From positions 1 to 64,000 of the forward strand of contig CALJAA010000095.1 in the NCBI GenBank assembly GCA_938028465.1: a stretch of DNA of 64,000 nucleotides, read 5' to 3'. The number at the start of each line of letters is the position of its first letter. Position 1 is the first letter of the stretch. Below are positions 1 to 64,000 of the stretch, piece by piece. This DNA is from an uncultured Granulosicoccaceae bacterium (GTDB taxonomy: Bacteria; Pseudomonadota; Gammaproteobacteria; Granulosicoccales; Granulosicoccaceae). The notes below the pieces were generated by a model. It had not been told where the DNA came from. It ran no database searches and saw only the letters and a program-made list of their open reading frames with translations. Both the position numbers and the translations under genes were made by a program.

Positions 1-28
1 TAAATACCACTGAACAAGGAGAACAAAA

Positions 29-916
29 GTGAAAAGAACAATGTTAAACGTCGCGGCAATTGCATTTGCAGTAACGAGCTTTTCTAGCGTAGCCATTGCG
101 GATGCCGGCGATAGCCCTACACTAAAACGAATTCAAGAGCGTGGGGTGGTCAATATAGGGCATAGAGAAACCTCCATTCCTTTTTCGTATATTGGCCCTG
201 ATAATGAGGCAATAGGTTATTCGATTGATTTGTGCTTAAAAATTGTTGATGCCATCAAAGCTGAGCTTGGTATGGATAAACTAGAAGTAAAATACACTCC
301 TGTAACAGGCCAAACGCGTATTCCACTCATTGCCAACGGCGCAATTGATATGGAGTGTGGTTCAACCACTAACAACTTAACTCGCCAGAAGCAAGTGGAG
401 TATCTTCCAACTACTTTTATTACGGGTACAAAAATAGCCTCAAAGAAAGATTCAGGCATTACCGAAATAGAAGACTTAGCAGGCAAGGTCATTGGTTTGT
501 CTTCCGGTACCACGAATGAAAAAGCAATCAAGGCTGTCATCGCGGAGCAAGGCTTGGATGTGAAGGTTGTGCCGGTTAAGGATCACAGCCAAGGTTGGTT
601 AGCACTAGAAACGGACCGTATCGATGCTTACGGGTCGGATGACGTGCTGTTGTTTGGTTTGATTTCTAAATCAAAAGATCCCTCGCAATTTCAAGTCACT
701 GGGCGTTATCTATCGTTTGATCCGTATGCACTTATGGTTCCGCGTAATGACTCAACCTTTGAGCGGCTTGGTCGTGTGGTTATGGCTGGCCTAATGCGTT
801 CTGGTGAGATGAAAGAGATCTACGCCAAGTGGTTTGAGCCAGGACCTACTGGCATCAACATGCCACTGTCTGCAACCTTAGCCACTGCGTTCGAAGTTCA
901 AGCCCTACCGGACTAG
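29..916 (+). CDS. Amino-acid ABC transporter substrate-binding protein (GltI-like)
   Basis: Signal peptide plus periplasmic binding protein family 3 pattern (TLKRIQERGVVNIGHRE..PFSYIGPDNEAIGYSIDLC); followed by two permeases and an ATPase. Confidence 0.92.
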   Translation: MKRTMLNVAAIAFAVTSFSSVAIADAGDSPTLKRIQERGVVNIGHRETSIPFSYIGPDNEAIGYSIDLCLKIVDAIKAELGMDKLEVKYTPVTGQTRIPLIANGAIDMECGSTTNNLTRQKQVEYLPTTFITGTKIASKKDSGITEIEDLAGKVIGLSSGTTNEKAIKAVIAEQGLDVKVVPVKDHSQGWLALETDRIDAYGSDDVLLFGLISKSKDPSQFQVTGRYLSFDPYALMVPRNDSTFERLGRVVMAGLMRSGEMKEIYAKWFEPGPTGINMPLSATLATAFEVQALPD

Positions 917-942
917 TCACTTAGTCTAGTTAACAGCGTTTT

Positions 943-966
943 CCGGGCGAGGGCTTCCTCGCCCGG
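943..966 (+). other. Perfect intercistronic hairpin after the binding-protein gene
   Basis: CCGGGCGAGG-GCTT-CCTCGCCCGG: 10-bp perfect stem, 4-nt loop; no U-tract. Confidence 0.8.
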
Positions 967-990
967 GATTGAACAATTACGGAGAATGCA

Positions 991-1713
991 TTGAACTACA
1001 ACTGGGATTGGGGAATCCTATTTCGTGATCCCTATGCAGGCTGGATACTCGACGGCTTAGGGTGGACTCTGGTTATCTCACTTCTGGCCTGGGTAATCGC
1101 ATTTACCCTTGGGTCTATCCTCGGTGTTTTTCGTACAACGTCCAGCCCGGTCCTGCGAGCAATTGGCACCTGCTACGTTGAGCTGTTTCGTAACATCCCG
1201 ATTTTGGTACAACTGTTTTTATGGTATTTCGTATTCCCTGAATTATTGCCGGATGACTGGGGTAGATGGGTCAAACGTGATATGCCAGCGCCGGCTTTGA
1301 CCACAGCCATCGTAGCTTTGGGTTTGTACACCGCCTCTCGCGTGTGTGAACAAGTGCGCTCAGGCATTGAGGCTGTCGGTGTTGGCCAACGGCAAGCGGG
1401 CCGTGCAATTGGTATGACAGAGCCTCAGGTTTATCGATACATCTTATTGCCAAATGCCTATCGCATTATTATCCCGCCGCTTACCAGTGAGTTTCTCACT
1501 ATCTTTAAACAATCATCCTTAGCTCTAACCATCGGTGTGGTAGAGCTCACTGCAATGACGCGGCAGATTGAGGAATATACGTTTCAGGGTTTCGAGGCAT
1601 TTACAGCAGCCACTATCGTGTACTCGCTTGTTACCTTTACGGTCATGATGTTGATGCGCATTTTGGATAAGCGTACGGCGCTGCCTGGCACCTTCTCGCA
1701 TGGGGCTACCTGA
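991..1713 (+). CDS. Amino-acid ABC transporter permease (GltJ-like)
   Basis: HisM/GltJ-type permease (EFLTIFKQSSLALTIGVVELT); TTG start; operon context. Confidence 0.9.
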   Translation: MNYNWDWGILFRDPYAGWILDGLGWTLVISLLAWVIAFTLGSILGVFRTTSSPVLRAIGTCYVELFRNIPILVQLFLWYFVFPELLPDDWGRWVKRDMPAPALTTAIVALGLYTASRVCEQVRSGIEAVGVGQRQAGRAIGMTEPQVYRYILLPNAYRIIIPPLTSEFLTIFKQSSLALTIGVVELTAMTRQIEEYTFQGFEAFTAATIVYSLVTFTVMMLMRILDKRTALPGTFSHGAT

Positions 1714-2366
1714 TGGATCTTGACTTTTCAGTAATCCCGGCAAACTCAGAATTACTGTGGGAGGGCATAAAAATGACCTTCCTATTAACCGGGCTAGCCA
1801 TCGTCGGTGGCATTATCCTCGGTACGATCCTGGCGTTGTTGCGCATCGCAAAAGTACCCGTGCTTGCACAGGTCGCCGCAGCGTACGTTAACTTTTTTCG
1901 TTCCTTACCTCTAATACTGGTGATCTTCTGGTTGTATTTTCTGGTGCCACTTATCATGGGGCAGCCAGTAGATGCATTCACATCCGTGCTGGTGGCATTT
2001 ATTTTATTTGAAGCCGCCTACTATTCAGAAATCATCAGGGCGGGTATTAATTCGGTAAGTACTGGCCAGCTAGCTGCTGCTCGTGCCATTGGTATGACGT
2101 ATCCACAGGCGATGCGTTACGTGGTTTTGCCACAAGCGTTTAGAGCGATGACGCCCATCTTACTCACACAAGCTATTATTTTGTTTCAAGATACATCCTT
2201 AGTTTATGTGGTGGGATTACGCGACTTCTTAGTCAGTGCAGAAATTGTCGCCAATCGCGATCAGCGATTAGTCGAGATGTTTTTATTTGCAGCGGTTGTC
2301 TATTTTGTGATTTGTTTTACTGCGTCGCTGGGTGTTAAACAACTTCAAAGAAGGTTTGCCAAATGA
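1713..2366 (+). CDS. Amino-acid ABC transporter permease (GltK-like)
   Basis: HisM-type permease ([32 protein letters not shown]); overlaps neighbours. Confidence 0.9.
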
Positions 2367-3094
2367 TCGAAATGAATGCCGTCAATAAATGGTATGGCAA
2401 GAATTTTCAAGTGCTTAAGGACTGCTCCTTAAAGGTGGCAAAAGGTGAGGTGATTGTTGTTTGCGGCCCATCAGGGTCGGGTAAATCAACGTTGATCAAA
2501 ACCGTCAATGGTTTAGAGCCGATTAACAGTGGTGACATCACTGTTGATGGTGTAAGCATCACCGCTAAAAAAACCAATTTGGATAAGATGCGCTCCAGTA
2601 TTGGGATGGTATTTCAAAACTTTGAGTTATTTCCACACATGAACGTGACTGACAATATCAAGATTGGCCAGCTAAAAGTGTTAGGCCGATCGGATGAGGC
2701 TGCAAGCGAAAAGGCGGCCGAGCTGTTAGAGCGTGTAGACCTAACGGAGCATGCGCAAAAATACCCAAGCCAATTATCAGGCGGCCAGCAACAACGAGTA
2801 GCCATTGCACGGGGTTTAGCTATGGAACCCAAAGCGATGCTGTTTGATGAACCTACATCTGCGCTTGATCCTGAAATGATTAACGAGGTTTTAGATGTCA
2901 TGGTGTCATTGGCGGGTGAGGGTATGACTATGATGGTCGTCACGCACGAAATGGGCTTTGCACGTAAGGTTGCAGATAGAGTTGTGTTCATGGATTTTGG
3001 CGAAATCGTGGAAGACGCCAAATCAGATGATTTTTTTGGCTCACCACGCAGTGCTCGCGCACAAGAATTTCTATCTAAAATTCTTAATCATTAA
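2363..3094 (+). CDS. Amino-acid ABC transporter ATP-binding protein (GltL/GlnQ-like)
   Basis: Walker [10 protein letters not shown], signature LSGGQQQR, Walker B AMLFDEP. Confidence 0.95.
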
Positions 3095-3264
3095 TTAAAC
3101 TAGTAACTAGCGCGTCCAAATACGTAGCGCTAATCTAGATCATCGTCTAATTTGCCAGAACTAAGAAGAGTCTTCTGCACGCATACAGATAGCGACCACC
3201 AGATAAGGTGATATGCTCACGGGAACTGAGCCCAGATGTAGATGCAGTTTCCAAATAACTAAAA

Positions 3265-4167
3265 ATGAACACCTCCCGCTACTCTGAAAATCAACTGAGC
3301 CTTGCGCTTGCCTTAGGTGCTGCGGTATGGGGCCTATATTGGATCCCATTGCGAACGATCGAAGGTGTGGGCATTTCTGGGTCGTGGAGTGTGGTTTTCT
3401 TTAATGCTTGCCCGTTAATCGTGCTGCTGCCGTTACTACCCTTTAATTTTAAAAAAGTGAAAGGTGTACTGATGCCCACGCTGTTGGCATCGTGCTTGGT
3501 CGGTATCGCTTTTACGCTGTATTCAAATGGTTTGGTTGAAACGACAGTGGTCAGAGCAACCCTGTTGTATTACCTAACGCCCGTTTGGTCAACGATCATA
3601 GGTGTGCTTTGGTTGTCCGAGCGCTTGACCAAGGCTAGGGTTATCGCAATTGTTGTGGCATTTATTGGTTTATATTTATTATTGGCCGATGGTGCGGCAT
3701 CTCAACAGCCTTTTAACAGGGGTGATCTATACAGTTTGTTGTCAGGTATATTTTGGGCGTTTGGTATTGCTGTACTCAATCGTTGGTCCAATATACCTAT
3801 CCTGCCCCTAACCGCATTTATCTTTTTGTGCACAACTGCTTTGTCTGCATTCTTCGCAGGTGTCATTGTTGCGGATGTGCAACCCGCTTTTGATATGTTA
3901 AAAGAAGCATTCCCCACCGCACTGATCTGGTCTGTTGTGATTATATTGCCTGGCTTTATAGTGATCTTTAAAGTATCGCAAATACTATTTCCAGGGCGTG
4001 TGGGTATCCTGACCATGTCAGAAGTCGTGGTGGCAATCATTAGCGCATCTCTGCTATTGCCAAACGAAAAGATGGCGCTATTACAATGGGTGGGCGCAGC
4101 TGCCATTGTAGCTGCCGGTTTGGTTGAAGTATTGTTTGGCTTCAGTCGTTCAAAAAAAGAAGCCTAG
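3265..4167 (+). CDS. DMT-superfamily (EamA) transporter
   Basis: About 300 aa, ten hydrophobic segments, EamA-like repeat pattern. Confidence 0.8.
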   Translation: MNTSRYSENQLSLALALGAAVWGLYWIPLRTIEGVGISGSWSVVFFNACPLIVLLPLLPFNFKKVKGVLMPTLLASCLVGIAFTLYSNGLVETTVVRATLLYYLTPVWSTIIGVLWLSERLTKARVIAIVVAFIGLYLLLADGAASQQPFNRGDLYSLLSGIFWAFGIAVLNRWSNIPILPLTAFIFLCTTALSAFFAGVIVADVQPAFDMLKEAFPTALIWSVVIILPGFIVIFKVSQILFPGRVGILTMSEVVVAIISASLLLPNEKMALLQWVGAAAIVAAGLVEVLFGFSRSKKEA

Positions 4168-4176
4168 GCTGCTCAC

Positions 4177-5550
4177 TTAAGCAACCAGCCGTTGGTTATG
4201 AGCCTGCAACGAAATACTCACCTTTAAACCACCTAGTAGGTCTCCTTGTTCTATTGTTACTGCTCCGCCATAGCGATGCGCCGTTTCTTGCACGATGGTC
4301 AAGCCAAGTCCGGCACCGGGCGTGTCTTTAGTCGGTACTCGGTAAAAGCGTTCCAGTATCTTTTTAAAGTATTCAGGTTCAACGCCGGAGCCTGCATCTT
4401 CAAATGTTAGGGTTGTCGTGCTTTCGTTTAGTCCCACTGTTATCAACAGGTCAACAGTATCAGTTGCTGGGTTCACGCCATACTTGATGCTGTTCTCGAT
4501 GATATTGCGTATGGCAAGCTCAACGGCAAAGTTATCTGCGGTAATCATTAAGCACGGCTCACCTTGCATTCTGCAGAGCAGTTGAGGATTTTCACTCATG
4601 TGCTCAGCGCTGACTTGCCTAATGAGCTCGCATAAATCAAACGTGGTTTCCTCGGTTGCAGTCGCTTCGGCATTGCGGTTGCGTGCGTACACTAAAAACT
4701 GATTTGCCACTCTTGCTGTTCTTAACGCGCTTTGCTGAATTTGTGATAGCCGGCTTTTGGCAGGCACATCGACATATTCTATCGATTGAATATTCGCAAC
4801 CAATGCTGTTATTGGTGTTCTTAGTTCGTGGGTACAGGTGTCTAAAAACTGCCTTTCAGATTGAAGCTGCAATCGCATATTTTCAATTAACTGGTTTAGT
4901 GCTATTACCAATGGTTTAAGCTCTGATGATTGATTGGCTTCGGGTAAAACGCCGAGTTTGTCAGGTGAAGTATCAGACACAACCGTAGCCAATTTCTTTA
5001 GTGGGTTGAGCGCTGACGTAACAGCAAGGTAGATGGCTAGCATGGTTAAGATGAACACTAAAAGCAGAGGGATGTATAAAAGTGCCACTAACTTGCGCAC
5101 CAACATTTTGCGTTGTGTGTCTTTTATTCCTACTGTGACACAGGCTTCACCTAAACAATTTTCAGCGATCACCCAATTATGATCGTCAAATGTGTGAATG
5201 TAATCTTGCTTATTGATAGGTTTAGGCAGGGTAAAATCACCTTCGTGGATCATTAAAGTGTCGTTTTTCCACATCATCAAAAACCGATCCGGACGATGAT
5301 TCAGTTTGATCTTATCGATGGCTTGAAAAGAGGCCATATCCAACCAGTCATCCAGTTGAACTTCGGCTTGGCCCTTTAAGAACAAACGCGTTCTATCAAA
5401 TACCAAAAATTTGGTGAACACTGCTGCTAGCAACCAAACGAAGATAAGTATAAATGTGATTCGTACCAGTAAACGTCTTTTTAGTGAGAAAGACTTTCCG
5501 ACGGTACCATGTAACCTATCCCGCGTAATGTTTTGATTAGGTTCGGCCAT
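4177..5550 (-). CDS. Two-component sensor histidine kinase
   Basis: TM-periplasmic-TM, H-box THELRTPITALVA, N-box IRNIIENSIKYG, G-box GAGLGLTIV; overlaps upstream response regulator. Confidence 0.9.
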   Translation of the reverse strand: MAEPNQNITRDRLHGTVGKSFSLKRRLLVRITFILIFVWLLAAVFTKFLVFDRTRLFLKGQAEVQLDDWLDMASFQAIDKIKLNHRPDRFLMMWKNDTLMIHEGDFTLPKPINKQDYIHTFDDHNWVIAENCLGEACVTVGIKDTQRKMLVRKLVALLYIPLLLVFILTMLAIYLAVTSALNPLKKLATVVSDTSPDKLGVLPEANQSSELKPLVIALNQLIENMRLQLQSERQFLDTCTHELRTPITALVANIQSIEYVDVPAKSRLSQIQQSALRTARVANQFLVYARNRNAEATATEETTFDLCELIRQVSAEHMSENPQLLCRMQGEPCLMITADNFAVELAIRNIIENSIKYGVNPATDTVDLLITVGLNESTTTLTFEDAGSGVEPEYFKKILERFYRVPTKDTPGAGLGLTIVQETAHRYGGAVTIEQGDLLGGLKVSISLQAHNQRLVA

Positions 5551-6170
5551 AGCTGTTTTCTCAATTGTGATACATACACTTCGATTGTGTTCTCTTCAAC
5601 ATCTTGATCCCATCGATAAAGCGCATCTATTATTTGTTGTTTTGTTTTAACTCGTCCTTGTGACTCTAGTAAATACTGCAATAATCGATATTGCCTTAAC
5701 GGTATCTCAAGCGTCTCGCTATCCAGGGTGACTTTGATTTGCTCTGGATGGAGCTCAAGTCGTCCATATTTAATCATCGCCTGTGTGCGCCCCATGCTTC
5801 TGCGCATTAATGCTCTAACACGTGCTAAAAGCTCATTCATGTCAAACGGCTTAACGAGGTAGTCGTCTGCGCCGCTATCAAGGCCCAGCACTTTATCGCG
5901 CGGTTCGTCACGAGCGGTTAAGAGCAAGATAGGGACATCGTTTCCTGTATTACGTAAGGTTCGCAATAGGGATAGGCCATCACCATCAGGCAATGTAAGA
6001 TCCAGGATGATTAAACCAATGCCTGAGCCACTAATAGCTGACTGTGCTTTAGCGATAGTGTGGACATGCTCTAGCTTATAGGTCGTTTGAGCGATAATAT
6101 TACTCAGCCCATCGGCTACCATCGCATCGTCTTCTACTAATAGAATCTTCATAGCGTTCTTGACTGTCAA
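5481..6170 (-). CDS. OmpR-family response regulator
   Basis: Receiver (LIILDLTLPDGDG) plus winged helix DNA-binding domain (VEENTIEVYVSQLRKQL). Confidence 0.92.
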   Translation of the reverse strand: MTVKNAMKILLVEDDAMVADGLSNIIAQTTYKLEHVHTIAKAQSAISGSGIGLIILDLTLPDGDGLSLLRTLRNTGNDVPILLLTARDEPRDKVLGLDSGADDYLVKPFDMNELLARVRALMRRSMGRTQAMIKYGRLELHPEQIKVTLDSETLEIPLRQYRLLQYLLESQGRVKTKQQIIDALYRWDQDVEENTIEVYVSQLRKQLWPNLIKTLRGIGYMVPSESLSH

Positions 6171-6310
6171 GGTGTTCGTTAGTTCCGGGCAAGCCGCGCA
6201 AATATAGCCGGATAGTCAGTGCATTGAGAAAGCATCGACAAAACCTTCCTTGGTTTTGCCTGCTTTGCTACTACTCTGGAAAAAGAGTGGTTTCATCAAG
6301 CTAATATGGT

Positions 6311-6712
6311 TTACTTCTTTGGTGGAAGATCAACCATGAAAATAACGGCTTCTTCAGTTTTGCTGCCATTCTTAGCCCAATGGTTAGTATCAGCAGTTTC
6401 GATCCAAGAATCACCAGCGGTGTAAGTGATTTTCTTTCCATTGCGGAATTCAATCACTGAGCCGCTGATCACGTAAACAATGCCAGGGCGCTCGGCATGT
6501 GAATGTTCAACAATTTCAGCGCCAGGTGCAAACGTGATACGGCGGCCTCTAAAATCATGGCCTTCCATGACAGCGATCTGTGCACCTAGGTTGTTTTGTT
6601 GAACGACGTCAAAGGTCATGCCTTTGGTTTGAGTAGGGGCTTGGTTGCCAGCTAAAGCGGTTGCCGCTACAACTAAAAGAATAGTGGGTAGTGCGATTTG
6701 TCGTAATTTCAT
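6311..6712 (-). CDS. Secreted cupin-domain protein
   Basis: Signal peptide; cupin motif EHSHAERPGIVYVISG...DSWIETADTNHW. Confidence 0.75.
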   Translation of the reverse strand: MKLRQIALPTILLVVAATALAGNQAPTQTKGMTFDVVQQNNLGAQIAVMEGHDFRGRRITFAPGAEIVEHSHAERPGIVYVISGSVIEFRNGKKITYTAGDSWIETADTNHWAKNGSKTEEAVIFMVDLPPKK

Positions 6713-6859
6713 GAATTAGTTTCCTAGTGGTTAAGTGAGTTAATTCAGTCACAAACGCTATATGTCTGTGATCGATTTAAATACTAATCAGGGAAACTGA
6801 TTGTTAGCTGACGCTATGAGATATCTTTTATATTGGGTTCTAATACTTTGTTTTACTAT

Positions 6860-8158
6860 TTATTTTTGATACCTAAGTTGAGCTTCCATTAATAAACCGG
6901 TACCAACACTGTTGTATAAATCACCGGAGATCAACCTAGCATCGGGAAATGCGCTACTGATGCAAGCTTGAACCATGGGTAGCGCTGTGGAGCCACCGGT
7001 GGTGAATACAGTATCAATATTTTGATGGGTTAAGCCCGCTTGGGTTAGTGTCTCCTGTAGAGTGTTGAATATTCTTTCGATATCACGTGTTAGTGACTCT
7101 TGCAATTGCGCTTGAGTGAGGTTGCAGTTGTCGATAGTGATTGCAGGGCTATCAACAAACAGCGATTCTAAATCGATAGTTGTCTGGTTTACTGAGGAGA
7201 GTTCGATTTTTGCCTTTTCAACTAAGCCAGCCAATTGGTGCCCTTTGCGTTCCATGAGTAACTCCATCAATCGATCTAACCGTTTTTTGTCGCTAACGAT
7301 AGGACGTAAGTTTTTAAGTTCCATCAGTACGCGTCTGTCGTATAAAAGATGAATTTTGTGCCAAGTAGCAAGATCGAAATAGTAAGAGCCGGGCATATCC
7401 AAACCGGGTTTATCAGTCATCGACATACCCATACCGAACTCAGGCATGATGCTGTTAATCGATAGCCTTGCATCAAAATCAGTACCGCCGAGGTGTACGC
7501 CGTGGTTGGCCAGAAAATCTTGCTGACGATCCGCTTTTCCATGTCGGTCAGGTGAAAGCTTGATCAATGTGAAATCTGAAGTACCACCACCAATATCAAT
7601 GATCAGCGCTAATTCTTCTTTACTGACTTGTTGCTCGTAATCCAGTGCTGCTGCGATGGGTTCGTATTGAAAGGAGACTTCTTTAAAGCCCGCCAGTCGC
7701 GCAATCTCCTCTAGATGATCCTGAGCAGCTTTGTCTAGTTTTGGGTCTGTATCGTTAAAATAAACGGGGCGGCCCATCACGACGGAATGCAGTGGTGGCG
7801 AGTTTGGCCCGTTAAATGTTTCTGCTTGAGATTTTAGGCTAGCGATAAAAAAACCAATGATTTCATCGAATGAGTAAAAGCGGTTCTTGACTTGAGTTTT
7901 GTCGCCCATAAATGAGCCACCCAATAAACTCTTCATTGAGCGCAGTAGGCGGCCGGGCTCCCCTACCGTGTAGCGGTCCATTGCGCTGCGCCCAAAGCTT
8001 ACAACGTCATCTTCGAAACCAAAGAACAAAGCACTGGGTAGGGTTGTTTGCCATTCACCATTGGGATCTTGCTCCAACGGCACCATGGTGGGTATGTGTT
8101 CCTTAATGACGCCTACTGTCGAGTTAGAGGTGCCGAAATCAAGTCCGCAAATAGTCAT
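6860..8158 (-). CDS. Hsp70 family protein (YegD-like)
   Basis: MTICGLDFGTSNSTVGV; LALIIDIGGGTSDFTLI; DTVFTTGGSTALPMV; length fits YegD. Confidence 0.88.
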   Translation of the reverse strand: MTICGLDFGTSNSTVGVIKEHIPTMVPLEQDPNGEWQTTLPSALFFGFEDDVVSFGRSAMDRYTVGEPGRLLRSMKSLLGGSFMGDKTQVKNRFYSFDEIIGFFIASLKSQAETFNGPNSPPLHSVVMGRPVYFNDTDPKLDKAAQDHLEEIARLAGFKEVSFQYEPIAAALDYEQQVSKEELALIIDIGGGTSDFTLIKLSPDRHGKADRQQDFLANHGVHLGGTDFDARLSINSIMPEFGMGMSMTDKPGLDMPGSYYFDLATWHKIHLLYDRRVLMELKNLRPIVSDKKRLDRLMELLMERKGHQLAGLVEKAKIELSSVNQTTIDLESLFVDSPAITIDNCNLTQAQLQESLTRDIERIFNTLQETLTQAGLTHQNIDTVFTTGGSTALPMVQACISSAFPDARLISGDLYNSVGTGLLMEAQLRYQK

Positions 8159-8365
8159 GCAATTCTCATTTTCAAGAATGGAGCCCAGTCGGCCATGTTA
8201 CTACAGGACGTTAGCCTTGATCGTTTTGTCGCTGTCGCTCAGCACTATTGATTGGCGATAAATTAATCAGTCGGGTCAGTCAGCGATAGCTGCTATTATG
8301 TGCAGCCGCGCCGCTCCATAGCTGCTGTTTATAAGCTAAGGTGTTCAATCTAAGTAGGTATCACC

Positions 8366-9763
8366 TTGTCTTCCTCATCTAGCCCTTCACCAGTATTTAG
8401 CACACTTGACATCGATCCAGGCATCTTAGAAAACCTGCAATCGTTAGGATATGAATCTATGACACCGATTCAGGCCCAGAGCTTGCCGTTAATCTTGTCA
8501 GGCCGTGATGTGATTGCCCAAGGTAAAACCGGCTCAGGTAAAACAGCGGCATTTGGCTTGGGTATTTTGTCTAAGCTAAATGCCAAGCGATTTTGCGTGC
8601 AAGCGATAGTGCTATGCCCAACCAGAGAGCTGGCTGATCAAGTCGCGGAAGAAATCCGCAGGTTGGCTAGATCAACCGCTAACACGAAAGTGTTAACCCT
8701 AACCGGTGGCACTCCGGTCGGGCCGCAAATTGGCTCGCTTGAAAAAGGCGTACATATTGTGGTGGGTACACCAGGCCGAGTAGAAGATCACATCAGGCGT
8801 GAAACGTTGGATTTAGATCATGTTGAAACCCTAGTGCTAGATGAAGCTGATCGCATGTTGCAGATGGGTTTTGAAGAATCACTCGATGCAATCTTGGCAC
8901 AAGTGCCAGCAACGCGACAAACCTTATTGCTCAGCGCGACCTATCCAGAAAAAATTGAAAATATCGCCAAGCGCGTGATGAAAGATCCTGAAATGATTGT
9001 GGTGGAATCCACCCATGATGAAACCACCATTGAGCAACACTTTTATAAACTATCTGATGGTGAGCAGCGCTTAAACGCCTTGCGCTTGTTGCTACTGCAG
9101 CATCAACCAGAGTCAGCCTTAGTCTTTTGCGCGACACGCAACGATGTTCGAGAGGTTAGCGAGAAACTACAAGGCCATGGTTTTAGCGTTTTAGCCTTGC
9201 ATGGTGAACTTGATCAGCGTGAACGCGATCAAACCCTCATCCGTTTTAGTAATGGTAGTGCCACCGTATTGGTCGCAACTGATGTTGCGGCCCGTGGGCT
9301 CGATATTGATTCACTTGATGTCGTGGTGAACTACCACCTAGGTCGCGATGCAGAAGATCACGTGCATAGAATAGGCAGAACAGGGCGCGCTGGCGGTAGT
9401 GGTATGGCTTGGTCGTTTTATGATGGGCGAGATAAACCCAAGATCGAACAACTGCAAGAAACCTTAGGCCGGGCCATAAGAAACGAAAGCTTGCCACCAC
9501 CGACCATACTCAAACAGGCGGCGCCACGCGCGCACATGGTCACGCTGTTAATCGATGGTGGAAAAAAACAGAAAATCAGGCCTGGCGATATTGTGGGTGC
9601 CTTAACGGGTGAAAATGGAATTGAAGCGGCTCAGGTAGGCAAGATCAAAGTCGTTAGCAATCGCTCGTTTGTTGCTGTTAGGCGCGACTCCGTAAAGGCT
9701 GCTTTGGCGAAGTTAGGCTCAGGTAAGTTGAAAGGGCGTTCTTGCAGAGTTCGTACACTTTAG
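8366..9763 (+). CDS. dbpA: DEAD-box RNA helicase DbpA
   Basis: Q motif, AQGKTGSGKTAAFG, DEAD, SAT, HRIGRTGRAG; C-terminal DbpA RNA-binding domain (GDIVGALTGENGI). Confidence 0.92.
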   Translation: MSSSSSPSPVFSTLDIDPGILENLQSLGYESMTPIQAQSLPLILSGRDVIAQGKTGSGKTAAFGLGILSKLNAKRFCVQAIVLCPTRELADQVAEEIRRLARSTANTKVLTLTGGTPVGPQIGSLEKGVHIVVGTPGRVEDHIRRETLDLDHVETLVLDEADRMLQMGFEESLDAILAQVPATRQTLLLSATYPEKIENIAKRVMKDPEMIVVESTHDETTIEQHFYKLSDGEQRLNALRLLLLQHQPESALVFCATRNDVREVSEKLQGHGFSVLALHGELDQRERDQTLIRFSNGSATVLVATDVAARGLDIDSLDVVVNYHLGRDAEDHVHRIGRTGRAGGSGMAWSFYDGRDKPKIEQLQETLGRAIRNESLPPPTILKQAAPRAHMVTLLIDGGKKQKIRPGDIVGALTGENGIEAAQVGKIKVVSNRSFVAVRRDSVKAALAKLGSGKLKGRSCRVRTL

Positions 9764-9786
9764 TCGAGTTACTCACTATCAAACTA

Positions 9787-9822
9787 AAAAGGGGCGAAGA
9801 GTTATTACTCCTCCGCCCCTTT
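9787..9822. terminator. Bidirectional rho-independent terminator
   Basis: AAAGGGGCG...CGCCCCTTT stem between convergent genes. Confidence 0.75.
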
Positions 9823-9845
9823 CGTATCTCTATCTAATTCACTTT

Positions 9846-10145
9846 TCAGCGCCTATGCGTGCTTTGGTTACGCCGGGCAACAATTTCTAGCTCGGTTGTT
9901 GCACTTGCTGATAACGGAAGCTGACTAGCCCAGTAAACATCGCCACGTGAAACGCCGATATCTTTCAGCGTTGCGTCATCCATCGATAGTAAGTCCCTCA
10001 TAGCTGCTCTATCCAATCGACGGTTGCGGCGTTTAGCCAAGTAGGACAATGCTCGCTTCAACGGATTTGCTGTTGGTATCGCAAAGCTAATTGATTGCCT
10101 TTCAGCGCAATGGGTGTTGGGTAATGCGTTGCGTAAAGTATTCAT
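9846..10145 (-). CDS. DUF1127 domain protein
   Basis: LLSMDDATLKDIGVSRGDVYWAS matches the DUF1127 core; divergent to a LysR gene. Confidence 0.75.
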   Translation of the reverse strand: MNTLRNALPNTHCAERQSISFAIPTANPLKRALSYLAKRRNRRLDRAAMRDLLSMDDATLKDIGVSRGDVYWASQLPLSASATTELEIVARRNQSTHRR

Positions 10146-10326
10146 GGATTTTGCCCCTTACGTTAGTGAGCGTGCTTGTCTCGGCAGGTCTTGCCGATAG
10201 AGCAGTGGTGCTCGTTAACGAGCCCTGTGTTAGCCCGTAAATAGACTTTGCGGCTTGGCTGTGATTTAATCAAACGAATAGATTTGAATCTATCTGTCAA
10301 TTAAGTTGATAGCCGAGGAAATACTA

Positions 10327-11226
10327 ATGAAAACAGCCACTTCAATGAACCAAATGCCGCTTTTAGAGCTGGATTTGTTAAAAACGATCGTCGCAATTGC
10401 TGAAACAGGCAATTTTTCAGCAGCAGCAGCAGCCGTCCATCGCACGCCATCAGCGGTATCCATGCAAGTTAAGCGTGTAGAAGAGTTACTCGGCCGCCCG
10501 ATTTTTAATAGAGACTCACGCTCGGTGCAATTGACCGCCGAGGGAGGGCTGTTGTTGGAACACGGCCGCCGAATGTTAGCGCTTAATAAAGAAGTCGTGA
10601 CTCGGTTTATGTCGCCTGATATTTCAGGTGTCGTTCGCCTAGGGGCAACTGATGATGTGGCGGAGCGTCATCTGCCTGACCTGCTAAGACGCTTTGCTCA
10701 AATCCAATGCTGCGTCACTGTTGATGTTGTTATCGATAATTCGGCTGTTTTAGAAAAGCGTATTAACAAAGGCGAGATGGACTTAGTGTTAGTCACGTGT
10801 AATCCGTATAAACCACTACCAAAAGGCACCGAGCTAATTCATCGTGAAAAACTCGTTTGGGCGGGTGTCCAAAATGGCGTAGCGTTTGAGCAAAACCCGT
10901 TACCGATTTCAGTGTGGGAAGAGGGGTGTTCGTGGCGTAATGCAGGTTTAGACAGTTTGAAAAAGATAAACAAGGAATATCGAGTTGCGTTTATGAGTGC
11001 TCATATTTCCGGACAACGTGCGGCCATATTGGCTGATCTTGCCATTGCACCCGTACCAGAGTCGGCCTGCGTTAATGGCTTAGTAGAACTAACTGAAAAA
11101 CAAGGCTTGCCAGCCTTACGTGACTACGGCCTGGGCATGATTGTGCACAAAGATCCAACCGCGTCGATTGTAGCCGCCGCCCAACATATGCGCGACAGTT
11201 TCTCAATGATGGCCGCCACGGCTTAG
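10327..11226 (+). CDS. LysR-family transcriptional regulator
   Basis: N-terminal HTH (TGNFSAAAAAVHRTPSAVSMQVKRVEELLGRPIFNRDSR); ATG at 10327 preferred over ORF start 10306. Confidence 0.9.
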   Translation: MKTATSMNQMPLLELDLLKTIVAIAETGNFSAAAAAVHRTPSAVSMQVKRVEELLGRPIFNRDSRSVQLTAEGGLLLEHGRRMLALNKEVVTRFMSPDISGVVRLGATDDVAERHLPDLLRRFAQIQCCVTVDVVIDNSAVLEKRINKGEMDLVLVTCNPYKPLPKGTELIHREKLVWAGVQNGVAFEQNPLPISVWEEGCSWRNAGLDSLKKINKEYRVAFMSAHISGQRAAILADLAIAPVPESACVNGLVELTEKQGLPALRDYGLGMIVHKDPTASIVAAAQHMRDSFSMMAATA

Positions 11227-11259
11227 TTTTAGTGACTACAGCATTAAAGGTTAAGCTTA

Positions 11260-11565
11260 ATGGCTAGAAAAAATCGCCCACATACGCCAGATGGTCGGTA
11301 CTTGGTTTCGAAAGGTATTTTAAAGCGTTGCACCAACCCAAGCCTAGAAGATGGGTATAGGCGCAAGACGTTAAAAATAATGATGAAAGCGCGTATGAGT
11401 AAAGACCGCGATGCTGCGCTTGAAGCGAAAGTTGCGTTGGGTGAGGCAGGCCCAGTTTGGTGGGATGACGGTTCACCTGATTACAGTGGCAGTACACCCG
11501 ACGCAACACCCTATGATCAGTGGTGGGCTGGCTTGACTGATGATGAGCGTGCTGCAGGTGCTTAG
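11260..11565 (+). CDS. Hypothetical protein, 101 aa
   Basis: Intact ORF directly after the LysR gene; no family recognised. Confidence 0.5.
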   Translation: MARKNRPHTPDGRYLVSKGILKRCTNPSLEDGYRRKTLKIMMKARMSKDRDAALEAKVALGEAGPVWWDDGSPDYSGSTPDATPYDQWWAGLTDDERAAGA

Positions 11566-12179
11566 TGAGGAATAACCACAGTTGTTACTACCTCCAATTG
11601 ATCATTATTTAATGCAATAAACACAATTTCGCCAGACGTCGGGTATACGCCAGTCAAGGCCGTGATATTAACTTGATGCGTGACTAATATAGCCGCTTGA
11701 TTACGCGGTTTACTTTCGTCGAGGCGGTCTTTAATCCAATGGTTTAGTTGGTTAGTTTGTAGCTCGCTGCTTGAGCGATCTTGGTAGAAAGAATTTAACA
11801 TGGGCAAGGCTTGCGCTGGGCCTATCCCCAGCTCTGTTGCTGTATCTATACACCTGCACCATTGGCTCGAAAAGACATCTGCGTTAGTTATGCCGTAGCT
11901 CTTCATTTGTGCGCCGATCTTTTGAGCTTGTTGTATACCCTCTGACGACAAGTTACGCTGCGTTTTGCAATCACCCAATGTGAATTCAGATGGGTCTCCA
12001 TTGCCCGGGGCGATCGCATGGCGCATGAGCGCAACAACCTTGCGTTCTTTAAGGCTATTGAAGGCATTGGCTTCGTTAGAGGCATGGCTGTGCGTCGCAA
12101 TGATAAGTAAAAGACATAACAGCAGGCAGCTCTTCCACATACCATCTTTGATACTGCGGAAATAATGGTTAGCTCGCAT
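11562..12179 (-). CDS. Histidine phosphatase family protein (secreted)
   Basis: VVALMRHAIAPGNGDP; VFSSQWCRCIDTA; LVTHQVNI. Confidence 0.85.
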   Translation of the reverse strand: MRANHYFRSIKDGMWKSCLLLCLLLIIATHSHASNEANAFNSLKERKVVALMRHAIAPGNGDPSEFTLGDCKTQRNLSSEGIQQAQKIGAQMKSYGITNADVFSSQWCRCIDTATELGIGPAQALPMLNSFYQDRSSSELQTNQLNHWIKDRLDESKPRNQAAILVTHQVNITALTGVYPTSGEIVFIALNNDQLEVVTTVVIPH

Positions 12180-12251
12180 AGGTGTGGTTCCTTTTAGTTA
12201 AGACAAGCATCAGTACGTCAGATACTATGAGCAGTAGCGTTATATCTGAGC

Positions 12252-13166
12252 ATGCAGAAATTGAACAAGACTATCTTAATACTAATCAGCACTGTCTTTG
12301 GCATCGCGTCTCGTATTGCTCCCAAGCTAACGGGGCGTGCCGCTTTTCGATTGTTTTGTACAACCTTTGAGCCCGGTAAAAACTCACCTCAGCGTAAGGC
12401 TATTCTGCAAAGCGCACAAAGCCTATTCAGTACCGCGACTCAGCATGACGTGCCGTACAGTAGTGGTACCGTCGCCGCATTTGAATTTAAGCCTACCAAT
12501 AAGCCCAACAATATGAGTGACGATGCTCAAACTAAAACGGTTTGGGTAGTGCACGGGTGGCAAAGCCATTCCTTGTTTATGAACAAGTTTGTTAGCCCTT
12601 TGCTGGAGCAGGGCTTCAGAGTTATCTGCATTGACCTACCCGGGCACGGTGAGTCTTCCGGGCGTACGTTTCACTTACCAATGGCTGTACCATCACTGCA
12701 TGCAGTACGAGAAAAGCTAGGCGATTTTGATGTGATTCTATCGCATTCGCTTGGTGGCGCAGTGGTGGCTGCCACCTTAGCGGGTACGCTACCAGATTAC
12801 CCAGCGATACCCGTTTCCAAGTTAGTCATGATCAGCCCGCCAGATTCCATGACCAAAATATTTAACGACTTTTCAACTATGGTAGGCCTAAATCAAAAAG
12901 CCAACGATGAGCTGCACGCTATGGTTACGCGTTTAACTGGCTTGGTTACTGATGATTTTGACACCAGCTCGCAATTACAAACGGTCACCACTGAATGTTT
13001 ACTGATGCACGCGCCCGACGATAAGGAAGTGCCGTACAGCGAATCTGAAGCGATAGCGCGCAGTAACGTAGCGGCAGTGCTTAGGCCTATGGATGGGCTA
13101 GGGCACCGTCGCATCATTGCATCCGATGATGTGGTGAAGGAAGCGGTTAGTTTTATTGTTGCTTAA
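12252..13166 (+). CDS. Alpha/beta hydrolase
   Basis: VHGWQSHS; IDLPGHGESSG; LSHSLGGAVV nucleophile elbow; catalytic-like GLGHRRI. Confidence 0.88.
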   Translation: MQKLNKTILILISTVFGIASRIAPKLTGRAAFRLFCTTFEPGKNSPQRKAILQSAQSLFSTATQHDVPYSSGTVAAFEFKPTNKPNNMSDDAQTKTVWVVHGWQSHSLFMNKFVSPLLEQGFRVICIDLPGHGESSGRTFHLPMAVPSLHAVREKLGDFDVILSHSLGGAVVAATLAGTLPDYPAIPVSKLVMISPPDSMTKIFNDFSTMVGLNQKANDELHAMVTRLTGLVTDDFDTSSQLQTVTTECLLMHAPDDKEVPYSESEAIARSNVAAVLRPMDGLGHRRIIASDDVVKEAVSFIVA

Positions 13167-13331
13167 ACGCCTCTTCTTTCAATTGAATTGATAAATCACT
13201 GTTGGTACAAACTGTCCTTACCGAATTGCTTCTGTAGCGTTTTTTACCAACTGTGAAAATAGTTGCGTCCGATATAGGACCAGCTCTTGGTAGTCTGATA
13301 GCGTGATTGTCCGTTATTCAGATAGTAGGGA

Positions 13332-15137
13332 GTGGTAAATATGTCTGGTTCATCAGCTGAACAACAGGTTCAACAATGGTTAAACGATTTTAGTAAAGCA
13401 CTGCAATCGGGTGATACCGCTGCGGCCTCCAATCTATTTGAAGAGGAAGGCTTTTGGCGTGATTTGGTTAGCTTTACGTGGAACATAAAAACGTTAGAAG
13501 GCAGGGCTGCAATAAAAGCCATGCTTGATTCATGTAACGCTCAAACCAATTCTTCTGATTGGGAGATTGCAGAACCGCCTTCCGAAGCTGATGGCATAGT
13601 AGAGAGTTGGCTAAATTTTAAAACTGGCGTTGCAACGGGTTTAGGCCACTTACGTTTACGCGATGGCAAAGCATTTACGTTGCTTACAACGATGGTCGAG
13701 CTTATTGGGCACGAAACACCCGAAGGCCGTAATCGCGGTATGGGTGTGGATCATGGAGAAAGTATTGGCCGTAAAAACTGGGCTGAGAAACGCCAAGAAG
13801 AATCCGAAACCCTAGGCTATAGTGAACAACCTTACTGCGTCATCGTTGGCGGTGGGCAAGGGGGTATTGCATTGGGTGCACGTATGCGTATGCTAGGTGT
13901 ACCAACCATCATTGTCGAGAAAAATGCACGGGCAGGTGATAGCTGGCGTAACCGCTATAAGTCGTTGTGTTTGCATGATCCAGTCTGGTACGACCATCTC
14001 CCTTATATTCCGTTTCCCAAGCATTGGCCCGTCTTTGCGCCTAAAGATAAATTGGGCGACTGGCTTGAGATGTACACAAAACTCATGGAGCTTAACTACT
14101 GGGGCTCGACTGTTTGTCAATCGGCCACTTACGATGAGGCTGCGGGTGAATGGACGGTAAAGGTTAAACGAGAAGGTACGGTGATTACATTAAAGCCTAA
14201 GCAACTCGTGTTAGCTACGGGTATGTCAGCAAAAGCAAATATTCCACAGTTCCCAGGGTTAGAAAAATTTAAAGGCGAGATACAACACTCGAGTCAGCAC
14301 CCAGGGCCAGATGCCTATAAAGATAAGAAGGTTGTCGTCATCGGGTCCAATAATTCTGCGCATGATATCTGCGGCGCGCTGGTTGAGCAGGGGGGAGATG
14401 TCACGATGGTGCAGCGTAGCAGCACGCACATCGCAAAGTCAGACACCTTAATGGAGTTGGCCTTGGGTGGTTTGTATTCAGAAGACGCCATAGCCAACGG
14501 TATCGATCATCATAAGGCTGACTTAATTTTTGCGTCAGTGCCTTATAAAATCATGCATGGTTTTCATATTCCCGTGTATGAGGAAATGGCGATCAGAGAT
14601 AAAGATCTTTACGACCGGCTTGAAAAAGCTGGCTTTATGCTCGATTTCGGCGAAGACGGTTCAGGCTTATTTATGAAGTATCTCCGTCGCGGTTCTGGTT
14701 ACTATATTGATGTAGGTGCATCTGAGATGGTGGCGGATGGCAAAATCAAACTGAAAAGTGGTGTTGCTGTTAAAGAGATTACTGAAACCGGCGTGGTATT
14801 CGATGATGGTAGTGAATTACCGGCTGATCTTATTGTGTTGGCAACGGGCTACACATCAATGAATGGCTGGGCAGCTGATTTAATTAGCCAGGAAGTAGCC
14901 GACAAGGTGGGTAAGTGTTGGGGGCTTGGCTCAGACACAACCAAAGATCCTGGCCCCTGGGAAGGTGAGCTTCGTAATATGTGGAAGCCGTTACAACAAG
15001 ATGGATTGTGGTTTCATGGTGGCAATTTGCATCAGTCGCGTCATTACTCGCAATTTTTATCACTGCAGATCAAAGCGCGAATGGAGCAGATACCCACGCC
15101 GGTATATGAGTTAGCAGCCGTACACCACGTTAGCTAA
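13332..15137 (+). CDS. FAD/NAD(P)-dependent monooxygenase with N-terminal SnoaL/NTF2-like domain
   Basis: GGGQGGIALGARMRMLGV Rossmann motif; VVVIGSNNSAHDI second nucleotide site; about 150-aa N-terminal NTF2-like segment. Confidence 0.85.
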   Translation: MVNMSGSSAEQQVQQWLNDFSKALQSGDTAAASNLFEEEGFWRDLVSFTWNIKTLEGRAAIKAMLDSCNAQTNSSDWEIAEPPSEADGIVESWLNFKTGVATGLGHLRLRDGKAFTLLTTMVELIGHETPEGRNRGMGVDHGESIGRKNWAEKRQEESETLGYSEQPYCVIVGGGQGGIALGARMRMLGVPTIIVEKNARAGDSWRNRYKSLCLHDPVWYDHLPYIPFPKHWPVFAPKDKLGDWLEMYTKLMELNYWGSTVCQSATYDEAAGEWTVKVKREGTVITLKPKQLVLATGMSAKANIPQFPGLEKFKGEIQHSSQHPGPDAYKDKKVVVIGSNNSAHDICGALVEQGGDVTMVQRSSTHIAKSDTLMELALGGLYSEDAIANGIDHHKADLIFASVPYKIMHGFHIPVYEEMAIRDKDLYDRLEKAGFMLDFGEDGSGLFMKYLRRGSGYYIDVGASEMVADGKIKLKSGVAVKEITETGVVFDDGSELPADLIVLATGYTSMNGWAADLISQEVADKVGKCWGLGSDTTKDPGPWEGELRNMWKPLQQDGLWFHGGNLHQSRHYSQFLSLQIKARMEQIPTPVYELAAVHHVS

Positions 15138-15152
15138 TGATGTTGATCGTTT

Positions 15153-15196
15153 AAAAAAGGGGCGGGTGTTGTTAACACCGCTGCCCCTTTTTTATT
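15153..15196 (+). terminator. Rho-independent terminator
   Basis: AAAAAAGGGGCGGGTGTTGTTAACACCGCTGCCCCTTTTTT. Confidence 0.85.
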
Positions 15197-15228
15197 TTTT
15201 GCGCCTTGTAGCCGATCATGCAGATTCA

Positions 15229-16197
15229 TTACAGTTCAATCCGGTACCCAGTTCGGGGGAAGTGCACACAGACGGTTCCAGCCTCGTCGCTCACTCGCTC
15301 AATTGAAACCGTACTGGCATCAGCGCTACGCACAATCCCTTCAACCCGTTGTTCACCACTTTCCACATCTGGCCCGATTGATATCGGGGTACCCACGGTT
15401 AGGCCCTGTGGCTCGTTGTCAGCTACTTGGCTCATGCTCGTTGGCTCTGAGCTTAATGCCAGTGCTAATGCTTCTTCTGCAGATAAGCTGCTTACCGTGC
15501 CATGACCAATTGACCGCACTGTTTTTTCCCAACGCTCCAGATGTTGAAATTCTGAAAGCAGCGCAGGCCCACCTTCCCAGCGGCCACGTATAAACCAAAC
15601 AACGTGGTAAAACTGTGCATCGATAGCGGCCGCTTCTGCGCCTGTTAAAAATGCTCGCCCATCACTGAGGTTGTTATCAAGCCAGGTGAGCGGCGCGCGT
15701 AGTTGGGCGACAAGGTGGGGGAGTTGAGCGTTGGCTTTTTTTAGCCCAGCAGCCCAATCACTACCAAGATACAGCTTGCCACGATCTTCTGCAAAATCGG
15801 ATGGTAAGTTGTCGCCTGCTGCACCAAGCACAATCTTTACACCTAAGCTAAACAGTTCACCGTCAGTCCAGCGACTAAGGCACCACATCAAACCGCTATC
15901 CGAAGAAGGCATAAAGGTTGGAGTCGGGTAGCGACGCTCTAACTCACGAATAATGCACTGACTATCACAATAGATATCAGCGCCAATTTGCATAACGGGT
16001 GTACGCCGGTAACCACCGGTTAGTGCAGTGAGTTGAGGTTTAGGTGGTAGGCGCGGTATTTCTACATCGTGCCATGCTAGCCCTTTGATACCAAAGGCAA
16101 CTCTGACCTTTTCAGCAACTGGTGACTGAGGATAGTTATGCAGGATGATATCCGATGAGCTCGCTGGCATGATTGATTCCTTTGACTTGTTAGGCAA
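15229..16197 (-). CDS. Glutathione S-transferase family protein
   Basis: GST N-domain (LHNYPQSPVAEKVRVAFGIKGL..VPVMQIG-like, DSQCIIRELERRYP). Confidence 0.8.
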   Translation of the reverse strand: MPNKSKESIMPASSSDIILHNYPQSPVAEKVRVAFGIKGLAWHDVEIPRLPPKPQLTALTGGYRRTPVMQIGADIYCDSQCIIRELERRYPTPTFMPSSDSGLMWCLSRWTDGELFSLGVKIVLGAAGDNLPSDFAEDRGKLYLGSDWAAGLKKANAQLPHLVAQLRAPLTWLDNNLSDGRAFLTGAEAAAIDAQFYHVVWFIRGRWEGGPALLSEFQHLERWEKTVRSIGHGTVSSLSAEEALALALSSEPTSMSQVADNEPQGLTVGTPISIGPDVESGEQRVEGIVRSADASTVSIERVSDEAGTVCVHFPRTGYRIEL

Positions 16198-16371
16198 AGT
16201 CTATCCTGTCAGCTGGATAATTGCTTGGTGCTATCGCATTCGATGCGCCTGGATCGGCTGTTGGCTGTTTTCATTAGTACTGGTGGTTATACTGAATATC
16301 AATATACTGGTGTGTGCAGATTTGCGCCGCTTGAGCCTGTCCTGTATTTTCGTAAATCGTGGCGGTCGTTA

Positions 16372-16461
16372 TGTCATCCCCGCGAAGCCTGTCATCCCCG
16401 CGTAAGCGGGGATCCATACTCCGATTTTAGATGGATCCCCGCCTTCGCGGGGATGACAGGC
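16372..16461. repeat. REP/BIME-like palindromic repeat, copy 1
   Basis: GTCATCCCCGCGTAAGCGGGGATCCAT...ATGGATCCCCGCCTTCGCGGGGATGACAGG. Confidence 0.85.
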
Positions 16462-16515
16462 CTCAAGGGATTAATGGCGGAGAAAAGCAGGATGCTTCCG
16501 GTCCGTGCTTATTCA

Positions 16516-17415
16516 TTACCGTTTTAAGGACGCTTGAAGGATTTTTGCAATTTCCCTAAATTCATCGGCTCGGCCACTGGAGTTTCGCCAAGCTAATCCG
16601 ATTTTTCGGCTAGCCTTACTTTTTAACGCATGCGCTTCGACGTTTGTACCCTCTAAGATTCCACCGTCTATTGCAAGTTGCGGTAGGTAAGTTACACCTA
16701 AGTCGCTTCCCACGATTTGCACTAAGCTGAAAAGGCTATTGCAAGAAAACCGGCTGATACGCTCACGATTCTTTTTACTGCATGCTGATAATGCGTGTTC
16801 ACGCATGCAGTGCCCATCGTCGAGCAACAAAATCGAATTACTTTGTAGCTCGTCAAAATTAGCTCGTTTGTTATCAATCAATTTTGTGCCTGATCTAAAA
16901 GCAAGTGAGAATGGGTCATCGCAAAGCTCTAGTGTTTCAGTATTTAAAAGATCATAGGGCAGTGCTAACAGAAGCAAGTCGAGTTCGCCATCCAGTAGCT
17001 GTTGGTGAATAATTGCTGTTTGATTTTCGGTTACACCGATGTCTAGGTCAGGATACGATTCCTGAATGTCAGGAATGATGCGAGTGATCACGAAAGGTGC
17101 AATCGATGGAATGATACCCAAGTTAAGCTCGCCGCCCAACGGTTTGTTGGCAACATTAGAGATTTCCGCTATTCCGTTAAGGTCGTCGAGTATCAACCGA
17201 GCGCGATCTACAACCTTGTTGCCAATAGCGGTGAATACAACACTGCGATTGCTTCGATCAACAAGCTGTGCATCGAGATTCGATTCTAACTCTTTAATCG
17301 CTGAGCTGAACGCTGACTGGGTAACAAAGCAGGCATCGGCCGCTTTACGAAAATGCAATGCCTTATGCAGCTCAAGCAGATAGCGTAGTTGCTTAACAGT
17401 AGGAAGGTTAGCCAT
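16516..17415 (-). CDS. oxyR: OxyR-type LysR-family redox regulator
   Basis: LysR HTH; LLLDDGHCMREHALSAC has two Cys 9 residues apart, as in E. coli OxyR C199/C208. Confidence 0.82.
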   Translation of the reverse strand: MANLPTVKQLRYLLELHKALHFRKAADACFVTQSAFSSAIKELESNLDAQLVDRSNRSVVFTAIGNKVVDRARLILDDLNGIAEISNVANKPLGGELNLGIIPSIAPFVITRIIPDIQESYPDLDIGVTENQTAIIHQQLLDGELDLLLLALPYDLLNTETLELCDDPFSLAFRSGTKLIDNKRANFDELQSNSILLLDDGHCMREHALSACSKKNRERISRFSCNSLFSLVQIVGSDLGVTYLPQLAIDGGILEGTNVEAHALKSKASRKIGLAWRNSSGRADEFREIAKILQASLKR

Positions 17416-17743
17416 CGATGAGATTTATCTCGGTCTTTGGAGTGAATACGGAAACGCACTAACGGCGATGCTGCGTTGTAAGAGTGGCTGAATTTGGGCA
17501 AGTTCAATTATCTGGTTAAAAAATTCCAAGATAGTGATTAAACACAATGGGAATGCCTATTCGTCGCCAATTACGGTAGGTAACACGCGAATGTTGGGTT
17601 TTATTCCATTTAAAAAATCGAATATCAGCATCGAAAACAACACAGATAGAACTCGAATCTTTTAGCCCTGAGTAGGGTCCATCCTTTCGGCTTTGGTGCA
17701 TACAGCAGCTAAGCAATTGTCTTTCAACTTACAGGATAAATCT

Positions 17744-19246
17744 ATGAAGCAAATTCGATTTCCCACCAAGAGGGCTGCCTTGCGCATTGTGACGCTAGCA
17801 GCAGTTGTATCACTGGCCGCTTGTAGCAGTGACAACGATAATAATACGCAAGCTAACCCAGAAGTTAATCCAGATGAGCAATCACAAGCCTCGCAAACAG
17901 AAGTAACTTATGCTGTTGCGCTTGAATCATCACAAGAAGTGCCACCTGTTTTAGGTAATGTGTCATCTGGTACTGCCAGTATTGTGTTAGATACAGAAAG
18001 TGGCGCGCTTGCAGGGCAAATCAATATTGTTAGCTTAAGCGGCCCGGCTGTGGCTGCGCACATCCATGAAGGCTTTGCCGGTAATAACGGTGCAGTCTTG
18101 TTCCCACTCACTGCGAGTGATGATGGTTTATCGTTTAGTGTTCCAGAGGACACCGTGTTAACTGCCGATCAACAATCGCAGTTTTTGAATGGTGGGATGT
18201 ACCTAAATGTACACACTGCAGATAACCCTGGTGGTGAAATACGTGGTCAAATTATTCCGGACGGTATTGAAGTTATCCGTAGTGCTTTGAGTGGTGATCA
18301 AGAAGTACCACCCGTACAATCCTCGGGTTCAGCAACGGGTGTTATCACAGTTAACAGAGCAACAGGCGCGATATGGGCAACGGTAGTGACGGATCTTCCA
18401 GAAGCAGCAACGATGGCGCATATCCATCAAGGTGCAGCGCGTACCAATGGCCCAGTGGTAATTGGATTAACACAGGATGCTGAAAATCCTGATACCTGGC
18501 GCTCAGCCGCTGGGGATACGCTCGGCGAAGATAGCCTTGCAGTGATTGATACTGCAGGCTTGTACTTTAATGTACACACTGCATCGAATCCGGGTGGTGA
18601 AGTTCGTGGACAGATTGGTGGCACTAGGTTCACCGTGCGTATAGATAATGTGTCTACATCAGATACCTTGCCTACGTCACAAGGCTCTGTTGCGGTACCA
18701 CTATCGCCAGGTGCTTATATTGTTCATCAAGCTGTTCGTAATCCATTGCTTGATCCTCGGTCTCCAGCGGGTACTGCACTAGAAGCATTAGCAGAGGATG
18801 GTAATCCAGCCGGTATGCCTGACGAGGTTCCTGGTTCAGTCGTATTCAACACACCAGTGGGCTCCAGTGCTCCTGGGCCATTACTGCCTGGTGGTTACTA
18901 CGTATTCAGTTTCATCGCAGCGCCGGGTGACAAGTTAGCATTAGCCACTATGTTTGTTCAATCTAATGATTGGTTTTACTCAACAACAGATGCCGATGAC
19001 GACAGCATTAGTTTGTTTGGGGCAGACGGGCAAGCCGTTACAGGCGATGTTAGCGATCAATTGTCATTGTGGGAAACTGAAACTGAACTTGATGAAGAGC
19101 CGGGTACAGGTATCAATCAAGCACCTCGACAAAGTGGGCCAAATACCGGGGTTGATGAGGTAGGTACTGTGGGTAGCCTTGCTGGGAAGGGTAAATCAGT
19201 TACTTTGAATGGGCCGGTAATTCGAGTGACGATTACGGCTAACTAG
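17744..19246 (+). CDS. Lipoprotein with two CHRD domains and a spondin-like domain
   Basis: Lipobox LAAC; two repeats of SGDQEVPPV...HIHxG...NVHTxxNPGGEVRGQI; C-terminal spondin_N-like region; ATG 17744 chosen for signal peptide. Confidence 0.85.
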   Translation: MKQIRFPTKRAALRIVTLAAVVSLAACSSDNDNNTQANPEVNPDEQSQASQTEVTYAVALESSQEVPPVLGNVSSGTASIVLDTESGALAGQINIVSLSGPAVAAHIHEGFAGNNGAVLFPLTASDDGLSFSVPEDTVLTADQQSQFLNGGMYLNVHTADNPGGEIRGQIIPDGIEVIRSALSGDQEVPPVQSSGSATGVITVNRATGAIWATVVTDLPEAATMAHIHQGAARTNGPVVIGLTQDAENPDTWRSAAGDTLGEDSLAVIDTAGLYFNVHTASNPGGEVRGQIGGTRFTVRIDNVSTSDTLPTSQGSVAVPLSPGAYIVHQAVRNPLLDPRSPAGTALEALAEDGNPAGMPDEVPGSVVFNTPVGSSAPGPLLPGGYYVFSFIAAPGDKLALATMFVQSNDWFYSTTDADDDSISLFGADGQAVTGDVSDQLSLWETETELDEEPGTGINQAPRQSGPNTGVDEVGTVGSLAGKGKSVTLNGPVIRVTITAN

Positions 19247-19269
19247 TATGGAGTGATGTTGGCAACGCT

Positions 19270-19360
19270 TGTCATCCCCGCGTAGGTTGTCATCCTCGCG
19301 AAAGCGGGGATCCATACTCCGATCACAGATGGATCCCCGCCTACGCGGGGATGACAGCCT
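19270..19360. repeat. REP/BIME-like palindromic repeat, copy 2
   Basis: GTCATCCCCGCG...GCGGGGATCCATACTCCGATCACAGATGGATCCCCGCCTACGCGGGGATGACAG. Confidence 0.85.
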
Positions 19361-19429
19361 TTGTGGGGATGACAGCCTTTGTGGGGATGACAGCCTTTGT
19401 GGGGATGACAGCCTTTGTGGGGATGACAG
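19350..19429. repeat. 18-bp tandem repeat array
   Basis: Four exact units GATGACAGCCTTTGTGGG (19350-19421) plus a partial/degenerate fifth, contiguous with REP copy 2. Confidence 0.9.
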
Positions 19430-19449
19430 GCAGCGTGGGATGACAACCC

Positions 19450-19923
19450 TTAAATCTCCAAATGCAACTTAGGCTTCCAAAATGGTCTAAACAATTCGAT
19501 CTTTGGGCATCTATTCATAACCACTTTTAAGCCTGCATCCTCTGCAAGCTTTGCAGCGTCATGATCTACCACGCCAATCTGCCCCCATAATACTTTTGCA
19601 CCTATAGCTATAGCTTCCTCAGCAACGCTCATTAAATCTTCAGAACGCCTAAACACATCAACCATATCAACAGGGCGGTCTATTGCTGATAGCGATGGGT
19701 AAACTGGTATCCCACGGATCTCTTTTAAGCCTTCACGTGGGTTAACGGGGATCATGTCATAGCCTGTTTCGTGTAAAACGCGCAGCACGCCATAGCTAAA
19801 CTTTGTTTTGTCTGGGCTTGCACCGACCATGGCAATCGTTTTTACTGATTTTAGAATACCCTGTAGGTACTCATCAGTATAAGGTTGTGTATGGTCCATG
19901 TTATTGGTCCTTCGGCGTGGCAA
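19450..19923 (-). CDS. CoA-binding domain protein (YccU-like)
   Basis: KTIAMVGASPDKTKFSYGVLRVLHETGYDMIPVNP; VMNRCPKIE. Confidence 0.88.
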   Translation of the reverse strand: MPRRRTNNMDHTQPYTDEYLQGILKSVKTIAMVGASPDKTKFSYGVLRVLHETGYDMIPVNPREGLKEIRGIPVYPSLSAIDRPVDMVDVFRRSEDLMSVAEEAIAIGAKVLWGQIGVVDHDAAKLAEDAGLKVVMNRCPKIELFRPFWKPKLHLEI

Positions 19924-20272
19924 TGTCCGCCTTGAGTTCGTGGGGTTCTAATGGGTCAAGAAACGGATTGCGATAAAGTTTGTCGTGGCTTTCAACACCA
20001 ATTTCGAGCGTGATGTCTGAGGTTGGTTTAGCAACGCACAGGATCACATAGCCGTTTTCAATTTGTCGATTGTTTAAGGCAACCTGCTTAGCTTGATCCA
20101 CTTCTCCTGAAATCAACTTCGCAGCGCAGGTGATACAGCCACCGTATTGACAGCCATAAGGCAGATCAACGCCTTGCTTCCGTAGTGAATCTAGTAGTGG
20201 CCGATGTGCATTCACTTCAAAGGTGGCGTTGTCGTGATTGGCTAGAGTAACGGTGTGTGTGCTCATAACCAA
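19901..20272 (-). CDS. [2Fe-2S] ferredoxin
   Basis: YGCQYGGCITCAAKL...VILCVAKP cysteine pattern. Confidence 0.9.
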   Translation of the reverse strand: MVMSTHTVTLANHDNATFEVNAHRPLLDSLRKQGVDLPYGCQYGGCITCAAKLISGEVDQAKQVALNNRQIENGYVILCVAKPTSDITLEIGVESHDKLYRNPFLDPLEPHELKADIATPKDQ

Positions 20273-21612
20273 ATGTCACTCGTACAATCGCCGCCGGGGT
20301 AGCGCGTTTCATGGCAACGTGAAGGGCCATTTGGCTCTTTGCCAAAATCAACCAAGAAATTTTGATCGATCTCCATCCCGCCTTTGTCGGTATCGCAATT
20401 CACCATCAGCATGCAGCCACCATTGGTGCGAATCTCAGGATAGAATTGGTTATCCCAAGTGCTAAACAATGAGGTGGTGACGTACAGACGTTTACCGTCT
20501 AAGGAAAGCTGAATCATTTGTGGCCCACCGGTGACTTTAACGCCATTGACTTCTGGCGCTTTATCGAGCAAGCCACCCAACCATACTTGGCCCGTTAACA
20601 CCGGGTTATGTGGGTCTTCAATATTGTATTGGCGGATATCACCGTGTAACCAATTGCACAGATATAAAAACTTATCATCCATACTCAGCAAAATAACGGA
20701 GATAACGCCCGGTACAGGGATAGGCCAATCAGGGTGAGGTTCGTTCTCTACATCAATTATTTTTTCCCACTGCCATTCCTCATTGTCGTCTTTCCACCAA
20801 TGAATGATGTTTGCACTTAAGGCTGCTCCGCAAAACCCATGAGTAGAATCAGGATTATGATGAAAGCGAACTTCTAGAGGGATAAGGCCATCCTCACCTA
20901 GGTAAAAAGTTTGCTTGGGTTCTTTTTTTTCGAAATCCCATAGGTGTAAACGCCTGCCGTATTTAAGATGCCCGACTTCTTCTAAGTCGAAGCCTGGCAT
21001 AAACGTATTAGGTGCGGCCCATTCGGATGAAACCATTACGTTGTGGCGTGGCTGATACCAAAAATCATATCCAAACGGGATATCGCCCATTGAGTTTTCC
21101 CAACGGCCGAGAATTTCAAAATCCTTGTTTAAGTGTAGGTAGCCTCCAGGTGCTTCACCATTAGCATCGCCCAACATAGAAATGATGATCTCAGAGCCAA
21201 GGCAGTGAATGGTGTGCGGTGCGCTAAGATTCGTTTTAGCTTTGATCTTGGCACCGTCAATCACTTTAAAAAGCGTGGGGTTGCGCGGATCGGTTGCGCA
21301 GTCAATAACATGAATGTTAGATGAGCGAACACCAGGGACCAACATATATTGACGGCTCATCGTGCTGTCGTCAAAACAAGATGAGCAAGCGTTCCAGCCC
21401 ATGTGATGTAGCTCATCACCAATACCAGGCATTTCACAACGGCTGATAACTTGTGAGTAAGTTGGGCTATCCGGATCGTTGTCGATGGTGGCTAAATAGT
21501 CCGGCTTTTGAATGCCAGTACCCGTATAGATGGCGATGGTGTAAAGCAGTTTTTCACGAGGGGCCTTCATCGCCTCAGCAGGGGAGGAGTAGCCCGGTCC
21601 ACAACATTCCAT
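20263..21612 (-). CDS. Selenium-binding protein (SBP56/SELENBP1 family), probable methanethiol oxidase
   Basis: CCGPGYSSPAEAMKAPRE, DELHHMGWNACSSCFDDSTMSR closely resemble SELENBP1 motifs. Confidence 0.9.
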   Translation of the reverse strand: MECCGPGYSSPAEAMKAPREKLLYTIAIYTGTGIQKPDYLATIDNDPDSPTYSQVISRCEMPGIGDELHHMGWNACSSCFDDSTMSRQYMLVPGVRSSNIHVIDCATDPRNPTLFKVIDGAKIKAKTNLSAPHTIHCLGSEIIISMLGDANGEAPGGYLHLNKDFEILGRWENSMGDIPFGYDFWYQPRHNVMVSSEWAAPNTFMPGFDLEEVGHLKYGRRLHLWDFEKKEPKQTFYLGEDGLIPLEVRFHHNPDSTHGFCGAALSANIIHWWKDDNEEWQWEKIIDVENEPHPDWPIPVPGVISVILLSMDDKFLYLCNWLHGDIRQYNIEDPHNPVLTGQVWLGGLLDKAPEVNGVKVTGGPQMIQLSLDGKRLYVTTSLFSTWDNQFYPEIRTNGGCMLMVNCDTDKGGMEIDQNFLVDFGKEPNGPSRCHETRYPGGDCTSDIWL

Positions 21613-21753
21613 AATGACTTTTCCGATTAGCTAATAACGGTAACGCTACGATACGTATCATGTGGATAAGACAACGGTAATCATTGTGCTTTCCAGCTGC
21701 TGTCAGTATATCGCGTCAGTGATCTCCCAAGCTAGTCGTAATACGCCGCTCTG

Positions 21754-22380
21754 CTATCCCAAAATCACAGGAATCATTGAAACCACTAGCAGGAGCGCCA
21801 TAACATAATTGAAATAGATCGACCGATTTCCCTGTGCCAGAAACCCGCGAAGTGATACGCCGAAAACCGCCCACACGCTCGTACTCGGGATATTGACTAA
21901 GGCACACACAGGGATCATCAGAATCAGGCTGGTTATGTAGTTGTCCGGGTTGGTGTAGGACACCGTTAAAATGGGTGCAACTGCCCATGCTTTGGGGCTA
22001 AGCAACTGAAAAAAAGCGCCTTGAATCAACGTGACTGGTTTTGCAAAATTACCAGAAGGCTCAATGCTTTTAGAGGTGTCATTGCTATGAAGCATAGGCC
22101 CATTTTGTGAAATTTTCCAAGCAAGCTTCAGCACATAGATAGTGCAAACGCATTGCAACACTGTGTAAAGCGCTGGATGTAATTTGAAAACGTGCTCCAT
22201 ACCGAACCCCACTAAAAGTATTAGAGACATAAAGCCTGTGCAGATTCCCAACACCAGCGGGATGGAACGCCTGAACCCGAAAGAGGCACCAGAACTTAAT
22301 AACATAAGATTGCCTGGTCCTGGTGTGATGGATATGACCAATGTAAAACTCATTAGTGCAAGCAATGTATTGGTGTGCAT
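21754..22380 (-). CDS. LysE-family amino-acid exporter
   Basis: ISITPGPGNLMLLSSGASFGFRRSIPLVLGICTG; LSPKAW motif. Confidence 0.9.
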   Translation of the reverse strand: MHTNTLLALMSFTLVISITPGPGNLMLLSSGASFGFRRSIPLVLGICTGFMSLILLVGFGMEHVFKLHPALYTVLQCVCTIYVLKLAWKISQNGPMLHSNDTSKSIEPSGNFAKPVTLIQGAFFQLLSPKAWAVAPILTVSYTNPDNYITSLILMIPVCALVNIPSTSVWAVFGVSLRGFLAQGNRSIYFNYVMALLLVVSMIPVILG

Positions 22381-22425
22381 TAGTCCTCTCCTTCTTATGG
22401 CCGTAAGTTTGATAAATTATGAGTG

Positions 22426-24054
22426 TCAGCGTGGATGAGTCCAGGCTGGTAACAGGGATTGGGGGTCTAGCTCTAATCCTGACTTATAGGCAATACCGGT
22501 GTAAGCCATTTTTAATTGCAACGTACCGTTTTGGAATGCCTTAAAGGTTTGTGTGCATCCGCCCAGATGTTCTCCGGCAACATAAATTTGGGGAATGGTG
22601 GAAGACGAAGTGCATGCAGCCAGCGCTCTCTGAATCTCTTGTGTCGTGCCGTATTGACGGCATTCTCTAGAATCGATATGGACAGTGCGGTAATCAACCT
22701 CCAATGCCTGAAACAGTTTTACTGCCGACCAACAAAACTCGCACCATTCCAGTGAAAATATGACGATGGGAGCTAGCGCATCTTCAACAATTCCCTCAAT
22801 CAGTTTGCGTTCATCTTCTGTGCAAATTAGCTCTGGCTTCTTATCCTCGACCGTTGGTTGGTCCTTTGCTGTTGAAGAGGCTGCTCGACTAAACTGATAA
22901 CCTTCGGTGGTTGCAGAAATGGCGGCTTCTTCAGCTGACATATCAGCTTCAATGTTGTCAAAAAGTGGTGTACTTAAATAGCGCTCGCCGGTATCCGGCA
23001 GCATGCATAAAATATTTGATCCCGACGCGGCGCTTTGTGCGATATGCAGCGCTGCTGCGAATGTCGCACCACCTGAAATCCCGCAGAAGATGCCTTCTTG
23101 ACACGCCAGCTGTCGCGCCAACTTCAAAGACTCCGTGCCTGATACTGGGACGATGTTGTGTATAAGCTCGTCTGTTACTACATCCTGAGTCAGTTTTGAC
23201 AGAAAGTCGGGTGCCCATCCCTGAACCGGATGCGGTTTAAACGCAGTATGACTGCCAATGGCATCTCCATTGGCGTCAAAGGATTGCGCGATGCCACTGG
23301 CCAACACGGGTGAGTTTTCAGGCTCCGCTGCAATGATTTTGGTTGCTGGTGATTCATCACGTAACACGCGAGCCACGCCTTTTAGTGTTCCACCGGTGCC
23401 ATAGCCGCTGACAAAGTAATCTAGAATGCCAGCGGGGAAGTCCCGCAAAATCTCTTTGGCAGTGGTGTTGGTGTGTATATCTGCATTAGCGTCATTAACG
23501 AACTGTCGACACAGAAACCAACCGTGCAATTTGGCTAAATCCGCAGCCTTTGCCAACATACCGCTGCCCATTCTGGTTGAAGGAGTGAGTATGACCTTGG
23601 CGCCCAAGTATCGCATCAGGCGTCGCCGCTCGATACTGAAATTTTCTGCCATGACTACGACTAAGGGGTAACCCTTTTGTGCGCAGACCATTGCTAGTGC
23701 TATTCCGGTATTTCCGCTGGTGGCCTCGATAACCGTTTGCCCTGGTTTTAATGAACCGTCCTTCTCTGCGGCTTCGATCATGCCTAGAGCCGCGCGATCT
23801 TTAACCGACCCCAAGGGATTAAACGCCTCGACCTTCACGAACAGATTGATACCTTCGGGCGCGAGTTTGTTGATTCGCACCACCGGTGTATTTCCAATAG
23901 TCGTAAGAATGTTGTCATGAGCGTTAGGCAGTGGAGCCAGCTTTTCTACGGGAGAACTATCCGCATGCATCGGCTTTTGGTTCTTCATAACGTTAGCGAC
24001 AACCGCCGATAAGGGGTAACTCAATTTCACTGTATTGCTGTTCATGTGCTGCAA
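22426..24054 (-). CDS. Cysteine synthase-glutaredoxin fusion protein (copy 1)
   Basis: NPLGSVKDRAALGMIEAAE, EATSGNTGIALAMVCAQKGY, SGYGTGGTLKGVARVL; C-terminal thioredoxin-fold FSLEWCEFCWSAVKLF..IPQIYVAGEHLGGC. Confidence 0.9.
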   Translation of the reverse strand: MQHMNSNTVKLSYPLSAVVANVMKNQKPMHADSSPVEKLAPLPNAHDNILTTIGNTPVVRINKLAPEGINLFVKVEAFNPLGSVKDRAALGMIEAAEKDGSLKPGQTVIEATSGNTGIALAMVCAQKGYPLVVVMAENFSIERRRLMRYLGAKVILTPSTRMGSGMLAKAADLAKLHGWFLCRQFVNDANADIHTNTTAKEILRDFPAGILDYFVSGYGTGGTLKGVARVLRDESPATKIIAAEPENSPVLASGIAQSFDANGDAIGSHTAFKPHPVQGWAPDFLSKLTQDVVTDELIHNIVPVSGTESLKLARQLACQEGIFCGISGGATFAAALHIAQSAASGSNILCMLPDTGERYLSTPLFDNIEADMSAEEAAISATTEGYQFSRAASSTAKDQPTVEDKKPELICTEDERKLIEGIVEDALAPIVIFSLEWCEFCWSAVKLFQALEVDYRTVHIDSRECRQYGTTQEIQRALAACTSSSTIPQIYVAGEHLGGCTQTFKAFQNGTLQLKMAYTGIAYKSGLELDPQSLLPAWTHPR

Positions 24055-24120
24055 CCTTGTTGTGTGTCAACCGAAGGGTTAAGACCTGTTTGCATTAACG
24101 GGTACTGATGTTTGACTAAC

Positions 24121-24182
24121 AGTATCGGTCGTCCAGGTTTCAATTGAATGACTTGCCTGCCTGGATCTTGTTTCAATTGTTA
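24121..24182 (-). promoter_or_regulatory. Conserved island promoter P0 (copy 1 cysteine synthase and lysE)
   Basis: Minus strand TAACAATTGAAACAA (24182-24168), TGAAAC (24142-24137), GATACT (24126-24121). Confidence 0.75.
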
Positions 24183-24197
24183 CCAGCTGCATGGCCA

Positions 24198-24259
24198 TAA
24201 CAATTGAAACAAAAGAGTGCTCTGCCTGTAGTCGCAGTGAAACGCTTGCGGCCGACACT
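24198..24259 (+). promoter_or_regulatory. Conserved island promoter P1 (alpha/beta hydrolase)
   Basis: TAACAATTGAAACAA 24198-24212, TGAAAC 24238-24243, GACACT 24254-24259. Confidence 0.7.
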
Positions 24260-24328
24260 AGCGTTGTCCAAAACATAAACGGATGTTCGCTGTGTTGTTG
24301 AAACTAGCTGACATCGCAGGAGAGAGAG

Positions 24329-25216
24329 ATGAACAATCACATACCGCCAATAGTCGATTTCGACAGCAGCCACCACATCGCGGAGACAGGGGAGCTAGTT
24401 ATTGCCTTACATTGCTCGGGCGGTAATGCCAGGCAGTGGCGTGGCCTAGCTGAAGAATTGGGTACGAAGGTAGAGCTACAAACCCCTGAGCACTACGGAA
24501 CTTCACCAAACAAAAACTGGCCGACTGACAAAATGCTCACCTTGGCTGATGAAGCTGTGCACAGTCTGCAGCTCATCGATAACACTGATAAGAACGTGCA
24601 TCTGGTTGGTCACTCTTATGGCGGTGCGCTCGCTTTGCATATTGCCATGGCCAGGCCCGATAGGATTTCCAGCATCTCACTTTACGAGCCTTGTGCATTT
24701 CACCTTTTGCGCAGTCTAGGGGTAATGGCTGCCACAGCACTATCTGAGATCAACAGGTTCGCAGCAAAAATTTACCAACGGGTAGGAGAGGGAGATAATG
24801 CTGGGGCAATGCAAGGCTTTGTCGATTATTGGAATGGTGAAGGTGCCTTTTGGGCAATGAAACCTGCGCACCGAGACCATTTACTGCCTTGGGCACCCAA
24901 TGCCGTCAATGCGTTTGACGCTTTGTTTGCTGAGAATACTCCACAGTCTGAATACCAGGATCTTAATGTGCCGGTGCAGTTAGTTGTTGGTGGCAGTTCT
25001 CCCGATCCTGTTCGTGTCGTGTCGTCTGCTCTTGCACAGTTGCTGCCGGATTGCCGGATAAATGAATTGCCAGGTGTCGGGCATATGGGGCCATTGACTC
25101 ATGCCGGCGCGGTGAACCGGATCATAAAGACTCATATTGAGTCGAATTCAAGCCATGCAAACTCACACGTAAAAAGGGTAGGTGTGTCGGTTGACACGGT
25201 TGCTGTGGCTGCTTGA
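24329..25216 (+). CDS. Alpha/beta hydrolase
   Basis: ALHCSGGNARQWRGLAEELG; HLVGHSYGGALALHIA nucleophile elbow; PGVGHMGPLTH. Confidence 0.88.
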   Translation: MNNHIPPIVDFDSSHHIAETGELVIALHCSGGNARQWRGLAEELGTKVELQTPEHYGTSPNKNWPTDKMLTLADEAVHSLQLIDNTDKNVHLVGHSYGGALALHIAMARPDRISSISLYEPCAFHLLRSLGVMAATALSEINRFAAKIYQRVGEGDNAGAMQGFVDYWNGEGAFWAMKPAHRDHLLPWAPNAVNAFDALFAENTPQSEYQDLNVPVQLVVGGSSPDPVRVVSSALAQLLPDCRINELPGVGHMGPLTHAGAVNRIIKTHIESNSSHANSHVKRVGVSVDTVAVAA

Positions 25217-25251
25217 TTTGGAAGGTTGTTTTTTAATCGTTTATTGAGTTG

Positions 25252-25313
25252 TAACAACTGAAACAAAAAAACAATCACATGGCAATCGAATAGTAACAAG
25301 CCGAACCGATACT
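25252..25313 (+). promoter_or_regulatory. Conserved island promoter P2 (osmC-FMO)
   Basis: TAACAACTGAAACAA 25252-25266, AGTAAC 25292-25297, GATACT 25308-25313. Confidence 0.7.
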
Positions 25314-25414
25314 AGTAATCAAACATAGAGACAAAATGTTTTAAACGGTAACAGCTAATCAAACTGATGCCTTTTATTTTAGTAGCAACATCAATTTAAA
25401 CCTAAGGAAAAAAT

Positions 25415-25984
25415 ATGAATAACGTAGCCATCAATCCAAACACTATCGATAACGGCGTTAATGTCGAAGCACTTTTAGGTGCACGTGAAGCGTTAACGGC
25501 TGCACCTGCTGCGGCACGCTTTCAGTGGAGAGCTGCCTGTGAATGGGTTCGCGGAACACACAGTCGAACCAGCATCCAGAGTTTCTCTGGGCTAGGCGAA
25601 GAGCAGTCACACAAAACCAGTACATCGTTCGATACCGATCATCCAGAAATATTTGCATCTGAGGATGCAGGGCCTACTCCGGTAGAGTACGTACTTGTCG
25701 GCTTGGCGGGTTGCCTCACTGCAGGTGTTGCGGCTGTTGCCCAAAACCGAGGAGTGCAGTTGCACTCAGTTCGCGCCGTTTTATCCGGTGATATGGATAT
25801 CCAGGGAATCTTAGGTATCGACCCCGACGTCAGAAACGGTTTCGACAACATCGTTGTTAAGTTCGATATTGATGCTGATGCATCACGGGCTGATATTGAA
25901 GCAATTGTGGCTCAGTCGCAGAAGCGCTCTGCCGTATTTGATGCGATCGCTAATCCTACTGATATTTCGGTAGTCGTTGCGTGA
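25415..25984 (+). CDS. OsmC family protein
   Basis: TPVEYVLVGLAGCLTAGVAAVAQNRGVQLHSVRAVLSGDMDIQGILGID. Confidence 0.87.
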   Translation: MNNVAINPNTIDNGVNVEALLGAREALTAAPAAARFQWRAACEWVRGTHSRTSIQSFSGLGEEQSHKTSTSFDTDHPEIFASEDAGPTPVEYVLVGLAGCLTAGVAAVAQNRGVQLHSVRAVLSGDMDIQGILGIDPDVRNGFDNIVVKFDIDADASRADIEAIVAQSQKRSAVFDAIANPTDISVVVA

Positions 25985-27372
25985 AGCAATCCTCTTCGAT
26001 ATCGATGGGCAGTGATGCCGGCACCGTTACAACAGTAGTTATCGGTGCCGGCCATGCTGGCCTAGCAATCAGCCAGCGCTTGAGCGGTCAATCAATTGAT
26101 CACGTGGTACTTGAGCGCGGCGAGATTGCCAATTCGTGGCACACCGAACGTTGGGATTCCCTGCGATTGCTCACGCCTAATTGGCAGAATGCCTTGCCGG
26201 GATACCGCTACGAGGGGGGTGATCCGGATGGATACTCAACGATGCCGGAGATAAGCAAGTTTATCAACGGCTACGCGAAGAGTTTTGCTGCACCCGTTAG
26301 GCCCAATACGTTGGTGACCTCCGTAAAAAAAACAGGGGATGGATACTTAGTGCAGACAAGTGCTGGGATTTGGAAATGCCGAAGCGTTGTTCTTGCCAGT
26401 GGTGCTTGCAATAAACCTGCAATACCAAAAATAGCAGATGCCTTGCCCGCATCGATTCGGTCACTTGCACCAATGCATTACCGTAACCCGGCGCAACTGG
26501 ATACGGGCGGTGTTTTAATTGTAGGTGCCTCAGCTACAGGGTTACAACTGGCACAAGAGATACAGCGATCTGGTCGGCAAGTTACATTAGCCGTGGGAGA
26601 GCACGTGCGGATGCCAAGAACTTATCGAGGGCGCGATATTCAATGGTGGATGGATGCGGCTGGTATTTTGGATCGTAAGATTGTTGATGAAGATGATGTA
26701 TTACGAGCTCGACGTGTGCCGTCACCACAATTAATCGGCACACCTGATCGGGAATCACTGGATTTAAATGTGCTGACTGGCGAAGGCGTGTCAATAGTAG
26801 GTCGATTGGCCGCTATCAGAGAAGAGACCGCACTTTTTTCGGGATCGTTGCGAAACTGCTGTGCAATGGCCGATCTAAAACTGAATCGCTTGCTTTCAGA
26901 GTTTGATGAATTTGCATCGACTACACCAGGGATTGATAATATTGAGTTACCCGAACGATTGATGCCTACACAGGTTGCACAGCGGACGCAGCTAAAACTT
27001 AATCTATCACAACAAAACGTTCGCACAGTTATATGGGCAACAGGCTATCGACCGGATTACACTTGGTTGGATGTGCCAGTGTTAGATCAAAAGGGAAAGC
27101 TCTGTCACGACGGCGGCGTTGTCGGCAAAGCGGGGGTCGAATCTGATGGCTTGTACGCAATGGGGCTGACCTACATGCGTCGGCGTAAATCAAGTTTTAT
27201 CTATGGCGCTACGCAAGATGCTATGGATATAACTGAACATCTGTATAACTTTCTGGATAGAGATGCGTGGCAGCGTCGTAATAAATCGTTGGTTAGCAAT
27301 TCAATCCGCCGGATCGAAAATATACCCCAGTCCACGCACAGTGCGAATTATCGCAGGTTTGGCGGGATTTAA
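25981..27372 (+). CDS. Flavin-containing monooxygenase (CzcO-like FAD/NAD(P)-binding)
   Basis: VVIGAGHAGLAISQRL; LIVGASATGLQLAQEI; VIWATGYRPDYTWLDVP; GTG start overlapping osmC stop. Confidence 0.88.
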   Translation: MKQSSSISMGSDAGTVTTVVIGAGHAGLAISQRLSGQSIDHVVLERGEIANSWHTERWDSLRLLTPNWQNALPGYRYEGGDPDGYSTMPEISKFINGYAKSFAAPVRPNTLVTSVKKTGDGYLVQTSAGIWKCRSVVLASGACNKPAIPKIADALPASIRSLAPMHYRNPAQLDTGGVLIVGASATGLQLAQEIQRSGRQVTLAVGEHVRMPRTYRGRDIQWWMDAAGILDRKIVDEDDVLRARRVPSPQLIGTPDRESLDLNVLTGEGVSIVGRLAAIREETALFSGSLRNCCAMADLKLNRLLSEFDEFASTTPGIDNIELPERLMPTQVAQRTQLKLNLSQQNVRTVIWATGYRPDYTWLDVPVLDQKGKLCHDGGVVGKAGVESDGLYAMGLTYMRRRKSSFIYGATQDAMDITEHLYNFLDRDAWQRRNKSLVSNSIRRIENIPQSTHSANYRRFGGI

Positions 27373-28023
27373 TTCCAGCTTGCGTCTAAGCCTGAGAATT
27401 CTGATATCGATGCTGCGATCAAACGGATCCCATTCTCGATCACTGGCCATCTCCATTAGTTGATCACGATTCAGCACGCGGCCTTTGCACTTAACAAATA
27501 GTTTTAATAGAGTGAACTCCATCGCCGTGAGGGTAATTTCTTTGCCGTCTCTGCCGGTTAGTTGAGCGCTGGATAGATCCAGCTCCAATCCTGAGAAGCT
27601 GATGCTTGCACTGTTGTCGATCTCTTTTGCGTCGATGACTGGCTCGCTCTTATTGGTTCTACGCAAAACAGATTTAACGCGAGCTTCTAGTTCTCTAAGG
27701 TCAACGGGTTTGCCTAGATAATCATCTGCACCCATTTCCAAACCAATAACCTTATCGATTGGCTCATCAGCAGCAGTTAGCATGATCACCGCAATTTCAC
27801 GTTCGATGCAGACCCTTCTTAGAATGCTCAGGCCGTCCTCGCCGGGCATATTGATATCGAGCAGGATCAGATTGATATCCTCATACTCCTGCAGAGCTCT
27901 ATCTAGTGATTCAGCATTTTCAGCTAAGGTGATTTTAAATTCGCGTTTGGTTAGGTACTTACCAACCATTTCGCGAACGTCAATTTCATCGTCGCAAATC
28001 AATATATGTGCTTGCTGCTTCAT
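27301..28023 (-). CDS. OmpR-family response regulator
   Basis: Receiver LILLDINMPGEDG; C-terminal winged helix (FDRSIDIRILRLRRKLE). Confidence 0.92.
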   Translation of the reverse strand: MKQQAHILICDDEIDVREMVGKYLTKREFKITLAENAESLDRALQEYEDINLILLDINMPGEDGLSILRRVCIEREIAVIMLTAADEPIDKVIGLEMGADDYLGKPVDLRELEARVKSVLRRTNKSEPVIDAKEIDNSASISFSGLELDLSSAQLTGRDGKEITLTAMEFTLLKLFVKCKGRVLNRDQLMEMASDREWDPFDRSIDIRILRLRRKLELNPAKPAIIRTVRGLGYIFDPAD

Positions 28024-30272
28024 GATTTTATTTCCTCGATGACGATAGGGTCTGTAGCGCTTCGTAGAGATTGTATAAGCGATTTTAATTCGCTTGGGGA
28101 CACCGGCTTCTCGATTATTTGATTACGTGCTGCTTTGCGAATGTTTTTCGCATCGTTGCTGATTGCATCGCCTGTGACGAAAATAAATCGATCTGTAAGC
28201 GATGGCCATCGTTCTTCAATTTCACGTAACATGCCCATGCCGCCAATCCCGGGCATTCTTAAATCACACAAAATAACGTGGTAGGCGCTGTCGTTTTGTA
28301 ATAACGCCAAACCGGTTTCCGCATTGATGGCTGTTGTTACCTCAACCCCCATACTCGCTAATAATTTCTGCATCACATCCGACACGTCGGGTTCGTCTTC
28401 CACCAACAGCGCTCTAATTACTCCATTCGTTGCAAGATTGGGGGTATTGAGTTTTTGGTCATTTTCGTTTGATGATATTGGCAAACTGACTTCAAACGTT
28501 GCGCCGCCCAGTTCACTATCGGATACGGTGAGGTTCCCCCCATGCGAACTGATAATTCTATGGCTAAGCGCTAGCCCAACGCCTGTGCCTTCTCCCACTG
28601 CCTTGGTGGTATAGAATGGCTCGAATATTCTTAGCCGATGGTCACTATCGATACCCGGGCCATTGTCTGATACCCGGGCGATAATTCTGTTGGTTGATTT
28701 ATCAAATACCGTTGAAATTTGGATAACCGGTGCATCGGCATTGCCAGCTAGTGCTTGTTCTGCATTAATCATCAAGTTGATAAATACTTGTGTTACCTGA
28801 TCCTCATCAACTAATACCAACGGCAGCTTGTCATCCAATTGCAATCGGGTTTCAATACCGCTCTTGCCGATATTGTATGATGCGATCTCAAGCGCCATCT
28901 CGATGACATCATTTAACTTGCTCTGTTCAAGTTGTGTTGGTTTTTGTCGGGCCATTGCCAAAAAGGTTTTAACAATTTTTGCACACCGCTCAGCTGAGCG
29001 ACTTATTTTGTCTATTCCGTCAAGCGCATCGGCATCGCTTACTTCGTCCTTAAGCATCATCGCGTGCCCAAGAACAACTGACAATGGATTGTTGAGCTCA
29101 TGAGCAACACCTGCCAAGAGTTGACCCAATGCGCTCAGTTTTTCATTTTGAAAGGCTGTTTCTCTGCGGCGTGTTAGTTCTTGTTCGGTGGCGCGTTGTT
29201 CGGTCACATCCCGCCACGCTATGACGAAGCCGCCGTCGCTGGTTGCCCGCCTAGAGACTGAAAAAGCTCGTTGATCTTGTAGCTCAAATTCGTATTTGGC
29301 AGTGACGGGCTCATCTTGTTGTCGTGGCCAACCCACGGCCAACGGTTCATGATTTTCAGCGCTAGCGTGTTCTACGAGTACGGTATTTTTAACGCCCGGA
29401 TCCAGATAGCTAGAAATAGGTTTATTTACATCGAGATAATGTTGGTTGGCCATTAATAGCCGATGATCAGCATCGAATAAAACGAAGCCTTGGTCCAGCG
29501 CTTCGATGGCGTCAAGCAGGCGTTGATTGGTTTGTACGATTTCATTACGTTGATTATGCAATTGAGTCATGTCCTCTATTGACATAACCACTGCGGGTTG
29601 GTCTTGATAATTGATCATGCGTACCGATGTGCGGGTAGGAAAGGGGTGACCCGCTGTATGAAGCATCGTACTATCCTGATCATCTAAGCGAGAAGTCGAT
29701 AGCACATCTGCGAGCATGTCGGCGTAGCTGACTGGATCCACAAATACGGCTCGAATATTTTGTACTGGTCCGAAGGTTTCTAACCAAGCCGGGGTGCGAT
29801 AAAGAATCGTTCCGTCCGATAAACTACACAATACGATTCTTGAGGCGCAGGCATCTAGAATATTGCGCAATAAATCATCGGCATGTTCAATAATCTCAAC
29901 GGCTTCGTGCTGTTCAGTCACATCCACATGGGTAAGTACAAAGCCGCCTTCATCTACCCAACGAATACCCATACGAAACCATCGATTGTCTAAGTTACAA
30001 GCATCAAGGGTTAAGGGTGAATTGATGCCGCTGGCTAGGTGGTCATCTAATTGAGCTAATTGTGAAGCGCCGTGCTTACGGCTGGCTTCAACCAAAAATA
30101 CTGACCACGACAAACCGGGGTGTAGAAAGTTAGTTAAATCCGGGTACAGCCGCCTGAACGCTGTGTTGCAATACACCAGCTCATCGGATTCACTAAATAG
30201 TGCAAACCCCTCTGATAATGCTTCTACGCCAGCCTGCATCTGGCGTAAATTTATTTCGGTTTGTTGTGGCAT
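28020..30272 (-). CDS. Soluble multi-PAS hybrid histidine kinase with C-terminal receiver
   Basis: PAS-like repeats (LSEGFALFSESDELVYCNTAFRRLYP; LDQGFVLFDADHRLLMAN), LAGVAHELNNPLSVVLG, GVGLALSHRI, receiver VILCDLRMPGIGG; no TM segments. Confidence 0.9.
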   Translation of the reverse strand: MPQQTEINLRQMQAGVEALSEGFALFSESDELVYCNTAFRRLYPDLTNFLHPGLSWSVFLVEASRKHGASQLAQLDDHLASGINSPLTLDACNLDNRWFRMGIRWVDEGGFVLTHVDVTEQHEAVEIIEHADDLLRNILDACASRIVLCSLSDGTILYRTPAWLETFGPVQNIRAVFVDPVSYADMLADVLSTSRLDDQDSTMLHTAGHPFPTRTSVRMINYQDQPAVVMSIEDMTQLHNQRNEIVQTNQRLLDAIEALDQGFVLFDADHRLLMANQHYLDVNKPISSYLDPGVKNTVLVEHASAENHEPLAVGWPRQQDEPVTAKYEFELQDQRAFSVSRRATSDGGFVIAWRDVTEQRATEQELTRRRETAFQNEKLSALGQLLAGVAHELNNPLSVVLGHAMMLKDEVSDADALDGIDKISRSAERCAKIVKTFLAMARQKPTQLEQSKLNDVIEMALEIASYNIGKSGIETRLQLDDKLPLVLVDEDQVTQVFINLMINAEQALAGNADAPVIQISTVFDKSTNRIIARVSDNGPGIDSDHRLRIFEPFYTTKAVGEGTGVGLALSHRIISSHGGNLTVSDSELGGATFEVSLPISSNENDQKLNTPNLATNGVIRALLVEDEPDVSDVMQKLLASMGVEVTTAINAETGLALLQNDSAYHVILCDLRMPGIGGMGMLREIEERWPSLTDRFIFVTGDAISNDAKNIRKAARNQIIEKPVSPSELKSLIQSLRSATDPIVIEEIKS

Positions 30273-30434
30273 TTGTCATTAAAACTTGGCCTCAAATGAA
30301 TTATGCCCTATGCCAAAGCCCGTCTGCAGTGCGTTTTGTTTCACTTTCGTTTCAAGTCGGCTGTTTAATGTTTAAATTGTTTCAAATTGCGTAACGTGGT
30401 TTAATTTACGGGTAGATAGGCGAGGAAGTTGTGT

Positions 30435-30797
30435 ATGAGCGCCGAGAGCTTGTATGTAAAGTATGGCGGCTTTGGTAAAGTTAATCGAATTGTTATGGCC
30501 TTCTATGACAAGCTGCTTGATTCCGATGAAATAGGCCCGTATTTCGATGATATAGACATGCCTCGCATGATTGATCATCAAACCAAATTTATTGCTAGCT
30601 TGTTAGGAGGTCCTGCTGCCTTCACTGACGAACAGCTCGGCAATGCGCATGCTCGGCTCGCCGTTACCCACGGCCATTTCGATGAACTCAAAGTAATTCT
30701 ACAGTCAACTCTAAGCGAGCACGGTGTCACTAGTGATGATTCAGCACTTGTGCTCAATGCAATTGAGGCTCGGCGCGCGGTTATTGTAAAGGAGTAG
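30435..30797 (+). CDS. Group 1 truncated hemoglobin
   Basis: SLYVKYGGFGKVNRIVMAFYDKLL..DHQTKFIASLLGGP..AHARLAVTHGHFDEL; ATG 30435 preferred over TTG 30429. Confidence 0.9.
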   Translation: MSAESLYVKYGGFGKVNRIVMAFYDKLLDSDEIGPYFDDIDMPRMIDHQTKFIASLLGGPAAFTDEQLGNAHARLAVTHGHFDELKVILQSTLSEHGVTSDDSALVLNAIEARRAVIVKE

Positions 30798-30807
30798 TGG
30801 TTGCACA

Positions 30808-31827
30808 ATGTCAATTGAAGCTATCAATGAACAGTTACTGCGCTCAGTAGGTATTGGGGTAGCGCTGTTTAGTCGAAGCGACCTCACGCTTGAATTTTCC
30901 AATGATGTGTTTGAATCCTGGTTTGAGGACAGCAATCCAGGGGATGGTATTGACGCTATTTTTCCAACTCTTGATCTGGACAACATGCTCACTCGAGTGC
31001 AGGAAGATGGCAAGTATTCCACTGAATTAAAGTTCCGCAAAAAACGCCGAACCATAGTCGTTGCTCAAATATTTAGCCTAGCGGATATTGGTGGTCAACA
31101 GTTATTGGTGCTGGAGTGTCAGAACATTACCCGAATACGCGAATTGGAATCCATGATTGAAAGCTACTCCAACATGGTTGAACGTAATGCGCGTGAAATT
31201 CAGCGAGAAAAAGATCAAGTAGAAAAACTACTCCTCAATATTATGCCCAGAGCGGCCTACGAGGAGTATCGAGATTTTGGTGTAGTGGCGCCACAACGGC
31301 TGGAGTCGGTTTCAGTTCTGGTACTTGAATTTTCTAACTTCAATGAAAACGTCAACACGCTGCCTCCCGCTTCGTTGGTCAGTGAACTCAATGAGCTTTA
31401 CAGCTCATTCGATCGCATAGGTGATCAGCTTGAGTGTGAGCGAATACGCTCAACCGGCGATTCTTATCGATGTATGGCTGGTATGCAGGATCCTAACGTA
31501 GATCATTTGCAGTCGGTTGCTAATGCGGCAACGCGATTCATCCGATACCTAAACCGGCGCAACGAGAGTGCAAACACCAAGTGGCTGTGTCGAATTGGTA
31601 TCGGCACCGGTTCGGTAGTGGGCTCTGTTGTGGGCAACCAAAAATATGTTTATGACATTTTTGGCGCTGCCGTTAATGCCGCTGTCAGCGCACGGACACA
31701 CGCCAGTGAGATGGAAGTACTGCTAGCCGATGAGGCGGTGGGTGATCTGGGTGGCCGATTGCAACGCCTGGATGCAACTACTGAAGCGGCTCGAGAGCAG
31801 AGTCTAATAGCCCTTGCAGACATCTAA
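30808..31827 (+). CDS. PAS-coiled-coil-class III nucleotide cyclase-like protein
   Basis: PAS-like N-terminus; sGC-like linker EKLLLNIMP; cyclase core SVLVLEFSNF..STGDSYRCMAG..RIGIGTGSVVGSVVG..YDIFGAAVNAA. Confidence 0.82.
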   Translation: MSIEAINEQLLRSVGIGVALFSRSDLTLEFSNDVFESWFEDSNPGDGIDAIFPTLDLDNMLTRVQEDGKYSTELKFRKKRRTIVVAQIFSLADIGGQQLLVLECQNITRIRELESMIESYSNMVERNAREIQREKDQVEKLLLNIMPRAAYEEYRDFGVVAPQRLESVSVLVLEFSNFNENVNTLPPASLVSELNELYSSFDRIGDQLECERIRSTGDSYRCMAGMQDPNVDHLQSVANAATRFIRYLNRRNESANTKWLCRIGIGTGSVVGSVVGNQKYVYDIFGAAVNAAVSARTHASEMEVLLADEAVGDLGGRLQRLDATTEAAREQSLIALADI

Positions 31828-31867
31828 TCCTGCAAAAATCCAAGGTGCGTACAGGGGTTGCCCAAAG

Positions 31868-31930
31868 TAACAATTGAAACAAAACACATCTATTCACTGA
31901 AGTGCTGCTGAAACTATCTCCGACGATACT
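31868..31930 (+). promoter_or_regulatory. Conserved island promoter P3 (copy 2 cysteine synthase)
   Basis: TAACAATTGAAACAA 31868-31882, TGAAAC 31909-31914, GATACT 31925-31930. Confidence 0.75.
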
Positions 31931-31969
31931 GTTGTTAAGCAACGATATGCGCCGCTTGGCCGGGAGAAT

Positions 31970-33520
31970 ATGAAGATGAGAAATCAATCAGTTATTGCAG
32001 TACCAGATTATGGGCATGTGGATGAGAGTGTTAAGCAAAGTCGCCATACCAACATTCTCAGTACGATAGGGAACACCCCCGTAGTACGTATCAACCAACT
32101 AGCGCCGGCTCACGTCAATTTATTTGTAAAGATTGAAGCGTTCAACCCGCTTGGCTCTGTCAAAGATCGATTGGCACTGGGCGTAATAGAAGCAGCAGAG
32201 CGCGATGGGTCTTTGCGGCCTGGACAAACCGTTATCGAAGCAACCAGCGGAAATACTGGCATTGGATTAGCCATGGTTTGTGCGCAGAAAGGATATCCAC
32301 TCGTGGTCACCATGGCTGAAAACTTTAGCGTAGAGCGACGGCGCTTGATGCGCTACCTTGGTGCTAAGGTGATATTGACACCTGCGTCAGCGAAGGGTTC
32401 TGGGATGTTAGCAAAAGCGTCCGAGCTGGCGAGTAAGCATGATTGGTTTCTTTGTCGACAGTTTGAAAACGAAGCAAATGCTGACATTCATTCTCAAACC
32501 ACAGCGCTTGAAATACTGGCTGATTTTCCAAATCAATCATTGGACTACTTTGTAAGTGGATTTGGCACTGGTGGTACCCTGAAAGGAATTGCTCGAGTAC
32601 TGCGAGCGCGGTCTCCAGGCACTAGGATAATAGCAACCGAGCCGGACAACTCACCTTTATTGTCTAGTGGTATTGAGCAAACCTATTCAGAGAAGGGTAG
32701 CCCTGCTGTAAGTCACCCCGCGTTTCGCCCGCATTTAATGCAAGGTTGGTCACCGGATTTTATTTCTAAGCTGACCGCGGATGTGGTAAAGCAGAAGCTG
32801 ATCGATGCCATTGTGCCGGTAGATGGTAGCGACGCCTTACGTTTGGCGCGAGTATTGGCTCGTCAAGAGGGCATTTTTTGCGGAATATCGGGAGGTGCGA
32901 CGCTCGCGGGTGCACTGGAAATTGCAGAGCAAGCTGAACCGGCTTCAAATATTCTATGCATGCTGCCTGATACTGGCGAGCGTTATTTAAGTACGCCATT
33001 GTTTGACGACATTGATGCGGAAATGTCAGATGATGAGATTGCCATTAGCCAGACAACACCCGGTTTTAGATTTGATATTCCGGCCGCTCCGCCACCCGAA
33101 GTCGCACCAGCTTCCGTGTGTGCTCCAGCTGCAGCAACCGCCTATGTTGAATCGCTTGTCACATCTAAAGATGAGCCGGTGGTGATGTTCTCATTGCAAT
33201 GGTGTGAATTCTGTTGGTCAGTGAGAAAGCTCTTTGATGAAATGGGTGTTAATTATCGATCAGTTGATCTTGATTCTGTTGAATATCAACGCAAGGACTT
33301 AGGCGGAGACATCCGGTTGGTATTGAAGGAGCTAACGCAATCACCCACCATCCCGCAGATATTTGTTGCTGGCCAACACGTAGGGGGTTGTACTGAAACC
33401 TTCGATGCGTTTAAAGATGGGAGTCTTCAGAAGCGCTTAGCTTCTGAAGGCATAGCCTTTGACCACGAGAAGGCTCTAGACCCCTATAAACTACTGCCTG
33501 CCTGGTTACATCCGCGGTAG
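31970..33520 (+). CDS. Cysteine synthase-glutaredoxin fusion protein (copy 2)
   Basis: Near-identical architecture to copy 1: NPLGSVKDRLALGVIEAAE, EATSGNTGIGLAMV, MFSLQWCEFCWSVRKLF, IPQIFVAGQHVGGC, ends LLPAWLHPR. Confidence 0.9.
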   Translation: MKMRNQSVIAVPDYGHVDESVKQSRHTNILSTIGNTPVVRINQLAPAHVNLFVKIEAFNPLGSVKDRLALGVIEAAERDGSLRPGQTVIEATSGNTGIGLAMVCAQKGYPLVVTMAENFSVERRRLMRYLGAKVILTPASAKGSGMLAKASELASKHDWFLCRQFENEANADIHSQTTALEILADFPNQSLDYFVSGFGTGGTLKGIARVLRARSPGTRIIATEPDNSPLLSSGIEQTYSEKGSPAVSHPAFRPHLMQGWSPDFISKLTADVVKQKLIDAIVPVDGSDALRLARVLARQEGIFCGISGGATLAGALEIAEQAEPASNILCMLPDTGERYLSTPLFDDIDAEMSDDEIAISQTTPGFRFDIPAAPPPEVAPASVCAPAAATAYVESLVTSKDEPVVMFSLQWCEFCWSVRKLFDEMGVNYRSVDLDSVEYQRKDLGGDIRLVLKELTQSPTIPQIFVAGQHVGGCTETFDAFKDGSLQKRLASEGIAFDHEKALDPYKLLPAWLHPR

Positions 33521-33714
33521 TTGAATGATGTCCTGACCTGCCGGTTCTTACTGTCAGGTCAGGGCAGATGTGTTATTTCATTTTTTCTAAGTCGTTTTCC
33601 ATTTACTTTTCGCCCGTTTATTCTTTTCCTCTTCAACGCCTTAGTCTCGTGCCAATCAGTTCATCGTTTAATGGTGATTAAAAAGCGGATGCAGCTTTCG
33701 GTTTTGACCCTCTG

Positions 33715-33776
33715 TAACACTCGAAACAATAAAAGTTATTCGTCGCAATTCTACTGAAACATGTGTGGCCGATACT
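33715..33776 (+). promoter_or_regulatory. Conserved island promoter P4 (small acidic protein and DUF1127)
   Basis: TAACACTCGAAACAA 33715-33729, TGAAAC 33755-33760, GATACT 33771-33776. Confidence 0.7.
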
Positions 33777-33825
33777 GTACTCACTGCTTGATTAAAGCGA
33801 TAAACGAATTTAAGAGGGAATACAG

Positions 33826-34011
33826 ATGAGCATGAATAACTCAATTGACAATGCATACCAAGCATCGAACAAAAACGATACTCCAAACACTGCCATGCCG
33901 AGTTGGTCAGAGGATGACATGGAAGAAATACTCGTTGAAACGCCGTGGGAGCTGTTTTCGTTCGAGCTCGACAACTGGGATGTTATCAACAACCATTCAG
34001 CAAAAATTTAA
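33826..34011 (+). CDS. Small acidic protein, 61 aa, unknown
   Basis: ORF with RBS-like AAGAGGGA upstream and conserved promoter P4; WSEDDMEEILVETPWELFSFELDNWDV; no family recognised. Confidence 0.6.
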   Translation: MSMNNSIDNAYQASNKNDTPNTAMPSWSEDDMEEILVETPWELFSFELDNWDVINNHSAKI

Positions 34012-34050
34012 CCAAAACCAATAATCATTTAACTAGTGAGAAATTAATCC

Positions 34051-34308
34051 ATGAATACTAAATCTACAATCCAAACTGCACGAAATACTACCTACGCGAT
34101 CGTACCAAGCTTACTGTCTGTTCGTAAAATTAAAGCAATTGTCGTCAGAATAATTGAGCAAATAAATCGAATGAACGCCGTGTTAGAAGAGCGCCGGCAG
34201 CTATCACGATTTTCTCCAAAGATGCTTGCCGATATAGGCCTAGATGCCGAAGCTGCCAGGCAGGAATATGTTCGTCGATACTTTGATCTACCAGGCGGGC
34301 GCTGGTAG
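34051..34308 (+). CDS. DUF1127 domain protein
   Basis: ERRQLSRFSPKMLADIGLDAEAARQEYVRRYFDLPGGRW. Confidence 0.75.
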   Translation: MNTKSTIQTARNTTYAIVPSLLSVRKIKAIVVRIIEQINRMNAVLEERRQLSRFSPKMLADIGLDAEAARQEYVRRYFDLPGGRW

Positions 34309-34314
34309 CCGATC

Positions 34315-34356
34315 AGGGGCGGAGGGGTTGTCTAACAACCCTTCGTCCTTTTCTGA
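34315..34356 (+). terminator. Probable rho-independent terminator
   Basis: GGGGCGGAGGGGTTGTCTAACAACCCTTCGTCCTTTT. Confidence 0.65.
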
Positions 34357-34408
34357 TGCCGTTAAAAGGTTACGTAAGCTACCTTACATTTGCAACACAC
34401 GCTACCTA

Positions 34409-34861
34409 TTATCGACTGTACTTAGCGTCAAGCTCGTCTATCGCCTGAACGTTGGATGCAGACCTACCCGCCACATCAAATGTCTTTGATAAAAATGCAT
34501 CGGCGATGGACTTTGCCAACTCACTGCCAATGACACGCGCCCCCATGGTAATGATCTGAGCATTATTGGAAAGTGCTGCACGTTCGGCGGAGTAGGTGTC
34601 ATGACACAAGGCTGCTCGTATACCGGGCACTTTATTGGCAGAGATACACACTCCAATGCCGGTACCGCACACCAGCACGGCACGCTCATACAAGCCTTTG
34701 TTTAATTCCGAACAGACACGATCACTAAGATTGGCATACAGCTCGTTTGGTGAATCTGGATTATTTGAAAGATCTGTTACTTCGTACTTATCACTAAGAT
34801 AAACCGCCAGTACCTGCGCAAGCTCTGCACCGGCGCTATCACCTGCTATCGCTATTTTCAT
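34409..34861 (-). CDS. rpiB: RpiB/LacAB family sugar-phosphate isomerase
   Basis: [49 protein letters not shown]. Confidence 0.9.
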
Positions 34862-34899
34862 ATTTGATCCTCCGCTTTTGATGTTGTGCGAGATGTTGA

Positions 34900-35979
34900 T
34901 TATCCGGGTAGTGAATTAAATTCGAATTTAAAAGGCTGATTGTCATTTATGACAGTTAGGATGGCGCTGGTTAGCGGTACGTCATTTGGGTTTAGGTTGC
35001 CGTTCGCACATGCTGCTCTAAAGCCTGGTAACAATTGCTTGCCGGTGTCTACGCCTTCGACAGTAACGTTGTGCATATCCGATTGAAGGATTTCCGATAG
35101 CAGCCTGCCGGTACCAAGGTATTGGCCTAAGCGGCTATTTCTTCCGCCACCAACCGTTACGTGCAGATCGCCAAGCCCGGCAAGGTCAAAGGCAGGGTTG
35201 TGCTTCGGTAGCTCATTTGCGTTTTGTAAATCACCCGGCGACGTCACATCGCGCTTTATCCAATCACTTAATGTGGCAATTTCATGTACTGCTTGATTGA
35301 ACAATCCGGCTATCGGATTTTTTGCATAGCCATCATCTAATGTGTAGGCCGTCAACATCGCGCTGACACCGATGCACATGAAGTTCTTAAGCGCGGCACA
35401 GGCTTCCAAACCAGTGAATTCGGTATGAGTAGTGATGTGGTAGTACTCTGTTTTCAATAAATCACGCAACTGATTGGCTGCGGATAAATCTTCAGAGGCA
35501 AAACACACGCGAGTAGGGTAGCCCAATGCTAGCTCACGTGCGATGCACGGCCCGCCAATACCCACGATGGCACCTGCTGGGTTCGTAAGTTGTTTATCAA
35601 TAGTTTGTGCATAAGTACGCGGAGCACCTTGATCATGCGCAGCTGTTACAAGCCCTTTAGTGACTAGGGCAACGATTCTCGGTGCGGCTTTATGCCGTTG
35701 GATTATATTGAGCGCCCAGTCAACACCAGGGCTACTCACTCCCAATACAACAACATCGGCGTTGGCGAAAATTGCATCATTGATGTCGCTTGATTTAACT
35801 GCGACCACATCAACCGGCAATTTGAGCTGCAGCCCGGAATGCGTGTGATTGAGTTTCAAGCCATCAATAATGCTGTCATCGAGCGGAGAGCCCACCAGTG
35901 TTACCTCATTATTAGCAGCAGCAACGCTTGCTAAGGCACTGCCCATGACACCAGCACCCAGTATGATTATTTTTCCCAT
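34900..35979 (-). CDS. NAD(P)-dependent glycerol-3-phosphate dehydrogenase-like protein
   Basis: [61 protein letters not shown]. Confidence 0.85.
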
Positions 35980-36002
35980 AAAAATGCAGCCTTGGCTTGG
36001 TG

Positions 36003-37316
36003 TCAGATGGGCATGTCCTGAGTAAACGACCGCAAACCAACACTATCGTCAACAATGTCGAGCATGCTAAAACGATCTCGTATATAGCGAGCGCCAGTAA
36101 CGGCTTCTCGATAAAAATCGTTATCCAGCTTAAGCTCAGTTGCGGTGCGTTGACAGCCTGCGTCCCTCATGGCACTGCTCAGTTTTTCATAGGGCAACAT
36201 GACAGCTTGTAATCGCGATCGTATGTCTTCCCATTGCGAATCAAAGCGTTTGTTCAGTGCATCTGCCTTTGCGCTATCGAGGGCTTTCTTGCTTGTCTCT
36301 GCCATCATGGTATCGGCTAGGTTTGGGCCGAAGCGTTTAAGCATGTCATTTTTATCTAGCTGAGTTGGGCGCATGAGGGGAGGGGTTTCACTACACAAAA
36401 TCTGATTCTGTAAATTTGACATAGTGATGGTAGCAATACCCACTTGTTCTCCATGTGACGATCTGGGATGTTTATCCCCTGCAAACATATCGATATAATG
36501 CGAGATCATGTGCTCTGCCATACTACCGCTATGCGTAGTATTAAAAAATCGCGTACCCAATCCCATAATCGCTGAGATGCGTGTCAGCATACCCAGTGCT
36601 GCCAAATCACCTGAGAGCATATTGCTTGCGTTGTCTACCATGTCTTGCTCATCATAGGCTAGTAATGTGTAAGGCGTGTCTGTGTAAGGTGTATCGAATA
36701 AAATGTGCGACATTAACCAATCAACCTGCGCAGTGGTTCGGCAAATCACATCAGCGAAGGCTGCAGAGATCAACCGTTTTGGGCATTGCGCAATAATCGA
36801 TAAATCAAAAAAGGCACCTTGCGCGCCACGGCAACTGATCGATTTTTTGAATCCATCAAACGATACGGATGCGGTGCCGGTAGAGTAGGCGTTCATTGGG
36901 GAGGTGGCGAATACAGAATAATCGCGTTCATCGAGAAAGCTTGCGTACTTCACCGTGTCGTTAACGGTACCTGAGCCAACTGCAATACGTGCTTCGCAGT
37001 TTCGGGTGGCTTCACGAATATGTTTTACGCCATCTTCTGAACAGCTGGGTTTATCCCAAACGTATTCTTTTACGTTTTGTCCATCAGCTTTTAACGCTTT
37101 ATATATTCTGTGCCCTAGGGCATCGTTTGTGTAGGGATCAGATATAACCGTAATGGCTTTGCCTTTATGGTGTTTAGCAACTAACTCTGCCTCCAAGCCA
37201 TCTAAGCTCTCTTTAATAATGATGTCTTTAATACCAATATCGTATTGTTTACCGGTGCCGGGTTCTACCCAATCACCCGTAACCAAGTCACTCAGTATTC
37301 CAGAATGGTCAGTCAT
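36003..37316 (-). CDS. sn-glycerol-1-phosphate dehydrogenase-like (AraM/iron-ADH family)
   Basis: IAVGSGTVNDTVKYASF; FATSPMNAYSTGTASV; HSGSMAEHMISHYIDMF; HGEQVGIATI. Confidence 0.85.
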   Translation of the reverse strand: MTDHSGILSDLVTGDWVEPGTGKQYDIGIKDIIIKESLDGLEAELVAKHHKGKAITVISDPYTNDALGHRIYKALKADGQNVKEYVWDKPSCSEDGVKHIREATRNCEARIAVGSGTVNDTVKYASFLDERDYSVFATSPMNAYSTGTASVSFDGFKKSISCRGAQGAFFDLSIIAQCPKRLISAAFADVICRTTAQVDWLMSHILFDTPYTDTPYTLLAYDEQDMVDNASNMLSGDLAALGMLTRISAIMGLGTRFFNTTHSGSMAEHMISHYIDMFAGDKHPRSSHGEQVGIATITMSNLQNQILCSETPPLMRPTQLDKNDMLKRFGPNLADTMMAETSKKALDSAKADALNKRFDSQWEDIRSRLQAVMLPYEKLSSAMRDAGCQRTATELKLDNDFYREAVTGARYIRDRFSMLDIVDDSVGLRSFTQDMPI

Positions 37317-37338
37317 TTGATTCCTTTAAATTAGTTTT

Positions 37339-38871
37339 CTAATTTGCCGCAAAGCTGACGAGATCACGGTTGATCTCCGCAGTCGCGCCATAGAGTTTTC
37401 GGTAGATCGATAAGAGTTCTCGGTAGCGGGCATAGTTGGTGGCATTCGGTTTATATTCAACCGTTGAACCCGACATGGCCGTCGCTGCGTCGGTAATACT
37501 GGGATACCAACCGGCCCCAAAAGCTGCGATCATCCCCGCACCTAGTGCTGATGCCTCAATAGTTTGACTAACCAAAACCGGCTTGCCTGATGCATCTGCT
37601 AGTAGTTGGCGCCAAAGCGCACTGTTAGCGCCACCTCCAATAGCTAAAAAGTGATCAATTTTATAGCCCAGTTCGGTTTCAGTATCTTCTGTGCTGATCA
37701 CTTGGTCGATAGTGATTGCTTCAAGTATTGCGCGATAGATGTGAGCCTCGGTGTGGCTGCCGCTTAAACCAATCATCACACCACGAGCAGAGGTATCCCA
37801 ATGTGGATCCATCACACCAGAAAAATAGGGTTGGATCATTAAACCATCGCAGCCAATGGGTAGCTTGCTGGCAGCTTCTTCCAGTGCATCAAACACCGAA
37901 GCGTCAGCTTTACCGCGAGCTACGAACTGATCGACAAACCAATTGAGTAGAAACGCACCAGAGCGCAAACAGTTTTCAAAGATATAGCCCTCGCCTTGTG
38001 CGGCAAGCTCAGTGCGCCAACTGGTGTTGTAGCGATACTCTGGCGACCAAACACCTGAAACAATTGCAGTACCGAGATTAATATAGGCACGATTAGGTGT
38101 GATGCAGGCTGTTCCTAAGCCAGCACACTGGCCATCACCGCCAGCTGCGTAGATCGGTAGGGATTCAGGCAGGCCGGTTTCTTTTGCGATGTTTGGCAAG
38201 ATGGTACCTAACAAAGCACCAGGTGCATGCAGTGTGGAGAGTCGAGATTCGTCAAGCTCTAGTGCTTCAAGCAGTGGTGCTGACCAAGTGTGCGACACCA
38301 TATCAATAATACCCATAGGGTCAGCGCTTATCCAGCCAGTTCGGAATTCACCGCCACAGAGTTTTTTCACCAAATACGATTGCACATCAACAAAGTGTTT
38401 TGTTTTTTCCCAAATGTCAGGCTCGTTTTCTCTCATCCACTGCAATCGGTATAAGCAGGGTGTAAGGTCTGGTGGCCGGCCGGTTATGCGATGTATCTCT
38501 TCAGCGCCATAGCGTTCGGAGAACGTCGCCACTTGCTCGCGGCTGCGTTCGTCTAACCAGACAATAGCGGGGTAGGTGGGTTCTCCATCGTCACCGATGA
38601 AACCGATAGTTTCACGTTGATTAGATATCGCTAAGCTTTTTATAGAGGCTGGGTTGATGCCGCTGGCTTTAAGCTGTTCAACGCATTCTTTAAGTGCAGT
38701 GATACAGGCGCTCCACCAATCGGCAGGGTCCTGTTCAAAACAATCAAGCCTAGGGTTGTGAAGTGGTATATCTGCTTTGCCCACCGCAATATCTTTGCCG
38801 GTCGCATTCCATGCAATCGCCTTTGTGCTTTGCGTGGAGCTATCCAGCCCAATGACGAGTTCGTCTTTCAT
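37339..38871 (-). CDS. FGGY-family carbohydrate kinase (xylulokinase-like)
   Basis: VIGLDSSTQSTKAIAWN; EQDPADWW; ISNQRETIGF; FLAIGGGANSALWRQLLADASGKPV. Confidence 0.9.
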   Translation of the reverse strand: MKDELVIGLDSSTQSTKAIAWNATGKDIAVGKADIPLHNPRLDCFEQDPADWWSACITALKECVEQLKASGINPASIKSLAISNQRETIGFIGDDGEPTYPAIVWLDERSREQVATFSERYGAEEIHRITGRPPDLTPCLYRLQWMRENEPDIWEKTKHFVDVQSYLVKKLCGGEFRTGWISADPMGIIDMVSHTWSAPLLEALELDESRLSTLHAPGALLGTILPNIAKETGLPESLPIYAAGGDGQCAGLGTACITPNRAYINLGTAIVSGVWSPEYRYNTSWRTELAAQGEGYIFENCLRSGAFLLNWFVDQFVARGKADASVFDALEEAASKLPIGCDGLMIQPYFSGVMDPHWDTSARGVMIGLSGSHTEAHIYRAILEAITIDQVISTEDTETELGYKIDHFLAIGGGANSALWRQLLADASGKPVLVSQTIEASALGAGMIAAFGAGWYPSITDAATAMSGSTVEYKPNATNYARYRELLSIYRKLYGATAEINRDLVSFAAN

Positions 38872-38874
38872 CGA

Positions 38875-39597
38875 TTAGAACTCCTGTCGTGTTGGAGTGA
38901 CAACCATTTCTTGGATGAGCACGTTTTGAGGCATTTGATAGGCGAACAAAATCATATCGGCAACATGGCTAGCTGAGATACCACCGCCGATATGCACCTT
39001 GTTTTCTTTATAGGCTTTTAAGGTGTTTGGGTCGGTCACGTGATCCAGCACTTCCGTTTCAATAACGCCTGGGGATATAACAATGACCCGTACATTGTGA
39101 GGTGCTAAATAGGCTCTAATACTTTCCGATACGGCGTGCACGAAAAACTTGCTGCCGCAGTACACTGTATGGTCAGGGTAAATTTTGCGACCAGCGATGC
39201 TGCTCATATTAACGATCGTGCCAGTCTTACGTTCTTTCATACTGTTGATAAAAGGGTGTAAGGCATTCATCACACCTTTTATATTGATATCTACCGTCTC
39301 ATCCCATTCGAGAGGGTCTTGCTTACCGATATCCGCAAGCCTTGCTATACCGGCATTATTGAACAGGCAATCCACAGGGCCGTAGGTGTCTTCTGCAAGT
39401 GCCACAGCTTTTGCAATCGCCTCCCTATCACGCACATCCACTTGTTGGCAAAGGCTGTTAGGTAATTGCAATGCTTCCATTCGATCAAGCCTTCTCGCCA
39501 TTAATAGCAGAGGATGGCCTGCGCTCGAGAAAGCACGGGCTGTCGCCTCACCAATACCCGAGCTAGCACCGGTTATCGCGATTAATGGTTTAGTCAT
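38875..39597 (-). CDS. Short-chain dehydrogenase/reductase
   Basis: AITGASSGIGEATARAF; NNAG; YCGSKFFV catalytic motif. Confidence 0.92.
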   Translation of the reverse strand: MTKPLIAITGASSGIGEATARAFSSAGHPLLLMARRLDRMEALQLPNSLCQQVDVRDREAIAKAVALAEDTYGPVDCLFNNAGIARLADIGKQDPLEWDETVDINIKGVMNALHPFINSMKERKTGTIVNMSSIAGRKIYPDHTVYCGSKFFVHAVSESIRAYLAPHNVRVIVISPGVIETEVLDHVTDPNTLKAYKENKVHIGGGISASHVADMILFAYQMPQNVLIQEMVVTPTRQEF

Positions 39598-39613
39598 TTG
39601 TTGCTCCTTTTAA

Positions 39614-40657
39614 TCAATGCTTCATAGTTTGGTTAGGCAGTATCATGCTTTTAATTAAACCGGGTGCACCCTCTACTTGAAGTTTGAAGGCGTCTGCCGA
39701 ATTTTCTACTGAGAATCGATGTGTAATGAGTGTGTCTACATCGATGTGTGATTGCGCAACCAGCGCTATGGCTCGATCATAGACGTCGCCCATACGCCGC
39801 GAAAAGCGTACGTCCAGCCCTCGTCTGCGTATTTGTGCTGCAGAGAAGGGGGTGTAAGTATCGCCATCAGGAATGCCAACCATCACAACACGACCTCCGA
39901 TAGCGGCAGCCTGTACTGCGTCCTGCATACCGTCTGGAGAATTGGTAGCCTCTATAACGAGATCACAGCCACGACAATCTGTTGATTTGTTTATTGCAGT
40001 GATAGAAGTGTCAGCGGTATCAGCACCAAGTTGCAGTGCTTTGGTTGCACGATGAGCTTGAGGGTCGATTGCAATGATTTTATGACAGCCGGATTTAACC
40101 AAAAGCTGAATGATGCCGAGCCCAATACCACCACATCCTAGTACAGCAATTGTTTCCATAAGCTTAGGTTTAGCCAAGTCGATTGCGTGAATGCACACAC
40201 CTAGTGGCTCAAGCATGGCGGCTTGTTCCGCTGTCATGTCTGGAGGTAGTTTAATCAGTGATTTTCTAGGTACTGACAGCGCGCCAGTCATAGCGCCGTT
40301 AAAGGGTGGTGCGCCTATAAATTCGACAGAAGGGCAAAGATTGTGATGGCCGCGCCGGCACCACTCGCAGGTATGACAAGGCGCTGCGGGATCGACCGCT
40401 ACCAACTCACCTTGTTGAATGTCTTGTTCGGGGATGTCTTGCGTAACATGGGCTGCAAACTCATGCCCTGGGATAAAAGGCGAATCAATGGTTGCGCCAC
40501 CAATTCTGCCATCTTTGTAGTAATGCAAATCGCTACCGCAAACACCTACAGCAGCTACATTAACCAACACCTCACCTGATTTTGGACTGCTAGGTATAAA
40601 ATCGTGAATTCTAATATCGCCAGCGCCATGGATAAATAGGGCTTTGCTGTTGGTCAA
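39614..40657 (-). CDS. Zn-dependent medium-chain dehydrogenase (L-idonate/sorbitol dehydrogenase-like)
   Basis: GVCGSDLHYYKDGRIG; PGHEFAA; structural-Zn CHTCEWCRRGHHNLC. Confidence 0.9.
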   Translation of the reverse strand: MTNSKALFIHGAGDIRIHDFIPSSPKSGEVLVNVAAVGVCGSDLHYYKDGRIGGATIDSPFIPGHEFAAHVTQDIPEQDIQQGELVAVDPAAPCHTCEWCRRGHHNLCPSVEFIGAPPFNGAMTGALSVPRKSLIKLPPDMTAEQAAMLEPLGVCIHAIDLAKPKLMETIAVLGCGGIGLGIIQLLVKSGCHKIIAIDPQAHRATKALQLGADTADTSITAINKSTDCRGCDLVIEATNSPDGMQDAVQAAAIGGRVVMVGIPDGDTYTPFSAAQIRRRGLDVRFSRRMGDVYDRAIALVAQSHIDVDTLITHRFSVENSADAFKLQVEGAPGLIKSMILPNQTMKH

Positions 40658-40740
40658 TGTTTCTCTCCTAGATGGCCAGTGTAAAAGGTGGGCAGTTGAT
40701 TCATAACTTGCTTGTTATTTGGCGTTAAGCACCTTGCGAG

Positions 40741-41826
40741 CTAGATTGCGTTTTTGGTTTCTCCATCAAATAGATGCACGTGAGATACATCGGGTTGTAA
40801 ATGTATTTCATCACCGGGTTTCATTTCAATACGTTCGCGGGTGATGGCGCAAAGGTTTTCGTCTGCCAACGTTAAATACACATGTGTTTCTGGGCCGGTT
40901 GGCTCGACTACCTTGATGATTCCGGTCAGCGAAGAGCTGGCGTTTATATCGTGCGCGGCCTTAGATATTTTAAAATGCTCAGGGCGTACACCGTAATAGA
41001 GAGCTTGCCCAACCTGTAAGTCACGATCGTCGGGTAGTGGTAAACGTAGCTTGTCTAAAGCAGCGTAACGAGTGCCGTTTTCCTCAGTCACCTGACACTT
41101 AATAATATTCATTGTGGGTGACCCAATAAATTGGGCGACAAACAGATTGTTAGGCTTATCGTAGATTTTCATTGGCGTACCACTTTGTTCGATAATGCCA
41201 TCACGCATAACAACCACTTCATCAGCCATTGTCATCGCTTCGATCTGATCATGCGTTACGTACACCGTTGTTGTCTTAAGCCGTTGATGCAAGTCTTTTA
41301 TTTCTGTACGCATCTGTACGCGTAACTTTGCATCAAGGTTTGATAGCGGTTCGTCAAACAAAAAAACTTCGGGGTCTCGCACTATGGCACGCCCCATGGC
41401 CACTCGTTGTCGCTGCCCACCGGATAGCTCTTTGGGGAGGCGGTCAAGATAATCGTCGAGGCCCAGTATTGAGGATGCCCAATTGACCTTTTCATCCATT
41501 GTCTTTTTGTCGGTCTTGTTAAGGCGCATTGAAAAAGCCATGTTTTTTCTAACGCTCATGTGGGCATACAAGGCGTAGTTTTGAAATACCATGGCGATAT
41601 TGCGATCTTTTGCATGCACGTCGTTTACGCGCTTATCGTCAAAATAAATGTCACCACCGGTGACTGATTCAAGGCCAGCGATCATCCGAAGCAATGTAGA
41701 TTTTCCACAGCCTGATGGCCCAAGTAGTACGACGAACTTGCCTTCTTCTACATCTAGGTCGAGTTGGTGCAATACTTTAATAGCACCATAAGCTTTTTCC
41801 AAATTCGATATTTTTACTGAAGCCAT
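40741..41826 (-). CDS. Sugar ABC transporter ATP-binding protein (UgpC/MalK-like)
   Basis: [53 protein letters not shown]-terminal TOBE domain. Confidence 0.93.
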   Translation of the reverse strand: MASVKISNLEKAYGAIKVLHQLDLDVEEGKFVVLLGPSGCGKSTLLRMIAGLESVTGGDIYFDDKRVNDVHAKDRNIAMVFQNYALYAHMSVRKNMAFSMRLNKTDKKTMDEKVNWASSILGLDDYLDRLPKELSGGQRQRVAMGRAIVRDPEVFLFDEPLSNLDAKLRVQMRTEIKDLHQRLKTTTVYVTHDQIEAMTMADEVVVMRDGIIEQSGTPMKIYDKPNNLFVAQFIGSPTMNIIKCQVTEENGTRYAALDKLRLPLPDDRDLQVGQALYYGVRPEHFKISKAAHDINASSSLTGIIKVVEPTGPETHVYLTLADENLCAITRERIEMKPGDEIHLQPDVSHVHLFDGETKNAI

Positions 41827-41865
41827 AGAGATTAAGTTACGGGTGAGTGTTGATATGAGCGGTAG

Positions 41866-41899
41866 ACGTCACTCTGCTCATCACAGAGCAGAGTGACGT
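41866..41899 (-). other. Perfect intercistronic hairpin after the binding-protein gene
   Basis: ACGTCACTCTGCTC-ATCACA-GAGCAGAGTGACGT: 14-bp perfect stem. Confidence 0.85.
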
Positions 41900-41909
41900 A
41901 GTTTCGTAG

Positions 41910-43436
41910 CTAGCCCAATTCGGCTTCGTCTACGACAGCGTCAACCAGTTTGGCAACTTGATCCATACACTTCTTAGCACTACCACCATAATCTTGGCCG
42001 GTTAGCAGTTTGCCAAGCTCAGTCGGGATCTCATTGTTCGCTACACCTGCCCAAATGGGAAGATCAGGCTCAGAAGCCATCACGTTGTCGATGGTCCATT
42101 TGACAGTATCTAGGTGACGCGTTGTGCCGCTACCGACAAGCCCTTTGCGCTCTACTATGCGTGGATCCTCATAGGAAGAATTTCTCATAGGTGCGAATCC
42201 ACCAGCTAGAGTGCAACGAGTCATGATGTCTTTAGAGCATGCCCACTGGAGGAATAGCCATGCTGCATCGACATTTTTAGAGTAGCGTGAAAGGGCAATA
42301 CTCGAGCCGCCCTGATGGCCCCAACCTGGAATTTCACCAAAACCTACGTCGTCACGAGATCGTAGCGTTGCACTACCCTGAAGCGGCTTCGCCATTTCCC
42401 ATAAGCCTTTAACTTCTGAGTCATCTGCATTCCATCCAGGGAAAAATTCAGCCCAGCTTTGGCAAAGCGCAATCTGGCCTGACGCACCCATTTGCCATTG
42501 ACCATCCCATGTAGACGTAACTGATGCAGCAGGTGAATTGGCCAACATCTTTTGATACCACTCAAGGCCTTCGATAGCCGCTTCGTCATTGCCCGAGAAG
42601 TTTTTATCAGCGCCAAAAATTGAGCCGCCGTGTCCCCAGACTGCTTGAGTCCAATCGCATTCAAGTGAATAGTGGCCAGACTTAGCCTGGCAACCAGTAC
42701 CGTAGATATTGTTCTCTTTCTCAGCCTTAGTGATGAATTCAACCGCGGCAGTGAAGTCTTCGTAAGTTTTAGGAATCTCGATACCGTGTTTTTCTAATAT
42801 ATCTTTGCGATACATCAAAGTGAATATCGGAATATCGAACGGCAGCCCAATCCATTTTCCTTCGTATTCAGAGATCCCTTCAACCAGCGGTTTGGAGAAA
42901 TCATCAAAGTCGAAGTCAGGCATCGCCAGATCGGGCTTTGCCTTGTAGTACTCAACAGGATCAATGCAGTCTTGCGCGAACGTAGACGTCCAAGCCTGAT
43001 CAAGGTAGTAGAGATCGTAGGTGCCAAGCTCGCCTTGTACATCTTGTGTCGCTTTGGCTAGTACTTGCTCTAGCGGCACGATCTCAATCTCAACATTAAT
43101 ACCAGTAAGCTCAGTAAACTCACTCTTGAGCTCGTTTAACACATTAGTGGGCGGTGTTGCCTCTGATGTGTATCTGATGGTTGTTCCAGCGAAAGGTTTG
43201 CCAGCTTCACGCAGAAAGTTCGCCACGTCTTCCGGCGTGTTGCTTTCTGCTGCGTGGGCCATGTTGCCGAAAAAAGGCCGAGCGCCACTACCTAACATGC
43301 CTGCAGAGTAGGCTGAAATACCGACCCCCGCCACACCCATCTTTTTAAGAAAATCACGCTTAGTGATTTTGCGTGAAGTGAATGCATTTGCAGAATCAAT
43401 GATGAAATTCTGTTTATTAAACCGTTTAAAGCTCAT
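41910..43436 (-). CDS. Sugar/polyol ABC transporter substrate-binding protein, Tat-like signal
   Basis: TKRDFLKKMGVAGVGISA; solute-binding family 1 pattern (FTAAVEFITKAEKENNIYG, GGSSIALSRYSKNVDAAWLFLQW). Confidence 0.9.
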   Translation of the reverse strand: MSFKRFNKQNFIIDSANAFTSRKITKRDFLKKMGVAGVGISAYSAGMLGSGARPFFGNMAHAAESNTPEDVANFLREAGKPFAGTTIRYTSEATPPTNVLNELKSEFTELTGINVEIEIVPLEQVLAKATQDVQGELGTYDLYYLDQAWTSTFAQDCIDPVEYYKAKPDLAMPDFDFDDFSKPLVEGISEYEGKWIGLPFDIPIFTLMYRKDILEKHGIEIPKTYEDFTAAVEFITKAEKENNIYGTGCQAKSGHYSLECDWTQAVWGHGGSIFGADKNFSGNDEAAIEGLEWYQKMLANSPAASVTSTWDGQWQMGASGQIALCQSWAEFFPGWNADDSEVKGLWEMAKPLQGSATLRSRDDVGFGEIPGWGHQGGSSIALSRYSKNVDAAWLFLQWACSKDIMTRCTLAGGFAPMRNSSYEDPRIVERKGLVGSGTTRHLDTVKWTIDNVMASEPDLPIWAGVANNEIPTELGKLLTGQDYGGSAKKCMDQVAKLVDAVVDEAELG

Positions 43437-43472
43437 TAACCTCTCCTTTCATAGTGTCGATGCTCAATTGCA

Positions 43473-44363
43473 TCAGTCTTTTATTGCGCCCATGGTCAAG
43501 CCTCGTACCAAATGTTTCTGCACGAGAAGAATGAATATGAACCCAGGTATGATTGCTGCGGTTCCGAGTGCGGAGATGTATCCCCATTCAGAACCGGTAG
43601 ATGTGACAAACGTAGTTATCTTGACCGGTATGGTTCTAATCGAATTAGTTAAGAACAACGATAATAGAAATTCGGTCCACGAAAATATAAAGCACAACAC
43701 GGCTGTTGCCGCAACGCCACCTTTGACCATTGGCAGTACGACCATATAAAAGCACTGAAACCGAGTTGCACCATCGATCATGGCGGCTTGGTCGACTTCC
43801 TTTGGCACATCATCAAAAAATGATTTCAGTATGAGCAGTGCTATCGGAATGTTGATTAGGGTGTGCGCGATAATGATTCCAAAGTGCGTGTCTCTTAAAC
43901 CCAGATCTCTGAATATAAAAACCAATGGGATAATGATGGCTATGGGCGGCAAAAAGCGTTGGGATAGTATCCAATGCATATAGCCTTGCGAGCCACGAAA
44001 ATTCAGCCGAGACAGTGCGTAGGCGGCCAACAGTGAAATCGTGGTGGCCAGTATGGTGGAGCAAACAGCGATGATGAGCGATGATGCTATGGCGCCGCGA
44101 CCATCATATGCACCTTCACCGCTAGTGCCCATCAAAATGCTAGAGCTTGAATTGGTATCTGACTTTCGGCCACCAAGAATGGTGACTCGGTAGTTATCAA
44201 AGGTGGGTTTAAAATCGAAAACCACTACGCGATCTTTGTTGAATACCGCGGATACAGGCTTTATCGATGTCAGGGCGAACCAAGCTATCGGGAATACGAA
44301 TACTGCGACGATTGCTATCGCGATAAAGTACCTTGCACCATTTTTTATAGCTTCGCTATTCAT
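43473..44363 (-). CDS. Sugar ABC transporter permease (MalG-type)
   Basis: Six TM; DVPKEVDQAAMIDGATRFQCFYMVVLPM EAA-loop. Confidence 0.92.
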   Translation of the reverse strand: MNSEAIKNGARYFIAIAIVAVFVFPIAWFALTSIKPVSAVFNKDRVVVFDFKPTFDNYRVTILGGRKSDTNSSSSILMGTSGEGAYDGRGAIASSLIIAVCSTILATTISLLAAYALSRLNFRGSQGYMHWILSQRFLPPIAIIIPLVFIFRDLGLRDTHFGIIIAHTLINIPIALLILKSFFDDVPKEVDQAAMIDGATRFQCFYMVVLPMVKGGVAATAVLCFIFSWTEFLLSLFLTNSIRTIPVKITTFVTSTGSEWGYISALGTAAIIPGFIFILLVQKHLVRGLTMGAIKD

Positions 44364-45253
44364 CAGAATCGGACCTTAAAGATTTTAATAAACAGAGTTG
44401 CTGTCAGCAGAACCAGTATCAAAGTACCGAGAGCCACTGTGGATGCATACGGAAAATTAGCGCTCTTGAAGTACACCGTGCCAGCGTAGGCAGTAAGAGT
44501 TTCAGTTGCGGTGCCAGGGCCACTGTCAGTCATGACTTTCACGTAGTCGAAGATTCTGAATAGATCGATACCGCGTATCAATACTGCTAGGGCAATAATT
44601 TTTGACATCATCGGTAGGGTTAAATGGATAAACGATTGAATGGCGGTTGCACCATCGATCGATGCTGCTTCAAACGGCTCCTTAGGTAAAGCGCGTAACC
44701 CCGCTAACATAATGAGTACCATAAACGGCGTCCATTGCCAGGTGTCTGCAACAATAACCCCCCACAGGGCTGTGGATCCGGTGCCTAGGATCGGTGCGCT
44801 CGGTGACAGCAAGTTGAGCGAGTACAAAGCGTTGCTGATAACTCCGAAGGAGCTGTCGTACATCAGCAAAAACATCATGCCAGTTACCGCAGGTGGTACG
44901 ACAAGCGGAAGAGTCATTAACGCCCTGAGCACGCCAAAGCCTTTTTTATCACTATCAAGTAATAAGGCAATAGCCAGCCCCAAAATTAGCTGGAGTGCTA
45001 AAGCAACAAACGCATAGGTAAATGTAATTTGTATGGCATCCCATACGCGATCATCTGCAAAAAGTTTTTCCCAATTGTATGAAGGTAAAAACGTTTCTTT
45101 ACGCGTTGCGGGGTTTCTTTTGTAAAACGACAACCACAAAGAGTAGAGAATCGGATAAAGGCCAAATACCAAAAGCAGGGAGGTGACTGGAAACAACCAA
45201 GGCAGGGGATGCTCGGAGGTTAGCCATCGTGGTAAAAGAGCACGCTTACTCAT
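44363..45253 (-). CDS. Sugar ABC transporter permease (MalF-type)
   Basis: Six TM; LPKEPFEAASIDGATAIQSFIHLTLPMM EAA-loop. Confidence 0.92.
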   Translation of the reverse strand: MSKRALLPRWLTSEHPLPWLFPVTSLLLVFGLYPILYSLWLSFYKRNPATRKETFLPSYNWEKLFADDRVWDAIQITFTYAFVALALQLILGLAIALLLDSDKKGFGVLRALMTLPLVVPPAVTGMMFLLMYDSSFGVISNALYSLNLLSPSAPILGTGSTALWGVIVADTWQWTPFMVLIMLAGLRALPKEPFEAASIDGATAIQSFIHLTLPMMSKIIALAVLIRGIDLFRIFDYVKVMTDSGPGTATETLTAYAGTVYFKSANFPYASTVALGTLILVLLTATLFIKIFKVRF

Positions 45254-45542
45254 CGATGCGCCCAGCGTTGCAAGTGGGCGGAGTCAAGCGGTGGTCGTGG
45301 TGCGATCATTCTCATGCGATTTTTCTGTTGTTGAACTTTTAATTTTTCAGTGGTGCTAGTGGTGCCTTATCGTGTTCGTTGATCTTGTCCGTCATATTTC
45401 TTCGTTTAAACAGGGCTTGGAAAAGTAAGCTCTATTGCAACGTATTGTGCTGTGGCCAAAGTGCAGCCTTGACACATACTCGCGTATCATGAAATTATTA
45501 TCAAGCCCTGCTATTAATATCATTTCCGAGATCGAACAACAT

Positions 45543-46511
45543 ATGCCCCAAAATGACCTATCTGCAAAATTGGGCAATTCACGGTCAGCTGACGCTGATT
45601 TAGCCGTGCGAGCCGCTTGGATGTACTACGCAGGTGGCTTAACGCAGGCCGAAGTGGCTGAAAAACTGGGTTTGACCAAGCTCAAGGCGCATCGCTTAAT
45701 TACCCGTGCAAATCGTGAGGGCATTGTTAAGGTCTACATAGACGGAGACGTAGCGGAATGTCTTCAGCTTGAAGAGGGCCTGTCGGCTCGTTTTAAACTT
45801 GGTTACTGCGAGGTGGTACCTGATTTTGATCATGACGAGCTCCCACTAAAAGCGCTCGGCCCCGCTGGCGGGCAGTATCTTCGCCGCCTGTTAAATGACT
45901 CAAGCATAAGCTCAGTAGGTATAGGGCACGGCCGAACAATGGCGGCCTGCGTAGAGAACATTCCGCGCATTCGGCAAACGGATGTTCAATTTGTTTCTTT
46001 ACTCGGCGGATTCTCCAGAAAGTTTGCAGCCAATCCCTATGATGTGATGCATTTGTTAGCCGAGCGAACCGGTGCTCAGGCCTATGTATTGCCTGTGCCG
46101 TTTGCAACCGACACCATAAAAGACAAAGAGGTGTTGATGGGGCAACGAGGGTTGCAAGAGGTGATGGATATGGCTCGAAATACATCAGTGAAGATTGCGG
46201 GTATCGGATCAGTACAATCCAATGCAACGTTGTTAACGACCGAAATGGTTGATGAATCGGATGTTAAGACGGTCAAAAAGGCGGGTGGTGTTGGCGAGTT
46301 AGTCGGTAATTTTTTTGCAAGCGACGGCACACCGGTTAATACCAATCTGACTAAACGAACGATGGGTTTATCGATAGACGATATCCGAGGGTCCCAAGTA
46401 ATCGCTGTAGCTGGTGGAGAAAGTAAATTAAAAGCAATAAAAGCGGTACTCAATAGTGGTTTGCTTACAGGTTTAATTACTGATGAGCAGACTGCTCGAA
46501 GTCTCGCTTAG
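45543..46511 (+). CDS. SorC/DeoR-type sugar-binding transcriptional regulator
   Basis: AAWMYYAGGLTQAEVAEKLGLTKLKAHRLI HTH; SorC sugar-binding domain (GIGHGRTMAACV, KAIKAVLNSGLLTGLITDEQTA); ATG 45543 inferred (ORF opens 45435). Confidence 0.88.
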   Translation: MPQNDLSAKLGNSRSADADLAVRAAWMYYAGGLTQAEVAEKLGLTKLKAHRLITRANREGIVKVYIDGDVAECLQLEEGLSARFKLGYCEVVPDFDHDELPLKALGPAGGQYLRRLLNDSSISSVGIGHGRTMAACVENIPRIRQTDVQFVSLLGGFSRKFAANPYDVMHLLAERTGAQAYVLPVPFATDTIKDKEVLMGQRGLQEVMDMARNTSVKIAGIGSVQSNATLLTTEMVDESDVKTVKKAGGVGELVGNFFASDGTPVNTNLTKRTMGLSIDDIRGSQVIAVAGGESKLKAIKAVLNSGLLTGLITDEQTARSLA

Positions 46512-46556
46512 TAGCAAGTAGACCATTTAAGCAACTAAAACACGGCAGATTATAGA

Positions 46557-47345
46557 ATGGCTGAACAGTTTAATCACTGGCAATTGCGTGAACAAATAAT
46601 TAAACAGTGCTTGTGGATGAATGCCTCGGGGTTAAATCAGGGGACGTCAGGCAACATCAGCGTACGCTACAAAGACACCATGTTAATTACGCCAAGTGGT
46701 GTGCCGTATAGCCAATTGCAACCTCAAGATATTGCGCAGATGTCGCTTGAACACAATCGATATGAGTGGGAAGGGCCCTATGCACCTTCTTCAGAATGGC
46801 ATTTCCATCGAGCGATACTACAAAGTGATCCGTCCTACTCAGCTGTAGTCCACACGCACTCTACCTATGCAACCGTGTTGTCGATGGCACGATTACATAT
46901 ACCCGCTTGTCACTACATGATTGCAGCGTTTGGTGGGAACTCAGTACAGTGTGCGAAGTATGCGACATTCGGGACAGATGAGCTTTCGGTAAACATTCTA
47001 GATGCGATGCAGCAGCGCAGCGCATGCTTGTTAGCGAACCACGGCATGGTGGTTGCGGGCAAAAATTTGGATAAAGCGATGTGGGCAGCGGTGGAGCTGG
47101 AAACGCTATCTAAACAATATTATCTCGGCAGAAAACTCGATTCACTCGAGATACTGTCGGACGAGGAAATTGAAACGGTGGTGGGTAAGTTTGCAAACTA
47201 TGGCCTGCAAAGTAACGATGCTGAACACGGCAGTGATAGTACTGCTGAACAAGCGCAACAAAGCAGTGCGCCGTCACATCCAACGGATCGTTATAACAGC
47301 CCACCGGTCAGGCAATCCAATGTTAATCTGCCTGTTATTAAGTGA
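46557..47345 (+). CDS. Class II aldolase/adducin family protein (fuculose-phosphate aldolase-like)
   Basis: GLNQGTSGNISVR; TPSGVPYSQLQPQDI; SEWHFHRAILQSDPSYSAVVHTHSTYATVLS; LLANHGMVVAG. Confidence 0.9.
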   Translation: MAEQFNHWQLREQIIKQCLWMNASGLNQGTSGNISVRYKDTMLITPSGVPYSQLQPQDIAQMSLEHNRYEWEGPYAPSSEWHFHRAILQSDPSYSAVVHTHSTYATVLSMARLHIPACHYMIAAFGGNSVQCAKYATFGTDELSVNILDAMQQRSACLLANHGMVVAGKNLDKAMWAAVELETLSKQYYLGRKLDSLEILSDEEIETVVGKFANYGLQSNDAEHGSDSTAEQAQQSSAPSHPTDRYNSPPVRQSNVNLPVIK

Positions 47346-47498
47346 CGTGTGAGCCTATCGCGTAAACTAGTAAACTATATGGCTACTCGATTGCATTGGG
47401 CTAGCGATTGATTGATAGCCCTTAGCCGTAGCGTCTAGCGAACTTGGCTTAATTTCTGCCGGTGTCGTTGATATAAAAATCCAACAGCGGAAACAACC

Positions 47499-48674
47499 AT
47501 GTTCAAACCCTCGGTTTACAATAGCTCTCGTCGTGAAGCGCTACGCTCGCTCGGAGGGCTTGGTCTCTGCCTTGGTAGTAGTACGGCTATGATCGGGTGC
47601 AGTAGCGACGCTTCGCAAACGATAACTGCGTTCGGGCCGCTCCTTGAAACCGATGCCAACAGCCTCCGGCTACCGGCTGGATTCACTTCACGCATTGTTG
47701 CTGTTAGTGGGCAATTGCCGATTGAGTCCTCCGACTACCTTTGGCATCAAGCGCCCGATGGCGGAGCCGTATTTTCAACGGATGATGGCTGGATTTACCT
47801 ATCTAACGCAGAATTGAACGATGCAGCTGGTGGAGTAGGCGCTCTACGTTTCGACAACGATGGCAACCTAATTGACGCCTACTCAGTCCTTGCTGGCACC
47901 TCGCGTAATTGTGCCGGTGGCGCCATGCCATGGGGTACCTGGTTGTCCTGCGAAGAAGTGCCTTTTGGCAGTGTCTGGGAATGCCACCCCGAAGGGCAGG
48001 AGGCTAGTTTGCTACCTGCGTTGGGCCGATTCAAACACGAAGCGGTATGCGCCGACCCAGTTAGAGGGCATATTTATCTAACCGAAGATGAGCCGGATGG
48101 TTGTTTGTATCGGTTTACGCCAGCAGGTAGTTTTGAGGATCTGTCAGCGGGAACACTACAAGTACTACAGGTTCTTGAAGGCGAAGTTGGATTAGTGGAG
48201 TGGGTCGATATTGATGATGCATCTGCAAGCACAACTCCAACCCGGTATCAATCGTCATTAAGTACCGCCTTTAATGGCGGTGAGGGAATCTGCCTGCAAA
48301 ATGACAAGGTGTTTTTTGCGACTAAAGGAGATAATCGTGTTTGGGAGCTGGACCTCCCCACGCAGGCCTTGCGAATTTTTTACGATGACGATAATTTTGA
48401 ACCCGCCACGTTAAGCGGTGTTGACAACATTACTCCTAATCCTGCAACAGGCGACATACTCGTTGCCGAAGATGGTGGTGATTTGCAAATAGTGTCACTC
48501 TCCAGTGACGGGCGAGTAACCGTGGTGGCTCAAGTTGTTGACCAACAAAATTCTGAAGTGGCCGGTATTGCCTTCGACCCATCAGGAACGCGATTGTATT
48601 TTAGTTCGCAGCGTGGGTTTGACGGCACAGGTATCACTTATGAGGTTACTGGGCCTTTCATGTTCCGCAGCTAA
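47499..48674 (+). CDS. PhoX-family (DUF839) Tat-type lipoprotein
   Basis: SRREALRSLGGLGL twin-arginine, lipobox AMIGC; CAGGAMPWGTWLSCEEV; GHIYLTEDEPDGCLYRF. Confidence 0.82.
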   Translation: MFKPSVYNSSRREALRSLGGLGLCLGSSTAMIGCSSDASQTITAFGPLLETDANSLRLPAGFTSRIVAVSGQLPIESSDYLWHQAPDGGAVFSTDDGWIYLSNAELNDAAGGVGALRFDNDGNLIDAYSVLAGTSRNCAGGAMPWGTWLSCEEVPFGSVWECHPEGQEASLLPALGRFKHEAVCADPVRGHIYLTEDEPDGCLYRFTPAGSFEDLSAGTLQVLQVLEGEVGLVEWVDIDDASASTTPTRYQSSLSTAFNGGEGICLQNDKVFFATKGDNRVWELDLPTQALRIFYDDDNFEPATLSGVDNITPNPATGDILVAEDGGDLQIVSLSSDGRVTVVAQVVDQQNSEVAGIAFDPSGTRLYFSSQRGFDGTGITYEVTGPFMFRS

Positions 48675-48721
48675 TAGTGATGACGACTTACATGCATCAG
48701 TTATGTCTATCAATCTAAACC

Positions 48722-49852
48722 ATGATCTATGATTTCATCGTAGTAGGAGCCGGCATTGCTGGCGCCTCTGCGGCCTATGAGCTGGCAGAACACAGCAAGG
48801 TATTAATTCTTGAATCTGAGTCGCAACCGGGGTATCACAGTACGGGGCGATCAGCAGCGCTGTTTACACCGAATTTCGGAAACCGAATGGTGTGTTCGAT
48901 AAACAAGATTAGCGAACTGTTTTTCAATAACCCACCAGCACACTTTATTGATAGCCCATTGCTCAAGCCACGTGGCGCACTGAGTGTTGCAGCTCATGGG
49001 CAAGACACAGAGCTTGATCAGCTACTGTCGTTATCTACGCCTAGTCATCTAATTGAAGAGATAACAGCTGTCGATGCATTGTCTATAGCACCATTTCTGC
49101 GCGCTGATCGCGTTGGTCGAGCGGTGTTAGAAAAAGGCGTAAGCGACATCGACGTTGCTACGCTGCTTCACGCTTATGTAAAGGGTTTTAAAAATCGCGG
49201 TGGTGAACTCATCGGTAACGAAGCCGTAGAATCATTAAGCTATAAAAATGGCAGCTGGCTTGTTTCCACTCGTAACCATACCTACCAGGCTCAAACGATC
49301 ATCAATGCTGCGGGTGCCTGGGCTGATCAAGTTGGCGCGCTTGCAGGTGCCGCATCTATTGGCCTGGTGCCCAAGCGTCGTACGGTCATTACTTTTGATG
49401 CAACAACAGGATACAGCCTTGGTGATTTACCACTAGTGGAGTTTGCCCGCAGTGGTGTTTATATGAAACCTGAAAGCGGAAAACTGATTGCATCGCTTGC
49501 TGATGCTACGCCTACGTCACCACAAGATGTCCAGCCAGAAGAACTTGACGTTGCAGTACTGGCTGATCAGATTCAGCAAGAAACGCTTATCCCCGTTAAC
49601 CGCATCTTGCATCGCTGGGCGGGTTTGCGATCGTTCGTTAAAGACGAAAGCCCAGTCGTAGGTTTTGATCATTTGGTGCCAAATTTTGTTTGGCTAGCAG
49701 GGCAAGGTGGTTACGGCATAATGATGGCGCCAACACTTGCTCGGGCCGTCGCGCAATTATGCTTGTCCGGGAGTTTGCCAAAAGACATGCTTAGTGCCGG
49801 TATCAGTATTGATGATCTTGATGCTAAGCGCTTAAGTGAACCAACAGTGTGA
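48722..49852 (+). CDS. FAD-dependent oxidoreductase (DAO/glycine oxidase family)
   Basis: IVVGAGIAGASAAYEL; STGRSAALFTPNFG; INAAGAWADQV; WLAGQGGYGIMMAPTLARAVAQL. Confidence 0.88.
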   Translation: MIYDFIVVGAGIAGASAAYELAEHSKVLILESESQPGYHSTGRSAALFTPNFGNRMVCSINKISELFFNNPPAHFIDSPLLKPRGALSVAAHGQDTELDQLLSLSTPSHLIEEITAVDALSIAPFLRADRVGRAVLEKGVSDIDVATLLHAYVKGFKNRGGELIGNEAVESLSYKNGSWLVSTRNHTYQAQTIINAAGAWADQVGALAGAASIGLVPKRRTVITFDATTGYSLGDLPLVEFARSGVYMKPESGKLIASLADATPTSPQDVQPEELDVAVLADQIQQETLIPVNRILHRWAGLRSFVKDESPVVGFDHLVPNFVWLAGQGGYGIMMAPTLARAVAQLCLSGSLPKDMLSAGISIDDLDAKRLSEPTV

Positions 49853-49872
49853 ATGAAGGCTGCGGAGTAAGA

Positions 49873-49900
49873 TGTCATCCCCGCGTAGGCGGGGATCCAA
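49873..49900. repeat. REP-like palindrome, copy 3
   Basis: GTCATCCCCGCGTAGGCGGGGATCCAA. Confidence 0.8.
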
Positions 49901-50378
49901 TGTCTTGGGTTCATATCTACAATTGACTTAAATTGACTTACTTCTGCAGTCGCATGTCTGTAATGAGCAAATACGTGGCTAAGCGGGAGGTTGTTGCACC
50001 GGTATTGAAACGGGTTAATTGGCGCTGTTATTGGTTGTTGGGTATAAATATATAACAGAACCCACGTAGACTTTATGGTTTTCAGACTGTTTGATAGCCA
50101 TCAATAGCGCTGGAATCGTATGCTAGCGGTGTCAAGTGTTTGGGCAAAAATATAACTATTTGATTGACGACACTATTTGTGTATATTTGATAGGACCGTT
50201 TCAGATACGTGCACCTATCGTCATGCATAAGCTAAGTGCGTCGCTCGATAGAAAAAAGCTTAAATCCGCACGGCAATTAACGTGTCGCACGATGTAGCTG
50301 CAACTAGCTGCTTTCGCTAATTGATTTTGTCGGCAACGGTTTGGCCCTGTCAACACTATCGCACGGAGGATAAAAAGC

Positions 50379-51380
50379 ATGTCGTTAAAGAAAATTGCGT
50401 TAAGAATTTTGCCTGTTGTCGGGCTTGTTACTGCTTCACTACTAACACCAACTGTTGTTCTCGCAGAGGATTGCCCGCGTGGTGATCTAGATGAACGTTA
50501 TTGTGATGTCGATGGTGATCTTGTTGCTGATATACCAACAGATGAATCTAAATGGGTTGATCCCAATACATTAGTTTTCGCTTATACACCCGTTGAAGAT
50601 CCAGCGGTTTACAAAGCGGCGTGGGCAGATTTTTTAGATCACATGGAGGCCGTAACCGGTAAGAAGGTTCAGTTTTTCCCCGTTCAATCCAATGCTGCGC
50701 AAATCGAAGCGATGCGTTCTGGTCGATTACACATAGCAGGGTTTAACACCGGTTCAAATCCTCTTGCCGTTAACTGTGCTGGATTTCGATCATTTGTCAT
50801 TATGGGTCGTGAAGACGACACATTCGGTTATGAAATGGAAATCATTACTTATCCTGGCAGTGGCATAGAAAAGGTTGAAGATATCAAAGGCAAAACGCTA
50901 GCCTTTACGTCACCAACCTCTAACTCAGGTTTTAAAGCGCCTTCTGCGATATTAAAAGCTGAGTTCAGCATGTTGGCAGAAACAGACTTCGACCCTGTAT
51001 TTTCAGGCAAGCACGATAACTCTATTCTCGGTGTTGCAAATAAAGATTATCCCGCCGCATCTATAGCCAATTCAGTTAAGGCTCGCATGATAGCTAGAGA
51101 TGTTATTAAGGAAGAGGATGTAGTAACAATCTACAAATCACAAACTTTCCCAACCACAGGCTTTGGCGTTGCTCACAACCTTCATCCTGATCTACAAAAG
51201 AAAATTGAAGAATCGTTCTTTTCATTCAAATGGTACAACGAAGATGGTACTCCAACCTCTTTAAAGATCGAATTTGAAAAATCAAAAGAAGGCAAGTTCC
51301 TACCCATCACCTACCAATCACATTGGGATGTCATCAGAACGATTGATAAGGCGAACGGCGTCTCGTACAGCTGCGGTTAA
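50379..51380 (+). CDS. phnD: Phosphonate/phosphite ABC transporter substrate-binding protein
   Basis: FAYTPVEDPAVYKAAWADFLDHMEAVTGKKVQFFPVQSNAAQIEAMRSGRLHIAGFNTG. Confidence 0.9.
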   Translation: MSLKKIALRILPVVGLVTASLLTPTVVLAEDCPRGDLDERYCDVDGDLVADIPTDESKWVDPNTLVFAYTPVEDPAVYKAAWADFLDHMEAVTGKKVQFFPVQSNAAQIEAMRSGRLHIAGFNTGSNPLAVNCAGFRSFVIMGREDDTFGYEMEIITYPGSGIEKVEDIKGKTLAFTSPTSNSGFKAPSAILKAEFSMLAETDFDPVFSGKHDNSILGVANKDYPAASIANSVKARMIARDVIKEEDVVTIYKSQTFPTTGFGVAHNLHPDLQKKIEESFFSFKWYNEDGTPTSLKIEFEKSKEGKFLPITYQSHWDVIRTIDKANGVSYSCG

Positions 51381-51418
51381 ATAAACCGTCTAAGCTTGTA
51401 TCCCTCAAGATTGAACCG

Positions 51419-51449
51419 CAAAGCCTCTGGTATTGACCAGAGGCTTTTC
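51419..51449 (+). other. Intercistronic hairpin, terminator-like, between phnD and phnC
   Basis: AAAGCCTCTGG-TATTGA-CCAGAGGCTTTTC. Confidence 0.8.
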
Positions 51450-51465
51450 AGCGAGCGATAAGCCC

Positions 51466-52287
51466 ATGCTAAAAATAACGGCGCTGTCTAAGCGTTATAA
51501 AACTGGTGATGACGCACTAAAAGCGGTGAGTCTTGAAGTGCCCGATGGTCAGGTGCTTGGCTTGATTGGGCCTAGTGGTGCTGGCAAAAGTACCTTAATA
51601 CGATGTGTTAATCGATTGGTTGAACCCACCTCGGGCTCTATTGATTTAAACGGTGCTCAACTGCAAAAAATGGGTAGCCGTAAACTGCGTAAATCCAGAC
51701 GAAAGATCGGAATGATATTTCAAGAGTACGCCTTGGTCGAGCGTTTATCAGTAATGGAAAACGTACTGTCAGGCAGGCTGGGGTACGTTGGTTTTTGGAA
51801 AAGCTTATTCCGAAAATTTCCACAATCAGATATTGATGAAGCATTTCGATTGTTAGAACGAGTCGGACTTGATCATATGGTTAACAAGCGAGCTGATGAG
51901 TTGTCGGGGGGGCAGCGTCAGCGTGTTGGGATAGCGCGAGCACTGATTCAAAACCCAGAGCTACTCCTAGTGGATGAACCCACAGCATCACTTGACCCAA
52001 AAACGTCACGGCAAATTATGCGTTTAATTTGCGAGCTATGTGAAGAGCGCGGTTTGTCAGCGATTATTAATATTCACGACGTTGCCTTGGCTAAATTGTT
52101 TGTGCAACGCATTGTCGGGTTGCAAGCCGGTGAAGTGGTGTTTGATGGCGCCCCAGAAAGCCTTGACTCAAGCGTGCTAACTCAGATCTACGGCGAAGAG
52201 GATTGGGAGGCGACGAGTAAAGATAAAGCCAGTGAAAACGAAGAAGCTGATCCAGACGATGTAAACGTTGAGCCATCTAATGTCTGA
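51466..52287 (+). CDS. phnC: Phosphonate ABC transporter ATP-binding protein
   Basis: [60 protein letters not shown] 51466 preferred because ORF start 51433 lies in the hairpin. Confidence 0.92.
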
Positions 52288-53092
52288 AGCAGTAGCGCAA
52301 TCGGGCGGTAGAACTTGGCGTAAACCACCCGCCATCGAGCGTCCGTGGTTGCGTTACGGATTGTTGGTATTCACGCTGATTTATCTGTATTTTGCTGTCG
52401 GCTCTTACGATGTCAATTGGGCTCGAGTGGCTGAAGGGATGGAACGCGGTTGGAAGTTTATCAAAGCATTTGCTAATCCGGATTTTGTCTCAAGGCGCAG
52501 TGATTTTATTGAAGGCATGACCGAAAGCATCATCATGACCGTCACATCTACCGTTGTCGGTATTATGATTTCCATACCGGTTGCGCTGGGTGCTGCCAGC
52601 AACTTAGCGCCGCTGCCCATCTATCTTTTCTGCCGAACGATTATTGCCATCTCAAGAGCGTTGCACGAAATTATCGTTGCCATATTGATGGTGGCTATAT
52701 TCGGCTTTGGTCCGCTGGCTGGCTTTATTACCTTATCGTTCGCCACCATTGGCTTTTTGGCAAAACTGTTAGCTGAAGATATAGAGGCCATGGATAAGAG
52801 CCAAGCGGAAGCTGTTAAGGCTACCGGTGCCAGTTGGCTTCAATGGATTAACTACGCAGTGCAGCCGCAAGTTATGCCACGTTTGATTGGCTTGTCGATG
52901 TATCGCTTAGATATTAATTTTCGTGAGTCAGCGGTGCTAGGCTTAGTGGGTGCCGGTGGCATCGGTGCAACGTTAAACACTGCCTTTGATCGGTATGAGT
53001 TTGATACGGCTGCAGCCATCATCATCACGATAATTGCCATCGTGATGATCCTTGAATACAGCTCCAGCATTATTCGTCGGTGGGTTCAATGA
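52268..53092 (+). CDS. phnE: Phosphonate ABC transporter permease
   Basis: PhnE pattern ([50 protein letters not shown]). Confidence 0.9.
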
Positions 53093-53910
53093 TGTCCTCA
53101 AATGCAGCTACATCAGATAAACCGGTATGGCAACATCGCACTACTGGCAAGCAGCTGGCCATTTGGTTTGCCTGGTTAGTGTTTGTGGCGGTTTTTGTTG
53201 CGTGTTGGATGTTTATATCCAATCGAACCGAATGGTATTTTGTATACGATGCACCACGAATCGCTGCCGATATATGGGGTAGGGCCACGCCCCCTCGCTG
53301 GCCTTATCTCGATAAAATATGGAAGCCTCTATGGGACACCCTTAACGTTGCTACGATTGGTACTGCCTTGTCACTAGTGTTTGCTGTGCCCATTGCCTTC
53401 TTAGCAGCCCGTAACACCACCCCTAGTGCAACTTTAATTCGGCCAATTGCACTGCTATTCATTGTTACTTCACGTTCCATCAACTCGTTAATCTGGGCGT
53501 TGCTGTTGGTTGCCATTATCGGCCCCGGGATTCTTGCTGGCACCATCGCCATTGCTTTACGATCGATTGGCTTCGTTGCCAAGTTATTGTACGAAGCCAT
53601 TGAAGAAATAAACCTAGATCAGGTCGAGGCCATCACGGCAACCGGCGCAAGCCGATGGCAAATTATGAGCTATGGCATTGTGCCGCAAATCATGCCAGCA
53701 TTTGCAGGCATCACTGTATTTCGATGGGATATCAATATTCGAGAATCTACCGTGTTGGGTTTGGTGGGTGCAGGTGGTATTGGTTTGCAGTTGCAAGGCT
53801 CGTTAAACACACTGGCGTGGCCGCAGGTGTCACTTATCTTGTTGGTTATCTTTATCGCCGTTGTCATTAGTGAATGGATATCCGCTATGGTAAGGCGTGC
53901 GATTATTTAA
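53080..53910 (+). CDS. phnE: Phosphonate ABC transporter permease (second)
   Basis: [46 protein letters not shown]. Confidence 0.9.
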   Translation: MGSMMSSNAATSDKPVWQHRTTGKQLAIWFAWLVFVAVFVACWMFISNRTEWYFVYDAPRIAADIWGRATPPRWPYLDKIWKPLWDTLNVATIGTALSLVFAVPIAFLAARNTTPSATLIRPIALLFIVTSRSINSLIWALLLVAIIGPGILAGTIAIALRSIGFVAKLLYEAIEEINLDQVEAITATGASRWQIMSYGIVPQIMPAFAGITVFRWDINIRESTVLGLVGAGGIGLQLQGSLNTLAWPQVSLILLVIFIAVVISEWISAMVRRAII

Positions 53911-53939
53911 ATTGTCGCTTTAGCAATTGAAACCACGCC

Positions 53940-54683
53940 ATGACTTTTTCCATTGTCATTCCTGCTTGGAATGAATCAGATAGTATCGAGGCAACGCTAG
54001 AGGCAGCAAAAACCGCAGTAGCGGGTCAAGCAATCGACGGCGACATTATTGTTGTTGATAATAATTCTACGGATAACACAGCAGAGCTTGCTATCAAAGC
54101 GGGCGCAAGGGTTGTGTTTGAGCCAATCAACCAAATTGCCCGCGCCCGTAATGCTGGAGCAAGCGCGTCAGAGGCTAAATGGTTGGTGTTCCTTGATGCT
54201 GATACTACACTCACCGCAGAGTTGCTGGCTGCTGCTTTAAAAGAGCTTTCTAGTGGTGATGTGATCGGAGGCGGCTCGACGGTAGCCTTGGATCGCGAAG
54301 TGAGTGTTCTACCCAATCTGACGCTTCGGTTCTGGAACTGGTGGTCGGTTAAATCTTCTACCGCTGCGGGTTGTTTTATCTACTGCACCAAAGAGGCGTT
54401 TGAAGCGGTAGGGGGTTTTGATGAAAAATACTACGCTGCTGAAGAGTTACATTTATCCAAACGAATGAGAAAACTCGCAAACAAACGCAATCAGCGTTTT
54501 GTCATTCTAACCATTGCACCGATTGTATCGTCAGCTAGAAAGGTTGATTGGTATTCCCCTTGGCAGTTTTTTAAGCAGGTTATACTGCTGCTCCTTCCTG
54601 GTACTACGCGTTCAAGAGTCATGTGCTACTTATGGTACGACCGCAGTACGGTGCGGAAGGGTGACGATACTGGGGGAGATTAG
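53940..54683 (+). CDS. Family 2 glycosyltransferase
   Basis: FSIVIPAWNESDSIEATLEAA; IIVVDNNSTDNT; VFLDADTTLT; 29 bp after phnE. Confidence 0.88.
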   Translation: MTFSIVIPAWNESDSIEATLEAAKTAVAGQAIDGDIIVVDNNSTDNTAELAIKAGARVVFEPINQIARARNAGASASEAKWLVFLDADTTLTAELLAAALKELSSGDVIGGGSTVALDREVSVLPNLTLRFWNWWSVKSSTAAGCFIYCTKEAFEAVGGFDEKYYAAEELHLSKRMRKLANKRNQRFVILTIAPIVSSARKVDWYSPWQFFKQVILLLLPGTTRSRVMCYLWYDRSTVRKGDDTGGD

Positions 54684-54698
54684 TTGTTTAATTTAAGC

Positions 54699-54763
54699 GT
54701 CATCCTCGCGTAGCTTGTCATCCCCGCGTAGGCGGGGATGACAAGCTATAAAGGGATGACAAC
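54699..54763. repeat. REP-like palindrome, copy 4 with degenerate extensions
   Basis: CGTCATCCTCGCGTAGCTTGTCATCCCCGCGTAGGCGGGGATGACAAGC...GGGATGACAACC. Confidence 0.8.
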
Positions 54764-54793
54764 CTAAAGGACGACAACGCGTAACGTCAGCTA

Positions 54794-55681
54794 TCAATAA
54801 GGAGGGTAGGGGTCAGGCTCTGGTTCAAGCTGGCCATCGTCGCCTTTCATTCGTTCGCGCTTATCCATCTCTTCTTTAAACGCTTCTTCAATCTGTTGTA
54901 GCACCGAACCGACATCTGCTAGGCTTTCGTCGCGCTTAAATTTGCCGGTGAGCTTCATATCTGGATGTAAGTCACCTGCTTCAAACAATGACCATAACTC
55001 TTCTGCATACCGCGTTTCGGCAAGTTCTGGCGCGTACTGCGAATAGTAACGTGTCATGTTCCCAACATCGCGTGCAAGCATCGTCGGGGCGTTGTTATTA
55101 CCTGCCGCATTGACCGCTTGGGGTAGGTCGATAATGACGGGGCCATCTTCAGCTTGGAGAACATTGAATTCTGATAGGTCACCGTGTATCAGGCCAACAC
55201 AGAGCATGCGCAATACATAGTGCATCATGGTGGTGTGATCTTCTACGGCGCGTTCAACGGGTATCAGAATATCGTTTAAACGTGGTGCAACTTCACCTTC
55301 GCCGTCGGTGATGAGCTCCATCAGTAGAACACCGTCAAAACAACCGTAGGCTTCAGGTACTCTAACTCCGGCATCACGCAACTTAAACAGCGCATCTGCC
55401 TCAGCGGTTTGCCATACCTTTTCTTGTTCATCACGCCCAAAACGTGACCCCTTTTCCATGGCGCGTTGGCGGCGACTATTGCGCACCTTACGGCCTTCTT
55501 GGTATTGGGCCGCTTTTTTGAAACTACGGACAGCAACATCCTTATACACTTTGGCGCAGCGTATATCTTCGCCACAGCGCACCAGGTATACAGTCGCTTC
55601 TTTACCGCTCATTAACGGTCGCAGAACCTCATCAACCAGGCCGTCTTGAACGAGTGGCTCTATTCTTTTGGGAGTTTTCAC
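54794..55681 (-). CDS. RIO-type serine protein kinase (PA4780/YegI-like)
   Basis: LMSGKEATVYLVRCGEDIRCAKVYK; LIHGDLSEFNVL; PVIIDLPQAV. Confidence 0.9.
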   Translation of the reverse strand: MKTPKRIEPLVQDGLVDEVLRPLMSGKEATVYLVRCGEDIRCAKVYKDVAVRSFKKAAQYQEGRKVRNSRRQRAMEKGSRFGRDEQEKVWQTAEADALFKLRDAGVRVPEAYGCFDGVLLMELITDGEGEVAPRLNDILIPVERAVEDHTTMMHYVLRMLCVGLIHGDLSEFNVLQAEDGPVIIDLPQAVNAAGNNNAPTMLARDVGNMTRYYSQYAPELAETRYAEELWSLFEAGDLHPDMKLTGKFKRDESLADVGSVLQQIEEAFKEEMDKRERMKGDDGQLEPEPDPYPPY

Positions 55682-55752
55682 GGTTTTGTGTCAATACAGC
55701 GCAGAGTGGAGGCTGACGGCTGCGCTTTGTCCTTCAGCCATAGTGATTGAGG

Positions 55753-56457
55753 TTAGTTTACAACACTCTGGCGGTTACGGTTTCTAAAAAAAGTGGCAGG
55801 GCTTACAGCATTGGTTACGTCGCTCGTCCTTGGGTGCACAAATTCTAAGCTTTGGGCGTGAAGCATTAGGCGGTCAGCCAACCCAAAGCTCTCATCATCA
55901 CCATATAAATCACAGCCTAAAATTGGGTGCCCAATCGCTTGAGCATGAATCCTCAATTGATGAGTACGCCCCGTTGCAGGTGTAAAGCTCACAACACTCC
56001 GAGTTGGTGAACTTAATCGTTCGTCAACAATGTAATGTGTAAGAGCAGGCTTTCCTGATTCCGAGCAAATTTTTAAACGCGGGAAGATGGCATTATCTTT
56101 AGCAATCGGATAGTCAATCGCGCCTGCATCGTTTGCAAGATGGCCGCGCAACACCGCTTTATAGTGTTTCACTACGGTACGTTGCTGAAACTGCTTAGTC
56201 AGATGCCCATTAGCTGCCTTGTTGAGCGCAACTATCATGATGCCTGAAGTGCCGTAATCTAAGCGATGCACAAGAGTCGCAGTAGGAAAATCCTGAACTA
56301 GGCGAAAATGAACGGAATCTTTATTGAGGGGGTTCTTGCCTGATAAACTAAGTAGCTTGCTGGGCTTGTTGATTATCAATATACAATCATCTTGATATAG
56401 TAACTCGAGTTCATCCAAACAAGGTGGCGCTATAAACGTGTCTACTATGTCTTTCAC
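55753..56457 (-). CDS. RluA-family pseudouridine synthase
   Basis: LIINKPSKLLSLSGKN; LVHRLDYGTSGIMIVALNKAAN; TGRTHQLRIHAQAIGHPILGCDLYG. Confidence 0.92.
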   Translation of the reverse strand: MKDIVDTFIAPPCLDELELLYQDDCILIINKPSKLLSLSGKNPLNKDSVHFRLVQDFPTATLVHRLDYGTSGIMIVALNKAANGHLTKQFQQRTVVKHYKAVLRGHLANDAGAIDYPIAKDNAIFPRLKICSESGKPALTHYIVDERLSSPTRSVVSFTPATGRTHQLRIHAQAIGHPILGCDLYGDDESFGLADRLMLHAQSLEFVHPRTSDVTNAVSPATFFRNRNRQSVVN

Positions 56458-56550
56458 TCGTGTTGGCTTATCTTGGATAGCGATGCGATTAGATGCACCT
56501 GATCATAGCCGATATTATTGCGGTAAGTAGGCAATGGAAGCGCCGATAGC

Positions 56551-57774
56551 TTATCGTTCACCCAGCGTTAATGAGTAAATATCTCCTAAGGTATCTCCCG
56601 TTATCGTACTGGTACTAGCGCCGCTACCCCATACTACGCAACTTGTTGGTGGTGTCGCGATTGGCTCTTTCATGTTAACGGCGTTATTTGCTATACCCGC
56701 TCTGAAGTGAAGGGTTGCAGGGAGTAAGCCGCCAGCACAATCTGCTGCAGTAATTTGCTCATGGTAAAACAGGACAACGTTCGGCCTAGTCCAAACAGTA
56801 TTCGCGGGTATAAGCAATGTGCCGAGTTGTGTTACTGCTTGCGTTTCTGTATCCAGTACAGAAACGCCTAGCTGGGTGCTATCAGTACTATCTTCTTCGA
56901 ATGCCAATTCATACCAGTGATCTTCTTGCCAGTCAAACGGCAGAGAGCAACGCCTGTTTGAACAATTAGAGTCGGTTCCTGTCGCTGGTATTAACGTTAC
57001 GTTACTCTCTACGTTGTTGTTAAAAAATCGGGCAAATCGACCGAAGCTCGGATCATCTAGCAAGTCGATGGAAATACTTATAGCCGTATTCACATCAATA
57101 AGCGATATACGGTATGCCGCTCGACGGTTTGGGTTAGTGGTTTGTACGTTTATTGGTTGGGAAAAACGTGTGACTCGGCCACTCAATGCCGTACTCTCGA
57201 ACAGGTTATAGTTTTGCTGTACTACCGGTGTTAGTGTTTGGCTTGGAGTTTTAGGTGCGACTATATCAGCAGGAGCGACGACGTTGACAGGTGCACTCTC
57301 TAGTAAACAAATCGGCCCATCGGCTCGCCCTGGATCTGTACCGTTAATGACCTCGTCCAAATTTGAAACACGATCACAATCGTAATCAAAACCGCTACCT
57401 TCAGACACACTAGTCAAAAGTGGAGTCGCGACTTCTTCCGAATTTCGACTGAACAATGTGCCTTCTTGCATCATCAGAAGAATATCGTCGTTAGCAAACC
57501 ATTCAATTTTTATCGGGTATTCTCTTGCTGCTTCGATATTGAGATAGATTATCCAGTTGTTATCGGGGTAGTTCCGCCCAAAGTACGATGTGGTAGTGCC
57601 GTCAACTGTGACAACGGCTGTCAGCTCGCTCATCGGTATCGCGCGCAGCGTTGCCGGTGTTGAGGTGGTACTCACAGTGGACGTAGGAATGCCATTGCCG
57701 CCATTGTTACAAGCGGAGAGTAATATCAAGCAACAACTTAGAAGCAAGGCTGATTTAGTGGTTAAGGTCTTCAC
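56551..57774 (-). CDS. Hypothetical lipoprotein
   Basis: Lipobox LLSAC; DYDCDRVSNLDEVINGTDPGRADG resembles a calcium-binding thrombospondin type-3 repeat. Confidence 0.65.
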   Translation of the reverse strand: MKTLTTKSALLLSCCLILLSACNNGGNGIPTSTVSTTSTPATLRAIPMSELTAVVTVDGTTTSYFGRNYPDNNWIIYLNIEAAREYPIKIEWFANDDILLMMQEGTLFSRNSEEVATPLLTSVSEGSGFDYDCDRVSNLDEVINGTDPGRADGPICLLESAPVNVVAPADIVAPKTPSQTLTPVVQQNYNLFESTALSGRVTRFSQPINVQTTNPNRRAAYRISLIDVNTAISISIDLLDDPSFGRFARFFNNNVESNVTLIPATGTDSNCSNRRCSLPFDWQEDHWYELAFEEDSTDSTQLGVSVLDTETQAVTQLGTLLIPANTVWTRPNVVLFYHEQITAADCAGGLLPATLHFRAGIANNAVNMKEPIATPPTSCVVWGSGASTSTITGDTLGDIYSLTLGER

Positions 57775-57781
57775 GATAAAT

Positions 57782-58750
57782 CTATTGCCCTGGAGGAGTT
57801 AGCGAAACGCCGATTCGATTGGGTTCATTACCGCTATCGCCTCCATTGGCAGCTGCAATAGCAATAAGTGCGATCGCGACGCCACCGGCGATTTTCCAAT
57901 AATTTCTAGTTGGTTTAACGTTGATTTTGTCGATAGGATTTAAGGCTGAAGCCTGCGAGCTCACTTGCGATAACCTGCTTGTTTGACATTCTACAAAACA
58001 CCATTTACTAAAAATACGATCCTCAGAGACGGGCTGCTGCGTAGTATTGGTTAGCTTAAAAACGTGAGTCGATACTAACTCGTGCATTGCTTTAATACCA
58101 AGGCCCGGCTGCGTTGCCATGACCTCTAATAACTGGCTTGTATAGCTACTGTTTCTTCTGTTTAGATCGTCTGAGCTCCACACGCCAGTACTGGCGGCAT
58201 AACCGATAAAAGTGCCTTCCGGTATATCCCTTATTTTTTGAAGCCCACTATGAACGCCCAAAAAGCTGCTACTTAGCGGGTTGTTGCGGTTGGCATCCAG
58301 TAGCAATACGTTGGTACCATTTGGATTGTATGATTTGAGAATTTCAACAATGCTGCGCAAGCTGACTGTTCGATCCCTTAAGTCAGATTGAAATTTTAGG
58401 TTGTTATTAATAGGGAGTAAAAAGCTATCTCTATCATTGGATAAACCGTAGCCAGAATAATACAAAACAGCATCAGCGCCTGAAGGTAAAGATTGAGCAA
58501 ATTCATCTATAGCTGTTTCAATCGATTCGCGATTTAAGTCTAGCAATGGGCCATTAGTAAATAACCGGTAGCCCATGCTCTTAAGCTGAATGGCCATATC
58601 AGTGGCGTCAGTAGTAGTAACTTGCAAGGCAAAAGGTTTGTAATCGCTATTCCCGATCACGATTGCATGGCGTTCTGCTGCATGCGTGATCATGGGTATT
58701 GCCTGTAGCAGTACCACAAAGAATAGCCTTAAAAAGTGGCGCGAAGTCAT
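57782..58750 (-). CDS. Caspase-fold (peptidase C14-like) protein, likely inactive
   Basis: HAIVIGNSDYKPFALQVTTTDATDMAIQLKSMGY; YYSGYGLSNDRDSFLLP; LLLDANRNNPLSS; C-terminal TM. Confidence 0.82.
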   Translation of the reverse strand: MTSRHFLRLFFVVLLQAIPMITHAAERHAIVIGNSDYKPFALQVTTTDATDMAIQLKSMGYRLFTNGPLLDLNRESIETAIDEFAQSLPSGADAVLYYSGYGLSNDRDSFLLPINNNLKFQSDLRDRTVSLRSIVEILKSYNPNGTNVLLLDANRNNPLSSSFLGVHSGLQKIRDIPEGTFIGYAASTGVWSSDDLNRRNSSYTSQLLEVMATQPGLGIKAMHELVSTHVFKLTNTTQQPVSEDRIFSKWCFVECQTSRLSQVSSQASALNPIDKINVKPTRNYWKIAGGVAIALIAIAAANGGDSGNEPNRIGVSLTPPGQ

Positions 58751-58897
58751 AGTTCAGTACTAGTTTACGAGTCTCGATACCTCCAATTATCCGTCGTCTG
58801 TAGCCTGAGTTCTGAGCCGTAGTTCTCTTATGGCCTAGGTGTTATCGCGGGTGCAGCACATAAACCATGCGCATCCATTGCTTCACTAATGGGGTGT

Positions 58898-59371
58898 TTA
58901 GTCGGCGTTAATGCCCAGTAATTCAACATCGAATATCAATGTGGAGCCAGGTTTGATTTTGCCAGCAGAGCGATTGCCGTACCCCAATTTGCTGGGTATG
59001 ACTAATTGAGTCTTTTCGCCTTCCACCATTAATTGCAAGCCTTCAGTCCAGCCGGGTATCACTTGGTTTAAGCCAAATGAAATCGGTTCGCCACGGTCAA
59101 CTGAACTATCAAACACAGTACCGTCGATCAACATACCGTGGTAGTGCACTTTTACGCGATCAGTTGCGGTGGGGTGGATCGTGCCCGTGCCTGCTTGTAG
59201 CACTTTGTACTGCAGCCCAGACGCGGTGCTTTGTACGCCAGCTGCTTTGCTGTTTTCGTCCATAAAGGCTTGACCTAATTCGATGTTGCTCTTTGCTTTG
59301 CCACCGTTAACAAACTTCAGCACCACAAACAAGATGGCCATGAAGGCGATAAAGACTAGAACGAATTTCAT
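58898..59371 (-). CDS. FKBP-type peptidyl-prolyl isomerase, membrane-anchored
   Basis: [43 protein letters not shown]. Confidence 0.93.
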
Positions 59372-59466
59372 AAGCTGCTCGGTTGATAGTAATCTTGGTG
59401 CCTAGATTAGCAATTTAATTGGCTTGAAAGCGTTATTCAATGAGTTTATTCGCTTAGAATCGCTCA

Positions 59467-60144
59467 ATGAAAAATCAAGTTCTGTTGGGTGAGGCCACCA
59501 TTCCAGGTGGCGATCGGGTGTTAAAGCTCTACCAAGGCAAAGATGATTGCAATATTGTGATTTCTGGCCGTGGCGAGCTGATGTCCACTCGTAAGCACGC
59601 TTCTGAAAGCGCTCTAGGTACCTTGGCTTGCGAATTACTTAAAAGCGCCGATGCTGCCTCCGTATTAATCGGCGGGCTTGGGATGGGGTTTACGCTCGAA
59701 GCAGTGTTGGCTGCAACTGGTAAACAGGCGCGTGTTGTTGTGGCAGAGTTGGTGCCTGAAGTGATCGAGTGGAATAAAGGCCCATTGGGTAGCTACTCAA
59801 ACTACCCGTTGTCCGATGCTCGTACAGAGGTTTATCCAGGCGACGTAAGCGACCTACTGCGTGATGAAGGTAAGCGCTACGATGTTATTGCGCTGGATGT
59901 AGATAACGGCCCGGAAGCGTTGAGCACCAGCGGTAACGACTGGTTGTATTCGCGCAACGGTGTGAATACTGCCCGCGAAAGCTTGAACAAAGGTGGCGTA
60001 CTGGCGTATTGGTCCGCCACGGCTGATCCGCAATTTACCAAATTGCTGCGCGATTGTGATTTGCACGTATCCGAAAAATCCGTGTACGCGCATGGTAATA
60101 AGGGAACTAAACACACCATTTGGCTTGCCAGAGCCCAAAGGTGA
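59467..60144 (+). CDS. Spermidine synthase-like methyltransferase-fold protein
   Basis: SVLIGGLGMGFTLEAVLA; VVVAELVPEVIEWNKGPLG; DVIALDVDNGPEAL. Confidence 0.82.
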   Translation: MKNQVLLGEATIPGGDRVLKLYQGKDDCNIVISGRGELMSTRKHASESALGTLACELLKSADAASVLIGGLGMGFTLEAVLAATGKQARVVVAELVPEVIEWNKGPLGSYSNYPLSDARTEVYPGDVSDLLRDEGKRYDVIALDVDNGPEALSTSGNDWLYSRNGVNTARESLNKGGVLAYWSATADPQFTKLLRDCDLHVSEKSVYAHGNKGTKHTIWLARAQR

Positions 60145-60326
60145 TAAGCGTCGCCTGCTTCGATCGGATTAGCTCAGAGCCCCATGAGCTACCTCTGAGC
60201 TAGTAGCACATCTGGTTTCATTGGCCCTTACCCAAACCATACAGATTGTTAAAGCGCAATATTTGAACTCCATAGCGAAAAACGTTTCTCAGTTTCCATG
60301 CAATCTATTTTTGCAGTCACTAATAA

Positions 60327-60749
60327 TTGGAGACGATGATGTTACTAACAGACGTACAACAACAAAGCAGCACTGACACTATTGAAGAATCTCATCAGAT
60401 AGTTATCGAAGATACCATCGCTGAATCTGATCTGGATGACATTTTAGATTCCTACACCTACGAAGATTTCGAAGGCTTTCAGGGTGGTATACAAGACGAG
60501 CAGTGGTTACATCAACTTCAGAACGACTGGCAGTGCATAGCGTCAGATTACTCTGTCCAGTATAAGCGCATGAGTGAACACTACCATTCCTTACACACCA
60601 ATAATCTAGCTATTGATCTGAACCGACAAAAAGATGTGGGTGAATTTAAAATCGTTGACATCACACGTTGTTCGTATGAAGTTCACGAAGGCCAGTATAT
60701 TCGAGTTAGTGTTAATGCGAAGCTCGTGTTTAGAAAGAGGGATCAATAG
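60327..60749 (+). CDS. Hypothetical protein, 140 aa
   Basis: Intact ORF between annotated genes; start could be the ATG at 60336 or 60339; no family recognised. Confidence 0.5.
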   Translation: METMMLLTDVQQQSSTDTIEESHQIVIEDTIAESDLDDILDSYTYEDFEGFQGGIQDEQWLHQLQNDWQCIASDYSVQYKRMSEHYHSLHTNNLAIDLNRQKDVGEFKIVDITRCSYEVHEGQYIRVSVNAKLVFRKRDQ

Positions 60750-60788
60750 ACTATGGTAGTAAAACAAGCGTCAATGAAGAAAGTCGAT

Positions 60789-60826
60789 AGAGAGGCCATT
60801 CAATAATCCGAATAGCCTCTCTTCAA
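60789..60826. terminator. Stem-loop terminator between convergent genes
   Basis: AGAGAGGCCATTC-AATAATCC-GAATAGCCTCTCT. Confidence 0.7.
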
Positions 60827-60828
60827 AA

Positions 60829-61266
60829 CTAGTATGGAGCTATTTTTAACCAGTTTTCATTGCCATCCGCGATATGCTTAGGCACGTTAGCACGCCATTT
60901 TTTCTGTGCGCCTTCGTGTACTTTTATGTACAGCTTGTTGTCTTCTATTTGCCAAACTTGAGGATCGCCCGGCCGTTTATAGTTTTGTGATGCCGCCCAA
61001 GCGCAATAACCATCGTATTGAGGTGCAAAGGCAACAGGGTCTGCTTTAAATAGATCGCGATTTTTTTCACTCGAAAAGTACCAAACAGCCCCATTCCAAA
61101 AATGATGAAACTTTGCACGGCCCTGTACTGGTTTACCTTCAGTAAAGTACGACACAGAGTCATAACCACCAATGGCAGTTGATAGCTGATTGGTAGCGTG
61201 TACGTTACCCATGAGCATAAGCCCAGCAGTCAACGAGATGAGTGACATAGTGAGTTTTCTTAGCAT
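60829..61266 (-). CDS. YHS-domain secreted protein
   Basis: AIGGYDSVSYFTEGKPVQGRAKFHHFWNGAVWYFSSEKNRDLFKADPVAFAPQYDGYCAWA. Confidence 0.88.
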   Translation of the reverse strand: MLRKLTMSLISLTAGLMLMGNVHATNQLSTAIGGYDSVSYFTEGKPVQGRAKFHHFWNGAVWYFSSEKNRDLFKADPVAFAPQYDGYCAWAASQNYKRPGDPQVWQIEDNKLYIKVHEGAQKKWRANVPKHIADGNENWLKIAPY

Positions 61267-61349
61267 GGTGAATCTTCCTAGTGGGTGGAGAGCAGAGGAT
61301 TCACTCTAGATGCCGTCCTTTAAGTGGAGATAAAGGTTTCTTAAAGAAT

Positions 61350-62456
61350 TTATAAAGATTGCGAAGAAGGGGTGGTGATAGCTGATAGTTGGTCAGGGAT
61401 TGAGAACCAAATAGTGAATAACCCATTGTTACTACTTGCGCCAACTGAGCCTTCATGCGCTTCCACCAATTTTTTGACGATCGCTAAACCAATGCCAGCA
61501 CCGCCACTGTTTCTAGAGCGGGATTTCTCGGTTCGATAAAAGCGTTCAAAGATTAATTGCAGATCGTCTGCATTAATTGTCTCGGATTGGTTAGACATAT
61601 TCAGTCGAAACGCGCCGTCGTGCCGTTCGCACCAAATATGAATGTCGCTACCCGGTGGTGAGTACTGACAAGCGTTGTCGATAAAAATACTAATAATGAT
61701 GTGCAACTTTTCCATATCGGCAGATACCAGATGTGCCGATTCTGGCGTATCCACCGTGATATTCAGCGCTTTCTTCTTGATGCCATCTGCGTGGCTTTCT
61801 AGTGCGGTTGAAATAGTGTCTTGAATATTGATTGGGGTGATTTTGAGATTAAATCCGGCGGCATCAGCGCGGGATAAATCTAACAGGCTCTCAACTAAAT
61901 TGCCTAGCCGTAAAGCCTCCTTTTCAAGCACTCCAAGGTTGTGATCATTCGGTATAAGTACCTTATCCCGTAAGCCTTCAACATAACCCTGTATGTTGGT
62001 CACGGGGGTGCGTAGTTCGTGGGCTAAATCGGCCACCATGTTTTCACGTAGATCTTCAGACTGCTTAATATGGCCAGCCATCATATTAAACGCCTTAGCT
62101 AAATCCCCAAACTCATCATTGGATAGGGTTCGGGCCTTAGCGTCTCTATCGCCGGCGCTCATCTTATGTATAGCGATGGAGACTTCCTTTAAGGGGCGCA
62201 ACACACGATTACTGAGTAGGTAACTCACCATCACGGCCAACAGAATGGCCACGGCGCTGGCCCAAAATAAATATTGATGTACCGAGTCCAAAAACATCCG
62301 ATGGATGTCATTAGGTGCAATATTGTATTGATTCATCAGTTCAGTGAAGTAATCCGCCGCTAGGTATTCGATGGATAACCAAATCACACCAATCACCAGC
62401 CCGATGGCTGGGAAGTTCAGCGCCATTACTTTCCAAATCAAGCGTTGCCGTATCAT
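61350..62456 (-). CDS. Two-component sensor histidine kinase (BaeS-like)
   Basis: TM, HAMP (NRVLRPLKEVSIAIHKMSAGDRDAKA), LAHELRTPVTNIQGYVEGL, GGAGIGLAIVKKLVEAH. Confidence 0.9.
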   Translation of the reverse strand: MIRQRLIWKVMALNFPAIGLVIGVIWLSIEYLAADYFTELMNQYNIAPNDIHRMFLDSVHQYLFWASAVAILLAVMVSYLLSNRVLRPLKEVSIAIHKMSAGDRDAKARTLSNDEFGDLAKAFNMMAGHIKQSEDLRENMVADLAHELRTPVTNIQGYVEGLRDKVLIPNDHNLGVLEKEALRLGNLVESLLDLSRADAAGFNLKITPINIQDTISTALESHADGIKKKALNITVDTPESAHLVSADMEKLHIIISIFIDNACQYSPPGSDIHIWCERHDGAFRLNMSNQSETINADDLQLIFERFYRTEKSRSRNSGGAGIGLAIVKKLVEAHEGSVGASSNNGLFTIWFSIPDQLSAITTPSSQSL

Positions 62457-63140
62457 CTAGCTATCCAGTCGATAACCAACACCGCGTACGGTGGTGATGT
62501 AATTAGTTTGCTTGGATACGGATTCGATCTTTTGCCGAATACTGGCGATATGCACATCCACCACGCGGTCAATCACCGCTTGCCGGCCACTGTATAACTG
62601 ATCTAGTAGTTCTGGGCGGGTGAATACACGGCCCGGGCGAGTCATCAATGTTTTTAATAACACGAATTCGGAGGTGGTGAGGTTTATCGGAACATGTGAC
62701 AGGCTGACGTTATGGTTGGTTGAGTCTAAGCTGAGTGCGCCAACATTGAGTACTTCATTAGATGAGTCAGAATGGGTTTCGGATCGGCGTAAAATGGCGT
62801 GCACTCTAGCCACCACTTCTCGTGGGCTAAACGGCTTAACCACGTAGTCATCCGCCCCTAGATTAAAGCCTAAAATGCGATCGGCTTCTTCTTGGCGTGC
62901 TGAGAGGATTAGTATGGGAACATCAGAAGTAGAGCGTAGTTCTTCGCATACGTCCCAGCCATGAATGCCAGGCATCATTAAATCTAATACGATAAAGCTC
63001 AGGCTTCGGCTTTTTGCAATCTCTAGTGTATCTAAACCGTTTGCCGCACGCAGTGTTTCAAAGCCTTCTTTAGCGAAATAACGCATAAGAAGCTCGGAAG
63101 TGTTGTCATCATCCTCAGCAATTAAGATAGATTTACTCAT
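62457..63140 (-). CDS. OmpR-family response regulator
   Basis: SFIVLDLMMPGIHGWDVC; winged helix RVVDVHIASIRQKIE. Confidence 0.93.
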   Translation of the reverse strand: MSKSILIAEDDDNTSELLMRYFAKEGFETLRAANGLDTLEIAKSRSLSFIVLDLMMPGIHGWDVCEELRSTSDVPILILSARQEEADRILGFNLGADDYVVKPFSPREVVARVHAILRRSETHSDSSNEVLNVGALSLDSTNHNVSLSHVPINLTTSEFVLLKTLMTRPGRVFTRPELLDQLYSGRQAVIDRVVDVHIASIRQKIESVSKQTNYITTVRGVGYRLDS

Positions 63141-63341
63141 TTGAGATTAGGATAGGGAATCGCTGAATAGGTTCCCCAACATAAAAAAAGTGTAGTGGAT
63201 TGCAACTAGGCTCGGAGAAAACCTAGTTACAATCCAATCTACAAAGCGTGGTTTTCCTTGGCAAAAGTTCACCACCACACTTGTTGGTGCTAGTACCTGC
63301 GCATCCCTGTATTGGGATTATCGTGTAATGAGATGGCTGAT

Positions 63342-63986
63342 TTAGACTGCGCCATTAGGCGTCAGCAAAATTTTACCGTTGCGCCCCTCGCGGGCTGCAT
63401 GCTTTAACGCAGTGCCAATATCATTGAGCCCATAGGTGGCTTCAACCGGCGTGTTTAAAGTGCCGTCTACCACTAAGTTACTTAGATGCGCATACTGCGC
63501 TTCAATTTTATCGCGCGGCATGCTGCCTAGTAGTTTAGCTAACCAAAAGCCTGTTAAGGTTAAGCCACGAAATACAATTTGAGTGGGTGTCATCTGACAA
63601 GCTTCACCTGATAAAAAACCGTAATTAACAACCGTGCCATCATCTGATAAGCAATCCGCAATCTTAGTGGTGGCGCTGCCCGCTACGGCATCGATACCCA
63701 ACTTCACCGATGCATCCCCTGTGATGGCTTTGCAGCGTTGTACTAAATCAGGCCCATCCACTAACACCGCATCGGCACCCGCTGCGGTAAGGGGTGCGAT
63801 TAATTCTTCACGCCTAACTACATTGACGGTGCGCCAGCCATTAGCCTTTGCTAGTTGTATTAACGAATGCCCAACACCGGAGTTTGCCGCGTTTTGAACA
63901 ACCCAGTCACCCGGTTTTAAATCGCAATACTGCGTCAGCATTAGCCATGCCGTGGCAGGGTTTACTTTTAACATGGCCAGCTGCAA
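63342..63986 (-). CDS. Zn-dependent alcohol dehydrogenase/enoyl reductase family, probably truncated by the window edge
   Basis: WVVQNAANSGVGHSLIQLAKANGWRTVNVVR; N-terminal GroES-like part absent, expected beyond 64000. Confidence 0.8.
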   Translation of the reverse strand: MQLAMLKVNPATAWLMLTQYCDLKPGDWVVQNAANSGVGHSLIQLAKANGWRTVNVVRREELIAPLTAAGADAVLVDGPDLVQRCKAITGDASVKLGIDAVAGSATTKIADCLSDDGTVVNYGFLSGEACQMTPTQIVFRGLTLTGFWLAKLLGSMPRDKIEAQYAHLSNLVVDGTLNTPVEATYGLNDIGTALKHAAREGRNGKILLTPNGAV

Positions 63987-64000
63987 GGTATCGGCCTGTT

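Follow-up and report, generated by a model that had tools for sequence, protein, structure and literature searches.

A 64,000-nucleotide stretch of DNA (the window) encodes a pseudo-orthocaspase, P0001, in which the catalytic His-Cys dyad of active C14 members is replaced by Tyr101 and Asn154 within a recognizable p20 domain. We read P0001, with a probability of about 0.55, as a dead orthocaspase that has been kept as an envelope-located caspase-fold scaffold or binding partner for a co-encoded lipoprotein. The sequences show a dyad lost in two steps, Cys first and then His, with the caspase-fold core since retained by purifying selection and one substrate-side loop freed of it. The dead caspase subunit would sit in the envelope and bind the lipoprotein without proteolysis, and it would still serve in a structural or allosteric way and not by capturing substrate. 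The gene and the codons at its two catalytic positions are as follows:

57782..58750, minus strand: pseudo-orthocaspase gene, 322 aa (P0001), from the open reading frame list, with a match to Pfam PF00656 and weaker PADLOC and NCBIfam caspase matches
58448..58450, minus strand: Tyr101 codon TAC, at the catalytic His position, from the MALT1 alignment, the codons and the homologue table
58289..58291, minus strand: Asn154 codon AAC, at the catalytic Cys position, from the same sources; Asn is also present in the relative G005

P0001 belongs to the orthocaspase/C14 p20 family. Residues 27 to 243 matched Peptidase_C14 with 69.4 bits (E value of 4.9e-19), which at a cut-off of 21.4 bits is not a chance assignment. 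Orthocaspases differ from metacaspases in having no p10 domain; a general Pfam search, not one aimed at p10, matched no second domain. The PADLOC and NCBIfam caspase matches were weak, and no defence-system assignment was made. A promoter and terminator scan gave signals no more than chance. MALT1 was the top PDB match to P0001 by sequence, and a profile of seven P0001 relatives matched it with an E value of 5e-23. In the phmmer alignment with solved MALT1, "ysgyg" was aligned with YAGHG and "lldanrnn" with LLDMCRKR; the MALT1 motifs YAGHG and LLDMCR contain its catalytic His and Cys. The corresponding P0001 motifs are YYSGYG (residues 97 to 102; codons TAT TAT TCT GGC TAC GGT) and LLDANRNNP (residues 150 to 158; codons CTA CTG GAT GCC AAC CGC AAC AAC CCG). 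The alignment and the homologue table thus bear out the original prediction that both dyad residues are replaced. The only cysteines of P0001, C251 and C255, are both C-terminal to the p20 core, which leaves no other Cys to take over. An active site built from another His-Cys pair would have overturned that prediction, but the p20 domain contains no Cys. In the proposed structural comparison, the fold match to MALT1 agreed with the sequence, but AlphaFold, run with two sequences, returned poor models (pLDDT of 39 for full P0001 and 42 for p20), from which only the order of elements and the Foldseek ranking were used. For the low-confidence p20 model, 17 MALT1 chains ranked first in Foldseek, followed mainly by caspases and metacaspases, together with some unrelated folds at weaker E values.

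The closest relative of P0001 (58% identical) is encoded in G005, whose locus matches contig CALGND010000175 from an uncultured Granulosicoccaceae MAG. This protein reads YFAGHG and LLDANRNNP; His is retained and Cys is replaced by Asn. Among the 28 of 31 homologue rows that were readable at both positions, 26 had His/Cys; the two exceptions were the window, with Tyr/Asn, and G005, with His/Asn. One G061 copy was entered twice in this table (G061a and G061b), and the second G061 orthocaspase copy, which was examined separately, also had His/Cys. A maximum likelihood tree joined the window and G005 with support of 100/100 inside a clade (99/99) of ten TM-tailed rows, and the remaining rows all had His/Cys. 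Since G005 supplies a His/Asn intermediate and the other readable homologues have His/Cys, the simplest history would place Cys to Asn before the split of the window and G005 lineages and His to Tyr afterwards in the window lineage; all window-G005 divergence would then postdate the loss of Cys. Across 369 sampled gammaproteobacterial genomes, matches from outside the order reached at most 218 bits, compared to 366 to 484 bits for the subfamily, and nearly all of them had His/Cys. One gammaproteobacterial caspase-like protein (L099) reads YFSGHA and LDASQENP, with Cys replaced by Ser and His retained.

Three features of the P0001 termini bear on its location:

58679..58750, minus strand: N-terminal hydrophobic segment, probable signal peptide (residues 1 to 24), by inspection, with a basic n-region, a hydrophobic core and THA-A
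57986..58000, minus strand: Cys251 and Cys255, a pair conserved across the TM-tailed subfamily in the homologue alignment
57842..57892, minus strand: C-terminal hydrophobic segment, with a Gly/Asp/Asn tail after it that ends in VSLTPPGQ, from the sequence

Its N-terminal segment, together with the conserved pair of Cys residues, suggests that P0001 is exported to the envelope. With regard to the C-terminal TM anchor that had been proposed, the hydrophobic segment is present, but the charges do not fit a simple type I topology. TM-tailed caspases mostly carry Lys/Arg on the N side of the C-terminal helix and Gly/Ser/acidic residues beyond it, and basic residues before the helix are at odds with a periplasmic domain and a cytoplasmic tail. 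The same unusual C-terminus, consisting of a hydrophobic Gly-rich helix, a Gly/Ser/Asp stretch and a short terminal strand, was also observed in non-caspase proteins of about 220 to 255 aa (L034:6000-6704, minus strand, and ORFs in L016, L022, L042, L043, L091 and L092). Common to caspases and non-caspase proteins, it is possibly a sorting or anchoring tail.

The gene downstream of the caspase encodes the putative binding partner:

56551..57774, minus strand: partner lipoprotein gene P0002, 407 aa, GTG start, from the open reading frame list, starting 7 nt beyond the caspase stop codon
57709..57720, minus strand: lipobox LSAC, lipoprotein residues 19 to 22, by inspection; Cys22 is invariant in six relatives
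57352..57390, minus strand: TSP3-like motif FDYDCDRVSNLDE, at the end of the lipoprotein N-terminal domain, conserved across partner lipoproteins

By inspection, P0002 has the signal sequence with a lipobox Cys that is characteristic of bacterial lipoproteins, and its relatives matched TSP3_bac and Big_13 in Pfam. Its C-terminal half gave no confident domain (DUF3472 at 0.011 to 0.065; best PDB match at 0.2). A weak PHROGs match to a spanin, confined to the first 58 residues, was read as lipoprotein signal similarity. In G005, a syntenic lipoprotein (64% identical) lies 6 nt downstream of the caspase, and FKBP, spermine-synthase-like and RIO kinase genes flank the pair in both genomes. The pairing that had been noted from the window sequence is therefore kept in a second genome with almost the same spacing, and the suggested search for paired lipoprotein homologues recovered them both in G005 and beside catalytic orthocaspases. 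Full-length relatives of the window lipoprotein were found in G015, one of them inside the caspase cluster. From this tight and conserved gene pair we infer that P0001 binds the lipoprotein.

Most catalytic members (those of G010, G015, G022 [two loci], G030, G058 and G061) are encoded in a module that comprises a sigma-70 region-2 protein, a TM protein, an M48-TPR peptidase, the orthocaspase and a lipoprotein. The position of the TM protein suggests an anti-sigma role. The module loci are L032, L033, L035, L036, L070, L071 and L073, some of which have DUF4384 and OmpA-like genes close by; L071:5427-9521 (G061) carries a tandem pair of orthocaspases and, after it, a tandem pair of lipoproteins. 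The N-terminal domain of the lipoproteins beside catalytic orthocaspases ends in the TSP3-like motif, and their C-terminal part is variable: Pfam identified an FGE-sulfatase domain in G020, similarity points to the same domain in G015 and G022, and the part is CBM9-like in G058. At L034:9014-10237, a partner lipoprotein with an FGE-sulfatase domain adjoins an orthocaspase with an intact dyad; there are also proteins elsewhere that fuse the two domains, caspase and FGE-sulfatase (PMC3501461). The sigma and M48 genes of the module were not found anywhere in the window's genome (G000) or in G005, both of which are incomplete; G000 comprises 223 contigs and is 88.8% complete, so that these genes, or an active paralogue, could be missing from the assembly. 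In G020, which has an intact dyad, sigma and M48 genes were likewise not found at the locus or in the same gene searches, and loss of the module genes thus does not strictly track loss of the dyad. No description of the module was found in the literature searched, which is weak evidence of absence. It is conceivable, if rather doubtful, that the module serves envelope sensing in this order, with the TM protein as regulator and the lipoprotein at the surface beside the sigma factor, M48 peptidase and orthocaspase, and that in the window lineage the protease has turned into a purely structural subunit of a receptor, with the lipoprotein as its only partner. If true, a dead caspase would be a component of a bacterial envelope receptor.

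The codon pattern of the p20 core shows strong purifying selection since the split from G005 and argues against simple decay. Differences between the window and G005 numbered 71, 48 and 119 at codon positions 1, 2 and 3, respectively (232 positions each); the asymmetry between second and third positions (48/232 versus 119/232) had a P value of 7.5e-12. The substrate side was inspected at three sites:

58139..58204, minus strand: substrate-side loop, residues 183 to 204, constraint lost in comparison with catalytic relatives
58607..58609, minus strand: Asp48, acidic S1-pocket position, kept; Asp in 31 of 31 aligned rows
58295..58297, minus strand: Asp152, acidic S1-pocket position, kept in the homologue alignment

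In catalytic relatives, loop 183-204 has the consensus A.DG.GRN..YT, and pairs of them kept 14 to 18 of 21 loop residues (0.67 to 0.86) at a core identity of 0.53 to 0.68, which is similar to or below that of the window and G005. The window and G005 shared only 5 of 22 (0.23), with differences spread almost equally over the codon positions (10, 12 and 12). The remaining active-site loops were identical at 21 of 31 residues, which equals the core level. The fold has thus been under selection while loop 183-204 was released, the loop result coming from 22 codons of one pair.

This pattern weighs against the strongest competitor of the scaffold reading, a substrate-trap pseudoprotease whose pocket would bind basic (Arg/Lys) peptides uncut and sequester or present them. 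P0001 keeps the two acidic specificity-pocket residues (D48 and D152) that are also kept in cyanobacterial pseudo-orthocaspases (PMC6426788), and with Ser99 present as well, it could still bind peptides. However, P0001 has lost N44, P45, N47, G195 and G198, none of which varies among close catalytic relatives, and N44, P45 and N47 have thus eroded together with the otherwise conserved loop 183-204; D194 is lost in G005 as well. We therefore regard a substrate trap as improbable, and the view that the substrate region is conserved holds for the two acidic residues but not for the lost positions or the unconstrained loop.

Alternatively, the gene could be a redundant remnant, in decay since the sigma/M48 part of the module disappeared. 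A dyad with neither residue left, the eroded loop and the missing module genes would be expected from decay, and the dN values between the window and G005 for the caspase (0.32) and the lipoprotein (0.30) exceed those of the flanking genes (0.02 to 0.14); dS is saturated (about 2), and dN/dS is therefore only approximate. Nevertheless, neither lineage has lost the open frame although synonymous divergence is saturated, and in neutral simulations the frame stayed open in 0 of 2,000 runs at third-position divergence and in 1 of 2,000 at total divergence. Together with the codon-position asymmetry of p20 and the retention of the partner lipoprotein under equal constraint, this makes decay less plausible still than a substrate trap.

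Dominant-negative control of an active orthocaspase that shares the cell with P0001, as known for human cFLIP-L (PMC6426788), would fit G005, which has a second, intact orthocaspase (G005:C31); no other PF00656 match was found in the window's own genome at 88.8% completeness, and we consider this role quite unlikely. An error of base calling or assembly at the dyad is more improbable again: one base change, CAC to TAC, would turn His into Tyr, and the 223-contig assembly is incomplete, but Cys to Asn takes two base changes, Asn occurs in two genomes with different codons (AAC in P0001 and AAT in G005), and residues flanking the motif are altered too. Residual catalysis through other residues, such as Asn154, Tyr101 or Ser99, has nothing direct in its favour and is hardly credible in a p20 core without Cys and with an unconstrained substrate-side loop.

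The scaffold reading has to be set against known dyad-less caspases. A Tyr/Asn version with a C-terminal TM anchor and a paired lipoprotein was originally considered possibly new; the Tyr/Asn pair itself is not, since a YN clade of pseudo-orthocaspases has already been described in multicellular nitrogen-fixing cyanobacteria (Klemencic 2019, PMC6426788; see also Jiang 2010, PMC2853523, and PMC8283722), and HN is listed among the rarer dyad variants (PMC8283722). Pseudo-variants were reported mainly in Alphaproteobacteria and Cyanobacteria, and a photosynthetic role was suggested (Klemencic 2019, PMC6426788). Photo_RC (PF00124) was not found in G000 or G005, both incomplete, and a photosynthesis link for P0001 was not supported; as far as these genomes tell, the host looks like a non-phototroph. 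Photo_RC genes are present in eight genus mates (G002, G003, G007, G008, G009, G015, G017 and G019). P0001 lacks the conserved Trp a few residues before Tyr that marks the cyanobacterial YN clade (PMC6426788) and reads SGADAVLYYSGYG instead, and it differs further in its hydrophobic C-terminal tail and its lipoprotein partner gene. The window and G005 also nest among gammaproteobacterial His/Cys orthocaspases of the same order, and this nesting, together with sequence identity, points to an origin independent of the cyanobacterial clade; the caspase tree itself contained no cyanobacterial sequences.

P0001 thus completes a natural series of His/Cys, His/Asn and Tyr/Asn within one bacterial order, in which the role of a caspase fold that no longer catalyses can be explored; the series lies outside phototrophs, has a defined candidate partner and draws attention to the orthocaspase-lipoprotein-sigma-M48 gene module. 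The catalytic orthocaspases of the same order (G015, G022, G058, G020, G030 and G061; 29 to 44% identical to P0001) share its architecture, hydrophobic tail, C251/C255 and lipoprotein neighbour, but have an intact His/Cys dyad and a conserved substrate loop and mostly stand with sigma, TM and M48-TPR genes. MALT1 (3uo8 and 3v4o), the best solved match in sequence and fold, with its His/Cys motifs aligned to Y101/N154, is an active human protease with Ig domains and has only the caspase domain in common with P0001. TbMC4 of Trypanosoma, cited in PMC6426788 and PMC8283722, is likewise a dyad-less caspase-fold protein that keeps a cellular role, but is a eukaryotic metacaspase with a Tyr/Ser (YS) dyad and no lipoprotein partner. 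Compared to these systems, P0001 is new in having arisen independently within Gammaproteobacteria, in the His/Asn intermediate represented by G005 and in its lipoprotein and module setting.
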